A DNA stretch of 64,000 nt from Chloroherpetonaceae bacterium (lineage in GTDB: Bacteria > Bacteroidota > Chlorobiia > Chlorobiales > Chloroherpetonaceae), in NCBI GenBank assembly GCA_028277445.1, contig JANQGG010000060.1, positions 1-64,000 on the forward strand. The letters are read 5' to 3'. Position 1 is the first letter of the stretch, and each line of letters starts with the position of its first letter. A model generated the notes under the pieces. That model saw only the letters and a list, made by a program, of their open reading frames with translations, was not told the origin of the DNA and searched no databases. The position numbers were made by a program, and so were the translations under genes. This document shows, one piece after another, positions 1-64,000 of the stretch.

Positions 1-741
1 TTAAAAGTTTTAAAACGCAATGATAGCTCTTCTGACTGGGAAGATGCTGAAACTTTAGGCGGTGTTTTGGACTTTAGCGGTTGCCCGAATACCTTAATCA
101 TAAGAGGCTTAACCGGATTTTCTGATTTTGTCATTGGTGGTGGGGCAGATAATCCATTACCGGTGGAACTAGCTGGATTTTCAGGTGTGTCTAATTCAAA
201 CGGCATTGAACTGAGTTGGCACACCCAATCCGAGACCAACAATGCCGGATTTGTGGTATTAAGAAACGGGATTGAAATCGCCGGCTATAAAACCAGTGAG
301 GTATTAGAAGGACATGGGTCAACATCTAACAAACAAACTTACGCGTATATCGATGGCGATGTGAGCTTAAACAAAACATACACTTATGAATTGATTAGCG
401 TGGACTACTCCGGCGCGCGCCATTCGTACAGCCAAACCGTGGAAGCGAAAGTGGTTTTCGCCATCACCTCCGGCAAACCGATTGAATATGCATTGGAGCA
501 AAACTACCCGAACCCGTTCAATCCAAGCACAACGATAAAATACACGATGAAGGAAGTTGGCGTGGCAACCTTAAAAGTGTATGATGTATTGGGACGGTTA
601 GTGATTGAGCAAACCAAAGCGTCTGTGAAAGGCGAAAACCAAATCAACTTTAACGGAAGCAAACTGACAAGCGGGGTGTATTATTACCAGCTTAGCGCGG
701 ACGGGTTCAGCAAAACCCTAAAGATGATGCTGGTGAAGTAA
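1..741 (+). CDS. C-terminal part of a T9SS-sorted surface/secreted protein (5' truncated by window edge)
   Basis: The reading frame is open from the first base, so only the C-terminal ~246 codons are present. The visible part holds a short Ig/fibronectin-like stretch (from about codon 55, LPVELAGFSG, a common lead-in to T9SS tails). It ends in a type A C-terminal sorting domain: NYPNPFNPSTTIKY, then YDVLGRLV, and a final SGVYYYQL...KTLKMMLVK. In the FCB group such tails direct export through the type IX secretion system and anchoring at the cell surface. The function of the missing N-terminal part cannot be seen. A Rho-independent terminator follows within 30 bases, so this is the last gene of its unit. 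Confidence 0.9.
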   Translation, partial: LKVLKRNDSSSDWEDAETLGGVLDFSGCPNTLIIRGLTGFSDFVIGGGADNPLPVELAGFSGVSNSNGIELSWHTQSETNNAGFVVLRNGIEIAGYKTSEVLEGHGSTSNKQTYAYIDGDVSLNKTYTYELISVDYSGARHSYSQTVEAKVVFAITSGKPIEYALEQNYPNPFNPSTTIKYTMKEVGVATLKVYDVLGRLVIEQTKASVKGENQINFNGSKLTSGVYYYQLSADGFSKTLKMMLVK

Positions 742-768
742 AATGATGAATGATAAATTATGAATTGG

Positions 769-795
769 GGCCGGCGGAAATGCCGGCCTTTTTTT
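769..795 (+). terminator. Rho-independent terminator of the T9SS cargo gene
   Basis: A perfect 7-bp stem GGCCGGC/GCCGGCC encloses a 6-base loop and is followed by seven T residues, 28 bases after the stop codon at 739-741. Confidence 0.9.
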
Positions 796-814
796 GTTAA
801 CGATGGTTAAGAAT

Positions 815-1241
815 TGCTTCGGCAGGCTTTCTTTAGCCGCCTGGTAAACAACCCGGGAAAGAAAATAATGCCACTATAAAAACGCCGGGTTAATAATAAG
901 CTGGTTTGAAAAATATGGTGTTTTCTTAAGTGAAAAATCATTTTCTCTACCTTAATGTCATCGCCCGGTTTATCCGGGTGATCCATAACGATGGCAAAAA
1001 AATACGACATCTATATCCTGGCTGGCAAACGTAATGACACTTTGTAAATACCCTCGTAAGTGGAAACTTAATTTGATTGAAAAAAACACTCCAAATTGGA
1101 AAGATCTATATACAGAGTTGGCTACTGGATGCCCCGACTAAATCGGGGCATGACCAAGGTGGAGCCTTTTAATCATTAGTTTATAACAATCCCTAAAAAT
1201 GATCATACGCTCACCGAATGGATCAGTGTGAGTTAATATTG
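815..1241 (-). repeat. Dispersed hairpin-rich repeat, copy 1 (matches 38875-39224 in inverted orientation)
   Basis: Reading the minus strand from 1241 to 815 gives the same sequence, with point changes, as the plus strand from 38875 to 39224. Shared landmarks in order are GGTGAGCGTATGAT, TTATAAACTAATGATTAAAA, a CCCGA/TCGGG hairpin (1129-1151), a hairpin built on CCCGG/CCGGG (962-980) and TGCCTGCCGAAGCA-like ends. Copy 1 carries about 80 extra bases (about 1051-1130) between two shared blocks. Each copy contains a short open frame reading MSYFFAIVMDHPDKPGDD, which I regard as a by-product of the repeat and not as a gene. The element has no transposase, so it resembles a REP/MITE-type non-autonomous repeat. 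Confidence 0.8.
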
Positions 1242-1320
1242 ATCCGGTGTGTATAGTTAGGGATCAGAATAGTTGATGTTTTCTAAAAAAAATCGGGGGC
1301 GGAGCCGAAACATCGATTTT
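1233..1320 (+). repeat. Second repeat module (CCGGTGTGTATA ... A-tract hairpin), shared with 39241-39307
   Basis: The plus strand reads TTAATATTGATCCGGTGTGTATA and then, after about 40 bases, TCTAAAAAAAATCGG with an AAAATCG/CGATTTT hairpin. The minus strand of 39307-39241 reads ATTAATCCGGTGTGTATA followed directly by TCTAAAAAAAAATCGG. Here the module follows the main repeat; in the other copy it precedes it, so the two loci are permuted relative to each other. No coding function is seen in 742-1460 apart from these repeats. The 17-base string AAAAACGCCGGGTTAAT occurs at about 879 and again at about 1324. Confidence 0.6.
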
Positions 1321-1460
1321 GCAAAAACGCCGGGTTAATCGTTTCCATCATCCCCGGAATTGGATATATCTTCCCCTCTTTTCCAACAACGTTTTCATTA
1401 TCATATCAAATGCGTATTTTTTGGTAAAAACCATCAATCGGGCATTTTAAAACATCATTC

Positions 1461-2321
1461 ATGAAACTACTTGTTATTATTCTCTTTTTATATAGCGATT
1501 CACTGCTGGTCGATTCTTTACATAGGGTTCAAAATGATACTTCCGGCGCTGCTCAAGATTCACTCATAACCAAAATTGCTTCTCCTGAAATAAAACCCGA
1601 CAAATCAGTTCAAGAGCTTATAAAACTTGCCGATGAATCGTTTCATCAAATTGATTATGAGCTTGCTGATTCGTTGTATTTACAAGCGCTTGCTATGGAT
1701 TCAACCAATGCCGAATTGCATTGGCGACTGGCTAGGCTTTATGTCTGCATCGGCGATGGCATCAATCCAGAATATAAAGACCAACGCGCACCGTTTTACG
1801 ATACTGCGATCCGATACGCAAAAAAAAGCATTGAACTAAACGATAAAAGTGCCAAAGGTTACACTTGGCTGGCTGCGGCTTTAGGCGTTTCGGCGGATAT
1901 TTCCTCGTCAAAAGAGCGCATCAAAAAAGCCAACGAAATAAAAGGCGCCCTTGATAATGCTCTGGCGCTTAATCCCAATGAAGACATCGCGTATTCAATT
2001 TTAGGATCATTTTACCATGCCGTCTCCAACATCGGTTGGTTGGAGCGTTTTTTTGCCAACACATTTTTAGGATCGGTTCCCGACGGCAGTTTCGAACAAT
2101 CCGAACGGGCTTATCAAAAAGCCATTTCCATTGATTCAACCATTATCAGGCATTATTACGAATTTGCGCTACTCTATATGGATTGGGACAAACCCGAAAA
2201 AGCATTGACGCTTTTAAAAACAGCTCAGCATCTTCCGGTTAAAATGAAAAACGATCATCGTAGAAAACGCGAAATCAAAGAAATGATTGCCGATCTTGAA
2301 AAAAAAATATCCCATAAGTGA
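1461..2321 (+). CDS. TPR protein of the RMDN (regulator of microtubule dynamics)-like family, probably exported
   Basis: The 286-aa product begins with a hydrophobic stretch (MKLLVIILFLYSDSLL) compatible with export. It continues with helical repeats: a TPR at about 50-95 (ELADSLYLQALAMDS..AELHWRLARLY) and further pairs to the C-terminus. The block around residues 190-225 (SNIGWLERFFANTFLGSVPDG, then a YQKAISID helix) is the signature of the RMDN-type TPR family, which also occurs in FCB bacteria. The biochemical role of the bacterial members is unknown; TPR proteins usually act as protein-binding scaffolds. The gene heads a three-gene operon with the lipoprotein gene 66 bases downstream. Confidence 0.75.
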   Translation: MKLLVIILFLYSDSLLVDSLHRVQNDTSGAAQDSLITKIASPEIKPDKSVQELIKLADESFHQIDYELADSLYLQALAMDSTNAELHWRLARLYVCIGDGINPEYKDQRAPFYDTAIRYAKKSIELNDKSAKGYTWLAAALGVSADISSSKERIKKANEIKGALDNALALNPNEDIAYSILGSFYHAVSNIGWLERFFANTFLGSVPDGSFEQSERAYQKAISIDSTIIRHYYEFALLYMDWDKPEKALTLLKTAQHLPVKMKNDHRRKREIKEMIADLEKKISHK

Positions 2322-2387
2322 TTCATTCTGACCTTGATTGCACCCTTAGTTTTCTTTAACCTTTGGTTTTGCAACCAGTAAATTTTT

Positions 2388-3203
2388 ATGAAAAACACGT
2401 TTTTGGTTTTCCTCTGCTTATTCAGTTTTAGTTTTGCTTGTTCTAACAACGACAAACTGATCTCCCCGGATCATGCCACACCGATAATGCTGAGTTTGGA
2501 TAGTTTGAAACTGAGCGATTCGGCCATTGCTGCGCTTAATGTTGATGATTTTTTGATCTCCGATACCGTAGCCGAATTTCAATTAACCGTTCGATGCATG
2601 CTTTTGGATAATGGCGCCAGCATTCAAACTGTTCAGGTTAGCCTTGCCAAATCCGGTACCGAGACGGCCATTTCAACTGCCTTTCTTGATCTGTTGCAAT
2701 CGCAGCAGGATACACTGATCTATGAAGGCTCATTGCCCGTTCTCTTGCCGCGAACCGATATCGGGCTTTATACCATTTATGCCTTTGCAGAAAGCGCCGA
2801 AGAAACCTTTAGCCAAAGCATTCAACGCCAAATTCAATTGTTTAAAAACAACGCCGTGCCGCACATCGATACCGTTATGTTTTCAGCCGATACCATTCGC
2901 GTCGATAGCCCTCCATATAGCGACATTTTATTTGTCATGGCTAGCGTTTCAGATCCAGATGGCTTATCGGATATCGCACAGGTTGAAGCGATCTTTGAAC
3001 CTTTCACCTTCGAGATGTTCGATGATGGCAACGTGGTTGAACATGGCGATAAGTTTTATGGGGATGGCGTTTATACCCGTGGCTTTTCAGTGGATTCATC
3101 AAACACCAGCGGCTTGCGCACATTTCTATTCCGAGCCATAGATTCATCCGGCGATACGAGCCAAGTTAAAACCGGTTCATTTTATATTCAGAGTAAAAAC
3201 TAA
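2388..3203 (+). CDS. Lipoprotein with Ig-like 'choice-of-anchor'-type domain, function unknown
   Basis: The 271-aa product has a lipoprotein signal peptide with lipobox SFAC, lipidated at Cys18, so it should sit in the outer or inner membrane. The mature part is rich in beta-strand sequence. Residues ~150-265 (VSDPDGLSDIAQVEA..FEMFDDGN..HGDKFYGDGVYTRGFSVDS..GLRTFLFRAIDSSGD) match the Ig-like domain often found in FCB surface proteins, with the recurrent 'DDG...GDGxYT...A.D..G' pattern. The stop codon is followed by one base and then the ATG of the propeller gene, so the two are co-translated. I infer that it helps anchor or present the downstream secreted protein, but this is not shown by sequence. 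Confidence 0.7.
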   Translation: MKNTFLVFLCLFSFSFACSNNDKLISPDHATPIMLSLDSLKLSDSAIAALNVDDFLISDTVAEFQLTVRCMLLDNGASIQTVQVSLAKSGTETAISTAFLDLLQSQQDTLIYEGSLPVLLPRTDIGLYTIYAFAESAEETFSQSIQRQIQLFKNNAVPHIDTVMFSADTIRVDSPPYSDILFVMASVSDPDGLSDIAQVEAIFEPFTFEMFDDGNVVEHGDKFYGDGVYTRGFSVDSSNTSGLRTFLFRAIDSSGDTSQVKTGSFYIQSKN

Positions 3204-3204
3204 T

Positions 3205-4764
3205 ATGCATCACTTCTTAAAACTTGTTTCCGTAGTAACGGTTTGGTTTTGGTTGCCTGTTTTATATGGACAATCTTTAAATCATAACCTTTTAAAGAAG
3301 TATAGCCTTGCCGATCAAAAACAAGGCTCAATCAGTTCCAACAGCATCAGCCACATGGCCAAAAACGAGGCTAAAGGCGATATCTGGTTTGGCTCTGGCG
3401 ACGGGCTGAATGTAACCAACGATGGCGGTCAGAACTTCCGGCAGATTTCCGGCTTGGAGCGAGTAAACAAACAAGGCGTCTATAGTTTAATTGCCCGACA
3501 CGATACCATTCTGGTTTCAACTGCATTTCGCTCAACCAAAAGCGGCAATCCCACAACCGGCGACGGGTTTTTCATTTCAACCGATAATGGCGCATCCTGG
3601 ATCGAGCGCAAGCAACCTTTGGACAATCCCGAAAATACCTTAATTCAATATGGCGATAATCAACTTAAAGCCTTGCCGATTATCGTTCCCGAGCAAAATG
3701 TCATTTATGATCTGGCCATCGGGCCATCATCAGGGATGATCTGGGCGGCCACCTGGTCGGGAGGCATTCGCCGATCCAAAGACTTCGGTGAAACATGGTC
3801 GCCCGTGGTATTGCCGCCAACCGGCAAACAAACCATTTCGCCGGAAGAGGCCCTGGATTTTGTGGTTGAACCCCAACGCGGTAGCGCTGGCCATTTGGTC
3901 TTTTTAGGGTTTTCCGTGCTTCTTGCTTCGGATGGGGCGTTATGGGTTGGCACGGTTGACGGGTTATGCAAATCCATTAATCCATCGGATGAATTTCCAA
4001 GCTGGATAAAATTTAATCGCGGCTACAGCAACATTAGCGGGAACTGGGTTACCTTAATTAAAGAACAACCTTCGGGAAATGCCATTTGGGCAGCCACCTG
4101 GAAAGCCGAAGGCAGCGATGAATACGACGCTTTATCTTATACGCTAGATAATGGTAAAACCTGGCAAACAACCCTTGCCGGTGAACGCATTTATGATCTG
4201 AGTTTTGATCATCAAACCATTTACGCAACCGGGGTTAATGGCTTGTTTATTTCGCACGATGGCGGCAACAGTTGGCTGCATAAAGTAGTCATCACCGATA
4301 AAACCAATCCACGTAAACAAATTCTTGCCGGTTCGGAATTTTATGCTACCGAAACCGACGTTGTGAACTTTAACACAACGAGAGTTTGGGTTGGAACGGA
4401 AGATGGCCTTGCCGAAAGTACGGATGAAGGTACAACCTGGCAGGTGTTCCGAACTGAAAAAGCCACCTCATCCAAAAAAACGTATGCCTACCCCAACCCA
4501 TTTTCACCTAAAATTGATCGGGTCGTCAGATTGCGATACCGGCTTGCCGAAAAAGGTCCGGTTACAATAGAAATTTTCGATTTTGCAATGACTCCCGTCA
4601 GAACGCTTATCCAACAAGAACTTCGTACACAGCTGCCCGAATCCGAAGACAGCTGGGATGGTAAAAGCGATTTTGGCGGAAACGTTACCAATGGGGTTTA
4701 TTTCTACAAAATTGAGCAGAAAAACCAGGATCCGATTTGGGGCAAAATTCTACTCTTAGAGTAA
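3205..4764 (+). CDS. Secreted Asp-box (sialidase/photosystem-stability-like) beta-propeller with FlgD/T9SS-type C-terminal domain
   Basis: The 519-aa product has a signal peptide (to about residue 22, ...PVLYGQS) and then at least six Asp-box motifs, S/T-x-D-x-G-x-T/S-W: TNDGGQNF, STDNGASW, SKDFGETW, TLDNGKTW, SHDGGNSW and STDEGTTW. These mark a multi-bladed propeller as in sialidases and VPS10-type proteins. The last 90 residues start with AYPNPFSP and contain DSWDGKSDFGGNVTNGVYFYKI, a FlgD-like/T9SS sorting domain ending in GKILLLE. The catalytic arginine triad of true sialidases is not recognisable, so binding rather than hydrolysis is likely. It is the last gene of the three-gene operon. 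Its stop lies 2 bases from the stop of kdsB on the other strand. Confidence 0.8.
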   Translation: MHHFLKLVSVVTVWFWLPVLYGQSLNHNLLKKYSLADQKQGSISSNSISHMAKNEAKGDIWFGSGDGLNVTNDGGQNFRQISGLERVNKQGVYSLIARHDTILVSTAFRSTKSGNPTTGDGFFISTDNGASWIERKQPLDNPENTLIQYGDNQLKALPIIVPEQNVIYDLAIGPSSGMIWAATWSGGIRRSKDFGETWSPVVLPPTGKQTISPEEALDFVVEPQRGSAGHLVFLGFSVLLASDGALWVGTVDGLCKSINPSDEFPSWIKFNRGYSNISGNWVTLIKEQPSGNAIWAATWKAEGSDEYDALSYTLDNGKTWQTTLAGERIYDLSFDHQTIYATGVNGLFISHDGGNSWLHKVVITDKTNPRKQILAGSEFYATETDVVNFNTTRVWVGTEDGLAESTDEGTTWQVFRTEKATSSKKTYAYPNPFSPKIDRVVRLRYRLAEKGPVTIEIFDFAMTPVRTLIQQELRTQLPESEDSWDGKSDFGGNVTNGVYFYKIEQKNQDPIWGKILLLE

Positions 4765-4766
4765 CT

Positions 4767-5501
4767 TCAGCTTACCTGAAACATTTGCCTAACTTTTTCT
4801 AAATCCTCCAAAGTATCCACAGCATGAGATGTTAATGCTGTTTCAATGCATCGTATTGAAATGCCATTTTCCAGGAGTCTTAATTGCTCCAGGCTTTCTA
4901 TGCGCTCCAAATTGGATTTCGGCCAATCGGCAAATGCCATCAAAGTTTCTCTTTTATAGCCATACAACCCGATGTGCCTGTAATAATAATGATCCTTAAT
5001 CTGATTGCGAGTGTAGGGTATCGGCGACCGGGAAAAATACATGGCGTTCATGTTGCGATCCACCACAACCTTCACCACATTCGGATTTAGGATTTCAGCT
5101 TGGTCAGAAACATCCGTTTTCTGAACAAGCGTGGTGCATTCAAGATTGGCGTCATTTAAAAACGGTTCAATGGCGGCATCTATCATTTCAGGCGGAATGA
5201 GGGGTTCATCACCTTGAACGTTAATGATCACATCGGCATCCATATCCCTAGCCACATATGCAATCCGATCCGATCCGCTCGGAATATCCTCGGGCGTTAA
5301 AACAGCGTTGCATTTCCAGGTTGAAAGCGCATCCAAAATTTTTTGACTGTCGGTAGCCACCACAACATCTTCAGCCAGCCTGGATTGCCTTGCTTGTTCG
5401 TATGTTCTTACAATTAAGGGTTTGCGGTGAATATCAGCAAGCATCTTTTCAGGCAATCTTGTTGATTGCAAGCGTGCAGGAATAACAATGGATATTTTCA
5501 T
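4767..5501 (-). CDS. kdsB: 3-deoxy-manno-octulosonate cytidylyltransferase (CMP-KDO synthetase)
   Basis: The enzyme activates KDO with CTP to give CMP-KDO for the inner core of lipopolysaccharide, in the cytoplasm. The 244-aa protein has the family's usual length and its motifs: PARLQSTRLPEKML near the N-terminus, ATDSQKI, NVQGDEPLIPPEMI with the metal-binding Asp, FSRSPIPY and the C-terminal ERIESLEQLRLLENG. It lies 6 bases after dtd on the same strand and ends 2 bases from the convergent propeller gene. Confidence 0.96.
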   Translation of the reverse strand: MKISIVIPARLQSTRLPEKMLADIHRKPLIVRTYEQARQSRLAEDVVVATDSQKILDALSTWKCNAVLTPEDIPSGSDRIAYVARDMDADVIINVQGDEPLIPPEMIDAAIEPFLNDANLECTTLVQKTDVSDQAEILNPNVVKVVVDRNMNAMYFSRSPIPYTRNQIKDHYYYRHIGLYGYKRETLMAFADWPKSNLERIESLEQLRLLENGISIRCIETALTSHAVDTLEDLEKVRQMFQVS

Positions 5502-5507
5502 TTGAAA

Positions 5508-5960
5508 TCAGTCAACAGGCGGGGATTCCAACAATAAGGTCACCGGGCCATCGTTAATCAATTCAACCTGCATGTATGCAGCAAATTTACCGGTTTCCAC
5601 AATAACTTTACCGGTTTGCTTTAAACTGTCGACAAACATGGCATATGTTTTTTGAGCTTCTTCCGGTGGCGCTGCCTGGCCAAATCCCGGACGGTTTCCT
5701 TTCCTGGCATCGCCATACAGCGTAAATTGCGAAACAGATAATATACTTCCACCAACATCCAATAACGACCGGTTCATCTTACCTTCATCATCTTCAAAAA
5801 TTCGAAGGTTTAATATTTTTTTAGCGAGCCATTTTACATCTTTTTCAGTATCGCTGTGCGTAATACCAACCAAAAGCAATAACCCATTGGTTATCGCGCC
5901 AATCGTTTTTCCCTCAACTTTTACGGAAGCCTTCGTTACGCGTTGAATCAGAACCCGCAT
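5508..5960 (-). CDS. dtd: D-aminoacyl-tRNA deacylase
   Basis: Dtd removes D-amino acids (and glycine mischarged on tRNA-Ala) from tRNA. The 150-aa product begins [13 protein letters not shown] and contains both family signatures, [17 protein letters not shown] and the [12 protein letters not shown]-terminal motif. I chose the ATG at 5960 because it gives the standard N-terminus; a TTG 15 bases further upstream would add five residues that the family lacks. It is followed closely by kdsB. Confidence 0.96.
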
Positions 5961-6063
5961 AGAATATAATGGCAATTAAAAAAACCTCTTGATAATCAAA
6001 CGTACAACGAAACTGAGGGAAAACCGAACACATTGTACCAAGATTAAACAGATTGCGAAAAAC

Positions 6064-6357
6064 TTAACACACCTGTGTTAAAAAACATAGAAAAGCCTCT
6101 TTGCTCAGGCCTTCCAGATAAATGGTTTTGAGTTTGGATTGTTTGCCGGAAACAACATGTACCTGGCGTTTAGTCAACCCGAATGATTTGGCCAATAGCT
6201 CAATACATGCTTTGTTGGCGGCATTTTCAACCGGCGGCGAAGATATCTTGATTTTTAATGCACCGTCAAATTCCCCAAGAATCTCTGTTTTTTTGGCATT
6301 CGGTTGAACCTTAACCTGAAATCTTATGCCCGATTCCTCTTCCGAAAACCGAACCAT
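6064..6357 (-). CDS. DUF167 / YggU family protein
   Basis: The 97-aa protein matches the small DUF167 family of alpha/beta proteins: VKVQPNAKKTEILG, then LKIKISSPPVENAANKACIELLAKSFGL and the glycine-lysine segment VVSGKQSKLKTIYLEG. Its cellular role is not established. It lies 9 bases downstream of gatC and about 100 bases upstream of dtd, so these four genes probably share transcripts. Confidence 0.92.
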   Translation of the reverse strand: MVRFSEEESGIRFQVKVQPNAKKTEILGEFDGALKIKISSPPVENAANKACIELLAKSFGLTKRQVHVVSGKQSKLKTIYLEGLSKEAFLCFLTQVC

Positions 6358-6366
6358 TCAAGATTC

Positions 6367-6654
6367 TTAACCGATAACTTTCGGGACTTTGAAAAATCGC
6401 TCCTGGCTATCCGGGGCGTTTTTTAACGCATCTTCGTTTGGAATGGATGGTATTACCTCGTCTTTTCTTAACACATTGGTTCGGTCGTTCATGTTTGCAA
6501 GAGGCTCAACATGTGTGGTATCGCATTCATTTAATTGCTCAACATAATGAAGAATTGTATTGAGCTCAGATGTCATTTTTTCTTTTTCACGCTCGTTGAA
6601 ACGTAATTTTGCAAGCGTTGCAATGTACTCAACATCTTTTATAGTAACAGACAT
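6367..6654 (-). CDS. gatC: Aspartyl/glutamyl-tRNA(Asn/Gln) amidotransferase subunit C
   Basis: GatC stabilises the GatCAB amidotransferase that converts misacylated Glu-tRNA(Gln) or Asp-tRNA(Asn) to the amide form. The 95-aa length and sequence are typical: MSVTIKDVEYIATLAKLRFNE, the helix ...ELNTILHYVEQLNECDT, the belt segment HVEPLANMNDRTNVLRKDEV, and the C-terminal FFKVPKVIG. The gatA and gatB genes are not in the window, as is common in genomes where the subunits are dispersed. Confidence 0.95.
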   Translation of the reverse strand: MSVTIKDVEYIATLAKLRFNEREKEKMTSELNTILHYVEQLNECDTTHVEPLANMNDRTNVLRKDEVIPSIPNEDALKNAPDSQERFFKVPKVIG

Positions 6655-6712
6655 AATCTGAATTCCTTAGTTAGTATGAAATAAAAAAAACGATCCGCTA
6701 AAAAAACTAACC

Positions 6713-8236
6713 TCAACGAAATCGTCTGATCTCACCGGATTTAAGCCGGCTTAAATACGAATCCAACTCTTCTTTGACTTTTGGCGCTAAAACATATAAA
6801 CCGAGCACGTTCGGGAAACACATGGCAAAGATCATGGCATCGGTAAAATTGATCACACTATCCAATTCCATAGCTGCGCCAATTACCACAAACATACAAA
6901 AGATAAATTTATAACTTAAATCCGAAACTTTTGTTTCTCCAAAAAGATAGGTCCAAGCTTTTAGACCGTAGTACGACCATGCGATCATGGTAGAAAAAGC
7001 AAACAAAAGCACCGCAACGGATAAAACAATCGGGAACCAGGGTATAACGCTTTCAAACGCATTTGAAGTGAGCTCAATACCACCCATCCCTTGGGTTGAA
7101 TACAGACCGGTTAAGATAATCACCAATGCCGTCATGGTGCATACAATAACCGTATCCAGAAACGGTTCCAACAATGCCACGAGTCCTTCGGTAATGGGCT
7201 CATCGGTTTTTACAGCCGAATGAGCGATTGGCGCCGAGCCAATGCCCGCTTCATTTGAAAACGCTGCACGTCTGAATCCCTGGATCATTACGCCGATCAC
7301 ACCGCCGGCAACGGCCTGTCCGGTAAATGCGCTTTCAATGATAAATAAAAAAATCCTTGGTACATCCTGGATATAAACCAGAATAATAAACAAGGATGCT
7401 GAAACATAGATCACAAACATCAGGGGCACTAATTTATCGGTCACCCTCGCGATACTTTTAATGCCGCCAATGATAACGACGCCAACAAGTATGGCGATAA
7501 TCAATCCGAACAACCATCCCTGGTTATAAAAGAAACTAGCCTCCCCGCCGGTAACCACAACAAACTGTTTATAGGCTTGATTGATCTGAAACATATTGCC
7601 ACCTCCGAAAGAACCGCCAATACACATAATGGCAAAAAAGATGGCCAAGCCTTTTCCAAAACCGTGCCATCCTTTTTCTGCAAATCCTTTACTGATATAA
7701 TACATTGGGCCGCCTGAAACCGAACCATCCGGGTTAATATTTCGGTATTTAACCCCCAGCGTACATTCTACAAATTTTGAAGACATCCCTAATAGCCCTG
7801 CTACGATCATCCAGAATGTGGCGCCAGGCCCGCCAAGCGTTATGGCCACGGCAACGCCGGCAATATTTCCAAGGCCAATCGTACCGGAAAGCGCTGCGGT
7901 TAACGCCTGAAAATGCGACAATTCACCTTTCTGATGGTCAGGGTTGTCATAAACGCCCCTGATCAAATCAAAAGCCAATCTAAATCCTCTGAAATTGATA
8001 AACCCCATATAGGCTGTAAAAAAGAGCGCGCCCACGATTAACCAGACCAATACAAACGGTACCGAGGCATCTCCGACCGGAAACGAGTAAAAAATGATTT
8101 TCACCGATAAATCGGATAGGGGCTCTACAATTTCGTTGATCCATTCATCAATACTTTTTTCAGCTGAAGATTGTGCAAAAGCCACACAAGTATTCAATAC
8201 TGTAAAACAGATGCTTAAAAAGATTTTTTTTGTCAT
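6713..8236 (-). CDS. AGCS family sodium:alanine/glycine symporter
   Basis: The 507-aa integral membrane protein belongs to the alanine or glycine:cation symporter family. The family signatures are visible: [22 protein letters not shown] near residue 120, [20 protein letters not shown], and [22 protein letters not shown] in the second half, together with about ten hydrophobic membrane spans. The first 24 residues (to AFAQ) resemble a cleavable signal sequence followed by a short periplasmic segment, seen in some FCB members. Substrate is expected to be alanine, glycine or a related small amino acid taken up with Na+. Confidence 0.92.
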
Positions 8237-8481
8237 AGTCTTGTAATCAGAGCTTAGTAAAGCTAGGCCGCTTATGTTTATTAGGCTCTCCTTATAAAGT
8301 TGCTTGTAAAAAATGTGATTAGTATTAAGAAGTGAGCCATTTGTTAGCGGAACTTTCGTCTTTTTAAAGGATTATTCGGAAAGCCATAATTTTATAAGAT
8401 TTATGAAAGATAAAAAACATAAAATGAAAAAAATATTTTTGGAATCTAAAATCATTTTTTTATAATTGATGCTCATTGTTT

Positions 8482-8556
8482 GGAGCCGTAGCTCAGTTTG
8501 GTTAGAGCGCCTGCCTGTCACGCAGGAGGTCGCGAGTTCGAGTCTCGTCGGCTCCG
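8482..8556 (+). tRNA. tRNA-Asp (GTC anticodon)
   Basis: The cloverleaf is complete: acceptor stem GGAGCCG/CGGCTCC, D-stem GCTC/GAGC, anticodon stem CCTGC/GCAGG with loop CTGTCAC (anticodon GTC), and a T-arm with loop TTCGAGT. Discriminator base is G, as usual for tRNA-Asp, and CCA is not encoded. The 245 bases between the symporter start and the tRNA hold no gene that I can see. Confidence 0.97.
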
Positions 8557-8688
8557 CACAATTTTCCTCTCGAAACCAGTCGAAATGATCATTAGCTTTA
8601 CCACATCAACGAGTTTAACTTTCAAAGAGATTAACGTATCTTTTATGGGAAGTCTTGCTTAACTTTTCTACCCTTAAGATTTTAAATC

Positions 8689-9495
8689 ATGCGTTACTAC
8701 TCAGATCATCCGCTGCACAGTTTTTTCTCAAAAATCACAGTACTCATTGTGTTTTGTTTAAGCCTTCAGCCACAACTTGTAGCGGCAAAAACCAAACCCA
8801 ACGCCATTGATTCGCTTAAAAAGATACTTAGCAAGAACAACCGGAACTATTCGGCGCAGTTAATGCTGGGCTCGCTGTTGTACAAAAAAGGAAAGGTTAA
8901 AGAATCGGCCTGGCATTTTAAAGAAGCCGTTGAGCTTAAACCAACTTCCATAAGAACTCGTTTTATGCTAGCTAAGGCATACAAATCGTTAAAGCATTAC
9001 TCCGATGCCGCCAATACATATCGAATTATAATTAACCAAGACCCGTATCAACTGGATGCATACAATGGCATTGCCGAGTGCTATCTCCATCTTAAAAAAT
9101 ACAATCTGGCTTCTACGGCTTCTTACAATGCCCTTTCATTGGATACCAATTCCGCATCGGCTTATTTATTTTATGGGCGAGCAAAAATTGAGCAAGGTAA
9201 GTATAGAGAAGGCTTGCGTTCAATGACAAAGTCGCTTCAGCTTAATCCGAAAAATGCCTTGGCGTATAAGTATTTAGGCGATGCATTTTTAAAAATGGAA
9301 AACTATCAGGATGCTGTTAAATCGTATCAAAAACATATTAAGTTTCCCGGCGCCAAACCATCGGCGTTTTACCGATTAGGGCTGATCCATGTGAAGCTCA
9401 ATCAAAAAAAAGATGCGTTAACGGTTTATAAACGCCTGAAAATCCTCCATCCAAAACTCAGTAAAAAACTGCTTCAGCGTATTGAAATTATGTAA
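8689..9495 (+). CDS. Exported TPR-repeat protein
   Basis: The 268-aa product has a signal peptide (SKITVLIVFCLSLQPQLVAAK) and about six consecutive TPR units from residue ~50 to the end, e.g. AWHFKEAVELKPTSIRTRFMLAKAYKSL and the units after it. It is likely a periplasmic or outer-membrane-associated scaffold; no catalytic domain is present. An upstream AACTTTTC-TAcccTTAAG element (8661-8677) resembles elements before other genes in this window and may be the promoter. It is followed 102 bases later by a second TPR gene. Confidence 0.8.
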   Translation: MRYYSDHPLHSFFSKITVLIVFCLSLQPQLVAAKTKPNAIDSLKKILSKNNRNYSAQLMLGSLLYKKGKVKESAWHFKEAVELKPTSIRTRFMLAKAYKSLKHYSDAANTYRIIINQDPYQLDAYNGIAECYLHLKKYNLASTASYNALSLDTNSASAYLFYGRAKIEQGKYREGLRSMTKSLQLNPKNALAYKYLGDAFLKMENYQDAVKSYQKHIKFPGAKPSAFYRLGLIHVKLNQKKDALTVYKRLKILHPKLSKKLLQRIEIM

Positions 9496-9597
9496 ATATT
9501 AGTTAAAACTTAGCTAAACTTTCTAATCTTCATCCAATATGGTTTTAAGATTAGTGAGATTTTTTCAAGCTACTTATAACCGTAAATTCACCGTTTC

Positions 9598-10191
9598 ATG
9601 AAACGCGTATTGTATTTTTTAGCCATTGGTTCTTTAGGATATTTGATTTTTGGTTGCCAAGCTGAACAGGGCATTGAAAAGCTTCAGCAAGAGGTTTGGA
9701 AAAATCCTAACAACACAAGAGCATTGTTCAAACTTGGCATGGCATACGGAAGTATTGAGGATTATGAAAATGCCAGCAAAACATTAACCAAATTGATTTT
9801 GATCGATTCAACACATACCTTGGCTTACTCGGCTTTAGGTGCAGCTTATTTTAAAATGGAAAAATATAACCAAGCCACAGAGGCGTTTCAGAAAGTTATT
9901 GTTTTGGACTCAACGAAAGCTGATTATCATTTCGATCTGGCCAATGCATATTTCCAGCTCAAAAAATATCAAAAAGCCTCATTAACTTATGAACATGTTT
10001 TAAAACTTGATTCAGCACAAACCGATACCTACTACAATTTAGGGTTGTGTTATGGTTATATGGGCAATCAAGCTAAAGCTAAAGCTATTTTGAAAAAGCT
10101 AGCGCCGATTAATGCATACTTAAGCGTTAATCTTGAACGTAAGTTGAAAGACATGTTTGAAAACAATTCATCAGATCAAAATCAAAATTAA
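9598..10191 (+). CDS. TPR-repeat lipoprotein
   Basis: The 197-aa product carries a lipoprotein signal with lipobox IFGC (Cys at about residue 20). It is followed by about four TPR units (GMAYGSIEDYENASKTLTKLI, AAYFKMEKYNQATEAFQKVI, ANAYFQLKKYQKASLTYEHVL, LGLCYGYMGNQAKAKAILKKL). It is a membrane-anchored protein-interaction module similar in design to its upstream neighbour. The stop is only 12 bases before the ugd start, so it is probably co-transcribed with ugd and may serve the envelope polysaccharide pathway; that link is inference. Confidence 0.82.
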   Translation: MKRVLYFLAIGSLGYLIFGCQAEQGIEKLQQEVWKNPNNTRALFKLGMAYGSIEDYENASKTLTKLILIDSTHTLAYSALGAAYFKMEKYNQATEAFQKVIVLDSTKADYHFDLANAYFQLKKYQKASLTYEHVLKLDSAQTDTYYNLGLCYGYMGNQAKAKAILKKLAPINAYLSVNLERKLKDMFENNSSDQNQN

Positions 10192-10203
10192 ATTTAACCA
10201 GTT

Positions 10204-11514
10204 ATGAAAAAAGTTGCTGTCATTGGAACCGGTTATGTTGGCCTGGTTGCCGGGACATGTTTTGCTGAAACGGGAAATGATGTCATTTGTGTAGATATTG
10301 ATCAACACAAAGTTGAAAAGCTCTCATCAGGGTTTGTTACGATCTATGAACCCGGACTTGAAGTTATTTTCAAACGCAACCTCCGTGAAGATCGCCTTCA
10401 TTTTACAACCGATCTGAAATATGCCATAGACAACTGTAAAACCATCTTTTTAGCTCTGCCCACACCACCCGACGAAGATGGATCTGCAGACCTTAAATAT
10501 GTTTTAGGCGTAGCAGAAAACATCGGAAAAATCATAACCGAATATAAAGTTGTTGTCAATAAAAGCACCGTTCCAGTTGGTACGGCCAAAAAAGTCCGTG
10601 ATAAAATTGCTGAAAATGCCACCTGCAATTTTGATGTGGTAAGCAATCCTGAATTTTTGCGCGAAGGCGTAGCCGTGGATGACTTTTTAAAACCCGACCG
10701 CGTTGTTATCGGCAGTTCATCTCCTCGTGCTATTGAAATCATGAAAGAACTCTATGATCCATTTGTACGTCAAGGCAACCCAATCATCGTGATGGACGAG
10801 CCCAGTGCAGAGATGACAAAATATACCGCAAATTCCATGCTTGCGCTTCGGATTTCGTTCATGAATGAAATCGCCAATTTATGCGACAAAGTCGGCGCTA
10901 ATGTGGATATGGTTCGCCGTGGAATCGGAACGGATTTCCGCATTGGCAAGCATTTTCTTTATTCCGGTGTGGGCTATGGCGGCAGTTGCTTTCCAAAAGA
11001 TGTTAAAGCATTGATCAAAACTGCCGGGGACTATGATTACAATTTTAAAATCCTAAAATCCGCCGAAGAAATCAATGACTGTCAAAAGCATATCCTGGTT
11101 AAAAAAATGGAATCTTACTATGGCGGGCCTAGCGCTTTAGAGGGAAAAACCTTTGCTATTTGGGGTCTGTCATTTAAACCCAATACCGATGATATCCGCG
11201 AAGCGCCTGCATTGGTGATCATTGACGACTTGCTTGGCTATGGTTCAAAAATCCAAGCTTACGATCCTGAAGCTATGGATAATGTTAAACCTAAGTATCA
11301 GGATAAAATCACCTTTTCTGATACCTTGTACGGTACCCTTGAAAATGCCGATGCCCTGTTAATTGTTACGGAATGGAACGAATTCAGAAATCCGAATTTT
11401 GATAAAATTGATGAAAGGCTTAAATCCAAAACCATCTTTGATGGACGAAACGTGTTTGACCCTAACAAAATGAAAGCTATGGGGTACGACTATTTCAGTA
11501 TCGGCCGGCCTTGA
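10204..11514 (+). CDS. ugd: UDP-glucose 6-dehydrogenase
   Basis: The enzyme oxidises UDP-glucose to UDP-glucuronate with two NAD+, supplying precursor for polysaccharides and LPS modification. The 436-aa protein has the N-terminal Rossmann motif VAVIGTGYVGLVAGTCFAE, the segment STVPVGTA, EFLREGVAVDDFLKPDRVVIG, and the active-site motif GVGYGGSCFPKDVKAL containing the catalytic Cys. The C-terminal UDP-binding domain begins with AIWGLSFKPNTDDIREAPA and includes DGRNVFDP. A terminator follows. Confidence 0.96.
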   Translation: MKKVAVIGTGYVGLVAGTCFAETGNDVICVDIDQHKVEKLSSGFVTIYEPGLEVIFKRNLREDRLHFTTDLKYAIDNCKTIFLALPTPPDEDGSADLKYVLGVAENIGKIITEYKVVVNKSTVPVGTAKKVRDKIAENATCNFDVVSNPEFLREGVAVDDFLKPDRVVIGSSSPRAIEIMKELYDPFVRQGNPIIVMDEPSAEMTKYTANSMLALRISFMNEIANLCDKVGANVDMVRRGIGTDFRIGKHFLYSGVGYGGSCFPKDVKALIKTAGDYDYNFKILKSAEEINDCQKHILVKKMESYYGGPSALEGKTFAIWGLSFKPNTDDIREAPALVIIDDLLGYGSKIQAYDPEAMDNVKPKYQDKITFSDTLYGTLENADALLIVTEWNEFRNPNFDKIDERLKSKTIFDGRNVFDPNKMKAMGYDYFSIGRP

Positions 11515-11540
11515 TAATTTCTTCATTTCAACTGTTTAAA

Positions 11541-11575
11541 AAAGGTACTTTGGTCTTTCAAGGTACCTTTTATTA
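11541..11575 (+). terminator. Terminator after ugd
   Basis: An 8-bp perfect stem AAAGGTAC/GTACCTTT with a 14-base loop is followed by a T-rich tract (TATTATTTTA), 27 bases after the ugd stop. Confidence 0.75.
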
Positions 11576-11620
11576 TTTTATACCATTTATTTCCGAATTT
11601 AGGACTATAACACCTTAGCA

Positions 11621-12343
11621 TTGCTCAAACTATCTGAATTAGCGGGAGGTTTATACATTGTCGCAACGCCAATTGGCAATCTTGAAGACATCACTTACCG
11701 TGCGCTTCGAGTATTAAATCAAGCCGACATTCTGGCATGTGAAGATACACGGCAAACCAAAAAATTGCTTACCCATTTTAAAATCACACCAAAAAAGCTG
11801 CTGAGTTACCATAACTTTAATGAAAACAAACAAGGCCAACATTTACTTTCAGAGCTGAAGTCAGGAAAAATTGTAGCATTGGTTTCCGATGCAGGCACTC
11901 CATGCGTTTCGGACCCGGGATTTTTTTTGGTTCGATTGGCCCATCAGCACAGCATCCCGGTATATCCAATACCTGGCGCTAGCGCCTTAACCGCAGCGAT
12001 GTCGATATCACCCATTCCGATGAATCGCTTTCATTTTGAAGGTTTTTTACCACATAAAAAAGGACGGCAAACCCGGCTCAAAAGCCTCGCTGAGCTTGAA
12101 GACAGTATCGTGTTTTATGAATCTCCGTTTCGCGTCCTGAAACTTTGTGATGAACTTTTAACGTATTTTGGCGACCGTCAGGCAATGATTTGCCGGGAAC
12201 TCAGCAAATTGCATGAAGAACATTTTATAGGACAGCTTTCAAGCCTTAAACAGCAACTCTCCGAAAAAAACATTCGCGGAGAATTTGTGCTGCTTGTTGA
12301 AGGCAAACACTCTTTTTTAAAAACATCATCGTCTCATCATTAA
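11621..12343 (+). CDS. rsmI: 16S rRNA (cytidine-1402-2'-O)-methyltransferase
   Basis: RsmI methylates the ribose of C1402 in 16S rRNA using SAM. Hallmarks are YIVATPIGNLEDITYRALRVL, CEDTRQTKKLL, VALVSDAGTPCVSDPG, PIPGASALTAA and FEGFLPHKKGRQTRL. I used the TTG at 11621 because an in-frame stop lies at 11600 and no ATG or GTG precedes the conserved motifs. At 240 aa it is shorter than the roughly 280-290 aa of enterobacterial RsmI and lacks the small C-terminal extension, a form found in several phyla. It is followed 4 bases later by panC. Confidence 0.93.
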   Translation: MLKLSELAGGLYIVATPIGNLEDITYRALRVLNQADILACEDTRQTKKLLTHFKITPKKLLSYHNFNENKQGQHLLSELKSGKIVALVSDAGTPCVSDPGFFLVRLAHQHSIPVYPIPGASALTAAMSISPIPMNRFHFEGFLPHKKGRQTRLKSLAELEDSIVFYESPFRVLKLCDELLTYFGDRQAMICRELSKLHEEHFIGQLSSLKQQLSEKNIRGEFVLLVEGKHSFLKTSSSHH

Positions 12344-12347
12344 CGCC

Positions 12348-13199
12348 ATGAAAATTATTCATACTGTAGCCGAAATGCAGGCTCATTCGGAATCGCTTCG
12401 AAATAATGGGCAAACGCTTGCTGTTGTACCAACGATGGGTGCATTGCATGCCGGTCACCTGAGTTTGGTTAAACTGGCCAAATCGCGTGCCGATCAGGTT
12501 ATTTTAAGCGTATTTGTAAATCCGTTGCAGTTTGGCGCAAATGAAGATTTTGATAAATACCCGCGCGATATCAAAAACGATGAACACCTCGCCCGACAAG
12601 CCGGCGTGGATATTTTGTTCTACCCCAGCCGGAAGGAACTCTACCCGGAGCATTACCACAGTTATGTCTGTGTGGATACCCTAACCGAGTATTTTGAAGG
12701 CGATATCCGGCCAGATCATTTCAAAGGCGTTACCACCGTTGTGAGTAAGTTGTTTAATATCACCAAACCTCATGTTGCGGTTTTTGGCGAAAAAGACGCC
12801 CAACAATTGGCCGTAATCAGAAAAATGACCAGGGATCTTAATTTTGATATCGATATCCTTGCCGGATCGATTGTGCGGGAAAAAGACGGGCTGGCGATGA
12901 GCTCTCGAAATGTTTACCTCTCCAAAGCTGCGCGCGTTGAAGCCACCATATTGTTTAAAACCATTGAACTGGTGAAATCATCCTTAAACAATGGTTTTCA
13001 CGATATCGAAGCGCTCCTGGCCCAGGCTAAAACGAACCTTAAGAAAGCACCTCTAGCAACTGTTGATTATGTACAACTGGTTGACGCCGAAACCTTTAAA
13101 CCCGCACAATCCTTACTTCAGGGGAAAGCGTATATCTTTATTTTAGCGGTAAAGTTCGGATCAACAAGGCTGTTGGATAATCTGCATTTTACAATGTAG
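12348..13199 (+). CDS. panC: Pantothenate synthetase (pantoate-beta-alanine ligase)
   Basis: PanC joins pantoate and beta-alanine with ATP, the last step of vitamin B5 synthesis. The 283-aa protein shows PTMGALHAGHLSLVKLAK with the HIGH-like HxGH motif, VFVNPLQFGANEDFDKYPR, FGEKDAQQLAVIRKM and the KMSKS-equivalent region REKDGLAMSSRNVYLS. It lies 4 bases after rsmI, and its stop is 5 bases from the convergent PorV-like gene. Confidence 0.97.
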   Translation: MKIIHTVAEMQAHSESLRNNGQTLAVVPTMGALHAGHLSLVKLAKSRADQVILSVFVNPLQFGANEDFDKYPRDIKNDEHLARQAGVDILFYPSRKELYPEHYHSYVCVDTLTEYFEGDIRPDHFKGVTTVVSKLFNITKPHVAVFGEKDAQQLAVIRKMTRDLNFDIDILAGSIVREKDGLAMSSRNVYLSKAARVEATILFKTIELVKSSLNNGFHDIEALLAQAKTNLKKAPLATVDYVQLVDAETFKPAQSLLQGKAYIFILAVKFGSTRLLDNLHFTM

Positions 13200-13204
13200 A
13201 CACC

Positions 13205-14257
13205 TTATAACATTAGCTTCAGCGTGAAAACGTGGTTTCCTGAAAAGTAGCGAGCCGATCGGTATGCGTAGTCGAACTCAACATGCGTGTTTTGAACAGC
13301 ATAACGAACGCCGCATCCCAACGCAAAACTTGAAGAGTACACGCTATGCTCATCCTGCTCCAGATCGTATTCATAACCCGAACGCAAAAAGAATTGTGCT
13401 CTGAAAGCATATTCCAAACCCAGATGAAGATCATCGCTTTGAAAGCTATGCTGAGCGTAACTGAGCATCCATCTAAGTTCGTTCATTGGATTAAGCTCAA
13501 CATCGCCGGCTATTGATAGATCAAACATCGTGGGTAGCTCAAACTCAGCGGTTTTGATTTCGGTTTGCAAGTCGCTTTGATCGCTATCCAAAGAATTTCC
13601 GCTAAAGCGAAGGTTTGGCCCGAAATTGCGAACCGACAAACCCAACCAAACATTAAACGGGGTATGAACCTGAAGTCCAAGATCAAAGGCAACGCCACTG
13701 GCCAGGGATTGTACAATTTCTTCATGAATGTATTTCAGGCTTGCCCCGATAAAGACACGTTCGTTGAGCGATCTTGCCCAGGAAAGCGCGCCAACAAAAA
13801 ACGTGGGTGAATAACTGCGGCCAAGCCTACCTTCGGGATCATCGTTTGTGGTTAATGGTATATCCCCAAAATCAATCGATTGGAAAGTGAGGCCAAACGC
13901 GCCGAACTTGCTGATCTCTATTGCGCCGGCAACGTTGTGCATTTGAATATCAGCGATATAGGACATGGTTGATGCCATAATTTCCGGGTTGGCGGCGCGC
14001 GCAAGTCCAGCCGGATTCCAATACATTGCCTCAGCGCCACTAACACTAGCCCCGATTGCACCGGCAAGCCCTACGCTTTTTGCGCCAACCGGTATCAGAA
14101 GCTCGGTAGCGCCGGCCGAACCGCTCCGATTGTCAGTTTGAGCAAAAACGGGATTCAATGCCGCTTGCAAACATAAAATGCTTAACATGCCAAGCAAAGT
14201 AACACTTATGCGCAACCACGTCTTCAAACTGGCTATCCTATGATTTAAACCTTTCAT
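13205..14257 (-). CDS. PorV/PorQ family outer-membrane protein (T9SS-associated)
   Basis: The 350-aa protein has a signal peptide (ILCLQAALNPVFAQ) and the family's N-terminal block SAGATELLIPVGAKSVGLAGAIGASVSGAEAMYWNPAGLA, followed by alternating beta-barrel strands to the C-terminus. In Bacteroidetes PorV shuttles T9SS cargo to the attachment complex; the wider family is common across FCB phyla. I prefer the ATG at 14257, 2 bases after the stop of the upstream gene, over a TTG at 14263. It ends the four-gene minus-strand operon whose other members include two T9SS-tailed proteins, consistent with a role in their surface delivery. Confidence 0.82.
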   Translation of the reverse strand: MKGLNHRIASLKTWLRISVTLLGMLSILCLQAALNPVFAQTDNRSGSAGATELLIPVGAKSVGLAGAIGASVSGAEAMYWNPAGLARAANPEIMASTMSYIADIQMHNVAGAIEISKFGAFGLTFQSIDFGDIPLTTNDDPEGRLGRSYSPTFFVGALSWARSLNERVFIGASLKYIHEEIVQSLASGVAFDLGLQVHTPFNVWLGLSVRNFGPNLRFSGNSLDSDQSDLQTEIKTAEFELPTMFDLSIAGDVELNPMNELRWMLSYAQHSFQSDDLHLGLEYAFRAQFFLRSGYEYDLEQDEHSVYSSSFALGCGVRYAVQNTHVEFDYAYRSARYFSGNHVFTLKLML

Positions 14258-14259
14258 TC

Positions 14260-17200
14260 TCAAAAATTATTTTCCCGGTTTTCGCGCTGAACAATGGCTA
14301 ATTTTAAAACTTTACTGCCAACCGGCGTTTCAACATGCACAATGTACATACCACTGGCCACCGGTACGCCGCTCTGGTTTTTGAGATTCCAATCCTCCAA
14401 ACTGGTATGATGCGATTCTTTTCGGCGAATGGTTCGAACCAGCTCGCCATTGAGCGTAAAAATGCGAATGGTGCACGTTGGCGGTAAATTATTGAATGTC
14501 ACAAGGGTTTCCCGAACGGACCGTTCGCGCATGCTGTATCCAAAATAGGGATTGGGAAACACGCCGATCTTATCTAAATGTTGTTTTGCAATCTCATTGC
14601 CGGTTTGAATGCCTTCCAATTCAAAACGATACACCGTGGCAGGCGTGAGTTTATAATTTGGGGTGATCACAATCCGGTCACCTTCTTTAAAGGTTTTCGG
14701 ATTGCCATTGCCATCCGTATCCTGCCTCAGCCAAAGCATATACTGAATATCCAGCTTATCCTGATCGCGGGCAAAAAGGCGTGGCGTACCTAACAGTTTA
14801 TCCGTGTAACGATAGGTTGAAATCAGTGTATCGGGTTGATCCGGGTTGTAACGCGTAGCCGTGATGCATATGAGCTCCTGACCCCCGGAAAGCGAAGCGT
14901 TCGGGTTCCACGCGCCATCCACGGAACCGCCATCCTCAAACGGATCGTTGCGCTCGGTGATGAGCACATGAAGCTGTCCCAGGCGCTCGCCGGTTTCGGG
15001 ATCAAGCTCAAAAACCCTAAACGGGACTTTCGGATGCGGATTCAGGTTTTCCTGGAACGGCCCGAATGCACTTTTTTTAAACTGTTGAATCAATGGCGAA
15101 CCTGTGGTATCAATCTGAGCGCCAAAACTTGGCTCATAAATCATCTTTGCCAAAGGCTGATTAACATCCAATTGCGCGGGATTAATGTTCAACACATACC
15201 GATAGGCCAACTGCTGCTTTTGAATATCATGTGTGAATTCAATTTCAACAGGTTTCAAATCCTCGGGCTTTACCGTTGAGCCGGGCAATGTTCCGGTAAA
15301 CAAATTTTTCACCGGATACCAAATTGCACCGTTGCCGCTTTCGCTGCCCATCACCGAACTTTGAAACGCCAAATTGGTTTCGCTTGGGCCATAACCTTTA
15401 TAAAGCATGGCTTTGGGTAGAAAAAAACGATTTTCTATAGGTTCATAGCTTAAGGGATACGGACGCTGCTGACCATCGGTTCGCAATCCCAACGGACTTT
15501 GCTTAACGGTAATATGAACGCCATAATAGGATTGCGGCAAAGCGTTTTCCGAGCCTTGTTGCGAAACAACCAATGAATCCATAGTTTGATCCAATTCATT
15601 GCGAGCAATGCCGTTATTGGACAGATCAACCAATTGCCACAAACTCCCGAATTCATCAATAATCCTGACTTCATAATTCCCGGATTTAACGGTTAAAGGA
15701 TTGATAATATCCACACGAACATTATCGTCGCCGCCAAACTTTAATCGCTGGGTTTGAACCTCATCTTCGGGTTCATACGGCAACCGGATTGTGGAAACCG
15801 GTTTTTGAGGAATAGCGACCAATGGTATATCCAGGCTTTCCAAATATGCTGGCGCGGTTCTCGGATTGGGATGATCGGGATATGGCGATTTTTCCAACTG
15901 GTAGGGATTGATATAATAAGCCGTTAGCCCAAAATAATACCGCCGGCCATTTATAAACGGTTTATTACCGAACTCATCTTTTTGTAACAACGCATTATGT
16001 TTAACGCCGGAATCCGTTCCTTGGATCACCGTTGCCACAACGGTTTGGGTTTGGCCGTTAAGTTCAACTTCCGTTTCGGAAATGATATCGGTGATGCCAT
16101 CCTTTTTATCAAATACCCGAATGGGTTTAAACGCATCTTCTTTGCCATCCACACTCCGATACTGGTACAGCACATACCCCTGAAATTCGTACCGGTCCAA
16201 TGAATCCTCAGCGCCAGGGCGAGTTAAAATACCCTGCTCCAAAGCCGGCGTGTAAGAAGGATTGTTGGGATTTGGATCAAGCCAGTTTAAGACCAACGCC
16301 TGATCGAGTTCCGTGACGCTGAGCTTTGGCGCATTTGCATATGGGATTTGAAATCCGGCGTCAAAAACGCCCTGGGCAACCTCGTCGGTTTTTTTAAGCT
16401 CAGTGACAGAATTTACATGACTTGTTCCGCGAGCCACCAAAACCGCGCAATAGACCACCTGGGTATCGCCGGCAGCCATATCAAACGGGCCTGTACTGAG
16501 CACATGGCGCTTATCATTTTTATCCGCAAACGGTTCTACCAAAGGCGATGAAGGATTGGATTCGGGATCTGCCGGATACATGAATTTGGAGCCCGAAACC
16601 ACGCCCGGCAACGGATTTCCAAAACGATCGCGTCCCAAAAAATAATTATAGACCTCCCGTGGTTTACCGGATTGCGGATCGGCATCGGCGGCATCTACGG
16701 TATTGTTGAACCGGACAAATCCTGTTGCATTTAACGTGTCGAGTCCGTTCTGACGCTTAACAATCGGGCCTTGAAAAAAATCCACCCCAATTGCCGGCGG
16801 CGCTTGGCCATACACCTGATCGCTGTTTGAGGCATTGTAGGTAAACCCAAGACCTAACGAGGTATCGCAGCCCACAAGATCATCCACCAAATTTCCGACA
16901 TCATGATCGCTAAAAATTCCGATATAGCAATTTTTCCACCGTCCTTTGTTTGGTTTTAGTGGATCGGGCACATGCTTATTGATAATTTCGAACCTGAAGA
17001 ATATCATTCGGCCCAATGCCCCGGCTCTTTGATACGCAAATGCCGTTTGCCTGATTTCGCAACCCATCGGCTGAGCGCTGAATATTCGGCCATCCTGACG
17101 CATGTCATTATACACGCACCATGTGGTTTGGTCGCCAAAGAGTTTTGGAACTTTGTTGCCAAATTGATCCAACTTCGGAACAGGCTTTCCGAAGGCATCC

Positions 17201-17754
17201 AGGCTATCGCCCGATCCATCCGATTTTTGGAGCGCTTCATACGGCGCGCCGTCTTCAAACGGCCAATCGCGATAATCGGGATTTGAGTTGGCATCATCTC
17301 CACGCTGAATTCGATAAATCCGGTATTTTGATAAATTCGGATTATCCGGTTCAATTGTGCCGTCAGGATTTTGAAGAATTTTTCCCGGCACAAACTCCGA
17401 TCCATCAATGATGTTTCGTACGGCGGCGGTTCGAATGTCGGATGTATCGCCTTCGAACTGACAAGCCAGCCAAGGCGCCATCATAAACGCTATGGTTTTT
17501 CCAGAGTTAATTGGCCATTCCAGTCCCGGGCCGGATGTTGCGGCTTGTAACAACACCCCTTGATTGCTGATCCATGCCCGCAATTGATTGATATCAAGGG
17601 CCGGCAAACGCTCAACACCCATTACCCGATTTTGCTTTGGCTGTTTGGTTGGAACGCCTTTAGCCAAACTTTGCATGGGCAAGCAGCACATGCTTAAAAA
17701 AAACGCTAGCCAAAAGCATTTCAAACGGGAATGGTTTAATGGGTTTATTTTCAT
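14260..17754 (-). CDS. Very large (1164 aa) secreted protein with T9SS-type C-terminal domain, function unknown
   Basis: A signal peptide (CFWLAFFLSMCCLPMQSLAKG) opens the protein. No catalytic domain is recognised. Internal segments are typical of FCB surface proteins: a fibronectin-like stretch about residue 470-600 (PKLSVTELDQALVLNWLDPNPNNP, then YEFQGYVLYQY). The last ~90 residues form a sorting domain, from IGVFPNPYFGYSMRE through CTIRIFTLNGELVRTIRR to SGVPVASGMYIVHVETP and KVLKLAIV. The gene lies between a TonB receptor (5 bases upstream) and a PorV-like gene, so it is probably a surface component working with that receptor; the substrate is unknown. Confidence 0.75.
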   Translation of the reverse strand: MKINPLNHSRLKCFWLAFFLSMCCLPMQSLAKGVPTKQPKQNRVMGVERLPALDINQLRAWISNQGVLLQAATSGPGLEWPINSGKTIAFMMAPWLACQFEGDTSDIRTAAVRNIIDGSEFVPGKILQNPDGTIEPDNPNLSKYRIYRIQRGDDANSNPDYRDWPFEDGAPYEALQKSDGSGDSLDAFGKPVPKLDQFGNKVPKLFGDQTTWCVYNDMRQDGRIFSAQPMGCEIRQTAFAYQRAGALGRMIFFRFEIINKHVPDPLKPNKGRWKNCYIGIFSDHDVGNLVDDLVGCDTSLGLGFTYNASNSDQVYGQAPPAIGVDFFQGPIVKRQNGLDTLNATGFVRFNNTVDAADADPQSGKPREVYNYFLGRDRFGNPLPGVVSGSKFMYPADPESNPSSPLVEPFADKNDKRHVLSTGPFDMAAGDTQVVYCAVLVARGTSHVNSVTELKKTDEVAQGVFDAGFQIPYANAPKLSVTELDQALVLNWLDPNPNNPSYTPALEQGILTRPGAEDSLDRYEFQGYVLYQYRSVDGKEDAFKPIRVFDKKDGITDIISETEVELNGQTQTVVATVIQGTDSGVKHNALLQKDEFGNKPFINGRRYYFGLTAYYINPYQLEKSPYPDHPNPRTAPAYLESLDIPLVAIPQKPVSTIRLPYEPEDEVQTQRLKFGGDDNVRVDIINPLTVKSGNYEVRIIDEFGSLWQLVDLSNNGIARNELDQTMDSLVVSQQGSENALPQSYYGVHITVKQSPLGLRTDGQQRPYPLSYEPIENRFFLPKAMLYKGYGPSETNLAFQSSVMGSESGNGAIWYPVKNLFTGTLPGSTVKPEDLKPVEIEFTHDIQKQQLAYRYVLNINPAQLDVNQPLAKMIYEPSFGAQIDTTGSPLIQQFKKSAFGPFQENLNPHPKVPFRVFELDPETGERLGQLHVLITERNDPFEDGGSVDGAWNPNASLSGGQELICITATRYNPDQPDTLISTYRYTDKLLGTPRLFARDQDKLDIQYMLWLRQDTDGNGNPKTFKEGDRIVITPNYKLTPATVYRFELEGIQTGNEIAKQHLDKIGVFPNPYFGYSMRERSVRETLVTFNNLPPTCTIRIFTLNGELVRTIRRKESHHTSLEDWNLKNQSGVPVASGMYIVHVETPVGSKVLKLAIVQRENRENNF

Positions 17755-17759
17755 AGCGT

Positions 17760-20621
17760 TTAAAACGATACACTGATACCAAGTTTAAACTGACGCGCAG
17801 GGCCAAAATGATCCGGGTTTCGCTCCTGCTCATGATAATGATCCCGATACGCTTTTTCAATTGCCGGTCGCTGGGCGACTTGAATTTGGGGATCCTGTAT
17901 GCGCTGAACAAATCCTTCAATTCGCTCCGAAAATTCCGGCGTTCCCGAAAAACCTGCCTTGCCAGCCTCGCCGGTGGTTTCATACACCCGGCGCTCATTT
18001 TTTATATTCAAAATGTTTATCCCAATGAGATATACCGTTACATACCGACCGTACCCCAATTGAAAGGCTTTTGAAAGCTTCATATCCAATTGATGATGCC
18101 AGGAAGCCGACTCGGCGTTTTTTGTAGCCGTTGAGATCAACTCCGGGCTGGTAAGATCGGTAACCGGGTCATAGCTTAACGCTCTTGGGGTATAAACCAC
18201 CCCGCTCATCACCTGGTACATGAACGAAAGATTGAGCTGCTCCTTGAGCTGAACATCGGCATTGAATGTAGCCACATGCCTGCGATCAAAATCCAGCGGA
18301 TGCACCGTGTTTGGAATGGCATCCGAAACCAACTGCGAATTATAATCCGGGGAAAACCGCCTTAGAAAATCGAACAATTCATCGGGCGTGGTGTTCGTGC
18401 CAGTCGCATATTGAAGCGTATAAGTTCCCCGAAGTTTTACATGTTGCCATCGCCGGGTTTCAAACGAGAGTTCAAGCCCTTTGATGGTTCCGAAATCGGC
18501 ATTGCCATAGATGTAACGCCCAGGGAGACTTCCATCTTCAAGCGGTTCCAAAAAAACGGTTTGTATCAGATCGCGGGTTTGCTTATAAAACACGGTGATA
18601 TCGAACCACAATCCTGCGTATGGCTCAAGTTGCACACCGATTTCGTATGTGGTTGTTTTTTCAGGCTTCAAGTTCGGATTTGGAGCGCTCACCAACCTTA
18701 GCCCTCTTCCGCCTTGCATGTATCGTTTCATGAGCGCATCGCCGGCGAACATAAACCGTAATGGCGGCATTTGTGCGTATCGTCCCAAATGTGCGTGAAA
18801 CATCAACCCCTTGAAAGCAAGTAATTTTAATGAAACACGGGGCTGAAACTCCAACCTGGCCGAGCTTTGGGCATAGTTTAACGCCGATGTTCCTTCAATA
18901 AACGGATTTTTAAGGTCTTTTATGGTTAAGGTATTGGGGTCGAAATAATCCAGCCGAAATCCAACATTCAATCCGAAATTATCTTTATACAGGTGATCTT
19001 GAACATACATTCCGGCTAAAAATGGATGTTGAACGCCATCGGTTTCGGGATTTCTCCAATCAGGATGCAGCACCAAAAACTCATCCAGCACCGGACTTCC
19101 AATATCGGAAGGATCGTAACCCACAATGTTTAGCGTTGGGTCGTTATCCGGCAGTACTTCCGGTTGAAATTCGGCGATTTTCAGGCTGTAGGTTCGAAAA
19201 AAGCCGCCCATCTGAAGATTGTGTTCGTTCCAAAAGCCTTCCAAATCCAAACGGCCTTCCAAATAACTGACCGATTCACGCCAATATGCGCCGTATGGAT
19301 TTCCAGGAAGATTTACCAGGCCAAATGCATCCGTACCAATGGATACATTTTCACGGTATCGCTCAAAATCCCGCCAAAATCTGTTATCGCCTACTTCCTG
19401 CGTTTCATCATAATAATTGGCTTGCGCCGTTAAAAACAGGTTTGAAGATAGCAGTCGGTTAAACCTTAAATACGCCTGCCGGACGTTTGTTTCCTTTCGC
19501 CCGGAATTTTCAGCGCTGTTTTCGTTGGAAAACGAATAACCGGTAATGTCGCCTTGGGAATTCGTCACAATCTTAGCGTGTCGGTTATAGGAGCGTTTTA
19601 CGGAAAACAGGTCTTGGTTGCCAAAATGGTAAAGTGCGCCAAGCGTCAAGGACGAGTTTTGATTAGGGCGATAGGCCATTTTCAGAAAAGCCTGGCGCTG
19701 TTCAAATCCTGCGCCATCGCGCTCAGAAAATCCAAAAGCAGGGGAGGTGTCGCCGGTACGTTCAACATTGACGCTGCCTAAAAACGAGAGGGATTTAAAC
19801 GACGGGTATACCGGACCGCTAAATACGGCCGAAAGCTTACGAGCGCCATAGCCACCGGCATCCGTAAGCGCATCAATAACGCCAACGTATTGATCTTCGG
19901 AGGGCGATTTGGTCATAATGTGCATGACCCCGGAAAGCGCATTGCCGTATCGGGCATTAAAACCGGATTTTAAGACTATCTCTTCCATCCAACGTGCATC
20001 AAAATTCATAGGCACGGTATAATCCAAAGGGCTATTTTGCAAAATCCCGTCAAAATAAATGGCCGCTTCTCCCAAGCGTCCGCCGCGAACATAAAACAAT
20101 TCGGGATCACGCGAATCGGAAATCACCCCCGAAGATAAGCCTGCAACGGTATAGGCATCCTGGTAGGGCAATCTTGAAATGGCTTCTTTTGAAAAATGCA
20201 TGGTCTTTTCCATCATGCCCTGCTCGTCATCAACCGTTGATGATGTGATGACAACTTCAGCAACTTTTGCAACCACCGGGGAAAGCAATAGGGTTTTCCA
20301 TACCGGCTCACCAGGCAACACAAGAACATTATGATACTGTTTGTTGTGGTACCCATCTTTTTTGATAACTAACGTTTGCATACCGACCGGGATATGAAAC
20401 AAATTGAATCGCCCCAATGAATCTGATATTGCCCATTGGAAACGATCCTTAACTTTAATCCTGGCGTTTGAAAGAGGCCTGCCGATTAGGCTATCCAAAA
20501 CAATACCTTGGATGCGCCCAACGGTTTTTGCTGAAACTGAAGCCGGGTTTATATAATGAAGGATACCGGCTAAAATAATTAACGAAAACCAACGAACATG
20601 AGGTAGTTTTGTTAAGTGCAT
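17760..20621 (-). CDS. TonB-dependent receptor with N-terminal carboxypeptidase-regulatory-like domain
   Basis: The 953-aa protein has a signal peptide. A CarboxypepD_reg-like beta-sandwich follows at ~33-115 (GRIQGIVLDSLIGRPLSNARIKVKD..GYHNKQYHNVLV). The plug domain spans ~130-245 (LPYQDAYTVAGLSSGVISDSRDPELFYVRGGR and the segment to SGFNARYGNALSGVMHIMTKS). A long beta-barrel ends in FKLGISVSF with the aromatic C-terminal residue typical of outer-membrane proteins. It should import a ligand across the outer membrane using TonB-ExbBD energy; the ligand cannot be read from sequence. It sits second in the minus-strand operon between two T9SS-tailed genes. Confidence 0.9.
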   Translation of the reverse strand: MHLTKLPHVRWFSLIILAGILHYINPASVSAKTVGRIQGIVLDSLIGRPLSNARIKVKDRFQWAISDSLGRFNLFHIPVGMQTLVIKKDGYHNKQYHNVLVLPGEPVWKTLLLSPVVAKVAEVVITSSTVDDEQGMMEKTMHFSKEAISRLPYQDAYTVAGLSSGVISDSRDPELFYVRGGRLGEAAIYFDGILQNSPLDYTVPMNFDARWMEEIVLKSGFNARYGNALSGVMHIMTKSPSEDQYVGVIDALTDAGGYGARKLSAVFSGPVYPSFKSLSFLGSVNVERTGDTSPAFGFSERDGAGFEQRQAFLKMAYRPNQNSSLTLGALYHFGNQDLFSVKRSYNRHAKIVTNSQGDITGYSFSNENSAENSGRKETNVRQAYLRFNRLLSSNLFLTAQANYYDETQEVGDNRFWRDFERYRENVSIGTDAFGLVNLPGNPYGAYWRESVSYLEGRLDLEGFWNEHNLQMGGFFRTYSLKIAEFQPEVLPDNDPTLNIVGYDPSDIGSPVLDEFLVLHPDWRNPETDGVQHPFLAGMYVQDHLYKDNFGLNVGFRLDYFDPNTLTIKDLKNPFIEGTSALNYAQSSARLEFQPRVSLKLLAFKGLMFHAHLGRYAQMPPLRFMFAGDALMKRYMQGGRGLRLVSAPNPNLKPEKTTTYEIGVQLEPYAGLWFDITVFYKQTRDLIQTVFLEPLEDGSLPGRYIYGNADFGTIKGLELSFETRRWQHVKLRGTYTLQYATGTNTTPDELFDFLRRFSPDYNSQLVSDAIPNTVHPLDFDRRHVATFNADVQLKEQLNLSFMYQVMSGVVYTPRALSYDPVTDLTSPELISTATKNAESASWHHQLDMKLSKAFQLGYGRYVTVYLIGINILNIKNERRVYETTGEAGKAGFSGTPEFSERIEGFVQRIQDPQIQVAQRPAIEKAYRDHYHEQERNPDHFGPARQFKLGISVSF

Positions 20622-20657
20622 GTAACCTGGTCTAAAATTTAATCCCAGCGCAACCGA

Positions 20658-22445
20658 TCATTTCACAAGAACCATTTTGCGCGTTTGCGCGCCCTCTCCA
20701 ACCGCATTCAAACGCAACCAATATACCCCGCTTGCCAGCGATTTTCCATTCAGGTTTAATTGGTAGGTGCCTTTCCGCTGACGCTCGTTCACCAAAGTCT
20801 TCACGTTTCGCCCAAGCATATCATAGATATTTAATTGAACAAACGCCGGTTTGGTTAAACTGTAACGAACGGTTGTTGTGGGATTAAATGGATTCGGATA
20901 ATTTTGATACAAATGAAACGACTCTGCAAACGGGTTTATGCGTTGAACCACACCGCTTGTTCCATAAATTATTTTTGCAAAAATAAGTTGCGCTTCCGTA
21001 ACGCTTGTTTCACCACGAATGCCAGATCCCGGCTCGGAATCTTCCTGATACACCACATACACGTGGTTAGGCGGATTGTGTTTGGCTACGGATGGATAAC
21101 GATAATCGGTCAGCGTATCGGTTTCAATCAAGAATGGCTCAGTCCAGGTATTACCGCCGTCATCAGACATGGTGTAACAGAGGGTATAGTAGTTATATTC
21201 CGATTTGGCTTTGCTAGGTCTTGCCACCTGAAACACACAGTGCAGATTTCCATTGGCATCCGTGCCAATAGAAGGGTAATCCATCGGAAAAGTATTGGCC
21301 TGTGGATTTCCACCATTTGGCATACCCTGACCGTCCCATGACGGTCCAAACAAACTTTGCATCTCGGCCGGGCCGGCTACCGGCGAAAATCCATCCGATG
21401 GCGACCAGTGCCAAATACCCATGCCAGTTGTATCTACTGCCCATCTCTCCACAATATCATCAAAATAAGGCTTGGCTGAAGAAAAAATCAGGTGAAGTTC
21501 TTCATTGATATAAACCCCATCGCACCCGACATATGTCCCGATCGTATCGCCATTGAAAACCGTTGGATACGGCGTTATGGGTGTAAAATCCGGGAAAGTT
21601 TTGCCCGAATCCAGTGATTCCGAATAACTCAATGTTAAATCATCCTCCACATCAATGTGGTACATGGCTACTTTCTCTAAACTTTTGGATTGCGCCATGC
21701 CATAATAGCCAAAGCTGAGTAAAGAATTTTCATCGTCATCATGCAACGGCCCAATAAAAGCGCCAAATTCATTTGAAACAGGATCATATTCCGTATAAAA
21801 CGTTGTAAAATCCGGCCACTGTTGGTTAACCATCATCCATGCTTTTGAGCCATCGCGGCTTGCCAGAATTTTAGGCCATATTGGTTCCGTGGTTGAAAAT
21901 TGTGTGGTATCGGTATAGACCAGGTCAAAAAAACCGGACAATTGGATTTCCTCTTTAAATAAAAGGGTTTGCAAACCGGTTCCGGGATCCATGTGCCCAA
22001 CAATCAATGGAAAACCGCTTCCCTTCCCATCCGGCAAAAAAGAGATTGCCGGTAATCGCTGATCTACATTTATATTGCCAACAGGCACAACTGTAGATGA
22101 CCATGTTTCACCGGCATCTAAGCTATATGTGTAGGCAATCCGGCGTGTTGCTGACGGATTATTCTTATCCAAGGAAATCATGTAGACCACAAAAATCTGA
22201 TTCGTATTTTCAGGATTAACGGCAATATATTGAGCCGACGAACCGCCAACCTGAAAATCACAAAACCCTTTTAAACTGGTTTCATTTCGGGTCTCTACCT
22301 GAACACCAAATGATGATTGTATAAATGATGTGTTTTGAGCATAAAGTGGAATGTATGTCATTAAAGTTAGCAGCAGCAGAATAAACATCCCCCTCTTCAA
22401 ATTATCAAAGGGGAAGTTAACTCGTAGTTTTTGTGTGCTATTCAT
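20658..22445 (-). CDS. Secreted sialidase-like (Asp-box/BNR) protein with T9SS sorting domain
   Basis: The 595-aa product has an N-terminal hydrophobic signal (RGMFILLLLTLMTYIPLYAQ) and BNR/Asp-box motifs such as SLDAGETWSSTV, SLDSGKTFPDF and SDDGGNTWTEPF, marking a six-bladed sialidase-type propeller. The tail from NPFAESFHLYQNYPNPFNPTTTVRYSL to SGVYWLRL...TRKMVLVK is a canonical type A T9SS sorting domain. Whether it is a glycosidase is uncertain because no arginine triad is evident. It is the first gene of the four-gene operon (36 bases before the TonB receptor), transcribed divergently from pnp. Confidence 0.8.
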   Translation of the reverse strand: MNSTQKLRVNFPFDNLKRGMFILLLLTLMTYIPLYAQNTSFIQSSFGVQVETRNETSLKGFCDFQVGGSSAQYIAVNPENTNQIFVVYMISLDKNNPSATRRIAYTYSLDAGETWSSTVVPVGNINVDQRLPAISFLPDGKGSGFPLIVGHMDPGTGLQTLLFKEEIQLSGFFDLVYTDTTQFSTTEPIWPKILASRDGSKAWMMVNQQWPDFTTFYTEYDPVSNEFGAFIGPLHDDDENSLLSFGYYGMAQSKSLEKVAMYHIDVEDDLTLSYSESLDSGKTFPDFTPITPYPTVFNGDTIGTYVGCDGVYINEELHLIFSSAKPYFDDIVERWAVDTTGMGIWHWSPSDGFSPVAGPAEMQSLFGPSWDGQGMPNGGNPQANTFPMDYPSIGTDANGNLHCVFQVARPSKAKSEYNYYTLCYTMSDDGGNTWTEPFLIETDTLTDYRYPSVAKHNPPNHVYVVYQEDSEPGSGIRGETSVTEAQLIFAKIIYGTSGVVQRINPFAESFHLYQNYPNPFNPTTTVRYSLTKPAFVQLNIYDMLGRNVKTLVNERQRKGTYQLNLNGKSLASGVYWLRLNAVGEGAQTRKMVLVK

Positions 22446-22610
22446 ACCATTATGCGTATCATTTTGTATTTAATTGCTTTTTACATAAGAACATTCATGT
22501 TGAAAATGATAAATCTTAATCAGAAAAATACTTATATTGCGAGATTAGTTAATAATAACATGCAATTTGTATAAAAAAACAAACTTCATTTTAAAGAAAG
22601 GCTTCAAAAC

Positions 22611-24794
22611 ATGGTCTTTACCAAAGAAATTGACTTGGGACAAGGAAAAATTTTAAAAATTGAAACAGGTCGAATGGCAAAACAAGCTGATGGTGCTGCA
22701 ATTGTGACATTAGAAGAAACGATGGTTTTAGCTACGGTGGTTTCCAAAAAAGAAACCCCGGCTCCCGGTCAAGATTTTTTCCCATTGCAAGTTGAGTATA
22801 GAGAAAAGTATTCCGCTGCCGGTAAATTTCCCGGTGGATTCATTAAACGAGAAGGTCGCCCTTCTGAAAAAGAAATCTTAAGCGCCAGACTCATAGATCG
22901 TGCCTTACGACCACTCTTCCCTCATGGTTACTATCACGATACACAAATCATTATTTCAGTTATTTCGTCAGATCAGCTCAACGATGCCGATGTACTCGGC
23001 GGTATTGCCGCTTCGGCTGCGCTCATGGTTTCCGATGTCCCGTTTGATGAACCGATGTCGGAAGTTCGTGTCGGACGAATAGACGGGCAGTATCTCATCA
23101 ATCCCCACGTTCAGGAACTCGAAGAAAGCGATATTGATATTAGCATTGGCGGTACTGCCAATACCATTTGTATGTTGGAAGGTGAAATGAAAGAAATTTC
23201 CGAAGCAGAAATGGTTGAGGCCATTAAATTCGGTCACGATGTAATTAAGAATATATGTGCCTCGCAAATTGAGTTAAGAGCCGAGGCCGGTAAATCTAAA
23301 CGAGAATTCATTCCGCCATCCATTCCCGACGACCTGAAAACTCAAATTCAGGAAGCATGCCAAACAAAATTACGCGACCTGGCTTACGAACCACTTTCCA
23401 AAGAAGAGCGTGCTGAAAAAACATCGGAAATCTACAGCCAAACCACGGATACGCTTCTAGCAAAATTTAAAGAAGAGATAACCGATGAAATGATAGATGC
23501 CGACCCTGAAAAAGCCAAGTATCTCAATGAAAAGATCATCAAAGATTACATTCACGATATTGAAAAGGCGGTCATGCGCCAAATGATCCTTTCCGATAGT
23601 AAACGTTTGGACGGCCGCGCGCTTGATGAAGTTCGCCCGATCAGCATCGATCTCGGCCTGATTCCACGCGCACACGGTTCGGCGCTTTTTACACGCGGCG
23701 AAACTCAGGCGCTGGTAACGCTTACACTCGGCACCAAAAAAGATGTTCAGCTTACCGATACGTTATTTGAGGATGCCGACAAACGATTCATGCTTCACTA
23801 TAACTTCCCTCCTTTTTCGGTTGGTGAAACCGGTCGTGTTGGTGGGGTAAGTCGTCGTGAAGTAGGTCATGGAAACCTGGCTGAACGAGCCATCAAAATG
23901 GTTATCCCGGAAGAAAATGATTTCCCTTATACCATTCGAGTGGTTTCGGATATTTTGGAATCTAACGGCTCATCATCTATGGCTTCGGTTTGTGGCGGCA
24001 CGCTCTCGGCAATGGATGGCGGCGTTCCGCTAAAACATCCGGTTGCCGGAATTGCAATGGGACTCATTAAAGAAGGGGATGAGTTTGCCGTTCTCTCCGA
24101 CATTTTAGGCAACGAAGATCACCTGGGCGATATGGACTTTAAAGTGGCCGGAACTACCGAAGGCATCACGGCTTGCCAAATGGATATTAAAATTGACGGC
24201 CTGGATTATAGCATTTTGGAAAAAGCCCTTGAACAAGCCCGTCAGGGACGATTCCATATTTTGGATGTCATGAACAAAGCCATTAGCGAGCCTCGTACCG
24301 AACTGGCTAAATATGCGCCACGCCTGACAACCATCCAGATTCCACCGGATGCCATTGGCGCTGTTATTGGCAAAGGCGGCGAAACCATTCGCACCTTAAC
24401 GGCTGAAACCGAAACCGAAATTGATATCGCCGATGATGGCACGGTTACCATTGCTTCAAGCTCGGCTGAAGGCACTGCAGCTGCCGTAAATGCCATTAAC
24501 CTGCTGGTTTCTGATCCCGAAGTTGGTGTTGTTTATAATGGTAAGGTTAAAGAAGTTCGCGATGAACTTGGCGCTATTATTGAATTTATGCCAAACTATA
24601 CCGGTCTGTTGCACATCTCGGAAATTTCTCATGAACGCGGCATTAAACCGAGCTCGATGTTAAAAGTCGGGCAAAAAGTGTCGGTAAAGCTCATTCGTAT
24701 TTCCAAAGATCCGAAAGACCCGCGTCGCCAGCGCTATGCGCTTTCCATCAAAGCGCTTCAGCAGAAAACAGAGGCTCAAAGCACTGGAAGCTGA
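22611..24794 (+). CDS. pnp: Polynucleotide phosphorylase
   Basis: PNPase degrades RNA 3'-5' using phosphate and can add tails. The 727-aa protein has the full architecture: first RNase PH domain (residues ~10-140, e.g. [39 protein letters not shown]), helical linker, and second RNase PH domain (~310-540, RSDGRALDE-like [49 protein letters not shown]). A KH domain follows at ~560-610 ([15 protein letters not shown]) and an S1 domain at ~625-695 (VYNGKVKEV...[13 protein letters not shown]). A strong terminator follows. Confidence 0.98.
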
Positions 24795-24822
24795 TTTTCG
24801 GACTTTTAAATTTCCAAGCGTT

Positions 24823-24861
24823 AAAACTCACTTCTCTTTCCCAAGGGAGGTGAGTTTTTTA
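24823..24861 (+). terminator. Terminator after pnp
   Basis: The stem AAAACTCAC/GTGAGTTTT, extended inward by wobble-containing pairs, is followed by a T run, 28 bases after the pnp stop. The downstream arm also contains a GGGAGG sequence 20 bases before the next ATG. Confidence 0.85.
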
Positions 24862-24870
24862 TTTTAAGGC

Positions 24871-25665
24871 ATGCAAAAATTGCCTCTACATATTGGCGTT
24901 ACCGAATGCTCTTCATCCGGGCCGCGCAGCCATAAAAAAACCATGGAGTACATCAACTGGTTAAAAAGCGTTGAGCGTGAAGGTTTTGAGCTAAACTGCC
25001 ATATCATTGCCACATCCAAGGCATCTCAAAACACTTATCCGAAGGTTGATCTGGCCAGATTGGATGCCGTTGTGTTTTCCGGTGGCGATGATATTTCTCC
25101 GGAGAATTTAGGACTTCAACTTTCCGAAGACGAAATAAAGTCGTGCAACCTGATCCCCGAACCCGAGCGCGATGCCATTGAGTTTCATGTTGCTGAATCT
25201 TGCCTCAAATTCAACCTTCCCATTCTTGGCATTTGCCGGGGTATGCAGGTGATCAATGTATTTTTAGGCGGCGGCATTTATTTGGATCACACCTTTGACT
25301 ACCCAAATGCTTTTGATCATCAACGCCTTTCACAGGAAGAAAGCAGCTATCATCCTATCAAAACTCAAAAAGCCTCATTTTTAAACCATGTGATCGGCCA
25401 AACCGGGGACAACCTGGTTAGCAGTCGCCATCACCAATCCGTAAAAGCGCCGGGCAAGGGACTGAAAATCGCAGCAACCGCTCAAGATGGCGTAATTGAA
25501 GCGTTGGAATCTGTGGATCGTTCCGCCCCCATTTGGCTGGTGCAGTGGCATCCCGAACGTATGTGGTTAGAAAGCCGGTTGTTTAACAAACCCGAGCTGG
25601 ATAATGCGTGTTCGAAGGGGTTGGCTGATTCATTTGTCGGAAAAGTTTGGGAACACAAAGATTAA
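24871..25665 (+). CDS. Class I glutamine amidotransferase-like hydrolase, gamma-glutamyl-GABA hydrolase (PuuD/peptidase C26) family
   Basis: The 264-aa protein has the catalytic triad of the family: Cys122 in LGICRGMQVINVFLGGG, and His227 and Glu229 in VQWHPERMW. GGDDISPENLG (residue ~71) and SSRHHQSVKAPG are also characteristic. Members hydrolyse gamma-glutamyl amides such as gamma-glutamyl-GABA or act in related glutamyl metabolism. The gene stands alone between pnp and a convergent transporter, with no polyamine genes nearby, so the substrate remains open. Confidence 0.88.
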   Translation: MQKLPLHIGVTECSSSGPRSHKKTMEYINWLKSVEREGFELNCHIIATSKASQNTYPKVDLARLDAVVFSGGDDISPENLGLQLSEDEIKSCNLIPEPERDAIEFHVAESCLKFNLPILGICRGMQVINVFLGGGIYLDHTFDYPNAFDHQRLSQEESSYHPIKTQKASFLNHVIGQTGDNLVSSRHHQSVKAPGKGLKIAATAQDGVIEALESVDRSAPIWLVQWHPERMWLESRLFNKPELDNACSKGLADSFVGKVWEHKD

Positions 25666-25793
25666 TTAAACTTTTTGCATTAGCAAATTCGATAGGCATT
25701 GTTTCAAAAATTTAGTGCAGAAGTTTTGGAGTAGCAGTTGGTTTACATGACAAATATTTAACAGACAAGTTTTTGTAAAATTTCTTAATGAAC

Positions 25794-25820
25794 TATCCCG
25801 GGGCAAAGCCTCGAGGTATT
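25794..25820. repeat. Imperfect palindrome between convergent genes
   Basis: TATCCCGGGGC-AAA-GCCTCGAGGTA folds into a stem of about ten pairs with one mismatch and a 3-base loop, set in AT-rich sequence. It lies between the ends of the amidotransferase and DASS genes. It could be a bidirectional terminator or a REP-like palindrome; similar GC-rich palindromes are dispersed in many genomes. Confidence 0.5.
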
Positions 25821-25851
25821 CTTTAGACTAATAAAATTAACATACCCCCGC

Positions 25852-27399
25852 TCACTCTCCGGCTTTCATATCCACCTCTTCAGCCCAAGGCGGCACGACT
25901 GAAGGATCAATATCAAACATCATGGCACCCCAGGTTGTAAAAACAAGCGCCATTGCAATGATCCCAAGAATATTGATGATAAACCCGGCTTTGACCATAT
26001 CAACCATATTCAATTTCCCTGATCCAAACACGACAGCGTTTGGCGGTGTGGCTACCGGGAACATAAACGCCATTGAAGCAGCCAGCGTAACAGGAATCAT
26101 TAAAAACAACGGATGGATTTGTATCTTATTTGAAAGCCCTGCAACAATCGGAAGCATCATTTCGGTGGTGGCGGTGTTGGAAGTAAACTCGGTGAGAAAG
26201 GTCATCATGGTGGTTACCGTAAATAAGAGCCCAAGATCGCTTAAATTTCCGGCAGCAACCAGTCTCTCTCCGATGTAACTCGATAACCCCGACTCAATAA
26301 AACCTTTAGCCAGCGCAAAACCACCGCCAAAGAGCAGCACAATACCCCAGGGAATTTTTGCAATAATCTCCCAGGTAACAAGCCCTTGACGGTTGTCCGA
26401 TTTGGATGAAGGCACCACAAATAGCAAAAATGCCACAAAAATAGCAATCGTACCGTCGTTGATAAATTTTGGGACCGGCATCAGAGAGCTCCAACCGGGA
26501 ATGTGAAGGTCTCCGATAGCAAGCGATTTGCGAAACACCCACAAAAATACAAGCATGATAAATAACACAAACACACGTTTCTGCTCTGAGGTTGTTGGCC
26601 CAAGCGCCAAATATTTTTCTTTAAAAAAAGATTTATTTTCAATGCGCATGCCCTTTCCCGCCGGAAAAAAGAAAAATAGAATCACGAGCGTTAAGACAAA
26701 CATCAACGTGCTGAGCGGCAGGGCAAAAATGAGCCATTCACCAAAAGCTATTTCAGGCGCATTAGGATATATGATTTCCAGGATACGAATAAATGAGAGA
26801 TTTGGCGGCGTACCCACCAGCGTAGCCATACCGCCGATCGAACACGAATAGGCCATACCCAAAAGGATGGCAACCGCATATTTGCCAAGCTTTTCCCGGC
26901 CATGAATCTCTTCCAAAGCCTTGGTTACGGAAAAAATAATCGGGAGCATCATCATGGCTGTGGCAGTGTTAGACATCCACATGGAAAGAAAAGCCGAAGC
27001 CAGCATGAATCCCAAGAGAATTTTGAATGGACTGCCACCAAGCAAGGAGAGAATTTTCAAGGCTATGCGATGATGCAAATCCCATTTTTCCATAGCCAAG
27101 GCCATCATAAATCCGCCAATAAATAAAAAAATCACATAATTGATATAAGAGTCTGAGATGGCCTTACCATCAAGAACACCGAGAGCCGGGAACAAAATCA
27201 AAGGTAACAAGCTTGTCAGGCCAATCGGTATCGCCTCTGTTACCCACAAGATGGCCATATAAAGTGCAATAGAAGCGGTGAGGCTAACCGCCGGGTTTCC
27301 CGGAACCAAATCCAAAAATATGGCCATCATCGCCAATAGGCATGAGGCCAAAATCAGCACGCCATAATTGACGTTTGAAGATTTTTTGATGAAGACCAT
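25852..27399 (-). CDS. DASS/SLC13 family sodium:dicarboxylate (divalent anion) symporter
   Basis: The 515-aa membrane protein has both Ser-Asn-Thr motifs that coordinate Na+ and substrate in this family: WMSNTATAMMMLP in the first half and EFTSNTATTEMMLP in the second. TLVGTPPNLSF and FPVATPPNAVVFGSG are the matching hairpin loops. About twelve hydrophobic spans are evident. Likely substrates are C4-dicarboxylates, citrate or sulfate. The gene is transcribed divergently from the CPBP protease gene. Confidence 0.93.
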   Translation of the reverse strand: MVFIKKSSNVNYGVLILASCLLAMMAIFLDLVPGNPAVSLTASIALYMAILWVTEAIPIGLTSLLPLILFPALGVLDGKAISDSYINYVIFLFIGGFMMALAMEKWDLHHRIALKILSLLGGSPFKILLGFMLASAFLSMWMSNTATAMMMLPIIFSVTKALEEIHGREKLGKYAVAILLGMAYSCSIGGMATLVGTPPNLSFIRILEIIYPNAPEIAFGEWLIFALPLSTLMFVLTLVILFFFFPAGKGMRIENKSFFKEKYLALGPTTSEQKRVFVLFIMLVFLWVFRKSLAIGDLHIPGWSSLMPVPKFINDGTIAIFVAFLLFVVPSSKSDNRQGLVTWEIIAKIPWGIVLLFGGGFALAKGFIESGLSSYIGERLVAAGNLSDLGLLFTVTTMMTFLTEFTSNTATTEMMLPIVAGLSNKIQIHPLFLMIPVTLAASMAFMFPVATPPNAVVFGSGKLNMVDMVKAGFIINILGIIAMALVFTTWGAMMFDIDPSVVPPWAEEVDMKAGE

Positions 27400-27520
27400 A
27401 ACTATTTAATTTTAGAAAAACGCAAGATATTGTGTTTCTGCAGATTCATTTTTATTTATGATGACAGACTTTTTGGCTTAGACGATATATTAATTCGCTA
27501 ATAAAATACATTCTTCCACA

Positions 27521-28357
27521 ATGGCCATATTTGTTTCGGAAAACGATACGCATCCTCAATTCACGCGCATCTTTCAAGCAGGGTTATTTCTGTATGTCGT
27601 CAGCATATCATTATTTATACCTATGGTCTCTGTGGAACCATGCATGCAAGCCCTACTAACGCTAACCGCATGCGCTGCAGGCATTACAATTTATTATAAA
27701 AACCCTTCATTGTTTGTGCCTGCACTGTTCTTTTTGATCCATACCGTATTATTTCCAATATCTATATATATTTTAAAACGTTATGCTATTAATTTTCCCC
27801 AACTCTATTTTCTGCCTTCGATCATTATCTATGTGGCGATCATTTTAAAAATTCATGCATTCAGAACAAAGGTCACTTGGTTAAACCTCGGACGATTGGA
27901 TAAACTCACCGTGGCGCTGATGTTTAGCATGAGTCTTTTAACCGCACTTTCATTACTCATTTGGGCAGTGTTCATAAAAAAGGATTTAAGCGAATTTCAA
28001 GCCTTTATTCCTGATATTCCTTTAAGCCTGCTTATGCTGTATGGACTCATGTTCCCTCTTTTCAATGCACTCTTTGAAGAGTTCATGGCACGGGCCGTTT
28101 TGTATGATGGATTTTATCGTCTTTTTAAGAACATTGGCTTTGTCATTTTATGGCAAGCCGTTGTGTTTTCCCTTTGGCATGTTCAGGGATTTCCGGGAGG
28201 CGTGGTTGGCGTAGTAATGGTTTTTATCTGGTCGGTGCTTTTAGGGGCTATCCGCTATCGTTCCGGGGGTATGCTTGCGCCATACATAGCTCATGTTTTG
28301 GCTGATCTCTCCATTGCTTTGATTGTATTTGCTTTAGTAATTTTCCCTCAATTCTAA
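27521..28357 (+). CDS. CPBP (CaaX-like) family intramembrane glutamic endopeptidase
   Basis: The 278-aa protein has about eight membrane spans and the Abi/CPBP signatures: E186-E187-x-x-x-R191 in LFEEFMARAVLYDGFYR, His220 in SLWHVQGFPGG, and His258 in APYIAHVLADLS. The last motif has Asp262 where many homologues have Asn. Members are membrane proteases related to CaaX prenyl protease Rce1; bacterial roles include peptide maturation and self-immunity. Two isoprenylcysteine methyltransferase-like genes occur elsewhere in the window, but no prenylated substrate is visible. Confidence 0.85.
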   Translation: MAIFVSENDTHPQFTRIFQAGLFLYVVSISLFIPMVSVEPCMQALLTLTACAAGITIYYKNPSLFVPALFFLIHTVLFPISIYILKRYAINFPQLYFLPSIIIYVAIILKIHAFRTKVTWLNLGRLDKLTVALMFSMSLLTALSLLIWAVFIKKDLSEFQAFIPDIPLSLLMLYGLMFPLFNALFEEFMARAVLYDGFYRLFKNIGFVILWQAVVFSLWHVQGFPGGVVGVVMVFIWSVLLGAIRYRSGGMLAPYIAHVLADLSIALIVFALVIFPQF

Positions 28358-28391
28358 CCCGGATATTGTTGTTTAAAGTTCAACAATGAGA

Positions 28392-29927
28392 TCAACCTTC
28401 TATGTGTTCCGGGTTTGCCATGCTGAGTTTGTAATGCCGGTCAATCCAGGCGGCAGCATCCGTAAGCGATAATGTACTGGAAATATTGGTGCCGTGGTCA
28501 GGTTCAACATGCACATCGCCCAAAAATTCTTGCTGAGCTGATAATGCCATATGAAACGCTTCAAATTTTCCAAGCAATGCATAGATGGCCGACTGAGGCG
28601 TTGAACAAGCCACAGAAGGATTATTAAACCCATGCAAAAAATGCCCCTCCGGCAAGGTGGATTTCTCCAGATAGTTATGCCAATGTGTTAAAGATAAGCC
28701 CTCCTTTTCCAGCGTTTCACAAAACCGGGAGTTGATCTTTAATGTTTTACAGATGCCGGCAACCAAGGTATTGCCCACTGCATGGGCCAAAATGGTTAAG
28801 GTATCATAGGAGGGTTTGCAATCTCTGGTGAGATCAACGGTCGCAGGTGTTTCAAGAATAATCTGCCCTTTCACAAGTCCAAGCCTAAGAATATCTTTTT
28901 CGGGATCCAACCCGGTTTTATTGCATCCTGAGCGGGTTGAAAGTACCCATACATCCGGCACTTCCATCACATAGGGCTCGTCTTCTAATGCCAAACACAC
29001 ATAAAGCTGTTCATCAATAGAAACGGCCTCACCTATGCACCACCGGATGGCCGGAAACTTCTGTTGAGCCTCAGTCAGTGATAAGGCAGATTTTATTTCA
29101 ATCGGGAGCTGCCAAGCAAGAAACCCGTAACTCATGCCGGAACGATGATCTAAATACGCTTTCACAATGCGCTTGTAATATGCGCTTCGATACCCCAACG
29201 ACTCCACTGAGGTGTGCGAAAGCATACTTTGATTTTGTGCCCAGATTTTGCCACAAGACATAAAGTCACCCAGGTAACCCTTATACCTAAGCTCTGTGAG
29301 ATCAAATCCCCCTAAACGAAAAACAATGTTATGAGATTTATTAGGCGGGATCACTTGGGCGGTAAGCTTTGGGATCAGGGATGTTTGAATGGCAGAAAAA
29401 AGATCATCTGCACGTCTGTAAGTAACAATTCCCCCATTCATGGTACAAATCGTCCAAATATCGTGATCGACAAATATGGCCATATGAACCATATTCCACG
29501 CCAGAACGCCAACCACCGCATCCAGTTTTTCCTGGGTGGTTTGCATGGAATTAACCGGACATGGGGCGTTGTAAATCCCTACAATAGGATTATTGTAAAG
29601 GCTGGAGACCCTGTTGATGGCAAGCTCTTCAGGTTCATAGGCTCCCGGCGCAAAAATGACTGTTCCCGGTTTGATTTTTTGAGACGCTTCCTCCAGCAAT
29701 GCATCATCGTAATCCAAAATTTCTATGCCAAGCGCCTCAAAAGCACATTTAAGATTTTTTGTAAAGCGCTCTAGTTGTATTGATTCTTCACTTTGTGGAT
29801 AAAATGTAACTTGCAATTCGCTGGACATTTGATTTGCATCAAGCGGCACGGATTGTTTTAAACCTAAAATCGTTTGAACTGCGAGCGGGCTTATTCCTTG
29901 AAATTGCTTAGCCTTCATGTCGTCCAT
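28392..29927 (-). CDS. Uncharacterised 511-aa protein
   Basis: I do not recognise this protein. It has no signal peptide or membrane span, so it is probably cytoplasmic. It looks like a real gene: the frame is long, codon use resembles its neighbours, and intergenic sequence flanks both ends. The N-terminal third has a plausible alpha/beta fold (GTVIFAPGAYEPEELAINRVSS, NNPIVGIYNAPCPVNSMQTT, VHMAIFVDHDIWTICTMNGGIV). The C-terminal third is rich in His, Cys and aromatic residues (AHAVGNTLVAGICKTL, HWHNYL, GHFLHGFNNPSVACSTP, VHVEPDHGTNISS), which could be a metal or active site. It stands alone, convergent with the CPBP gene. Start could be the first ATG or the one three codons later. Confidence 0.7.
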   Translation of the reverse strand: MDDMKAKQFQGISPLAVQTILGLKQSVPLDANQMSSELQVTFYPQSEESIQLERFTKNLKCAFEALGIEILDYDDALLEEASQKIKPGTVIFAPGAYEPEELAINRVSSLYNNPIVGIYNAPCPVNSMQTTQEKLDAVVGVLAWNMVHMAIFVDHDIWTICTMNGGIVTYRRADDLFSAIQTSLIPKLTAQVIPPNKSHNIVFRLGGFDLTELRYKGYLGDFMSCGKIWAQNQSMLSHTSVESLGYRSAYYKRIVKAYLDHRSGMSYGFLAWQLPIEIKSALSLTEAQQKFPAIRWCIGEAVSIDEQLYVCLALEDEPYVMEVPDVWVLSTRSGCNKTGLDPEKDILRLGLVKGQIILETPATVDLTRDCKPSYDTLTILAHAVGNTLVAGICKTLKINSRFCETLEKEGLSLTHWHNYLEKSTLPEGHFLHGFNNPSVACSTPQSAIYALLGKFEAFHMALSAQQEFLGDVHVEPDHGTNISSTLSLTDAAAWIDRHYKLSMANPEHIEG

Positions 29928-30275
29928 TTTGGTAGTTAATCAGGTTGGCTATTTCACTGCTCCAACCGGACATGAAGGTAATGATTTTTTCTAAAAACTT
30001 ACTGAGATAGCAACAAGATTCTCCTGAAGTCAAAAGTTTAAACATTTTGTTTTTGCAAACAACTCGCTAAAAATCCTATTTAAGAACGTTGCTATTTTAA
30101 TGACAGTTAGAACTTCATTTAGGACATTTTTTTAGTTTGACCACTATTAAATTGTTGTTAAATAATCACTTATACAGCAACTGCTGTAAAGCACAATCCG
30201 TTTATGAAGTAATTTGATTAGTTCCTTAATACATCATTTCAATCACCATCAACTCACTCTCCCAAGGAGGCAATT
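29928..30275. other. Gene-free spacer (divergent promoter region)
   Basis: The 348 AT-rich bases between the two divergently transcribed genes contain no open frame or RNA gene that I can support. The small palindrome CAGCAACTGCTG occurs near 30177, and the last 12 bases hold the ribosome-binding site of the EEP gene. Confidence 0.6.
30265..30271 (+). promoter_or_regulatory. Strong Shine-Dalgarno site of the EEP-family gene
   Basis: CCAAGGAGG ends 5 bases before the ATG at 30276. A full AAGGAGG at ideal spacing is unusual in this window, where most starts have weak or no Shine-Dalgarno match. Confidence 0.7.
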
Positions 30276-31232
30276 ATGTTTCATGGAACGCTTAACGAAA
30301 CCACAAAAAAAGGATTAGCAATTCTAAGAGAACGTATTGAAGAAGAAAATATCCCCTCTTCAAAATTGGATGAAACACTAAACCTTGCCACTTGGAACAT
30401 TCGTGAATTTGGCAAAAAAGAACGTAGGGAAGATTCAATTCATTACATAGCCGAAATTTTGTACCAATTTGATATCATTGCGGTTACTGAATTGCGAGAG
30501 AATCTCTCCGATTTGGCAAGAATAATGCACATTCTGGGTCCATATTGGAAAGCGATCTTTTCTGATTTTACACCGGATCGTGGCGGTAATAAAGAACGTA
30601 TGGCATACCTGTACGATTCTCGCGCTGTGATTTTTACAGGCTTAGCGGCTGAAGTCGACGCACCACGCAAAAAGAATCACCAAAATGGCGAATACATTGC
30701 TGCTTTTGATTGGTGGCGCTCTCCCTTTATGGCCTCGTTTCGCGCCGGGAATTTCGACTTCGTTATGATCAGTGCGCATATTCGTTGGGGAAAAAAAGAA
30801 GAAGACCGCATAGCACCGCTTTCGTTACTAGCCGAATGGATTGATAAACGACGTAAGTCGGAGCACAATATGGATGATGATATTATTCTGCTTGGTGACT
30901 TTAACATCCCTTCTTTTGAAAGCGAGCTTTACAAAGCCATTACCTCAAAAGGGCTTACCGCACCAAAAGCCTTGATCCAGGAAGAATTTGGCTCTAATTT
31001 AACCGGCAATAAGCGCTACGATCAAATCTTTCATTATCCCATTCAAGAGAGCGAGCTAGCTGGGAGTGGTGGGGTATTGGATTTTTATCGAAACGACCAT
31101 CAAGCTTTATATCCTGATTTTGAATTAACCAAAACTGACTTCACTTACCAACTCTCAGACCATTTGCCCTTGTGGATGCAAATAAATGTAGATAGCGAAT
31201 TCGCTGCGTTAGATCAAAAGCTGATTTTTTAG
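30276..31232 (+). CDS. Endonuclease/exonuclease/phosphatase (EEP, DNase I-like) family protein
   Basis: The 318-aa protein has the EEP catalytic motifs in order: Asn in ATWNIREFG (~residue 35), Glu in AVTELRE (~72), His in ISAHIRWG (~168), Asp-x-Asn in LLGDFNIPS (~210) and Asp-His in LSDHLPLW (~302). It has no signal peptide, so it is probably an intracellular nuclease or phosphoesterase; the substrate is unknown. The start is supported by a perfect Shine-Dalgarno. It lies just before an islet of toxin-antitoxin remnants. Confidence 0.87.
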   Translation: MFHGTLNETTKKGLAILRERIEEENIPSSKLDETLNLATWNIREFGKKERREDSIHYIAEILYQFDIIAVTELRENLSDLARIMHILGPYWKAIFSDFTPDRGGNKERMAYLYDSRAVIFTGLAAEVDAPRKKNHQNGEYIAAFDWWRSPFMASFRAGNFDFVMISAHIRWGKKEEDRIAPLSLLAEWIDKRRKSEHNMDDDIILLGDFNIPSFESELYKAITSKGLTAPKALIQEEFGSNLTGNKRYDQIFHYPIQESELAGSGGVLDFYRNDHQALYPDFELTKTDFTYQLSDHLPLWMQINVDSEFAALDQKLIF

Positions 31233-31260
31233 GAGAGTGATTTAAGATTTTTTATTGCGT

Positions 31261-31545
31261 TTATTCTCTCTTTTGCCATCGTTTTGGATGACGACTACTG
31301 TGCATAACAGCAATGACTTTGATTCCGATCGATTAAATAATAAATGCCAAATGGAAATCTATGAATTAAAGCACGTTTGGTGTTTCTATGAATAGTCATG
31401 AAGAGATTGGGGTTCTGAATAACTGTGTTTATGTACGTTGAACTTCATCTAAGAAATCATCACCTAATCCGGGACGTTGCTTTTCATACCAAATAGCTGC
31501 TTCCTGAATATCTTTTCTGCTTCAGGTCTTATAAAAAGAGTTAAA
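31261..31545 (-). pseudogene. Frameshifted ParE/RelE-family toxin relic
   Basis: Reading the minus strand across three frames rebuilds a near-complete ParE-type toxin of about 95 residues. The pieces are LTLFIRPEAEK, then DIQEAAIWYEKQRPGLGDDF and LDEVQRT, then INTVIQNPNLFMTIHRNTKRAL plus IHRFPFGIYYLID, and finally GIKVIAVMHSSRHPKRWQ with a stop at 31261-31263. Single-base losses at the junctions cause three frameshifts. These segments are hallmarks of the RelE/ParE family (WYEEQRPGLGxxF, RRFPYGIYY, HxxRxPxRW). The gene is dead as it stands; it follows its antitoxin relic directly. Confidence 0.82.
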
Positions 31546-31547
31546 AT

Positions 31548-31756
31548 TTACAAACGTTTCCGAATTTCTGAAATAACATCTTTAGCAAGCCGGCCTTTGT
31601 TGCCATCAATTTTGTAAGCATCTAATCGTCTATCCAGCTCCGTGCGTTGCTCTTCGTTAAAGCTATTGCACTTTGTTCATCAGCAATACTGTCCCAAATA
31701 TCTCCAACAAGTTGTATTCGTTGAGCTATTGAAAGTTGTCTTAAATTTTTATTCAT
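31548..31756 (-). pseudogene. Frameshifted addiction-module antitoxin relic (PF09720-type)
   Basis: The minus strand reads MNKNLRQLSIAQRIQLVGDI and continues WDSIADEQSAIAL. After a one-base deletion it resumes EEQRTELDRRLDAYKIDG with an end at RKRL-stop (31548-31550). The pattern LSxxERIxLVEDIWDSIA...LDRRLxxY is that of the small antitoxins that precede ParE-family toxins. An alternative ATG lies at 31771. Together with the toxin relic this is a decayed type II toxin-antitoxin operon. Confidence 0.8.
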
Positions 31757-31865
31757 TCGCTTATACGCCATTTAAACCATTAAATCTGTTTCATTTTGAT
31801 ACTTATGTTCCTTTAGCATTGATTTCCAGAAAAGTCATTTCATTAATCTGTACTATATAACCACC

Positions 31866-32015
31866 TTTAAAAGCTCGCCAATTTTTGTATCTTACGCACA
31901 CTTTTCAAACACACAAATTTCAACAATAAATAGGATTATCACTTGCATGAAATACGATTTCACGACAACATTAGAACAGAAATGGCAGGTCAATTCGAAG
32001 CTATGTAATCCTTAA
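31866..32015 (+). pseudogene. Duplicated leuS leader and truncated leuS start (relic)
   Basis: Bases 31866-31993 repeat 32787-32911, the region upstream of and into leuS, with few changes: CGCCAATTTTTGTATCTTACG, then ACACTTTTCAAACACACAAA and ATAGGATT. After this comes ATG followed by MKYDFTTTLEQKWQV against [14 protein letters not shown] in leuS. After codon 15 the similarity ends and a stop follows at 32013-32015, giving a 22-codon stub. The two copies enclose the BrnT/BrnA module, suggesting that the module arrived with, or by recombination between, a second copy of the leuS start. Confidence 0.85.
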
Positions 32016-32064
32016 ACAGTTATCATTTCCTGTTTTTCTAAAAGTTTATCGGCTGAGTGAAAGC

Positions 32065-32295
32065 TTAAGATTGATGAGCCGCATATTCATCCAAAAGCCG
32101 TCGTATCATTTTCTGGTATTGGGTATGATGTTTTTTAGCCTCTTTCTTAAAAAATTCAATACTGGTTTTACTAAGTGAAATAGTCACTTTAACGGTTTCT
32201 TCTTTTAATGCCAATTCTTCTGGTGATGGTAAAAAATCTGATATAACTTTTACATCACCCAAAGGCTCATCGGTGTATTTTATTTTCTCTTTCAT
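32065..32295 (-). CDS. brnA: BrnA-type antitoxin
   Basis: The 76-aa product (start ATG at 32295: MKEKIKYTDEPLGDVKVISD) matches the BrnA antitoxin family. Its conserved segments are FLPSPEELALKEETVKVTIS, the ribbon-helix-helix core LSKTSIEFFKKEAKKHHTQYQ and KMIRRLLDEYAAH. BrnA binds and neutralises BrnT and represses the operon promoter. Its start overlaps the end of brnT by 29 bases, so the two are translationally coupled, with toxin first as is typical for brnTA. No internal damage is seen, in contrast to the neighbouring ParE relic. Confidence 0.9.
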   Translation of the reverse strand: MKEKIKYTDEPLGDVKVISDFLPSPEELALKEETVKVTISLSKTSIEFFKKEAKKHHTQYQKMIRRLLDEYAAHQS

Positions 32296-32560
32296 ATATC
32301 CTTTTTCCTTTCCGCCAATATCCGGCGCCAATAATTCTAATTTTACTTTTCCGGTAGGTGAATCTAACAGTTAATATGCCTTTTGATACTTTGCCAAGGC
32401 AATAATATCGTTTCTCTTCATCGCTATGTTCCAAATCTTCCAGAATAATACGCTTGTGGTCTAAAAATGCGAGTTGTGCAAAGGCAAAAGAAACACCATG
32501 TTTTTCTTGGTTTAATTTGTCTTTTGTTAAATCCCACTCAAAATCAGATTTGCTTGTCAT
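32267..32560 (-). CDS. brnT: BrnT-type ribonuclease toxin
   Basis: The 97-aa product has the BrnT/DUF497 signatures: FEWDLTKDKLNQEKHGVSFAFAQ, then LEDLEHSDEEKRYYCLGKVS and VRFTYRKSKIRIIGAGYWRKG. BrnT is a RelE-fold ribonuclease that inhibits translation until bound by BrnA. I chose the ATG at 32560 (MTSKSDFEWD), the usual N-terminus; a TTG 15 bases upstream is less likely. The pair is inserted between two copies of the leuS leader and opposes the direction of leuS. Confidence 0.9.
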   Translation of the reverse strand: MTSKSDFEWDLTKDKLNQEKHGVSFAFAQLAFLDHKRIILEDLEHSDEEKRYYCLGKVSKGILTVRFTYRKSKIRIIGAGYWRKGKRIYERENKIHR

Positions 32561-32786
32561 AACCTTAATATACAACCAAATGAAATTAATTTCAATATTT
32601 TTATATGGTTAATTATATGGTTTTTAGTGAAAGCCTTCTAATACAAAATCGCTAATTGGACAAAAATTTATATCAGTTCTATGAACATATATCTATTAGC
32701 GATACAAGACATTCATTTTTTTAACTATTCTTAAGTCAATTCCTATGAAAACCAATATTAACCGAAACGACCTTCATGCTTGAGCA

Positions 32787-32911
32787 TTTAAAACCCCGCC
32801 AATTTTTGTATCTTACGCACACTTTTCAAACACACAAATTTCAACAGTAAATAGGATTTATTATTTGCATGAAATACGATTTCACGACCATAGAACAAAA
32901 GTGGCAGGCTT
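32787..32911 (+). repeat. leuS leader, copy 2 of a direct repeat (partner 31866-31993)
   Basis: This is the functional copy: the same leader sequence precedes the intact leuS. The conserved TTTTTGTATCTTACG (TATCTTA at 32809-32815) lies 54 bases before the leuS ATG and is unchanged between copies, so it is a good promoter candidate. Differences are limited to scattered substitutions and small indels over about 125 bases. Confidence 0.85.
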
Positions 32912-35286
32912 ACTGGGCAAGCCACGAAACCTTTAAAACTCAAGATAACTCCGATAAACCCAAATACTACGTACTGGATATGTTCCCTTACCCGAGCGGT
33001 TCGGGATTGCATGTTGGTCACTTGGAAGGCTACACCGCATCCGATATTATGGCACGTTTCAAACGCAGCAAAGGGTTTGAAGTGCTTCACCCAATGGGTT
33101 GGGATGCTTTCGGGTTGCCCGCCGAGCAGTACGCCATTAAAACGGGCACGCATCCAAGAGCAACTACCGAGGCCAATGTCGCCAGCTTTAAAGACACGCT
33201 TCAGCGCATGGGTTTTTCCTACGATTGGTCGCGTGAGATCAACACCACCGATTTAGAGTATGTCAAATGGACACAGTGGATATTCCTGAAGCTTTATGAA
33301 AAAGGCCTCGCGTATGTGGATGAAGTCCCCGTGAATTGGTGCGAAGAATTGAAAGTTGTGCTGGCCAATGAGGAAGTGGATGAAAAGATCAACGATGGCT
33401 ACACCGTGGTTCGAAGGCCGCTTCGCCAATGGGTATTGAAGATCACTGCTTATGCCGAGCGTCTGTTGCAGGATCTGGAGTTGGTTGACTGGCCCGAAAG
33501 CATCAAAGAAATGCAGCGCAACTGGATCGGTAAATCCATTGGCGCCGAGCTGGATTTTCATATCCAGGGCTCGGAGCATAACCTTCGCATTTTCACCACG
33601 CGCCCCGATACGGTTTTTGGCGCTACATACATGGTGCTTTCTCCTGAGCATCCATTACTGGCCGAGATCACAACTGATCAATACAAAGCCGAACTGGAAG
33701 CCTATCAAAAACTAGCGCAGCTTAAAAGCGACCTGGAGCGAACCGGCCTTCAGAAAGAAAAAACCGGTGTATTTACCGGCGCTTACGCCATCAATCCGGC
33801 AACAGGCAAAGCAATACCCATTTGGGTGTCGGATTTTGTGCTCATGAGTTATGGGACGGGCGCAATTATGTCGGTACCGGCGCATGATGAACGCGACTGG
33901 GAATTTGCCAAGAAATTCAACCTGCCGATTATTGAAGTCATCAAAAGTCCGCACAGCGTTCAGGAAGCGGTGTTCGATGGCAAAGACAGCGTGTGTGTAA
34001 ATTCCGCGAATGAGGAGATCAGCATTGATGGCCTGAATTACCAGGAAGCCTTTGATAAAATCTCGGATTGGTTTGAGCAAAAAGGCCTCGGGCAGAGGAA
34101 AGTGAACTATAAACTGCGCGACTGGGTCTTCAGCCGCCAGCGCTACTGGGGCGAACCCATTCCAATCAAGCATTATGAAGACGGCTCGATGCGCCCCGAA
34201 CTAAACTTGCCGCTTGAGCTGCCGGAAGTTACCGCCTATGAGCCTTCCGGCACGGGCGAATCACCATTGGCTAATATTGATTCGTGGCTGTACGGCGAGG
34301 ATGAGCACGGAAAGTTCCGCCGCGAGACCAACACCATGCCGCAATGGGCTGGCAGTTGCTGGTATTATTTGCGCTTTATCGATCCGAAAAATCCCGGCGC
34401 GTTGGTGGATGCCGATAAAGAAAAATACTGGATGAATATTGATCTCTACATCGGCGGAGCCGAGCATGCCGTGTTGCACTTGCTTTATGCCCGCTTTTGG
34501 CACAAAGTACTTTATGATGTTGGCGTCGTGAGCACCAAAGAACCGTTTCAAAAGCTTTTTAACCAAGGCATGATTTTGGGCGAAGACAACGAGAAAATGT
34601 CCAAATCGCGTGGCAATGTGGTACCGGCCGATGATGTTCTGAAAAACTATGGCGCAGATGCCGTGCGGTTGTATGAAATGTTCCTCGGACCGCTTGAACA
34701 GGTCAAGCCTTGGAGCACCAACGGAATCGAAGGCGTGAGCCGGTTCCTGGGTAAGATATGGCGATTGGTATATCCAAATGAAAATGACAGCGCCGTTCAG
34801 GTTAACGACTCACCCATGCCTGAGGGTATTGGCAAGCAAATGCACAAAACCATTAAAAAAGTAGGCGACGATATGGCGCAGTTGAAGTTCAACACGGCTA
34901 TATCCGAAATGATGATCTACACCAACGAGCTGCAAAAACACAAATGTACCAGCCGTGAGGCCATTGAAACCTTATTGGTTTTACTGAGTTCACTTGCTCC
35001 GCATATCACTGAAGAATTGTGGCAAGCATTGGGACACGAAGAATCCATTTCCTTTGCCCGTTTCCCGGAGTATGATCCGCAGCTCGCCAAAGATGATGTT
35101 GTCACGATTGCTGTTCAGGTCAATGGAAAACTCCGTGGCACGTTTGAAACTGCTGCCGGCACGGACAAACAAGAGGTGTTAACGCAAGCCAAAACTCTTG
35201 AAAGCGTCGCGCGGTTTATTGATAGCAAAACTATCGTGAAAGAAATTGTAGTACCGAATAAATTGGTGAATTTGGTCGCAAAGTAA
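32869..35286 (+). CDS. leuS: Leucyl-tRNA synthetase
   Basis: LeuRS charges tRNA-Leu. The 805-aa protein contains the class I HIGH motif as HVGH (48-51, in [17 protein letters not shown]), the editing domain with [21 protein letters not shown] and the [16 protein letters not shown] segment, [11 protein letters not shown] in the second catalytic part, and KMSKS at 576-580. The C-terminal anticodon-binding and small terminal domain ([12 protein letters not shown]...[11 protein letters not shown]) are complete. Its leader is duplicated 920 bases upstream. Confidence 0.98.
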
Positions 35287-35298
35287 TGGATTCCTGAA

Positions 35299-35323
35299 GC
35301 AGGCATCTTTTTAAGATGTCTGC
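35299..35323 (+). terminator. Hairpin after leuS
   Basis: GCAGGCATCTT and AAGATGTCTGC form an 11-pair stem with one G-T wobble, 12 bases after the leuS stop. There is no clean T tract, so termination strength is uncertain. Confidence 0.55.
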
Positions 35324-35406
35324 TTATCACCCGTGCCACTCATTTTATGAAAGCATATAAAAATCCCTGCCTTTGTTAGAAATGCTTATTCAAGTATTCA
35401 CAAAAT

Positions 35407-36069
35407 TTAAATCTCAGGATCGCCTGCCTGTACATTCAGAAATGACGGTGTGGAAAACTCGCCACGAAGCTTGCGGTATAAGTAAGCCACGGCAATTGAT
35501 GATACCGGTAAAGTAACGAGCAAACCTACAACCAAAAATAAAAATCCGGCAATATTGATTAGTATGATCATTGCACTGAAACCCAATAACGGCCAAAAAT
35601 AGCCTTTGGTCATTGAAAAACTTTGCTTAATGGCTTCAGTTGCGCTCAATTCTTCATCTACCACCAGATAGCCAAAAAACATCAATCGTATGCCAAAAAA
35701 TAAACCCGGTAAGATAAATACGATCATTCCAATTATAACCGCTGCCAGGTAAATCAATTGAGCTATAAAATATTTCAAAAAGAGCTGGAACGAAGAGATA
35801 ATGTCATTAAAATCAAGTGGTTTTCCATCGGTGCATTTTAAATAAATCCGCAAAATACCCATGCTAAAATATATGCTTACCCCTAAAAAAAAGAGGTTTA
35901 AAATGTTCCATTCCATGGAACCAGCGTCATATGATATTTCGCTCAGTTGATTTTCGATTACCGACAGCAAAATGATAATCAACTGAATGCCAATTAAAAA
36001 CCCGGGATTTTGTTTAAACTTTTCCCATGCATGTGAAAACGGCGCAGATAATGAAATTTGTTCTTGCAT
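35407..36069 (-). CDS. Multi-pass membrane protein, glycerophosphoryl-diester-phosphodiesterase-membrane-domain/DUF975-like
   Basis: The 220-aa protein (start ATG at 36069, MQEQISLSAPFSHAWEKFKQN) has about five or six hydrophobic spans and the pattern of bacterial integral membrane proteins of this type. The visible segments are AWEKFKQNPGFLIGIQLIIIL, ILPGLFFGIRLMFFGYLVVDE and ATEAIKQSFSMTKGYFWPL. The 'A.E.AI..S...TKG..W.L' segment is typical of the family. Function is unknown. An upstream in-frame extension of 43 codons is AT-rich and lacks similarity, so I excluded it. Confidence 0.75.
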   Translation of the reverse strand: MQEQISLSAPFSHAWEKFKQNPGFLIGIQLIIILLSVIENQLSEISYDAGSMEWNILNLFFLGVSIYFSMGILRIYLKCTDGKPLDFNDIISSFQLFLKYFIAQLIYLAAVIIGMIVFILPGLFFGIRLMFFGYLVVDEELSATEAIKQSFSMTKGYFWPLLGFSAMIILINIAGFLFLVVGLLVTLPVSSIAVAYLYRKLRGEFSTPSFLNVQAGDPEI

Positions 36070-36238
36070 GTTTTTATTAAAATAATCTCTAAAAAAATTG
36101 GTTAGGATTAAATAAAGGTCTTCATTTATAATTTTGAAAGCAAATGATTCGTGATTTTTTGTTATATCAAAGCAGATCAATTTATAACAATAATTCAACG
36201 GTTAGTTTTTTAAACTTTATCTCCGCATTAGATTTATC

Positions 36239-36910
36239 ATGCATCAAAAAACCTTAATAATTTTTAAACTGCTTTTCTTGCAAGCTTTTATCATTATTCT
36301 TCCGGGATGGGTTTGGGGCGATCTCACTGACTGGAAACTATGGCTCTCATATCTATGTTTTGTTCTTCTTTTTTCAAGATCAATCCGCCGAGAACTCAAA
36401 TACGGCAATTTTTCGGACCGCAAAACCGATCAGCAAATCCAAACGAAATCCGGCAGGCTATTTTATATGGTGTTATTGATCGGCATCTTTCTTAGCCTAT
36501 GGCTTTCAATTTACGACTATTATCACCCTATTTTTGATTGGACATATTGGATAGCCTTAGATTATCTGGGTATGGTTTCTATGATTACAGGGGTTATCTT
36601 AAATTTTCATGCAGCATCCATTTTAGGTGAATTTTATGATCGTTTAAACATTTCTTCCAACCACAAACTGATTAAAAACGGCATCTATAAAATTCTTCGC
36701 CACCCAATTTATACCAGTTATTATCTGCTGTTTAGTGGGTTTTGTATTTTTTTTCATAGCCCGTTAGGCATAGCACTACTAACCCTTATTTTTTTTGTAA
36801 GTTACTCAAACCGGATACGCATAGAAGAAAAGATGCTTTTAGAAACTTTTGGCGAAGAGTATCGACTCTACATGCAACAAACCTGGCGTTTCATACCGTT
36901 TATTTATTGA
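36239..36910 (+). CDS. Isoprenylcysteine carboxyl methyltransferase (ICMT/PEMT) family membrane protein
   Basis: The 223-aa protein has about five membrane spans and the C-terminal family motif for SAM binding: LIKNGIYKILRHPIYTSYY, followed by NRIRIEEKMLLETFGEEYRLYM. In bacteria, members methylate small lipids or unknown membrane substrates. Its stop is 25 bases before the CHAD protein start, so the two form an operon. A second member of the family is at 47850-48548. Confidence 0.85.
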   Translation: MHQKTLIIFKLLFLQAFIIILPGWVWGDLTDWKLWLSYLCFVLLFSRSIRRELKYGNFSDRKTDQQIQTKSGRLFYMVLLIGIFLSLWLSIYDYYHPIFDWTYWIALDYLGMVSMITGVILNFHAASILGEFYDRLNISSNHKLIKNGIYKILRHPIYTSYYLLFSGFCIFFHSPLGIALLTLIFFVSYSNRIRIEEKMLLETFGEEYRLYMQQTWRFIPFIY

Positions 36911-36935
36911 TGCGCCATTTGAAACCGATTTGCTC

Positions 36936-37937
36936 ATGAGAGAAGAAAGTGCAGGAAGCCGCGCTCGCAAAGCCATACGAAAGCATTATCAAAAAATCCT
37001 AAAGCATGAACAGGCTGTACTAGCCGACCGCGATCCCGAAGAGCTACATCAAATGCGGATCGCCATGCGTCGTTTGCGTTCGGTTTCACGCGGATTTAAT
37101 CAGGTATTGATCCTTCCCGAGCAGGCTGCAGAAAAACGTATTCGTAATTTTGGTCGTACATTGGGAGAGTTGCGCGATCTGGATGTATTGTTGGAAAACC
37201 TTGAAAAAGCCGGCAAATCCCCTTTAAAGAATTCTGAATTAAACGCTTACCACTTCGTTCAGCGTTTCCTTCACCAACAACGACGAAAAAAAGTCACCGT
37301 TGTCAGGAATCTAATTAACGGCTCGCGATACAAGCATTTTAAATCCAGTTTAACCGATTGGCTGAAAAAGCCAAAGCTTACTGCTGTTGCAAAATTAACG
37401 ATCAGAACTATCACGCCTGATCTACTCTTTCCATTTGTTAATGACTTGTTCCTGCATCCGGGTTTGCAGGTGGGTGTACGCATGAAATATGGCGAGCCAG
37501 TCCCGATTGAATACAAAACTCCGCGTCGGGTAAATTTTATTGTGCATCGCGAGGGGTTGTTGTTGCATAGCCTCCGAAAACAAGTCAAACGTGTCCGCTA
37601 TCAACTGTCCTTTTTTACGGACCTGTATCCTGAAACCTTTGCCAACTATGTCAAAGATATGAAGGGATTTCAGGATTCACTTGGGCTTTTGCAAGATAGC
37701 CTGGTCATGGAAGCCATGTACCAAAATACGCTCGGCCAAAATTATAAAAAAAAGATCCCGACGCTTGTCAAAGCCCTAAATCAACAACGCTTTAAGGCCT
37801 GGAAAGACTGGGAAAAGCTTCGCAATACTTATTTAAGGCCCGAAACTCGGCTAAACTTCCGTAAAGAATTATTAAACTATACCTCTGAGGCTAATCATGA
37901 CAAGGTTGTTCCTTCAATTCACCAGGAGATAGGTTGA
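36936..37937 (+). CDS. CHAD domain protein
   Basis: The 333-aa helical protein has the conserved His-rich motifs of CHAD domains: EELHQMRIAMRRLRSVSRGF near residue 35 and LLLHSLRKQVKRVRYQLSFF near 220. CHAD domains bind polyphosphate and can target proteins to polyphosphate granules. The true start is probably ATG 36936 (MREESAGSRARKAI); a longer frame would run back into the ICMT-like gene and add non-conserved residues. It carries no CYTH or triphosphatase domain, so it is a stand-alone CHAD protein. Confidence 0.87.
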   Translation: MREESAGSRARKAIRKHYQKILKHEQAVLADRDPEELHQMRIAMRRLRSVSRGFNQVLILPEQAAEKRIRNFGRTLGELRDLDVLLENLEKAGKSPLKNSELNAYHFVQRFLHQQRRKKVTVVRNLINGSRYKHFKSSLTDWLKKPKLTAVAKLTIRTITPDLLFPFVNDLFLHPGLQVGVRMKYGEPVPIEYKTPRRVNFIVHREGLLLHSLRKQVKRVRYQLSFFTDLYPETFANYVKDMKGFQDSLGLLQDSLVMEAMYQNTLGQNYKKKIPTLVKALNQQRFKAWKDWEKLRNTYLRPETRLNFRKELLNYTSEANHDKVVPSIHQEIG

Positions 37938-38054
37938 ATTTAGATAAAACGCACCAACAAGTTGAAAAAGTCCATCAATGGGGATTTTTACCTGCCGGCG
38001 GTTTTAAGGTTGTGTTTTAGGCTTTCATACCAATTTTTCTAACGGAATGCCTTT

Positions 38055-38735
38055 TCATACATATTTTGCAACCATCATTTCAGTTGCGCCTTTCTGAAAT
38101 TCATACTTTACCGGGACGAATGATACATTAATACCTCTTTCTTTTAACGCTGCTATTACCGGTTCAATGTGTGGTGATTTTTTATTATCATCTATGGATA
38201 ACAATGGATAGATGCGCACCTCCTTTGCTACGCGGCACAATTCAAACATCGAAAGAATATGATGTTCACGGGTTATCTGTTTGCTGTATAAAAACAAATA
38301 ATGCGAACATAGCGCTAAATCGAACTCGGCATCTTTAAATGGCAGCTCAGGCAACGATCCGCATATGTACCTGCCTGATTTTCGCCCTTGTTGATAGTCA
38401 ATAAGAAACATGTTCATTGCGTCCATTCTGACTTTTCCAAGCTCTTCGATATTGCGTATGTTTTTCCATACAAAATAGTCTTTATTTTTTGATACTTGTT
38501 CAATTATTTGATGGTACACTTTTACAATTCTTGAGCGAATCTGATCAGCGTTAAATTGATATATTGGGTCGATTGATTTTACTATGCCGCCTTTTTTGGA
38601 TAGTTCAGCATTAAAGCTAGCCGGGCCATCGCCACAACCCAGTATTTTTTTTCCAAAATCATCGTTATTTAGCAAAAACATTTCTTTGTATTCGCTTAAA
38701 GACCTTCCCCACGGGACTACTTCTGATAATTCCAC
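38055..38735 (-). CDS. Class I SAM-dependent methyltransferase-like protein
   Basis: The 226-aa protein has a plausible SAM-binding motif I (KKILGCGDGPASFNAELSKK, residues ~29-48) and motif II acidic strand (IVKSIDPIYQF). A post-motif segment SLPELPFKDAEFDLALCSHY contains the usual 'P...FD.v..s' pattern. The C-terminal part EVRIYPLLSIDDNKKSPHIEP resembles other uncharacterised methyltransferases that follow the same layout. The substrate is unknown. It stands alone, next to the dispersed repeat. Confidence 0.75.
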   Translation of the reverse strand: MELSEVVPWGRSLSEYKEMFLLNNDDFGKKILGCGDGPASFNAELSKKGGIVKSIDPIYQFNADQIRSRIVKVYHQIIEQVSKNKDYFVWKNIRNIEELGKVRMDAMNMFLIDYQQGRKSGRYICGSLPELPFKDAEFDLALCSHYLFLYSKQITREHHILSMFELCRVAKEVRIYPLLSIDDNKKSPHIEPVIAALKERGINVSFVPVKYEFQKGATEMMVAKYV

Positions 38736-38874
38736 AATTTCAAATTTGAAAATATTTTTTTAATGCTAACTGAATCTGTTGTATTGCCAAACATTTCCTT
38801 TTGTTTTGTTGGCTTCATTTATGGCTATGATCAATCACATATTGTAAATATTTGATCGATAAACCTGAAGGTAT

Positions 38875-39224
38875 GCAATATTAACCTGCATTGATCCACT
38901 CGGTGAGCGTATGATTGTTTTTAGGGATTGTTATAAACTAATGATTAAAAAGCTCCACCCTGGTCATGCCCCGATTTAGTCGGGATATTTACAACGTGCC
39001 ATTACGTTTGCCAGCCAGGATATAGATGTCGTATTTTTTTGCCATCGTTATGGATCACCCGGATAAACCGGGTGATGACATTAAGGTAGAGGAAATGATT
39101 TTTCACTTAAGAAAACATCATGTTTTTCAAACCAGCTTATTATTAACCTGTTGTTTTTATAATCGTATTATTTTCTTTCCTGAATTGGTTAGCAGGCACC
39201 TTGCTGATTGCCTGCCGAAGCATT
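38875..39224 (+). repeat. Dispersed hairpin-rich repeat, copy 2 (inverted match of 815-1241)
   Basis: It has the same landmarks as copy 1 in reverse complement. The hairpin CCCGA/TCGGG is at 38970-38984 and a perfect 8-bp hairpin TCACCCGG/CCGGGTGA at 39055-39075. It lacks the ~80-base segment present in copy 1. The embedded frame MSYFFAIVMDHPDKPGDD (from 39026) is conserved but diverges at its end, where it runs into the next module, so I treat it as non-coding. Confidence 0.8.
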
Positions 39225-39240
39225 ACCGAACAGAACATTT

Positions 39241-39307
39241 AAAATCGGTCATTGAGCGTAGCCGAAATGCCGATTTTTTTTTAGATATACACACCGGATT
39301 AATATGA
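39241..39307 (-). repeat. Repeat module with terminator-like hairpin (match of 1233-1320)
   Basis: AAAATCGG (39241-39248) pairs with CCGATTTT (39270-39277), followed by a run of T residues, and then TATACACACCGGATTAAT. On the minus strand this is the same module found after copy 1. From 39308 to 39744 the sequence is AT-rich and I see no gene in it. Confidence 0.6.
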
Positions 39308-39744
39308 TGACGTTTCTTGAGAACCATGGTCTGACAAACTTTTATTTTCACAGGGGTGTTTTTTATAACACTCAAAACACCTATGTGTTAGAATTCTTTG
39401 AAATTGCTTACCCTTTATAAAATTCATGATATTTCTTGTGTTTAAAAAAGACGATACCCGTCATTAATTTTGCATTTTTTGGGGAATTCTCACTAAATTA
39501 CTTTTTTGTCTGAGATTTTTTTTTCTAAATTACTCTTCACATTGCTCATTAAATAAAGAATTTCGTTTATAACGAGTCTCATTGAGCTTGAACATACGGT
39601 TTGTACATACCTGGAGATAGTCGTTTTCTGAAGATTTAAAAGCAATACCATAAAAAACCTTTAGAATTGTTAATACCGTAATTAGCAGTTCCAAAGTTTT
39701 TTTATTTGGTGGGAGCCATCCCTTTTTCTTAAACTTCAAAACAA

Positions 39745-41733
39745 ATGTGTCATATGGCAAACACAGAAGGTTCAATCAGTTCTGTCTTGAGTGAAAAACG
39801 AATGTTTCACCCAAATCCAGAATTCTCCGAATCAGCGACTGTTAAATCAATGAGTGAATACGAACGTTTGTATCATTCAGCTGAAGAAGACCCATTAAAG
39901 TACTGGGCCAGTATAGCTTCCAACTTTCATTGGTTTAAAAAGTGGGATACGGTCATGGAATGGAATGAACCCCATTCTAAATGGTTTGTAGGCGGTGAAA
40001 CCAATTTATGCTATAATGCGATTGATGTCCATGTTAATACATGGCGAAAGAATAAAGCGGCAATTATCTGGGAAGGTGAAGAGGGCGAACAACTCACACT
40101 CACTTACCTTCAATTGCATCGGGAAGTCAGCAAATTTGCAAATGTCTTAAAACGCCGGGGCGTTGAAAAAGGCGATCGTGTTGCCATTTACATGGGCATG
40201 ACGCCAGAGCTGGTTATTGCGGTGCTGGCTTGTGCTCGTATTGGCGCGGTTCATAATGTGATCTTTGGCGGTTTTTCTGCCAATGCGGTTGCAGAGCGAA
40301 TTAACGACTCCCATGCAAAAATGTTGGTTACCGCCGATGGCGCTGTTCGGCGCGGTAAAACCGTAAACCTTAAAGATGTTGTTGATGAAGCCTTGGTAGA
40401 AACACCATCAATCCAGAACGTTATCGTTCACCAACGCACCAAGCAGGATATCCATTTCCAAGACGGCCGCGATCACTGGTGGCACGATTTGATGGGTCTT
40501 GCATCCGAATACTGTCCTGCCGAATCCCTCGATTCCGAACATCCTTTATTTATCCTCTACACCAGCGGTTCTACCGGAAAACCAAAAGGTATTTTGCACA
40601 CCACTGGCGGTTATATGACGCATGCTGGAAACTCGTTTAAGCATGTGTTTGACATCAAAGAACAAGATATATATTGGTGCTCGGCTGATGTAGGCTGGAT
40701 TACCGGCCACAGCTATATCATTTACGGCCCGTTAATTAACGGCGCTACGGTATTACTTTATGAAGGCGCTCCAAACTACCCGCAATGGGATCGTTTCTGG
40801 GACATGATCCAACGTCATAAAGTTACTATTTTCTACACCGCGCCAACAGCTATTCGCGCCTTTATTCGCGCCGGTGATGAATGGGTAACCAAACACGACC
40901 TCTCTTCACTTCGATTATTAGGCACAGTGGGAGAACCAATCAACCCCGAAGCGTGGATGTGGTATCATAAATTTATCGGAAAAGAAAAATGCCCGATTGT
41001 TGATACCTGGTGGCAAACCGAAACCGGCGGTATTATGATCTCACCGCTTCCTGGTGCAACGCCTACAAAACCAGGTACGGCAACCCGCCCACTGCCAGGC
41101 ATTCTTGTGGATGTTGTTCATAAAGACGGCACTTCTTGTAAACCCAACGAAGGCGGATTCCTCGTAGTTAAACATCCTTGGCCTTCCATGCTCAGAACCA
41201 TTTATGGCGATGATGAGCGTTATAAGAAAACATATTGGTCTGAGGTTGATGGCATGTACTTTACAGGCGATGGCGCCAGAAAAGACGAAGACGGCTACAT
41301 CTGGATCATGGGTCGTGTGGATGACGTAGTCAATATTTCAGGTCACAGACTTGGTACCAGCGAAGTTGAAAGCGCCTTGGTTTCTCATGATGCCGTTGCT
41401 GAAGCTGCCGTTGTTAGCCGTCCTGATGATCTTAAGGGTAATGCATTGGTTGCCTTCGTTACATTAAAAGAAGAATTCGAGGGTGATCAGAAACTCCGCG
41501 TTGAGCTTCGCGATCACGTTTCCAAAGAAATTGGCCCTATTGCTAAACCTGATGATATTCGTTGGGCTGAAGCATTGCCAAAAACCCGTAGCGGTAAAAT
41601 TATGCGTCGTTTGCTTCGCGAAATGGCGACCAGCAAAGAGGTTAAAGGCGATATGACCACATTGGAAGACTTTTCGGTATTGGAAAAACTTCGTCAAGAA
41701 GAAGAGAAAAGCCACGAAGAAAATTCCAAGTAA
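39745..41733 (+). CDS. acs: Acetyl-CoA synthetase (AMP-forming)
   Basis: Acs converts acetate, ATP and CoA to acetyl-CoA via acetyl-AMP. The 662-aa protein is full length, with the N-terminal ACAS domain ([21 protein letters not shown]), the P-loop [40 protein letters not shown], the hinge region [33 protein letters not shown], and the C-terminal [12 protein letters not shown]. Lys618 there is the site that is acetylated in regulated homologues. Start could be ATG 39745 or ATG 39754. A terminator follows. Confidence 0.97.
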
Positions 41734-41753
41734 ATCGTCAAACATTATACATG

Positions 41754-41787
41754 AAAAAACGGCGTGCTAAGTATGTACGCCGTTTTT
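41754..41787 (+). terminator. Terminator after acs
   Basis: An 11-bp stem AAAAACGGCGT/ACGCCGTTTTT with an 11-base loop ends in a T run, 20 bases after the stop. The rest of the 340-base gap up to 42074 shows no gene. Confidence 0.9.
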
Positions 41788-42074
41788 GTTTAGCAAAACC
41801 TTAGAATTTAAACCGGTTCAACGATAAAAGCTTTTCTTAAAAAATATCTGTTTGACTGTCTATAAGAAATCTTCTCGCACAAATAACATTTAACGTTCAA
41901 AATCATTCTCCCGGATAACCATTGCAATTACTATAAAAGTTGTAAGGGTTTATTGAACCACTACTGAAAAAATTCCGTTAGTGTTATTGAACTTTCAATG
42001 GTTAATGCTTTTTTTATAAATAAATCGCATTTTAAAAACCACTAATTAATTTAGTTCTTTAACCTTAAAACATT

Positions 42075-42875
42075 ATGACAAAAGAACTTATCACAGCCAT
42101 CGAAGCTGTAAAAATTGCCGGAAAAAACGCCAGACGCAGTTTTGGAAAATTAAGCGCTTCCCATATCAGCCTTAAAGACAGAAACGATTTTGTCACCGTT
42201 GTTGATAAACGCTGTGAACAATTAGCCATTTCCGCCATACGCAAACGATTCCCGTACGATTCGGTTTTGGGTGAAGAAGGTTCACTTGAAGAAGGTTCTA
42301 GTGGCAGACAATGGGTTATTGACCCTCTGGATGGTACATTAAATTTTATCCATTCGTTTCCTACATTTGCAATCTCCATTGCGCTTGTTGATGAATCCGG
42401 CGATATTCTCGTCGGCGCAATTTATCACCCGCTACTTAAAGAACTTTTTACTGCTGAACGAGGCCGAGGCACATTTTACAATAACCGTCGCGTTCATGTG
42501 ACTAAAAATTTTCGTAGCGAGCGTTTACTGCTTGCCACCGGATTTCCCTATAAAGATTACGAACATTTAGACTCGTATTTAAACGTCTTCAAAGATGTAT
42601 TAAAAGACACCGCCGGACTTCGACGTCCCGGTTCGGCATCATTAGATTTAGCTTACACGGCTTGCGGTCGTTTCGATGGATTCTTTGAGTACAATCTTAA
42701 AAAATGGGATATTGCCGCAGGGGCTTTGATCGTTAGAGAAGCCGGAGGCATGGTTACAGATTTCAAAGGCGATAACGGTTTTCTCGAAAGCGGAAATATT
42801 ATCGCTACGAACAGTAAAATCCATAGTTGGCTACTGGAAAAAGTTCAGCAACATTTTGGGTACAATTTTGGTTGA
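42075..42875 (+). CDS. Inositol monophosphatase family protein
   Basis: The 266-aa protein has the metal-binding motifs of the family: LGEEGSLEEG (Glu), WVIDPLDGTLNFIHSFPTFAISIAL (D-x-L-D-G-T) and WDIAAGALIVREAGGMVTDFKG near the C-terminus. Substrates in bacteria include inositol-1-phosphate, fructose-1,6-bisphosphate and other sugar phosphates; SuhB-type members also act in rRNA transcription. Nothing nearby fixes the substrate. A strong terminator follows. Confidence 0.92.
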   Translation: MTKELITAIEAVKIAGKNARRSFGKLSASHISLKDRNDFVTVVDKRCEQLAISAIRKRFPYDSVLGEEGSLEEGSSGRQWVIDPLDGTLNFIHSFPTFAISIALVDESGDILVGAIYHPLLKELFTAERGRGTFYNNRRVHVTKNFRSERLLLATGFPYKDYEHLDSYLNVFKDVLKDTAGLRRPGSASLDLAYTACGRFDGFFEYNLKKWDIAAGALIVREAGGMVTDFKGDNGFLESGNIIATNSKIHSWLLEKVQQHFGYNFG

Positions 42876-42902
42876 TTTTTCACATATATTGTTGGGTTGC
42901 AG

Positions 42903-42953
42903 AGAGAAAAGAGCGTGTTTCTGATTGAATAAACATGCTCTTTTCTCTATTTT
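42903..42953 (+). terminator. Terminator after the inositol-phosphatase gene
   Basis: A long stem AGAGAAAAGAGCGTGTTT pairs with AAACATGCTCTTTTCTCT (one G-T wobble) around a 10-base loop, then ATTTTA. Confidence 0.9.
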
Positions 42954-42995
42954 AAGTTACATTTAACCCATTTTAGACTTGCACATTCTAAGCCA

Positions 42996-45086
42996 ATGGT
43001 ATTCAACAAAATTGTCTTTTTATTACTCCTTATTACAACTGCCTCTCTTTGGTTTCCAAGGAACAGTTTAGCTCAGCGCAAACAATTAGAACCCATCATA
43101 AAAAACACCCCGACCGGTGGTGTAAAACACGATCCCGAAAAGGCAATTTTAGAACGCTTGAATTTTAAGACCCCGGCTAAGATTTTGGAGTACGCCCTGA
43201 ACCGGTACCAATTTGGGGATTATTTAAAAGCCGATAGCCTGTTTTCGGACTACCACAAAGTTTCAATGGATGAACCCTCCACAGACCGCGATTTAAGTCG
43301 CTTGATGCATTATAAAACCCTGATTAAGCTCGATAGGTATGATTTTGCCATTGAAGGATTACGCGATCTTAGATTTGACGCCAATCATCCTTTGATCCGC
43401 GAAGAAGCTCAGTTCGATTTTGCAATAGCCCATTGGAATCTCAAAGATTATTTGGATGCCGCTGAGCAATTTATTGACATTAGCGGTGGCGGTTGGCGAC
43501 CCAATGATTCACTGATCATCAGAAAAAAAGCCATGATGAACCTGCAACTACTCTCAATGGCTTATTTCACGGTTGATGAATTATTGTGGCTTATTCAACA
43601 CTCGCCTTATGTAAATATCCAATCTGTGTTAGCGACTGAATTAATTCGCAAAACTCTCGCCGGAGATATTAACGCGTTACAGATCGATACTTCAGAAACA
43701 CAAGAGGCGCTTAGCATCAACAACCTCGATAAATACGCCATAGATCAATTTTCCGATGATCTGGATAATGAATTTTATGATCAAGACCCGATAATCATTT
43801 CCAAAGTTAAAGAACTTGATACGCTTAAAACGCGATCCACAAAATTGGAAAAATTGCAGGATTCACTGATCCGAGAACACATCTTGCCTATTGTGGATGA
43901 TATCCTAGCACATAACGATCTGGATTCACTGTGCAAATTACGTCTGAAACGATCGCTGAATTATATTGCCGACTTCAATTCCCGAAATTTCGAAGGTTTC
44001 AGAATCGGCGTTTTAGCCCCAATAGATTTGGATGTTTTTGATGGCACCGTTTCACAAATTGTTGGCTCGCAAATTCTAACGGGGTTGCTTCTTCGTACCG
44101 CCGAATTTAATGGATCGGTTCCCGGAAATTATATCTCATTGTTTATCCGTTCTACATCGGGACTGGATTCCTTAGCTTTAATTAATCGGGTTGAAGAACT
44201 CGTTAAACGCGATTCCATTGCCCTAATTATTGGGCCTGTTTACAGCAAACATGCTCGCCCCTTAGCCCATTATTGCGACTCCATTGGCCTGCCGATGATA
44301 ACGCCCACGGCAACTGACGAGAGCATCACGTTAGGTAAATCGAATGTATTTCAAATCAATCCAACCCATCATATGCGCGGCAGAATTATCGCCAGGCATG
44401 TTTTAGAGGATTCTACCAAAAAGCGCCTTGCCATTTTTAGTGAATCGGGAAGCTACAGCTATGAAATGGCCTCAGGCTTCCGCGACGAAGCGCTCGCTCA
44501 TGGCCGGAATGTTGAAATTTTCGGCGTTCTGCCACCCAATTTCAGCAATTTAAATACGGTCATCGATAGCCTTGAGCTCCCGGAACCCGATGACATGCTC
44601 GGCTATCCCGAAACACCGTTTGATGCCATTTATTTGCCTTTCACGAACATGGAATCCATCGGTATAAGCCTCGCGCAATTAAAGTTCTATAACATTACGG
44701 GCGAATTGATCGGGTCGGGTGATTGGCATGATGCATCCATTTTGAACCGTTTTGATAACCTGATCAACCATGTTACCTATGCCATTGATTCATACATCTC
44801 GCCATCGAATTCTCGTGCGTTGTATATCAAAGACAGTTATCGCAAATTCTGGAAAATGGATGCGCCCAGTTTAATGTGGCATGGCTACGATGTTATGGAC
44901 TACATCATTAATGCATTAAAACTCAACACATCATTTCCGGAACGCCCGCAAATTTCCGATCTCATAAAACAAATGCCGCCATATCAAGCCATTCATACAA
45001 CCATCTATTTTGGAGGCAGAAACATCAATCAACGCATGGCAATCATGAAATATAAAAATGGCAGCATTTTGCCCCAGCATGATTAG
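42996..45086 (+). CDS. TPR plus type-1 periplasmic-binding (LivJ/LppC-like) fusion protein
   Basis: The 696-aa protein has a signal peptide (FLLLLITTASLWFPRNSLAQ). Residues ~45-250 contain TPR-like helical repeats (ILEYALNRYQFGDYLKADSLF, EEAQFDFAIAHWNLKDYLDAAEQF). Residues ~325-690 form a type-1 periplasmic-binding fold: FRIGVLAPIDLDVF, then IALIIGPVYSKHARPLAHYC, GLPMITPTATDESIT, RLAIFSESGSYSYEMASGF and FDAIYLPFTNMESIGISLAQ. The layout resembles LpoA/LppC-type penicillin-binding-protein activators as well as amino-acid receptors. It precedes lpxC-fabZ, so an envelope role is likely but not proven. Confidence 0.78.
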   Translation: MVFNKIVFLLLLITTASLWFPRNSLAQRKQLEPIIKNTPTGGVKHDPEKAILERLNFKTPAKILEYALNRYQFGDYLKADSLFSDYHKVSMDEPSTDRDLSRLMHYKTLIKLDRYDFAIEGLRDLRFDANHPLIREEAQFDFAIAHWNLKDYLDAAEQFIDISGGGWRPNDSLIIRKKAMMNLQLLSMAYFTVDELLWLIQHSPYVNIQSVLATELIRKTLAGDINALQIDTSETQEALSINNLDKYAIDQFSDDLDNEFYDQDPIIISKVKELDTLKTRSTKLEKLQDSLIREHILPIVDDILAHNDLDSLCKLRLKRSLNYIADFNSRNFEGFRIGVLAPIDLDVFDGTVSQIVGSQILTGLLLRTAEFNGSVPGNYISLFIRSTSGLDSLALINRVEELVKRDSIALIIGPVYSKHARPLAHYCDSIGLPMITPTATDESITLGKSNVFQINPTHHMRGRIIARHVLEDSTKKRLAIFSESGSYSYEMASGFRDEALAHGRNVEIFGVLPPNFSNLNTVIDSLELPEPDDMLGYPETPFDAIYLPFTNMESIGISLAQLKFYNITGELIGSGDWHDASILNRFDNLINHVTYAIDSYISPSNSRALYIKDSYRKFWKMDAPSLMWHGYDVMDYIINALKLNTSFPERPQISDLIKQMPPYQAIHTTIYFGGRNINQRMAIMKYKNGSILPQHD

Positions 45087-45130
45087 CCATTTAAACGCGT
45101 TTAGCAGGTAAAACTTATGTAACTTTTCCT

Positions 45131-45137
45131 TATCTTA
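45131..45137 (+). promoter_or_regulatory. Candidate promoter element before lpxC-fabZ
   Basis: AACTTTTCCT-TATCTTAAAG lies 34 bases before the start codon. Very similar strings (AACTTTTCTAcccTTAAG, AACTTTCTAATCTT, TTTTTGTATCTTACG) precede the genes at 8689, 9598 and 32869, suggesting a shared promoter consensus around TAtcTTA. Confidence 0.4.
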
Positions 45138-45170
45138 AAGTTTTTACTGCTTTAATCATGATAACTCGCT

Positions 45171-46580
45171 ATGCTTATCTATCAACAAACACTTAAAAAT
45201 GAAGTTTCATTGTGGGGAACCGGCTTGCATACCGGAAAAGAGTGTATGGTGACATTTAAACCTGCCCCGGATAATTTTGGATATCGATTCGTCAGAACCG
45301 ATTTACCGGGATCACCAGAAATTCCCGCCGATATTGATCATGTTATAGACATTCGCAGAGGCACAACTATTGGTATTGGCGATGCAAAAGTTCATACCAC
45401 CGAGCATGTGCTTTCGGCCTTATATGGTTTGCAAATTGATAATTGCCGAATTGAGCTTACCGGCCCGGAACCGCCGGTTTGTGATGGCAGTTCCCGTCCA
45501 TTTGTTGATGCCATACTCTCGGTCGGTCTCCAAGAACAAACCGAACCAAAAAATTATCTCGTCATTGATGAAACCATAGAGCATCACGAGCCCAAAAGTA
45601 ACACCACAATTGTAGGCTTGCCGTTAGATGGTTTTCGGGTAACGGTTATGATTGATTACAAAAATCCAGCGTTGGGCTCTCAGCACACCGGCTTATTCGA
45701 CCTCAATAAAGAATTTATTAATGAGTTTTCATCCAGTCGAACGTTTTGCTTTTTAAGCGAAGTTTCCGAACTGGCCAACCAAGGTTTAATTAAAGGCGGC
45801 GATATTGATAACGCTATTGTCATCGTCGACAAAGAAATGTCGGATAGCGACCTTCAGGATCTTTCCAGCAAAATCAATGGTGCAAATCACAAGCTTACCA
45901 TTGGTGAAAATGGCATATTAAATAACCGTAAGCTTCGTTATGAAAACGAACCTGCCCGGCACAAGCTACTGGATATGCTTGGTGATTTAGCCCTTTTGGG
46001 CATGCCGATTAAAGCGCAATTGCTTGCTGCCAGACCCGGCCATGCCGCTAATGTTGAGTTTGTAAAAAAGCTCCGTAAATACGCCGAGCGCAACAAACTT
46101 GCCCGAAAATTCCAACACGAGCGTAAGGCCGGTGTGGTTTTTGATAGCCAGGCCATTGAACGTATTATACCGCATCGTTACCCATTCCTGTTGATTGATA
46201 AGATCACGGAGTTTGTATTGGATGAAAAAATCGTGGCCATCAAAAACGTGACCATGAACGAGCCGTTCTTCCAGGGTCATTTTCCGGGCAATCCCATCAT
46301 GCCGGGTGTATTGATAATTGAAGCCATGGCGCAATCCGGCGGTATCATGCTCTTGAATGGCAACGAAGGGTTCAACGATAAGCTCGTCTATTTTATGGGC
46401 ATCGATAAAGCGCGGTTCAGAAAACCGGTGGTACCCGGCGATACGTTGGTGATTGAATCCATTATGACGAACCGAAGGCGAAATATCTGCCAATTCTCAT
46501 CCAAAGCCTATGTTCGTGGGGAACTCGTTTGCGAGGCCGATTTAATGGCAACCGTAATGGACAAACAACAAAAAAAGTAA
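45171..46580 (+). CDS. lpxC-fabZ: Bifunctional UDP-3-O-acyl-GlcNAc deacetylase / 3-hydroxyacyl-ACP dehydratase (LpxC-FabZ fusion)
   Basis: The N-terminal ~305 residues are LpxC, the committed step of lipid A synthesis: TGLHTGKECMVTFKPAP, the zinc site in VHTTEHVLSALYGLQIDNCRIEL, GLIKGGDIDNAIV and ARHKLLDMLGDLALLG. Residues ~318-469 are FabZ, which dehydrates 3-hydroxyacyl-ACP: IIPHRYPFLLIDKITEF with the catalytic His, and GHFPGNPIMPGVLIIEAMAQ with the catalytic Glu. This fusion is characteristic of Bacteroidetes, Chlorobi and relatives, and it couples lipid A and fatty-acid synthesis in one polypeptide. A terminator follows. Confidence 0.97.
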   Translation: MLIYQQTLKNEVSLWGTGLHTGKECMVTFKPAPDNFGYRFVRTDLPGSPEIPADIDHVIDIRRGTTIGIGDAKVHTTEHVLSALYGLQIDNCRIELTGPEPPVCDGSSRPFVDAILSVGLQEQTEPKNYLVIDETIEHHEPKSNTTIVGLPLDGFRVTVMIDYKNPALGSQHTGLFDLNKEFINEFSSSRTFCFLSEVSELANQGLIKGGDIDNAIVIVDKEMSDSDLQDLSSKINGANHKLTIGENGILNNRKLRYENEPARHKLLDMLGDLALLGMPIKAQLLAARPGHAANVEFVKKLRKYAERNKLARKFQHERKAGVVFDSQAIERIIPHRYPFLLIDKITEFVLDEKIVAIKNVTMNEPFFQGHFPGNPIMPGVLIIEAMAQSGGIMLLNGNEGFNDKLVYFMGIDKARFRKPVVPGDTLVIESIMTNRRRNICQFSSKAYVRGELVCEADLMATVMDKQQKK

Positions 46581-46591
46581 TTTCTCAACTA

Positions 46592-46628
46592 CAAAGAAAG
46601 AATCAAAAATTGGTTCTTTCTTTGTTTT
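46592..46628 (+). terminator. Terminator after lpxC-fabZ
   Basis: An 11-bp perfect stem CAAAGAAAGAA/TTCTTTCTTTG is followed by TTTTAA, 11 bases after the stop. It ends only 15 bases before the next ATG, which therefore needs its own promoter within or after the hairpin, or read-through. Confidence 0.85.
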
Positions 46629-46643
46629 AACTAAGGGAAAAAT

Positions 46644-47531
46644 TTGAAACAAGTATGTGCATTTCTTGATTTATTAGGTTATTCAAACTATATGAATTCG
46701 AATTTCAGTGATGCCTTTGAATTAATTGAAAACTATACACATATACTTCATACTGGAATTAAATTAGATGGTCAATATAACTCTTTTAAATATGTAATTC
46801 CTTTTAGTGACTCGATTTTCATTATTAGCGAAAAAACTGATGACTTTATTGAAGACATTTCAAGATTTTTATTAGATAATTTTTATTTGACTTCAAATGA
46901 GTATACACATCCTATCGATCCATCTGAACCCACAAAAGTTATTATCAAAAAAGCTAGAATTTCAAGGGATGGCAAATTCACTGTCAATGATATTGAGGCA
47001 CGTTGGTATCCTGGTATATTTAGAGGAGGCATTACATTTGATGAAGTAAAAACTTTTGTACAAATAGGAGTTAATAATTATTCACTTTACGATCAAATTA
47101 ACCTGGCAGGAAGAGGTGTTGTTAAAGCTGTCTCACTTGAAAAACAAGGAAGAGGCCCTCGTATATTCTGTGATCATGAATTTATAAAACTCCTTTCTTC
47201 TGAAAAACGAAAAAAGTTTATTCATGGAAATAACAATATAACAGAAATTCTTTGGCCAGTTGCTGCATATATAGATTCAAATACTGATTATCATATCGAA
47301 TTGGTTAATGGATTCAGTAAGTTGTTTTATCCAGTGCTTTCTCTATGGAAAGCATATGAGTCAACACCTGCGGGTATTGTATATTTTAATTTTTTAAACC
47401 TTATAGTGTTTTCAACTATTAAGTACTTCACAGATAGAAATTATAGAGAAGATGCAATTAGATTTATAAAAGAAAAATTAGAAGAAGAAGGTATTGGATA
47501 TTACTTCGAATCATTTACATATTTATTATAA
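46644..47531 (+). CDS. Uncharacterised 295-aa protein with possible class III nucleotide-cyclase-like fold, AT-rich
   Basis: I cannot assign the protein firmly. Its N-terminal half follows the order of motifs in class III nucleotidyl-cyclase domains: Asp9 in FLDLLGYSNYM (like F-x-D-hydrophobic-x-G-F-S), Asp56 in VIPFSDSIFIIS (the second metal Asp), RGGITFDEV near residue 127 (like R-x-G-I-x-x-G), and INLAGRGVVKAVSLEKQG near 153-170 (like G-x-x-V-N-x-A-x-x-L-E). This is inference from pattern; substrate-specifying residues are not clear. Base composition is clearly more AT-rich than in the genes on both sides, and it lies next to a decayed DUF2283 gene, consistent with horizontal gain. No membrane span or signal peptide is present. 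Confidence 0.55.
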   Translation: MKQVCAFLDLLGYSNYMNSNFSDAFELIENYTHILHTGIKLDGQYNSFKYVIPFSDSIFIISEKTDDFIEDISRFLLDNFYLTSNEYTHPIDPSEPTKVIIKKARISRDGKFTVNDIEARWYPGIFRGGITFDEVKTFVQIGVNNYSLYDQINLAGRGVVKAVSLEKQGRGPRIFCDHEFIKLLSSEKRKKFIHGNNNITEILWPVAAYIDSNTDYHIELVNGFSKLFYPVLSLWKAYESTPAGIVYFNFLNLIVFSTIKYFTDRNYREDAIRFIKEKLEEEGIGYYFESFTYLL

Positions 47532-47589
47532 AAAAAGAACATTAAGTTAAAAAAATAATCAATTACCCATATAAGAAATCCAGAAAAAA

Positions 47590-47789
47590 ATGAAAGTGTA
47601 ATATGACGAAATAGCAGATGCCTTATACTTGAAGTTTGATGAGGACGAACCTAGTAAACGTTATAGAAATTGTGCGGATGAAACTTTATCGAGCGGAAAA
47701 ACCTGTTACGGAACGAACCTAGTAACGTTATAGAAATTGTGCCGAAGGTATCAACATCGGTACAAGCCATGATGGAAAGCTTATCGTAA
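47590..47789 (+). pseudogene. Decayed DUF2283-family gene with internal direct repeat
   Basis: The frame reads MKV-stop-YDEIADALYLKFDEDEPS, which is the start of a DUF2283 protein (MKVEYDEIADALY...) with Glu4 changed to TAA. After further frame disruption it recovers as NVIEIVPKVSTSVQAMMESL-stop. A ~30-base segment (CGAACCTAGTA-ACGTTATAG plus AAATTGTGC) occurs twice, at 47646-47675 and 47714-47742, so an internal duplication contributed to the decay. DUF2283 genes are often found beside toxin-like DUF4258 genes, but no partner is left here. Confidence 0.7.
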
Positions 47790-47849
47790 TGTTAGGTTAA
47801 TATGAAACTCCTTGCCCATTTTTTAATTATCATATTAAACCTATTTTCA

Positions 47850-48548
47850 TTACCACAAGAAAGGGATTAACCGATATTTTACCGCTTTGGCATATTCCGC
47901 ATAGCCATCCAGTTCTTCTATCAGGATTTTATCCTCATAATGTGTTCGGACCAATACCAAAACTACCATAACGGCAGCAGGCAGAAAACTCAGCGTTGAC
48001 CCGAATGCAAATGGTAAAGGCAATGAGCCGATGAGCATTCCTAAATAACCGGGATGCCTGATTAGCTTGTATGGCCCGGTTTTTATAACCGAATGATTTT
48101 TATCGGTTTGCAGTCGAAGCGTTCCTTCAAAAAACGGATTGTAAAGCATTGGCCATACCGAAACAATCGCTGATAAAACATAAATCGCAATCCCAATGTA
48201 AAGATAATCGTATGGCAATGGCTGGGTGAGTTTAAACCTATAATCCACACCGGCAACACCGGGTAAAATGAGAATGGCAATTGCGAAATAAGAAATAATC
48301 AAATGCGTATCAAACGGCTTTGATCCTTTTTGGATTTCCCCCCGGTCGTTCATCAATGCCGGGATTTTAAGGTATAAAATTGCGCTGATGACAGCGCTGC
48401 CAAACGCATAAACTAAAACATATATCCAAACTCTGGGGTGATCTACATTGCCTGCTGAGATAAAATAGATAAGACCGGTTATAAAAATCCATCGAAATGG
48501 CGCTAAGAGCGCTTTTTTCCCGGTGGCTGTTAATTTTTCACTCATCAT
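47850..48548 (-). CDS. ICMT/PEMT-family membrane methyltransferase-like protein
   Basis: The 232-aa protein has about five to six membrane spans and the SAM-binding C-terminal motif of isoprenylcysteine-methyltransferase relatives: SVIKTGPYKLIRHPGYLGML and RTHYEDKILIEELDGYAEYA. It lies 16 bases after the RND-type transporter gene and is the last gene of the TetR-controlled operon, suggesting that it modifies a lipid or other substrate linked to that transport system. Confidence 0.83.
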   Translation of the reverse strand: MMSEKLTATGKKALLAPFRWIFITGLIYFISAGNVDHPRVWIYVLVYAFGSAVISAILYLKIPALMNDRGEIQKGSKPFDTHLIISYFAIAILILPGVAGVDYRFKLTQPLPYDYLYIGIAIYVLSAIVSVWPMLYNPFFEGTLRLQTDKNHSVIKTGPYKLIRHPGYLGMLIGSLPLPFAFGSTLSFLPAAVMVVLVLVRTHYEDKILIEELDGYAEYAKAVKYRLIPFLW

Positions 48549-48564
48549 TCAATGAATTTTTTGC

Positions 48565-51312
48565 TTAAACCTTGACATCTTTTACTTCCTGTCGATAGCT
48601 ATAGCGCTCATACCACCCAAGAATCCCGGTTAATACCAACACCGTTGTCAAAAAGCATGCGCCAACGCCAATAAACATTGCGCTTCCTAAACTTGCAAAT
48701 CCCGGCCAAACGGAAAACATTAGCGAGCCAAATGCAAGCATGGTTGTTAGGCTTGTCAGAAAAATGGCCTTTCCGGTTCCGGCATATACCACGTTAATTT
48801 TCCCCATGCCTTCAGTTTGCCAACGATGCAACACATGCACGCCGTAATCTATGCCAATACCAATGACCATTGGCAACCCCATTACATTTATAACCGTTAG
48901 TTGCATACCAAAAAGCGTCATCAAACCCACCATCCAAAATATTCCGACTGTTAAGGGAATCATTGCGATGAGGGCGTATGTCGGGTTGCGGAAATCGAAC
49001 CACAGCAGCAAAAATACCACAATAAGAGTCAAAATCACCGCGTTTCGTCCATCTTTGCCAACAACTTCTATAAGTGCTATAAACACAATTGGCATGCCCG
49101 TCGCCTGGTTGCTTACCGTTTGTAGGTCATTTGTAAACCGATCAAGATAGTCCAGATCTTCCCAAACGCTGTTGTTTGGAAACACCGTTAAAAGAAATTT
49201 ATCGCGCGTTTCGTTTGCATAACGATCAAACACAGACTCGGGTAAATCTTTTAATTCAATTGGCGAAACAGAAGCCATTTGCAATGCCGTTGTCTTAAAA
49301 TGTGGCGCAAACCAACGTTGATAGGATTCAAAACCTGCGTGCGCTAGCTCCGGGTTTTGCATGATCTTTTGTACGAGATCGAAAATTATCCGTGGTTGCC
49401 CTTCTTGGTTTGGGCTGCCGACAATCTCCGTGCATTTCCGATCCACTTTATCTTGTCCACCCAAATACGCCAAATCCTGCATTTCCATGATATTCATTTC
49501 AAGTCGATTTAATTCTTGAACGATATCGTCAATCGCGTGATTTGCTAATTGAGCGTTTACCTTCGACTCTTCTATACGTGCTTTTACGCCTTGTATGATT
49601 TCCGCTCGTGCAACTTGCGCTTCGTGGTCCGGGAAATAAAGCGAAATATCTTCTGTGATAGCAACCGTTCCACGCTTTTTGATCTTCTTTGCCATTTCTC
49701 TTGCTTCGTCTGGCGAATCGGCCAAGATCAACGCGTAATCCATGCTTAAATCAAATCTTTCCAAAACCGTATCTTGCAAAACAACCGACGTGAGGCCTTT
49801 CGGCTGCATGTTCATGTAGTTTTGGTCGAAAGTGATTTTGTTGGCATAAAATCCGAAGATCAATGTTGCCGCAATGGACGCCATTATCGTAAAACCGTAT
49901 TTACGACCTAGAAAACCCGAAAGCATTCCTAACGATTTAAAAGACACGTCTTTAGGTTTGACCGGTTTTTTTTTCTTCAAAAATGATCTTTCCATCCTAC
50001 GCTCACGAAAAACCAGCAATGACGGCAAAAATATAAACGTGGTCAGCAAAATCATCAGCAGGCCAAGTGCGGTAACAATCCCCATTTCTTTCATACCGCG
50101 CGAACTGCTGATAACGAGCGTAAAAAATGCCGCAAACGTGGTAAGCCCGCCGGTTAAAATGCCTTTTCCGCTTTTCAAAAACGCTTCAACCATTGCGTTT
50201 TCTATGGAGTAGCGAAGCGAACGAAATTCAGAAAATGTTGAAATTAAGTGAATCGAAAAGTCGATGCCTAAGCCAAGTAAAATTACCGCCATCATGGAAG
50301 TAAAAATATTTAGCTCGCCAACGACTATAGCTGTCGCGCCCATTGCCCAAATAATGCCAACGAGCAAATTCAGGATGGCAAGCCCTGGAGCGGACCACAT
50401 TCGGAGCGTAATGGCCAGCAAAAAGAAAATCCCGATTAGCGCAATTACGGAGGTGTAACCCAGACTTTGCTCGGAGTAAACCACTTCGTCGTGCACAAGC
50501 GGCAGCATTCCCGTCAAACCAGCCTCAATATCGGGATAATCCATTATCGCCTTATCAAGGGTTGTTTGCACGGCGCTTACGCCGACCATAACTTTTTTCA
50601 TATCAACCGCAGTAAATGTAGGGATAACATTTAAAATCAACACGTTTTTATCGTAAGACATAAAATACGGATCGCCCAAAAGTATCCGCTCAACGGCATG
50701 TTCGATGTTATTTTTTTCAATCCCTTCATAGGAAATTGCTTTCTGAAGCGACGCTACAAAAAATTCAACGCCATCCAAAAAGTCAACCGCCCGATCTTCT
50801 TTTTCCCGACCCGATATGGACTCGGATTTTCCAACATATTCCTTTTCCAGGCTGTTGTTCAAATTGGTCAGGAATGGGCGTAAATTCGGATCTTTGAAAA
50901 TATCCTGCGTGTTTTTCAGGTACTTGGTCTTTAGAAGCATCATGCCGTGGTTGCGAATAAAATCAACCTCTTGCTTATAATCTACTCGTTTTACTAATGA
51001 CTTGCCGTCGGTAGGATCTGTTAGGACTCTTAATTTTGGGGCTAAAAATTCCGCGAACGCTTTTATCCGATGTTCTTCGCCTTGAACTACAACCGCAATG
51101 CTTGAAGCGGCGGTAAATTCATTAACGATTTCATTATACTCAATTGTGCGCGGATCGTCTTCAGGCAAAAGATCGGCCCAACGCATGGTGGTACGCAAAT
51201 CAGCCGAAAAATAGCCAAGCAGAACCGTAAGCAGCAATGTTAAGCCAAGCATCAATAATGGCTTTGCTGCATGCAGTTTCGCAAAATCTCTTAGCAATTT
51301 TTCTCGCATCAA
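48565..51312 (-). CDS. MMPL/RND-superfamily transporter
   Basis: The 915-aa protein shows the duplicated RND layout: one N-terminal membrane helix, a large periplasmic loop, then about five helices, repeated. Typical segments are GYTSVIALIGIFFLLAITLR, AVILLGLGIDFSIHLISTFS and, in the second half, NVMGLPMVIGIGIDYGVHVL and LTSLTTMLAFGSLMF. Relatives export hydrophobic lipids (hopanoids, mycolates or similar) powered by the proton gradient. It is preceded by a beta-barrel and a LolA-like gene in the same operon, as in many Gram-negative MMPL operons. Confidence 0.9.
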   Translation of the reverse strand: MMREKLLRDFAKLHAAKPLLMLGLTLLLTVLLGYFSADLRTTMRWADLLPEDDPRTIEYNEIVNEFTAASSIAVVVQGEEHRIKAFAEFLAPKLRVLTDPTDGKSLVKRVDYKQEVDFIRNHGMMLLKTKYLKNTQDIFKDPNLRPFLTNLNNSLEKEYVGKSESISGREKEDRAVDFLDGVEFFVASLQKAISYEGIEKNNIEHAVERILLGDPYFMSYDKNVLILNVIPTFTAVDMKKVMVGVSAVQTTLDKAIMDYPDIEAGLTGMLPLVHDEVVYSEQSLGYTSVIALIGIFFLLAITLRMWSAPGLAILNLLVGIIWAMGATAIVVGELNIFTSMMAVILLGLGIDFSIHLISTFSEFRSLRYSIENAMVEAFLKSGKGILTGGLTTFAAFFTLVISSSRGMKEMGIVTALGLLMILLTTFIFLPSLLVFRERRMERSFLKKKKPVKPKDVSFKSLGMLSGFLGRKYGFTIMASIAATLIFGFYANKITFDQNYMNMQPKGLTSVVLQDTVLERFDLSMDYALILADSPDEAREMAKKIKKRGTVAITEDISLYFPDHEAQVARAEIIQGVKARIEESKVNAQLANHAIDDIVQELNRLEMNIMEMQDLAYLGGQDKVDRKCTEIVGSPNQEGQPRIIFDLVQKIMQNPELAHAGFESYQRWFAPHFKTTALQMASVSPIELKDLPESVFDRYANETRDKFLLTVFPNNSVWEDLDYLDRFTNDLQTVSNQATGMPIVFIALIEVVGKDGRNAVILTLIVVFLLLWFDFRNPTYALIAMIPLTVGIFWMVGLMTLFGMQLTVINVMGLPMVIGIGIDYGVHVLHRWQTEGMGKINVVYAGTGKAIFLTSLTTMLAFGSLMFSVWPGFASLGSAMFIGVGACFLTTVLVLTGILGWYERYSYRQEVKDVKV

Positions 51313-51381
51313 AATCTCCTTTCGTTTTCTAAACTTAGTTTGATGTTGTTTATCAACAATCGTTGCTTAAACAACCTTTTT

Positions 51382-52611
51382 TTAAAAGAACAGTCTTGCG
51401 CGCATAAGCCCGCCATCCCCAAGGTTTTTACCAAACGCCGTTCCGCTTTTTCCAGTATAAACCTGGCCAATAACGGTTAGCGTAAGGTTTTGAAACCAAC
51501 TGTAGCGAAGCGTCGGAATAAATGCAGCACTTTTATCCGACACGCTCACAATACTTGATAGGCTAATATCAATTAAATCCGTGGCGGGATAGCTCATGTG
51601 AATGTACGTTTGATTTTTTGTGACCGTTAGGATTTCGCCGTTTATGTAACGCATCCAATCGCTAACCGAATAGGTTTTCCAATTGGATTTGGCCAAACTG
51701 TTGTGATAAAATTCCGCCATAAAATAAAAGCCGCTTTCCCATGTATAGTCTGCGCCAAAAAGAATTTCAGAGAAATCTTTACTTTGCCCCATAATATTGC
51801 GGCCAAATTCGCCCCAAACGCCCAAGCCAAGTAACTCGCCGGCGAAATCCACGCCGAACATTTGTCTTTTTTGGGCTGAAAAATCAAATGTTTGGTAATT
51901 TCCAAGCGTCCAATATTTTTGCGCCGCCACCGCGCTGACATCCAAATGCAAAAGCGGAAACGTCCAACGGACGAACGCGCCTGAGCGATCAAGTTTTTCT
52001 TTAACCTGAACCAACAATGTTATTGAACTTCGCTCTGTTAGACTGATATCTGAACGAATGGCGTTTTTACCGGGCTGTTCATACGTTGGATCGGTTATGT
52101 TTTTGACGTTAAAAAGGTTGGTTGGGTTCCAAGCATAACCTGTTCCAAAAGAAAGCTGCTGCTTGCCAATGGTTAAGTCAAACTGCTTAAGGCGAATCTT
52201 CAGAAACGCGTTATCCAAAAAAATTGTGTCTTGGTAGGCAAAATCAAATAACGCATGGCTGGATTTTGGAATCTGACTTTTTAGGTTTTCGGGTATATAG
52301 TCCAGAAAATTCCAATCTTTCTTTCCATGATAGGTTAAAAAAATCACATTTGCATTAAACGTAATTTGCTCGGATAACTCGCTGCTTGCTTCCGCTCGCA
52401 AACGGTTTGAATTGAGCTGCAACCAATCATCGCCTTGTTTAACCACCATAATCTGCGGCTCAAGATATCCTGAAAACTCAATCTCTTGCGCATTTGCGTA
52501 TGGGATTGCAAAAACCAAAACCAATGCCCCGATAAGCGCAGCGATATTCTTTTTAACATCGTTTATTACGCTTTTGCGATACAACAACGACTGTGCAATT
52601 TTTATCATCAT
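51382..52611 (-). CDS. Outer-membrane beta-barrel protein of the MMPL/LolA operon
   Basis: The 409-aa protein has a signal peptide (ALIGALVLVFAIPYANAQ) and a beta-strand-rich mature part with alternating aromatic residues. Visible strands include FSGYLEPQIMVVKQGDDWLQ, FDLTIGKQQLSFGTGYAWNP and TVIGQVYTGKSGTAFG, and it ends with Phe-Phe. It resembles the DUF1302-like barrels that accompany MMPL transporters. The start overlaps the stop of the upstream gene by 4 bases (ATGA), showing translational coupling. The cargo is unknown. Confidence 0.78.
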   Translation of the reverse strand: MMIKIAQSLLYRKSVINDVKKNIAALIGALVLVFAIPYANAQEIEFSGYLEPQIMVVKQGDDWLQLNSNRLRAEASSELSEQITFNANVIFLTYHGKKDWNFLDYIPENLKSQIPKSSHALFDFAYQDTIFLDNAFLKIRLKQFDLTIGKQQLSFGTGYAWNPTNLFNVKNITDPTYEQPGKNAIRSDISLTERSSITLLVQVKEKLDRSGAFVRWTFPLLHLDVSAVAAQKYWTLGNYQTFDFSAQKRQMFGVDFAGELLGLGVWGEFGRNIMGQSKDFSEILFGADYTWESGFYFMAEFYHNSLAKSNWKTYSVSDWMRYINGEILTVTKNQTYIHMSYPATDLIDISLSSIVSVSDKSAAFIPTLRYSWFQNLTLTVIGQVYTGKSGTAFGKNLGDGGLMRARLFF

Positions 52612-53369
52612 TGCCTCAATCCTCGTTCGGTAAACATTTTTTCTTCAAGCCTCACCCCATACTTTATTTCTTGGAGCAACAATTCAGTTTGCGTGCCATC
52701 CAGCAAATCTTGCATCACCATTTTTTTTGCGGTAGGAACGCCTTGAATGATTTTTATCTCCGAAAGCGTTAGCAGTTTTGTCGGATGCGTTTCTTCATTT
52801 TCGAAGTATTCCATCTTTAGCGGATGAAAATCGCGTTTGGACGACCAAATCAAAATTTTCCGATAAGCTGAGGAGCTTCCGCTTTTTCGCTTAAGCTCTA
52901 ACTTGTAGCAGCTTTCGTCGCCAACGTTTTCTGTCCCTAGCAACGTTGTCCTGAAATCGACAATAAATGAATCACCGCTGCCCATGTCTTCATAAGAAAA
53001 GTCGCTGCCTTCCATTTTCTGGCGTTTGGCATGCGTAGCCATTTTGCGAACGCGGTTGGTTCTTGGAAAGAACATCCAAATATCATCTGCGTTATTGCGC
53101 ATTAAAATCGCCTGGCCTTTAGCGCGTCTTGGCGAGGTGTAACGAATCAACGTTTTCTCATTATGGTCTCTGCCCCAGCTATCGTATTCAAATTTTCGAA
53201 CCTGACCCGAAGAAGTCTGAATCAGCATTTTTGATTTTGAAAAAAGGCTTTCCTGGTTCATTAAATCATTTACTTTTTTGATAATTTCATTGCCGGTTTG
53301 CGCTTCTGCGTTTTGACTTATTACCAACACGAGCCAAAAAAACAACGCATTTGCTAGAATCCTTTTCAT
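52608..53369 (-). CDS. LolA-like outer-membrane lipoprotein-sorting protein
   Basis: The 253-aa protein has a signal peptide (MKRILANALFFWLVLVISQNAEAQ) and the LolA-like fold of the MMPL-associated subfamily: KSKMLIQTSSGQVRKFEYDS, GQAILMRNNADDIWMFFP, RVRKMATHAKRQKMEGSDFS, YEDMGSGD and FHPLKMEYFE. Such proteins have a hydrophobic cavity and are thought to carry lipids across the periplasm between an RND pump and the outer membrane. It is coupled by a 4-base overlap to the barrel gene and follows tetR by 23 bases. Confidence 0.9.
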   Translation of the reverse strand: MKRILANALFFWLVLVISQNAEAQTGNEIIKKVNDLMNQESLFSKSKMLIQTSSGQVRKFEYDSWGRDHNEKTLIRYTSPRRAKGQAILMRNNADDIWMFFPRTNRVRKMATHAKRQKMEGSDFSYEDMGSGDSFIVDFRTTLLGTENVGDESCYKLELKRKSGSSSAYRKILIWSSKRDFHPLKMEYFENEETHPTKLLTLSEIKIIQGVPTAKKMVMQDLLDGTQTELLLQEIKYGVRLEEKMFTERGLRQ

Positions 53370-53392
53370 TATAATCTCCTTTCTGTTTCTGT

Positions 53393-54022
53393 TTAAGTCT
53401 GTTGTTGCGAGGGGTCAATTTTAATGCCAAGTAAAAAAATCTCTGAAAGAAAGCCGGCGGCTTGCTCGAAGTTGAACACAGACGGGTTTACAATCCACTG
53501 AAGATACAGTCCATCCATAGTCCCAATTAATGTTGCAGCAGCGACGTTTGAGTCAACCTGCCTGAAGACGCCTTTTCGGATACCTTCATTCAAAATGGAT
53601 GCAATCGCGGAGCGAAACTCATTATAAATGCCTTCCAAATCCAACATTCCGTTAATGGTTTCGTTTTTGTTACGAATACCTTCCGCCCAAAAATCCATCA
53701 TGATTCGCATGAATTCCTCATTTCCTGAGGTGAAATCTATCAAGCTGGCTTTGATAATTTGACGAATCTGCGTTTCAGGGTCGTCATCGCTTTCTGAAAT
53801 GCTGCGTAAAACGGTTTTCATCTCAGAAAAAAACATTTCAAAGGCGTGGTTGAATATTTCATCCTTACTCCGGAAATACTCGTAGATCGTGCCTTTGCCA
53901 ATACCTGCCTCTTCGGCAATATCTGCCATTTTGGTTTTGACAATCCCCATCCGGGCAAATACTTTCATGGCCGCGTTAATGATTTCTAACTGTTTGGCCT
54001 CTTTATCAACAAATTTTGGCAT
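53393..54022 (-). CDS. TetR/AcrR family transcriptional regulator
   Basis: The 209-aa protein has an N-terminal TetR helix-turn-helix (residues ~8-55: IINAAMKVFARMGIVKTKMAD and EAGIGKGTIYEYFRSKDEIF) and a helical ligand-binding C-terminal domain. It is the first gene of the minus-strand operon that contains the LolA-like, barrel, MMPL and methyltransferase genes. A palindromic operator lies 24 bases upstream of its start codon, so autorepression with ligand-controlled expression of the operon is likely. Confidence 0.93.
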   Translation of the reverse strand: MPKFVDKEAKQLEIINAAMKVFARMGIVKTKMADIAEEAGIGKGTIYEYFRSKDEIFNHAFEMFFSEMKTVLRSISESDDDPETQIRQIIKASLIDFTSGNEEFMRIMMDFWAEGIRNKNETINGMLDLEGIYNEFRSAIASILNEGIRKGVFRQVDSNVAAATLIGTMDGLYLQWIVNPSVFNFEQAAGFLSEIFLLGIKIDPSQQQT

Positions 54023-54046
54023 AGTGGATTTTTATCATTTTTTTAT

Positions 54047-54064
54047 TGACCGACCGTTCGGTCA
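54047..54064. promoter_or_regulatory. TetR-family operator
   Basis: TGACCGA-CCGT-TCGGTCA is a perfect 7-bp inverted repeat with a 4-base spacer, the classic form of TetR-family operators (GACCGnnCGGTC type). It sits between the tetR start (54022) and the divergent OmpA-like gene (54271). Confidence 0.88.
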
Positions 54065-54270
54065 TAATATAATAAAATAAAATCCTGTTATCAAGTCATG
54101 TTTCGATAAATGTTGCTATTTTTGCAATTAAATAACTCAAGGGTTAATGGCTATTGTTCTTAATGATAAGAACGCCCGTATTCTCTACATTTAATTTTTG
54201 GCATGCATTCGAGTATTTTCTTTATTCTTTTACTTTGATATGTTAAATAAAGCCACTTCAATTTTGTTCA

Positions 54271-55029
54271 ATGCGTCTGGTTTATCACTACTTTTTATTA
54301 AGTCTCTTAATTATAAATGCCGAGTTTAGTGCAGCTCAAACGCCCGATACGTCTAAACTCAAGGTTGATAACAATCAAAAACATGGTGAATACGAAGCAA
54401 ACAGAAATCGTCCGGAAATCTTAACATTTACCGCATCACCTGCTATCCTGCAACTGGGTCAAGAAATTGAACTAAGCTGGCAAACTCAACATGCAATATC
54501 CGTAGGTATTTTGCCGCATATCGGGCGGGTAAAATCCAGCGGCACTATTACGCTTTCGCCAAGCCGTTCAATCACCTATACATTAATTGCAACCGGATGG
54601 GATAGCATTGCTAAACGCCGTTTAGATATTTCCGTATTACCCTCTTCTGAAATTCTTACGCCACCCCCGCCAATGCTTAGAAAAAAAGGCGATAAAATTG
54701 TGTTGCACATTAAATTTCGGACCAATCATTCAACGCTGCCCGAATCGTCGTATGCTGATCTTAATGATCTTATAGGCGATCTGGGCAATAATCCGAAGCT
54801 CGTTCTACAAATTGTAGGTCATACCGATCACAAAGGAAATGAAAAATTCAATACAAAGCTTTCGTTGGAACGCGCTGTAGCCGTGCAAACATATTTCATA
54901 AAAAAAGGCATTGATCCGAAACGGCTTTTTGTTAGCGGCGCCGGCTCATCAAAGCCTCTTGTTGAGAATAGTTCGCTATCAAACCGCTTGAAAAACCGAA
55001 GAATAGAAATAACAGTACTTAATGATTAA
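54271..55029 (+). CDS. OmpA-family peptidoglycan-associated protein with N-terminal Ig-like domain
   Basis: The 252-aa protein has a signal peptide (MRLVYHYFLLSLLIINAEFSAAQ). A beta-sandwich follows at ~45-125 (LTFTASPAILQLGQEIELSWQ, TITLSPSRSITYTLIATG), then a proline hinge (LTPPPPM) and an OmpA-C domain at ~145-250 (IVGHTDHKGNEKFNTKLSLE, RAVAVQTYFIKKGIDPKRL, RLKNRRIEITV). The domain should bind peptidoglycan noncovalently. The stop overlaps the next gene by 8 bases, so it is translated together with the HEAT-cyclophilin protein. Confidence 0.9.
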   Translation: MRLVYHYFLLSLLIINAEFSAAQTPDTSKLKVDNNQKHGEYEANRNRPEILTFTASPAILQLGQEIELSWQTQHAISVGILPHIGRVKSSGTITLSPSRSITYTLIATGWDSIAKRRLDISVLPSSEILTPPPPMLRKKGDKIVLHIKFRTNHSTLPESSYADLNDLIGDLGNNPKLVLQIVGHTDHKGNEKFNTKLSLERAVAVQTYFIKKGIDPKRLFVSGAGSSKPLVENSSLSNRLKNRRIEITVLND

Positions 55030-57160
55030 CAGCTTCATTCAAATGTTTAAAAAGTTTCGATGGATATCGCTTTTGCTCACGTTCCTTTTCACACATTCGT
55101 TTTATTTTGGTCATCCGGTTTTCGGGCAAATCTTGGAAAATCACGCCCTGGTTGAACTCAAGAAAGCGGCTTATAACCGCGATCCGCAACAAGTTGTGGC
55201 GTATTTAGGATTTTCAGATGAGCTGGACAAAACCGTTCTTGACTGCCTGGGTAGTTTTCAAGTTGATAGCCTTGCCCTTAAAGCGTTGCCATACCTCAAT
55301 TCACCCAACCCTGAAATACGGCAATCAGCGGCCTTTGCTATTGGTCAATGCCTTTCTGATTCCACATCAATTGCTTACCTGGAGCCATTGCTTTTTGAAA
55401 AGATTTTTTTGGAGAAGGATCTTAAAACCACAACACTGTTGCTGGAAGCCCTGGGAAAAACCGGCACTATTCATACGCTGGATAAAATTTCAGGCCTGTC
55501 ATTTAAAACGTATGAGCTCAAACAAGCTCAAGGATTGGCTATTGCCCGATTTTCCGAGCGTGGCTTGGCCAACAGGCAAAGCGTTGAAGCGGCTTCCCGA
55601 TTATTTATGGAAACAAAAGACGTGTCTGCCAAGGAAATCAATTATAGTATTTATGCCCTTTCTCAAGTTCGACAACGACCATTACTGAAGCATGCGCTCC
55701 CAACGCTTTTGACAGCCTCTGAACATGCGAACATGACGATACGGTTCCATGCGTTGCAGGCCTTAAGCAAATTATCCGTTCCAAAAGCCATTAACGCGGT
55801 ATTAGATGGCGCTAAAGACTCTGATTGGCGGGTGAGTTCGTGGTCGTGCCAGGCTTTATCAAAATACATCAGTTCGTCGCGAGGTTTCAAATCCATAGCG
55901 ATAAGAACGCTGGTATTCAACCTTAACACCAAAAGCCACCCTCATATTATTGAAGCAAGCTTAAGATCGTTGATTTCGCTAAATCCATACAAACCTCAAG
56001 TTATTCCGGCTATAAAAAAGCATTTAAACTCCCCCTCTGCCCGAATACGAAACAGCGCAACAAAAGCGCTTGCCATATTGTTTCCAAAAGAAGCTGAAAA
56101 AGAATTGTTAACCAAAATTGAAACACAAGCTGATGATCCTGCCTCATTGGAAGCGGTTGGCGTTCTAAGCATTTCTCTGCAAAAGCTCAATCTTGAGTTT
56201 ATGCCGTGGTTGTTGAAGCATACACTTCACCCTGAAAATAAAATTGCAACCGCAGCCTTAAACTCTTGGGGTCAATGCTGGAACATCTACCGCAACACCA
56301 TGGCCGGCCAAGACCTCTGGACGTCAACCGATACGTTGTTTGAAGGGGTTTTGATTCGGGCATTAAAAAAGCACAGCGCTAAATCTTCAACCAATCCTGC
56401 CGCGGTAAAAACCATTACGTCAATTCTTTCGGATGAGTTCTTACCCAAGCATAAATATTTAAAAGTGTTGAATGACGCGTTAGCTCAATTCTCCGATGCA
56501 AATGATATTAATACCATTTTGCATTTGCTGGAATCGTTAGGTAATCTTAAAACAAAAAAAAGCCTTCGCTTAATCAAAGAGTACATTTATTACGAAAACA
56601 GGGCCGTTCGAAAAAAAGCATCCCAAGTCTATAAAGAGGTTACAGGCGAAGAGCCGCCAGTTCCACCAACATTTATTCCTCCGAAAAAAATTGACATGCG
56701 CGCTTTTAGAGAGATATCCCATAACCCGATTGCCATATTAAAAACCACCAAAGGAACGCTAAAAATGGAGCTGTTTTTGGGTGAAGCTACTTTTAGCGCT
56801 GCAAACTTCATACAACTTATACAAACCGGTTTCTACGACGGGCTCACATTTCACCGGGTAGAGCCAAATTTTGTGGTTCAAGGCGGCGATCCTAATGGCG
56901 ATGGAACTGGCGGGCCGGGACATACGATCCGCTCGGAACTTACCCGCGAATCATTTCGGCGTGGAGTGGTTGGCATGGCGCACGCCGGGAAAGATACCGA
57001 AGGCTCGCAGTTTTTTATTATGCTGGCTCATCATCCGTTTTTGGATGGAAAATACACGCCTTTTGCAAAAGTAATTCAGGGAATGGATGTTGCAGACCGG
57101 CTGGAAATCGGGGATAAAATTCTGAGAGCCGATGTTGAATTGCATCGCATAGAAGAATAA
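55022..57160 (+). CDS. HEAT-repeat protein fused to a cyclophilin-type peptidyl-prolyl isomerase
   Basis: The 712-aa protein has a signal peptide (ISLLLTFLFTHSFYFGHPVFGQ). Many HEAT repeats run from ~55 to ~545 (e.g. LPYLNSPNPEIRQSAAFAIG, LDGAKDSDWRVSSWSCQALS, LNSPSARIRNSATKALAILF). A complete cyclophilin domain occupies ~575-712 (AILKTTKGTLKMELF, FYDGLTFHRVEPNFVVQGGD, GMAHAGKDTEGSQFFIML, YTPFAKVIQGMDVADRL). The residues that line the active site (the FHR Arg, the QFF Gln-Phe-Phe) are present. It is probably a periplasmic folding factor with a large docking scaffold, encoded with the OmpA-like protein. Confidence 0.92.
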   Translation: MINSFIQMFKKFRWISLLLTFLFTHSFYFGHPVFGQILENHALVELKKAAYNRDPQQVVAYLGFSDELDKTVLDCLGSFQVDSLALKALPYLNSPNPEIRQSAAFAIGQCLSDSTSIAYLEPLLFEKIFLEKDLKTTTLLLEALGKTGTIHTLDKISGLSFKTYELKQAQGLAIARFSERGLANRQSVEAASRLFMETKDVSAKEINYSIYALSQVRQRPLLKHALPTLLTASEHANMTIRFHALQALSKLSVPKAINAVLDGAKDSDWRVSSWSCQALSKYISSSRGFKSIAIRTLVFNLNTKSHPHIIEASLRSLISLNPYKPQVIPAIKKHLNSPSARIRNSATKALAILFPKEAEKELLTKIETQADDPASLEAVGVLSISLQKLNLEFMPWLLKHTLHPENKIATAALNSWGQCWNIYRNTMAGQDLWTSTDTLFEGVLIRALKKHSAKSSTNPAAVKTITSILSDEFLPKHKYLKVLNDALAQFSDANDINTILHLLESLGNLKTKKSLRLIKEYIYYENRAVRKKASQVYKEVTGEEPPVPPTFIPPKKIDMRAFREISHNPIAILKTTKGTLKMELFLGEATFSAANFIQLIQTGFYDGLTFHRVEPNFVVQGGDPNGDGTGGPGHTIRSELTRESFRRGVVGMAHAGKDTEGSQFFIMLAHHPFLDGKYTPFAKVIQGMDVADRLEIGDKILRADVELHRIEE

Positions 57161-57190
57161 ACCAAACCGGAGGCTTCTAACCTCCCCTTT

Positions 57191-58132
57191 TCAATCCAAT
57201 TGACCGATTGGCACATAGCCTTGTTCTTTAACAAGACGCTGCCCGCTCTTTGATAAAATCCAGTTGATATATTTTTGAATATGCTTTTCAGGTTTACCCA
57301 ATGTGTAAATATAGAGCGGACGAGAAATCGGGTACATGCTCAGCCCGGATTTTGAAAGCTCCACAATCGGGTCCAACGCTTCATCATCACGAGTCCTGGA
57401 AATTTTTAATATTTTCACACCTTCATTGGCAAATGCAATACCGCTATAACCAATTGCCAGTGAATCACGCGAAACCATTTCAACAACTTCCTGGGCGGTT
57501 TGTTTTTCATAGGTAATTGTTCTAAATGCTGCTTTTGTGCCTAAAACCACATTTTTAAAGGTTTGATAAGTACCGGAATTTGGCTGGCGATTTATAACCA
57601 TAATTTCTTCATCACGAAATCCGGCCGTATCGATTTGAGCCCATTTTGTAATTTCTCCTTCTTTACCAAATATTTCTGCCAGCTCTCCCAACGATAGTTC
57701 ATCAATCGGATTGCTTTTATGCACATAAATCACAACCGCATCATAAGCAACAACAATATCCTGAGGTTCTTTATCAAAATGCTCTTTGGCATATTGAATT
57801 TCTTCGGGAGTGATTTTTCGGCTGGAATTGGCCATATCTACATCGCCGTGAATCAATGAAGATAAACCGATACCGGAACCGCCGCCATAAACTTCAACAG
57901 AGATATTCTGTTTTTGTATTTTATAAGCTTTAGACCAGGACTCTGAGAGCTTTTTCATGGTCTCCGAACCGCTGCAAATGATCATTTTTTCACTGGCTTT
58001 TCCATCGGCTTTTTTTTGAGAACAGCCGATGGTACCATGAATTAAACCCAGTAAAACAAAAAGACGAAAAAACGATGTAAAATTGCAGTTTATTTTTACA
58101 CGAATTTGTTGCCGTATTCTATTAATCATCAC
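57191..58132 (-). CDS. pstS: PstS-like phosphate-binding lipoprotein
   Basis: The 313-aa protein has a lipoprotein signal (LLGLIHGTIGC). The phosphate-binding motifs are CSGSETMKKLSESW and EVYGGGSGIGLSSLIHGDVDMANSSRKIT, plus NRQPNSGTYQTFKNVVLG and YSGIAFANEGVK. These match the PstS family of phosphate ABC-transporter binding proteins. The pstCAB genes are not adjacent. The annotated N-terminus is long for a signal peptide and an internal start is possible. Specific binding of phosphate rather than another oxyanion is likely but unproven. Confidence 0.86.
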   Translation of the reverse strand: MMINRIRQQIRVKINCNFTSFFRLFVLLGLIHGTIGCSQKKADGKASEKMIICSGSETMKKLSESWSKAYKIQKQNISVEVYGGGSGIGLSSLIHGDVDMANSSRKITPEEIQYAKEHFDKEPQDIVVAYDAVVIYVHKSNPIDELSLGELAEIFGKEGEITKWAQIDTAGFRDEEIMVINRQPNSGTYQTFKNVVLGTKAAFRTITYEKQTAQEVVEMVSRDSLAIGYSGIAFANEGVKILKISRTRDDEALDPIVELSKSGLSMYPISRPLYIYTLGKPEKHIQKYINWILSKSGQRLVKEQGYVPIGQLD

Positions 58133-58441
58133 GATTCTAGTTTTCTTGAGGACTTAGGAACGGTTTTATTGCAATTTACAACCGTGATGTTAACAAGACG
58201 TTTCCTTTGTGTTAAGGAGTGAGGAATTCGCTTAACCTTGGCAAATTTTTAATCCAAAAAGATTATCGGTTAGGCTAATCTAATCATCCAAATTATATGT
58301 TATAACGGATTACGACTAAGGAGTTTAAAAGTCAAAGTTTTGATTAAAAGGGAAAAATAAGGGGTAGACCAATTAAATTGGTAGTCTTAAATAAGAAGAA
58401 AAAAGCGATATAGAAAAAAACTCGATAAATCCTCTAGTACA
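58133..58441. other. Gene-free spacer
   Basis: No gene or RNA is apparent. A short perfect palindrome ACCAATT-A-AATTGGT lies at 58368-58382 within a weak hairpin that could serve the RRM gene on the minus strand. Confidence 0.5.
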
Positions 58442-58711
58442 TTACTTCTTAAACTGAGGTTTTGGTTTTCGCTCTCTGGCTTCATTAACCTGAAGGTTAC
58501 GTCCGCCAAAATCCTGACCATTTAAGCCTTCAATGGCTTTATCTGCTTCTTCATGTTCCATTTCAACAAAGCAGAAGCCTCTGAATTTTCCTGTTTCGCG
58601 ATCATTAATAAATTTGATAGAGTGAACCTCGCCATGAGCCTGAAATAACTCTCGGACATTATCTTCTGTTGTGGTATAAGGTAAATTGGCCACATAAATT
58701 GTTTTCTTCAT
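58442..58711 (-). CDS. RRM-domain RNA-binding protein
   Basis: The 89-aa protein is a single RRM: RNP2 is IYVANLPY (residues 4-11) and RNP1 is KFRGFCFVEM (~42-51), with the family helices between them and a short basic tail (ARERKPKPQFKK). Such proteins, common in cyanobacteria and FCB bacteria, bind single-stranded RNA and are often cold-induced. The gene stands alone. Confidence 0.93.
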   Translation of the reverse strand: MKKTIYVANLPYTTTEDNVRELFQAHGEVHSIKFINDRETGKFRGFCFVEMEHEEADKAIEGLNGQDFGGRNLQVNEARERKPKPQFKK

Positions 58712-59067
58712 CAGAGCAATCGTATTTTTAATATTACCTTTTCACCATAAATTTTGAAAAGGCAAAATAATGATTTTAAATGATTGACTTTTAATATATC
58801 CGATATAGTTGTTTTAACAAACTTACCCCAAAATAACATGATGTTTCATTGGAGTTGCCAGTTCACGTCCGGCTAACAGGGGAAATCTGTTTTTAGAGTG
58901 AATCAGGTGGGCTTTTAAACAAAACCTGAAAACTATACCATTTATATTAAAAATCACTAAAACTTCTACTCCAAAGCTACAACGTAAATATTTATCGGCA
59001 AAATTGATATCAATTTTTTTTACCGTATACCGCAAATACTTAAATTAAAAAATTATTAATCCCAACT

Positions 59068-59098
59068 TGTAGGAACCGGTAATAAACCGATTCCTACA
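59068..59098 (-). terminator. Hairpin after the phosphofructokinase gene
   Basis: TGTAGGAA-x-CGGT/ACCG-x-TTCCTACA forms a 12-pair stem with one mismatch, starting 11 bases downstream of the stop. On the minus strand it is not followed by a clear T run, so it may act as a terminator or mRNA-stabilising structure. The rest of 58712-59109 shows no credible gene. Confidence 0.55.
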
Positions 59099-59109
59099 TT
59101 TTTGAAAGA

Positions 59110-60270
59110 TCAATAAAGGAACATTGGTTTTCCTAAGACATTACGCACACTCGGTTTGTATTCTTTGGCATTATATAGTTCATCCACATCCACACGTTTT
59201 AAACCGCTTGCAATGGTACTGATAGGAATATGCGTATAAGTGCCATCGCGCAAGGCTACCATCCGTCCGCTGACTTTATCGTTAATAAGCGACATGGCAA
59301 TACCTGCAAAGTTAGTGGCTACCATTAAATCCAACGCATCAGGTGCGCCTGATCGCATCAAATAACCCAATTGCTGATACACAATGCCTTTACCGGTTAA
59401 CTTTTTAATTGCCTCTCCGGTGATCATGCCAATTCCGCCCAATTTGCGATGCCCGTAAGCATCGGCTTCACCATACTCAATGATTTTGCCGCCTATTATG
59501 GAAGCGCCTTCGCTAATCGTAACCATAGCATAGGAGCTGGGATTGTTGTTATAATCTTCCAATAGAAATTTGGATAATAACTCAGGATCAAATGGCACTT
59601 CTGAAATAATGGATCGATCCACGCCGGCCAAATATGAACTAATCAAGCTGGTTTCACCTGAATTTCTACCGAAAAGCTCAACAACGGCAATGCGTTCATG
59701 CGAACCGGTACTGGTTCGTAATTGGTGAATAAACTGAACGCTTCGGGTAACAGCAGTGCTAAAACCGATACAGTAATCTGTTCCGAATACATCATTATCC
59801 ATGGTTTTCGGAATGGCAACAACTGAAAAACCTTCGCGATGCAAACGTTCTCCATAGCTCAGTGTATCATCGCCGCCAATCGGCACCAACACATCCAGTT
59901 TTAATTTTTCAAGATTGGATAATACATGCGGGGTAAAATCAAGAAGCTCATTACTACCGTCTTCTTTTTCTTTAGGGTCTTTCAGAAAATCGGGAATTTC
60001 GTTTTTTTTCACCTTACTTGGATTCGTTCGACTGGAGTGAAGAAATGTGCCACCGGTTCGGTCGATGGTTCGAACTTTCATTTTATCCAGAGGCAAGATA
60101 TACTTTTCTTTGGATTTGGGATCATTGGGATTATAATTGAGCAAACCTCCCCACCCGGTTCTGATTCCAACAACTTCGTGACCAAAATCAATGGCACGAT
60201 ACACTAATGCTTTCATGCACGGGTTCAATCCGGGCACGTCGCCTCCGCCAGTTAAAATACCGATTCTCAT
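59110..60270 (-). CDS. 6-phosphofructokinase with pyrophosphate-type active site
   Basis: The 386-aa protein is a PfkA-superfamily enzyme: [27 protein letters not shown]-type loop [47 protein letters not shown] and [11 protein letters not shown]. The residue equivalent to E. coli Gly104 is Asp135 (GGDDT) and that of Gly124 is Lys155 (PKTMDND). Both changes are the established markers of pyrophosphate-dependent enzymes, so PPi rather than ATP is the predicted phosphoryl donor and the reaction would be reversible. The length is intermediate between short ATP-PFKs and long PPi-PFKs. Confidence 0.88.
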
Positions 60271-60442
60271 GGCAGTTTCCTTTGGTTTTATTTTTGGATT
60301 TATAGTACTGATTACATGAAGGAATTCTACTACGCTAATATAGGGATTTTAAATCCTATAACCATGCCGGATTGGATTATTAATAAAGCAAGAGGGGCTA
60401 AAAACCGGATTTGCCGAACTGTTAAATCCGGTTTAAAAGGAA

Positions 60443-60649
60443 TTATTCAAACGCTTGACCGGGTTTTACGCCAGCAGCTTTTAAGATCAATGCAAGCGGG
60501 CAAAACTTGGTAAATGCCGCCTGGAACATATTTAAACCAACGAATGCTGTTAAAAACAACCAGTTGGTATTTTCAGTTAAATGAGAAATGCCCAAACTAG
60601 CTAAAATAATCGTCCCCGCTACTGCAAAAACTATTCGATCGATACTCAT
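60443..60649 (-). CDS. DUF2892 (YgaP-like) small membrane protein
   Basis: The 68-aa protein has two hydrophobic segments ([40 protein letters not shown]) followed by [15 protein letters not shown], the usual end of DUF2892 domains. Relatives are often fused or adjacent to rhodanese and sulfur-related genes. Its function is unknown. Confidence 0.85.
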
Positions 60650-60764
60650 AATAATCAGACATTTTAGAGTTAAAAAAATAAGATACTTGAGGCTGATTCA
60701 ACACAACCCTTACAAAAAACTTTTCTTAATCCTTGAATTTTAAGGCATTTTGTTCATAAAAAAC

Positions 60765-61130
60765 TCAAACCGGCTGTCGCTCTGCTTTCACTTTCAGCGC
60801 TTTCTCAAGCAACTGACACGTTAAATCCACACAAACATGACAGCTGTATTTATCAACCGCTCGGACTTCCCAACATACAACCGATTTAATGTATTTTTTA
60901 AACAAGTCTTCAACCTGTTGCGCCATTTCCGGTTCATCTTCTAAAATACGTTTTGCGGCAAATAATGCCCCGCAAATACCATCTTCGGCTCTGCCACGTC
61001 CGCTTGTAAATAGGTCATCGATCCGTGATTGATCTTCAAACCCCATTTCTTCCTGATACGCCTTTTCCGTAGCCTGAGCACAATTGAATCCATTTTGAAA
61101 ATACTTTAACGCTCGTTTATTAATTGCCAA
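60765..61130 (-). CDS. C_GCAxxG_C_C family cysteine-rich protein
   Basis: The 121-aa protein carries the family's cysteine pattern: GFNCAQATEKAY near residue 17, GICGALFAAKRIL near 53, a Cys at about residue 86 (SVVCWEV), and CHVCVDLTCQLL near 100. Conserved cysteines may bind a metal or cluster; members are common in anaerobes. It lies between a DUF2892 gene and a small P-II-like gene downstream of an RND pump gene, all on the same strand. Confidence 0.87.
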   Translation of the reverse strand: MAINKRALKYFQNGFNCAQATEKAYQEEMGFEDQSRIDDLFTSGRGRAEDGICGALFAAKRILEDEPEMAQQVEDLFKKYIKSVVCWEVRAVDKYSCHVCVDLTCQLLEKALKVKAERQPV

Positions 61131-61163
61131 GAGACTCTCCTTTATTCTTTACTTATTTACGTT

Positions 61164-61466
61164 TTAAATCATTCGTTCAACATCCAACAAAAACGCTCTC
61201 ATCGGGTGGCCTTCTTCATCGGCTTTTGTCATTTCTTCAATCTGATCCATAATTTCAGTTGCTTTATCTTGTGTTACAATAGCAAAACAAAGCGATGAAT
61301 ACGTTGGAAGTTCTTGATCACCCGGCCACCATCTGGCTTGAGACCTTTTTTCAGAAGAAAAGCCCTTTACTTCCAATTCGCTTACAACCGAAACTTCCAA
61401 ATCTTTAAATACTTTTCTCACTTGCTTTGAACAATGCTCAAGGCACATGATACAAATCATTTTCAT
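61164..61466 (-). CDS. Small P-II/DUF3240-like protein beside an RND pump
   Basis: The 100-aa protein begins MKMICIMCLEHCSKQVRKVF and ends DEEGHPMRAFLLDVERMI. Its length and predicted beta-alpha-beta layout fit ferredoxin-like P-II relatives encoded near heavy-metal or other RND efflux genes. N-terminal Cys5, Cys8 and Cys12 are suitable for metal binding. It lies 40 bases downstream of the RND gene. The family call is tentative. Confidence 0.6.
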   Translation of the reverse strand: MKMICIMCLEHCSKQVRKVFKDLEVSVVSELEVKGFSSEKRSQARWWPGDQELPTYSSLCFAIVTQDKATEIMDQIEEMTKADEEGHPMRAFLLDVERMI

Positions 61467-61506
61467 AAGAATATAGCCGATTTAGTTTAATAATATAAAG
61501 CTCAAA

Positions 61507-64000
61507 TTAACTCGCCGGGTTTTCCTCACTATTTTTTTCAACGATATAATAAATTAACGGTACCATTCCCAATGTTAATACGGTGGAAAGTATTGATCCC
61601 CACATCAACGAAATCGCCAAACCCTGGAAGATCGGGTCAAATAAGATAACAATAGCGCCAATGACAACCGTGCCTGCGGTTAGTAAAATCGGCCTTGTTC
61701 TGACAACAGCAGACTCAAGTACAGCATCTTTTAACGCAACGCCTTCATCGCGTCGCAATTGGATAAAGTCGATCAACAGCACACCGTTTCGTACCATAAT
61801 ACCGGCGAGTGCAATCATGCCGATCATGGATGTTGCCGTAAAAAATGCGCCGTGAATAAAGTGACCCGGAATAATTCCAACCATGCTTAGCGGTATGGAA
61901 ACCATCATCACCAATGGCGTTTTAAATGATTGGAACCAACCGATAATCAATAAGTAAATGACAATCAACACCACACCAAACGCCGTTCCGAGATCGCGAA
62001 ACACTTCAAACGTGATTTGCCATTCGCCATCCCACTTCATCGCCACTTTATCTTCCAAAAACGGCTCTGATGTATAAAGCGGATTAATGGAATAGCCTTC
62101 CGGCATTTCAATTTTCATGATTTTTTCATCCATATCAAGCATGGCATAAACCGGACTTTCAACCACGCCGGCTACATCGGCCGTTACATAAACCACGCGC
62201 TTTAAGTTCTTGCGATAGATGGATTTATCTTCCTCGCGTTGTTCAATGCGTACCACATCGGAAACCGGTATAAGCTGATTGGTCTGCGAGCGCACATAGA
62301 CATGCGAAAGATCGCGGATTGATGCCCGTTCTTCTTTAGCCAGACGCAATTGAATACCAACCGGTTCAATATCATGTTCCGAATGAAGCAGCCCCACTTC
62401 CGATCCGGCAAGCGATAGGCGAAGCGTTTGAACAATCTGACCGGTGCTCACCCCACGCAACGCCGCTTTTTCTTTATCCACGGCCAGTTTATAGACCGTT
62501 TGCGGGTCTTCAACCATCCAATCAACATCTACAACGCCTTCCGTATTTTCAAACACGCCTCGAATCTTTTCAGCAATCTCGATTTGCTTATCGTAATCCG
62601 GGCCATAGACTTCCGCAACCAGCGTAGAAAGAACCGGCGGTCCTGGCGGCACTTCAACAACTTTTACTCTGGCGCCGTGCTTTTTTGCAATTTCCTGAAC
62701 GCCAGGGCGAACTTTTTTAGCAATCGGATGACTTTGCATATCGCGCTCGCCTTTTTCTTTCAGATTGACCTGGATATCGGCCATATTTGGCGCTTGCCTT
62801 AAAAAGTAATGACGAACCAATCCGTTAAAATTGATCGGCGCATTCATACCAACATAATATTGGTAATTTGTGACCTCATCTACCGTTTTAAGGTATCCGG
62901 CAATTTCCTTGGTTACGGCTGCCGTTTTTTCTACCGGCGTCCCTTCGGGCATATCAACGATCACCTGAAACTCACTTTTGTTATCAAACGGTAGCATTTT
63001 AAGCTCAACAAGCTTTAACGGGATAAACATAATGGCCACGATAAGCATTAGCGTCACAACGCCAATAGCCGTCCATGCTTTTTTCGGATCATCAATTAAC
63101 GGCCGCAACAAACGATCATAAACTTTATAGGCCGGATTGTTTTTCAGATCGTATTCATCATCTCCTTCGTGATCGCCTTTAAGTAACCTGTATGCAAGCC
63201 AAGGCGTACCGATCAAGGCGACCATCAACGAAAACAACATAGCCAGCGATGCGCCGATAGGCATCGGGCTCATGTATGGGCCCATCAAACCGGAAACAAA
63301 GATCATCGGCAATACGGATGCAATAACCGTAAATGTAGCTAAAATGGTAGGGTTTCCTACTTCGCTAATGGCTGCCAACGCCGCCTGAAGTTTCGGCAAC
63401 TTTCGCATTTTGAGATGGCGCTCAACATTTTCAGCAATGATAATGGAGTCATCGACAACAATACCCGTTACAAAAATCAATGCAAAGAGCGTTACCCGGT
63501 TAAGCGTGTAGTCGAAGACGTAATACACAAACAAGGTTAATGCAAAGGTAATCGGAACGGAAGCAAATACCACCAAACCGCCGCGCCAGCCTAAAAAGAG
63601 GCTCACAACAATCGTCACCGATATAACAGCTCCAAACAAGTGCTCTAGCAGCGTAAAGACTTTATCCGAAGCTGTTTTACCGTAATTTCGAGTTTCCGAA
63701 ATTTGAATATCGGCCGGGATAAGCGTGCCTTTCAGCATATCCACTTTTTTGATGACTTTTTCAGCCACATTCATGGCGTCAGAGCCTTTGCGCTTGGCTA
63801 TTTCAAGCGTAACGGCCGGATATTCATTAAACCGATCAATCCCATCGGGAACATTTTTCGCGCCTACGCCAATTCCATAAAATGTATAGGTATTCACCTC
63901 TTCCGGGCCATCAACGATCTCGGCCACATCTTTCAGGTAAATCGGGCTGTTGCCCGCAACCCCGATCACAAGACCCGATACATCTTCAACCGATCGGAAA
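61507..64000 (-). CDS. CusA/CzcA-type RND efflux permease (N-terminal part beyond the right edge)
   Basis: The frame stays open to the edge, so the N-terminus is missing; about 831 codons are present. Hallmarks of the heavy-metal/AcrB family are SPIYLKDVAEIVDGPEEV, then FALIFVTGIVVDDSIIIAEN and VERHLKMRKLPKLQAALAAI in the first half, and SMVGIIPGHFIHGAFFTATS, IGMIALAGIMVRNGVLLIDF and RRDEGVALKDAVLESAVVRT in the second. Substrate (metal ion or organic compound) cannot be set from the visible part. It is probably followed in the same transcript by the P-II-like and cysteine-rich genes. Confidence 0.92.
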   Translation of the reverse strand, partial: FRSVEDVSGLVIGVAGNSPIYLKDVAEIVDGPEEVNTYTFYGIGVGAKNVPDGIDRFNEYPAVTLEIAKRKGSDAMNVAEKVIKKVDMLKGTLIPADIQISETRNYGKTASDKVFTLLEHLFGAVISVTIVVSLFLGWRGGLVVFASVPITFALTLFVYYVFDYTLNRVTLFALIFVTGIVVDDSIIIAENVERHLKMRKLPKLQAALAAISEVGNPTILATFTVIASVLPMIFVSGLMGPYMSPMPIGASLAMLFSLMVALIGTPWLAYRLLKGDHEGDDEYDLKNNPAYKVYDRLLRPLIDDPKKAWTAIGVVTLMLIVAIMFIPLKLVELKMLPFDNKSEFQVIVDMPEGTPVEKTAAVTKEIAGYLKTVDEVTNYQYYVGMNAPINFNGLVRHYFLRQAPNMADIQVNLKEKGERDMQSHPIAKKVRPGVQEIAKKHGARVKVVEVPPGPPVLSTLVAEVYGPDYDKQIEIAEKIRGVFENTEGVVDVDWMVEDPQTVYKLAVDKEKAALRGVSTGQIVQTLRLSLAGSEVGLLHSEHDIEPVGIQLRLAKEERASIRDLSHVYVRSQTNQLIPVSDVVRIEQREEDKSIYRKNLKRVVYVTADVAGVVESPVYAMLDMDEKIMKIEMPEGYSINPLYTSEPFLEDKVAMKWDGEWQITFEVFRDLGTAFGVVLIVIYLLIIGWFQSFKTPLVMMVSIPLSMVGIIPGHFIHGAFFTATSMIGMIALAGIMVRNGVLLIDFIQLRRDEGVALKDAVLESAVVRTRPILLTAGTVVIGAIVILFDPIFQGLAISLMWGSILSTVLTLGMVPLIYYIVEKNSEENPAS

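What the first reader, a model, noticed from the sequence alone, without database searches (positions are those of the whole stretch)
46644..47531. AT-rich orphan with nucleotide-cyclase-like motif order
The order D-x-LGYS, FSDSI, RGGI, and G-x-x-V-x-x-A-x-x-LE is that of class III nucleotidyl cyclases, including those in phage-defence signalling. The gene differs in base composition from both neighbours, sits 15 bases after another gene's terminator, and borders a decayed small gene, all features of accessory DNA. No effector gene is adjacent, so it is either a lone signalling enzyme or a related non-catalytic fold.
Basis: inference. Interest (0 to 1): 0.6.

Follow-up and report, generated by a model that had tools for sequence, protein, structure and literature searches.

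The report
Stand-alone cyclase-like protein on mobile DNA
A foreign-looking bacterial gene encodes a protein with the fold and metal-binding residues of enzymes that make cyclic nucleotide signals, but without two of their usual catalytic residues; it belongs to a widespread, unnamed family carried by plasmids and prophages whose product nobody appears to have measured.

Summary
The ORF at 46644-47531 is real (295 aa, TTG start) and a strong composition outlier (GC3 0.18, z -3.9 among 40 window genes). It has no significant Pfam, NCBIfam or PADLOC match. Full-length homologues occur in Fibrella (one on a plasmid) and Dyadobacter; through them it joins a broad unnamed family on plasmids, in prophages and in about 7% of sampled Bacteroidota genomes. 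An AlphaFold model built on 26 relatives (pLDDT 78) matches class III nucleotidyl cyclases in all 50 listed PDB hits (best E 3e-5). Profile-profile comparison with class III cyclases of the same genome scores twice the best of 100 shuffles; GGDEF does not. Both metal aspartates (D9, D56) are invariant in 58 of 58 divergent members; the canonical transition-state Asn-Arg pair is complete in none (Val and Ser here). No effector gene is linked to the window gene or consistently to its relatives; one prophage clade pairs it with a ParA-like ATPase. The cyclase-fold reading is confirmed; cyclase activity, product and any phage-defence role are untested. It is not shown to be Pycsar.

The parts
46644..47531 (+). 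gene for the class III cyclase-fold protein, 295 aa, TTG start
46668..46670 (+). codon of D9, first metal-ligand aspartate (end of strand 1)
46809..46811 (+). codon of D56, second metal-ligand aspartate (FSDSI, turn between strands 2 and 3)
46935..47003 (+). beta-hairpin insertion (residues 98-120) specific to the window subfamily (window, Fibrella, Dyadobacter)
47022..47033 (+). RGGI motif (127-130), aligned with the (R)IGI strand of class III cyclases
47109..47141 (+). catalytic-helix motif GRGVVKAVSLE (156-166); V160 and S164 stand where class III cyclases have the transition-state Asn and Arg
47289..47519 (+). helical C-terminal part (residues 216-292), function unknown
46591..46625 (+). 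hairpin followed by T-run, probable terminator of lpxC-fabZ
47603..47803 (+). decayed small ORF with duplicated segment, DUF2283-like by eye

Best explanation
The gene encodes a probably cytosolic and homodimeric enzyme with the class III nucleotidyl cyclase fold, from an unnamed family that travels on plasmids, prophages and genomic islands. Shown here by computation: the fold; two metal-ligand aspartates at the cyclase positions; absence of the canonical Asn-Arg catalytic pair; foreign composition; stand-alone organisation at this locus. Inferred: D9 and D56 bind Mg or Mn and an NTP at a dimer interface as in class III cyclases, and the enzyme makes a nucleotide signal (a 3',5'-cNMP or another NTP-derived product), stabilising the transition state differently. 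Its target would be encoded elsewhere. As accessory DNA its likely role is stress or anti-phage signalling; that is the weakest step.
For: Foldseek: all 50 best PDB hits are class III cyclases, probability 1.00, best E 3.3e-5, PycC structures among them, from a model with pLDDT 78 and pTM 0.75. Profile-profile comparison with class III cyclases of this genome: scores 38-41 over 136-144 columns against a maximum of 20 in 100 column shuffles; GGDEF at noise. The broad-family HMM built without the window protein finds it at 2e-6 and true class III cyclases at 2-4e-7. D9 and D56 invariant in 58 distinct members. Composition z -3.9; patchy distribution; plasmid and prophage carriage.
Against: The canonical Asn and Arg are missing (V160, S164) and never occur together in the family; the Lys before the second Asp is not conserved either. 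No conserved effector in 53 loci. No PADLOC match for the window protein. Foldseek TM-scores are moderate (0.4-0.67). No biochemical data exist for any member as far as I could find.
Confidence: 0.55

Rival explanations
1. The fold keeps metal and NTP binding but does not cyclise: it acts as a nucleotide sensor or sponge, an NTP hydrolase, or a regulatory partner protein (in one clade, of a ParA-like ATPase).
For: Asn-Arg pair absent while the metal ligands are invariant; in four viral contigs the gene follows a ParA-like ATPase gene by 2-11 bases; mostly stand-alone without a receptor.
Against: Loss of the Asn alone is compatible with activity in class III cyclases (Rv1900c, as discussed in PMC4886424). 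Binding-only roles do not usually demand perfect retention of both metal ligands (inference).
Confidence: 0.3
2. It is a member of a Pycsar anti-phage system: a pyrimidine cyclase with a cyclic-nucleotide receptor and effector.
For: Same fold; PycC structures 8jsz and 7r65 among the fold hits; the Fibrella homologue gives a weak PADLOC PycC hit, E 0.0068.
Against: No PADLOC match for the window protein or for any of ten broad-family members; no receptor or effector gene beside the gene or beside its close homologues. The class III-wide features explain the weak hit.
Confidence: 0.05
3. The gene is a decaying passenger of past horizontal transfer without present function.
For: Single copy, absent from the other 60 relatives searched; beside a decayed small ORF; unusual composition.
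Against: The ORF is intact over 295 codons and keeps the family-invariant residues and the subfamily hairpin and C-terminal part.
Confidence: 0.1

Closest known systems
Class III adenylate/guanylate cyclase catalytic domain (Pfam PF00211, Guanylate_cyc)
   Same: Fold and order of elements, two metal aspartates, (R)GGI strand, G-x-x-V-x-x-A-x-x-LE helix
   Different: No Pfam hit even at E 10; SD in place of GD; transition-state Asn and Arg and the Lys before the second Asp not conserved; hairpin insertion and helical C-terminal part
Pycsar pyrimidine cyclase PycC (AnPycC 8jsz, BcPycC 7r65)
   Same: Fold and two catalytic Asp about 44-47 residues apart (D62/D106 in AnPycC, PMC11224242; D9/D56 here); stand-alone cyclase domain on accessory DNA
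   Different: No PADLOC PycC match for the window protein, no receptor or effector gene next to it
DUF2652 cyclase-like family (PMC4886424, Biol Direct 2016)
   Same: An uncharacterised bacterial single-domain family related to class III cyclases, with the metal aspartates kept and the Asn replaced
   Different: Different family: DUF2652 was not among the Pfam matches of the window protein or of relatives; there the Arg is often kept, here not
GGDEF diguanylate cyclases and mCpol/Cas10 palm enzymes
   Same: Distantly related palm folds with two-metal chemistry (established knowledge); an mCpol structure (9pd0) appears only weakly, for the poor first model
   Different: No profile similarity to GGDEF above noise; no GGDEF or GGDD motif

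Membership tests
Class III nucleotidyl cyclase superfamily | Class III catalytic-domain fold | tested here: met
Class III nucleotidyl cyclase superfamily | Two metal-ligand aspartates | tested here: met
   D9 and D56, invariant in 58 of 58 members
Class III nucleotidyl cyclase superfamily | Transition-state Asn-Arg pair in the catalytic helix | tested here: not met
   V160 and S164; pair complete in 0 of 58. Some active class III cyclases lack the Asn (PMC4886424)
Class III nucleotidyl cyclase superfamily | Formation of 3',5'-cNMP from an NTP | not testable with these tools
   needs an enzyme assay
Pycsar | PycC-type cyclase by profile | tested here: not met
   no PADLOC match for the window protein; Fibrella homologue only E 0.0068
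Pycsar | Linked cyclic-nucleotide receptor/effector gene | tested here: not met
   neighbours are lpxC-fabZ and an ICMT-like methyltransferase gene
DUF2652 | Pfam profile match | tested here: not met
   not among matches up to E 10
GGDEF diguanylate cyclase | Profile similarity and GG[DE]EF motif | tested here: not met

The most novel reading that the evidence does not exclude
The family is an undescribed class of nucleotide second-messenger enzymes borne by mobile elements, with two-metal class III architecture but a different catalytic apparatus and possibly a new product, used in conflicts between phages, plasmids and hosts.
Probability: 0.2. Interest if true: 0.8.

Novelty: new variant of a known kind. 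Interest (0 to 1): 0.5.

Why it matters
A broad family with invariant metal ligands and no Pfam, NCBIfam or PADLOC match is invisible to standard annotation: its plasmid copies are nearly all labelled 'hypothetical protein'. If active, it adds a nucleotide-signalling enzyme type to mobile elements and makes a direct test possible: purification and an NTP assay with Asp-to-Ala controls would show whether class III chemistry runs without the Asn-Arg pair. Pycsar shows that accessory cyclases of this fold can be immune signalling enzymes.

Tried and rejected
Single-sequence searches of Pfam, NCBIfam, PADLOC and PDB gave nothing significant. Scans of genome and viral collections with the single window protein found no relatives; alignments were needed. 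The first AlphaFold job with 3 sequences was poor (pLDDT 49.5) and its fold hits only suggestive. Direct profile comparison of the 3-sequence subfamily with class III cyclases was not significant; the link runs through the broader family. Synteny: the one same-family genome searched lacks the gene and has different DNA downstream of lpxC-fabZ, so no empty site could be defined. A SIR2-like partner in L090 is suggested by motifs only, without Pfam or PADLOC support. E. coli prophages carry a distant ParA-like gene but no cyclase-like gene beside it in the two loci read. DUF2283 identity of the decayed neighbour could not be confirmed. GGDEF relationship rejected. The neighbour survey used a crude ORF caller and had no background control, so no claim of defence enrichment is made.

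Full report
Observation. The ORF exists exactly as described. The TTG start is right in substance: homologues align from residue 4 on, including the strand that carries D9, and the next ATG (46692) would remove it. The gene is by far the most AT-rich at third positions in the window (GC3 0.18 against a mean of 0.42, z -3.9, 40 genes). It lies between the hairpin that follows lpxC-fabZ and a decayed small ORF, then a convergent ICMT-like methyltransferase gene.

Distribution. It is single copy in its genome and absent from the other 60 relatives searched, including the one same-family genome, whose single contig of 3,293,456 bases fits Chloroherpeton thalassium from memory (a lead, not a test). 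Only one other of 395 phylum genomes gave a BLAST-level match. Full-length homologues (about 32-34% identity) are on a Fibrella plasmid, in Fibrella rubiginis and in Dyadobacter sp. SG02. They lie in unrelated contexts: behind a GT61 glycosyltransferase gene beside RND efflux genes in Fibrella; convergent with a NucC-related DUF6602 nuclease gene near conjugation-like genes in Dyadobacter. Patchiness plus composition fits horizontal transfer.

The wider family. A profile of the three homologues led to distant relatives, and one of these to a broad family on plasmids of Acinetobacter, Agrobacterium, Rhizobium, Sinorhizobium, Sporosarcina, Terribacillus and others (40 records), in 21 of 296 Bacteroidota genomes (the weakest of these matches are ordinary class III cyclases), and in at least 22 distinct viral or prophage sequences. 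The window's subfamily and this broad family are homologous: profile-profile E 2e-10 over 139 columns with D9, D56, RGGI and LE in register; the broad HMM, built without the window protein, finds it at 2e-6. None of the ten A6 members has a meaningful Pfam or PADLOC match.

Fold. With 26 relatives the AlphaFold model has pLDDT 78 and pTM 0.75. The order of strands and helices is that of class III cyclases, with a beta-hairpin insertion at 98-120 and a helical C-terminal part. Every one of the 50 best PDB matches is a class III cyclase (probability 1.00, best E 3.3e-5). Without any structure prediction, profile-profile comparison with class III cyclases of the same genome gives scores of 38-41 over 136-144 columns, against a maximum of 20 in 100 column shuffles; GGDEF domains score at noise. 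The A6 HMM also retrieves true class III cyclases (L079, L082). I regard the fold as established at about 95%.

Active site. D9 ends strand 1 and D56 sits in the turn between strands 2 and 3; both align with the metal aspartates of ordinary cyclases and of PycC. Both are invariant in 58 distinct members (36 in one alignment plus 22 further in the other). R127, G128 and E166 are nearly invariant in the 26-member set. The canonical helix Asn and Arg are V160 and S164 in the window protein; across the family Asn is kept in 4 and Arg in 4 of 58, never together (read). The Lys four residues before the second Asp, present in cyclases of this genome (DKFIGD, DKYIGD), is not conserved either. Loss of the Asn alone is compatible with activity (Rv1900c and DUF2652 discussion, PMC4886424). 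So metal-dependent NTP chemistry is likely, cNMP formation is possible, and the product is unknown.

Context and function. No effector is adjacent here. In 53 loci examined the neighbours are varied; ordinary metabolic genes are common, and defence-related genes occur (methyltransferases, EcoRII-type nuclease, DUF6615, AAA ATPases), but no enrichment test was made. One clade differs: in four viral contigs (L111, L113, L130, L136) the gene directly follows a ParA-like ATPase gene (gaps of up to about 11 bases), and those ATPases are 42-68% identical to each other. In L140 the gene sits between fragments that read, by eye, as type I restriction specificity and methylase subunits. Anti-phage signalling is plausible but not demonstrated.

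Verdict. This is a member of an uncharacterised, mobile, class III cyclase-fold family: a new variant of a known kind. Shown: gene, composition, fold, metal dyad, missing Asn-Arg pair, stand-alone organisation. Inferred: NTP use, dimerisation, signalling. Speculative: defence.

Noticed in passing
L111:3927-5642, L113:3931-5687, L130:3910-5645, L136:496-2297: In four viral or prophage contigs a ParA-like ATPase gene (AAA_31) lies directly upstream of a cyclase-like family member, an apparent conserved two-gene module of unknown function.
   Followed up: partly
L140:505-2555: A cyclase-like family member sits between what read as type I restriction specificity and methylase genes, with gaps of a few bases.
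   Followed up: no
L090:4078-5870: A family member follows by 11 bases a gene whose motifs look SIR2-like by eye; Pfam and PADLOC give no support.
   Followed up: partly
L040:532-2895 (minus strand): A locus with two adjacent PycC-like cyclase genes, the second with Thr in place of the catalytic Asn, next to a small protein with hydrophobic stretches; possibly a two-cyclase Pycsar variant.
   Followed up: no
window 47645-47745: Duplicated segments (13 bp and 22 bp, spacing 67-68) inside the decayed small ORF; its first part reads like a DUF2283 protein by eye.
   Followed up: partly
L004:9003-9791 (minus strand): The Dyadobacter homologue converges on a DUF6602 gene that matches NucC nuclease models (PADLOC E 3e-21).
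   Followed up: no
L079, L082: Ordinary class III adenylate cyclases that score with the broad-family HMM, useful as intermediates between the orphan family and classical cyclases.
   Followed up: yes
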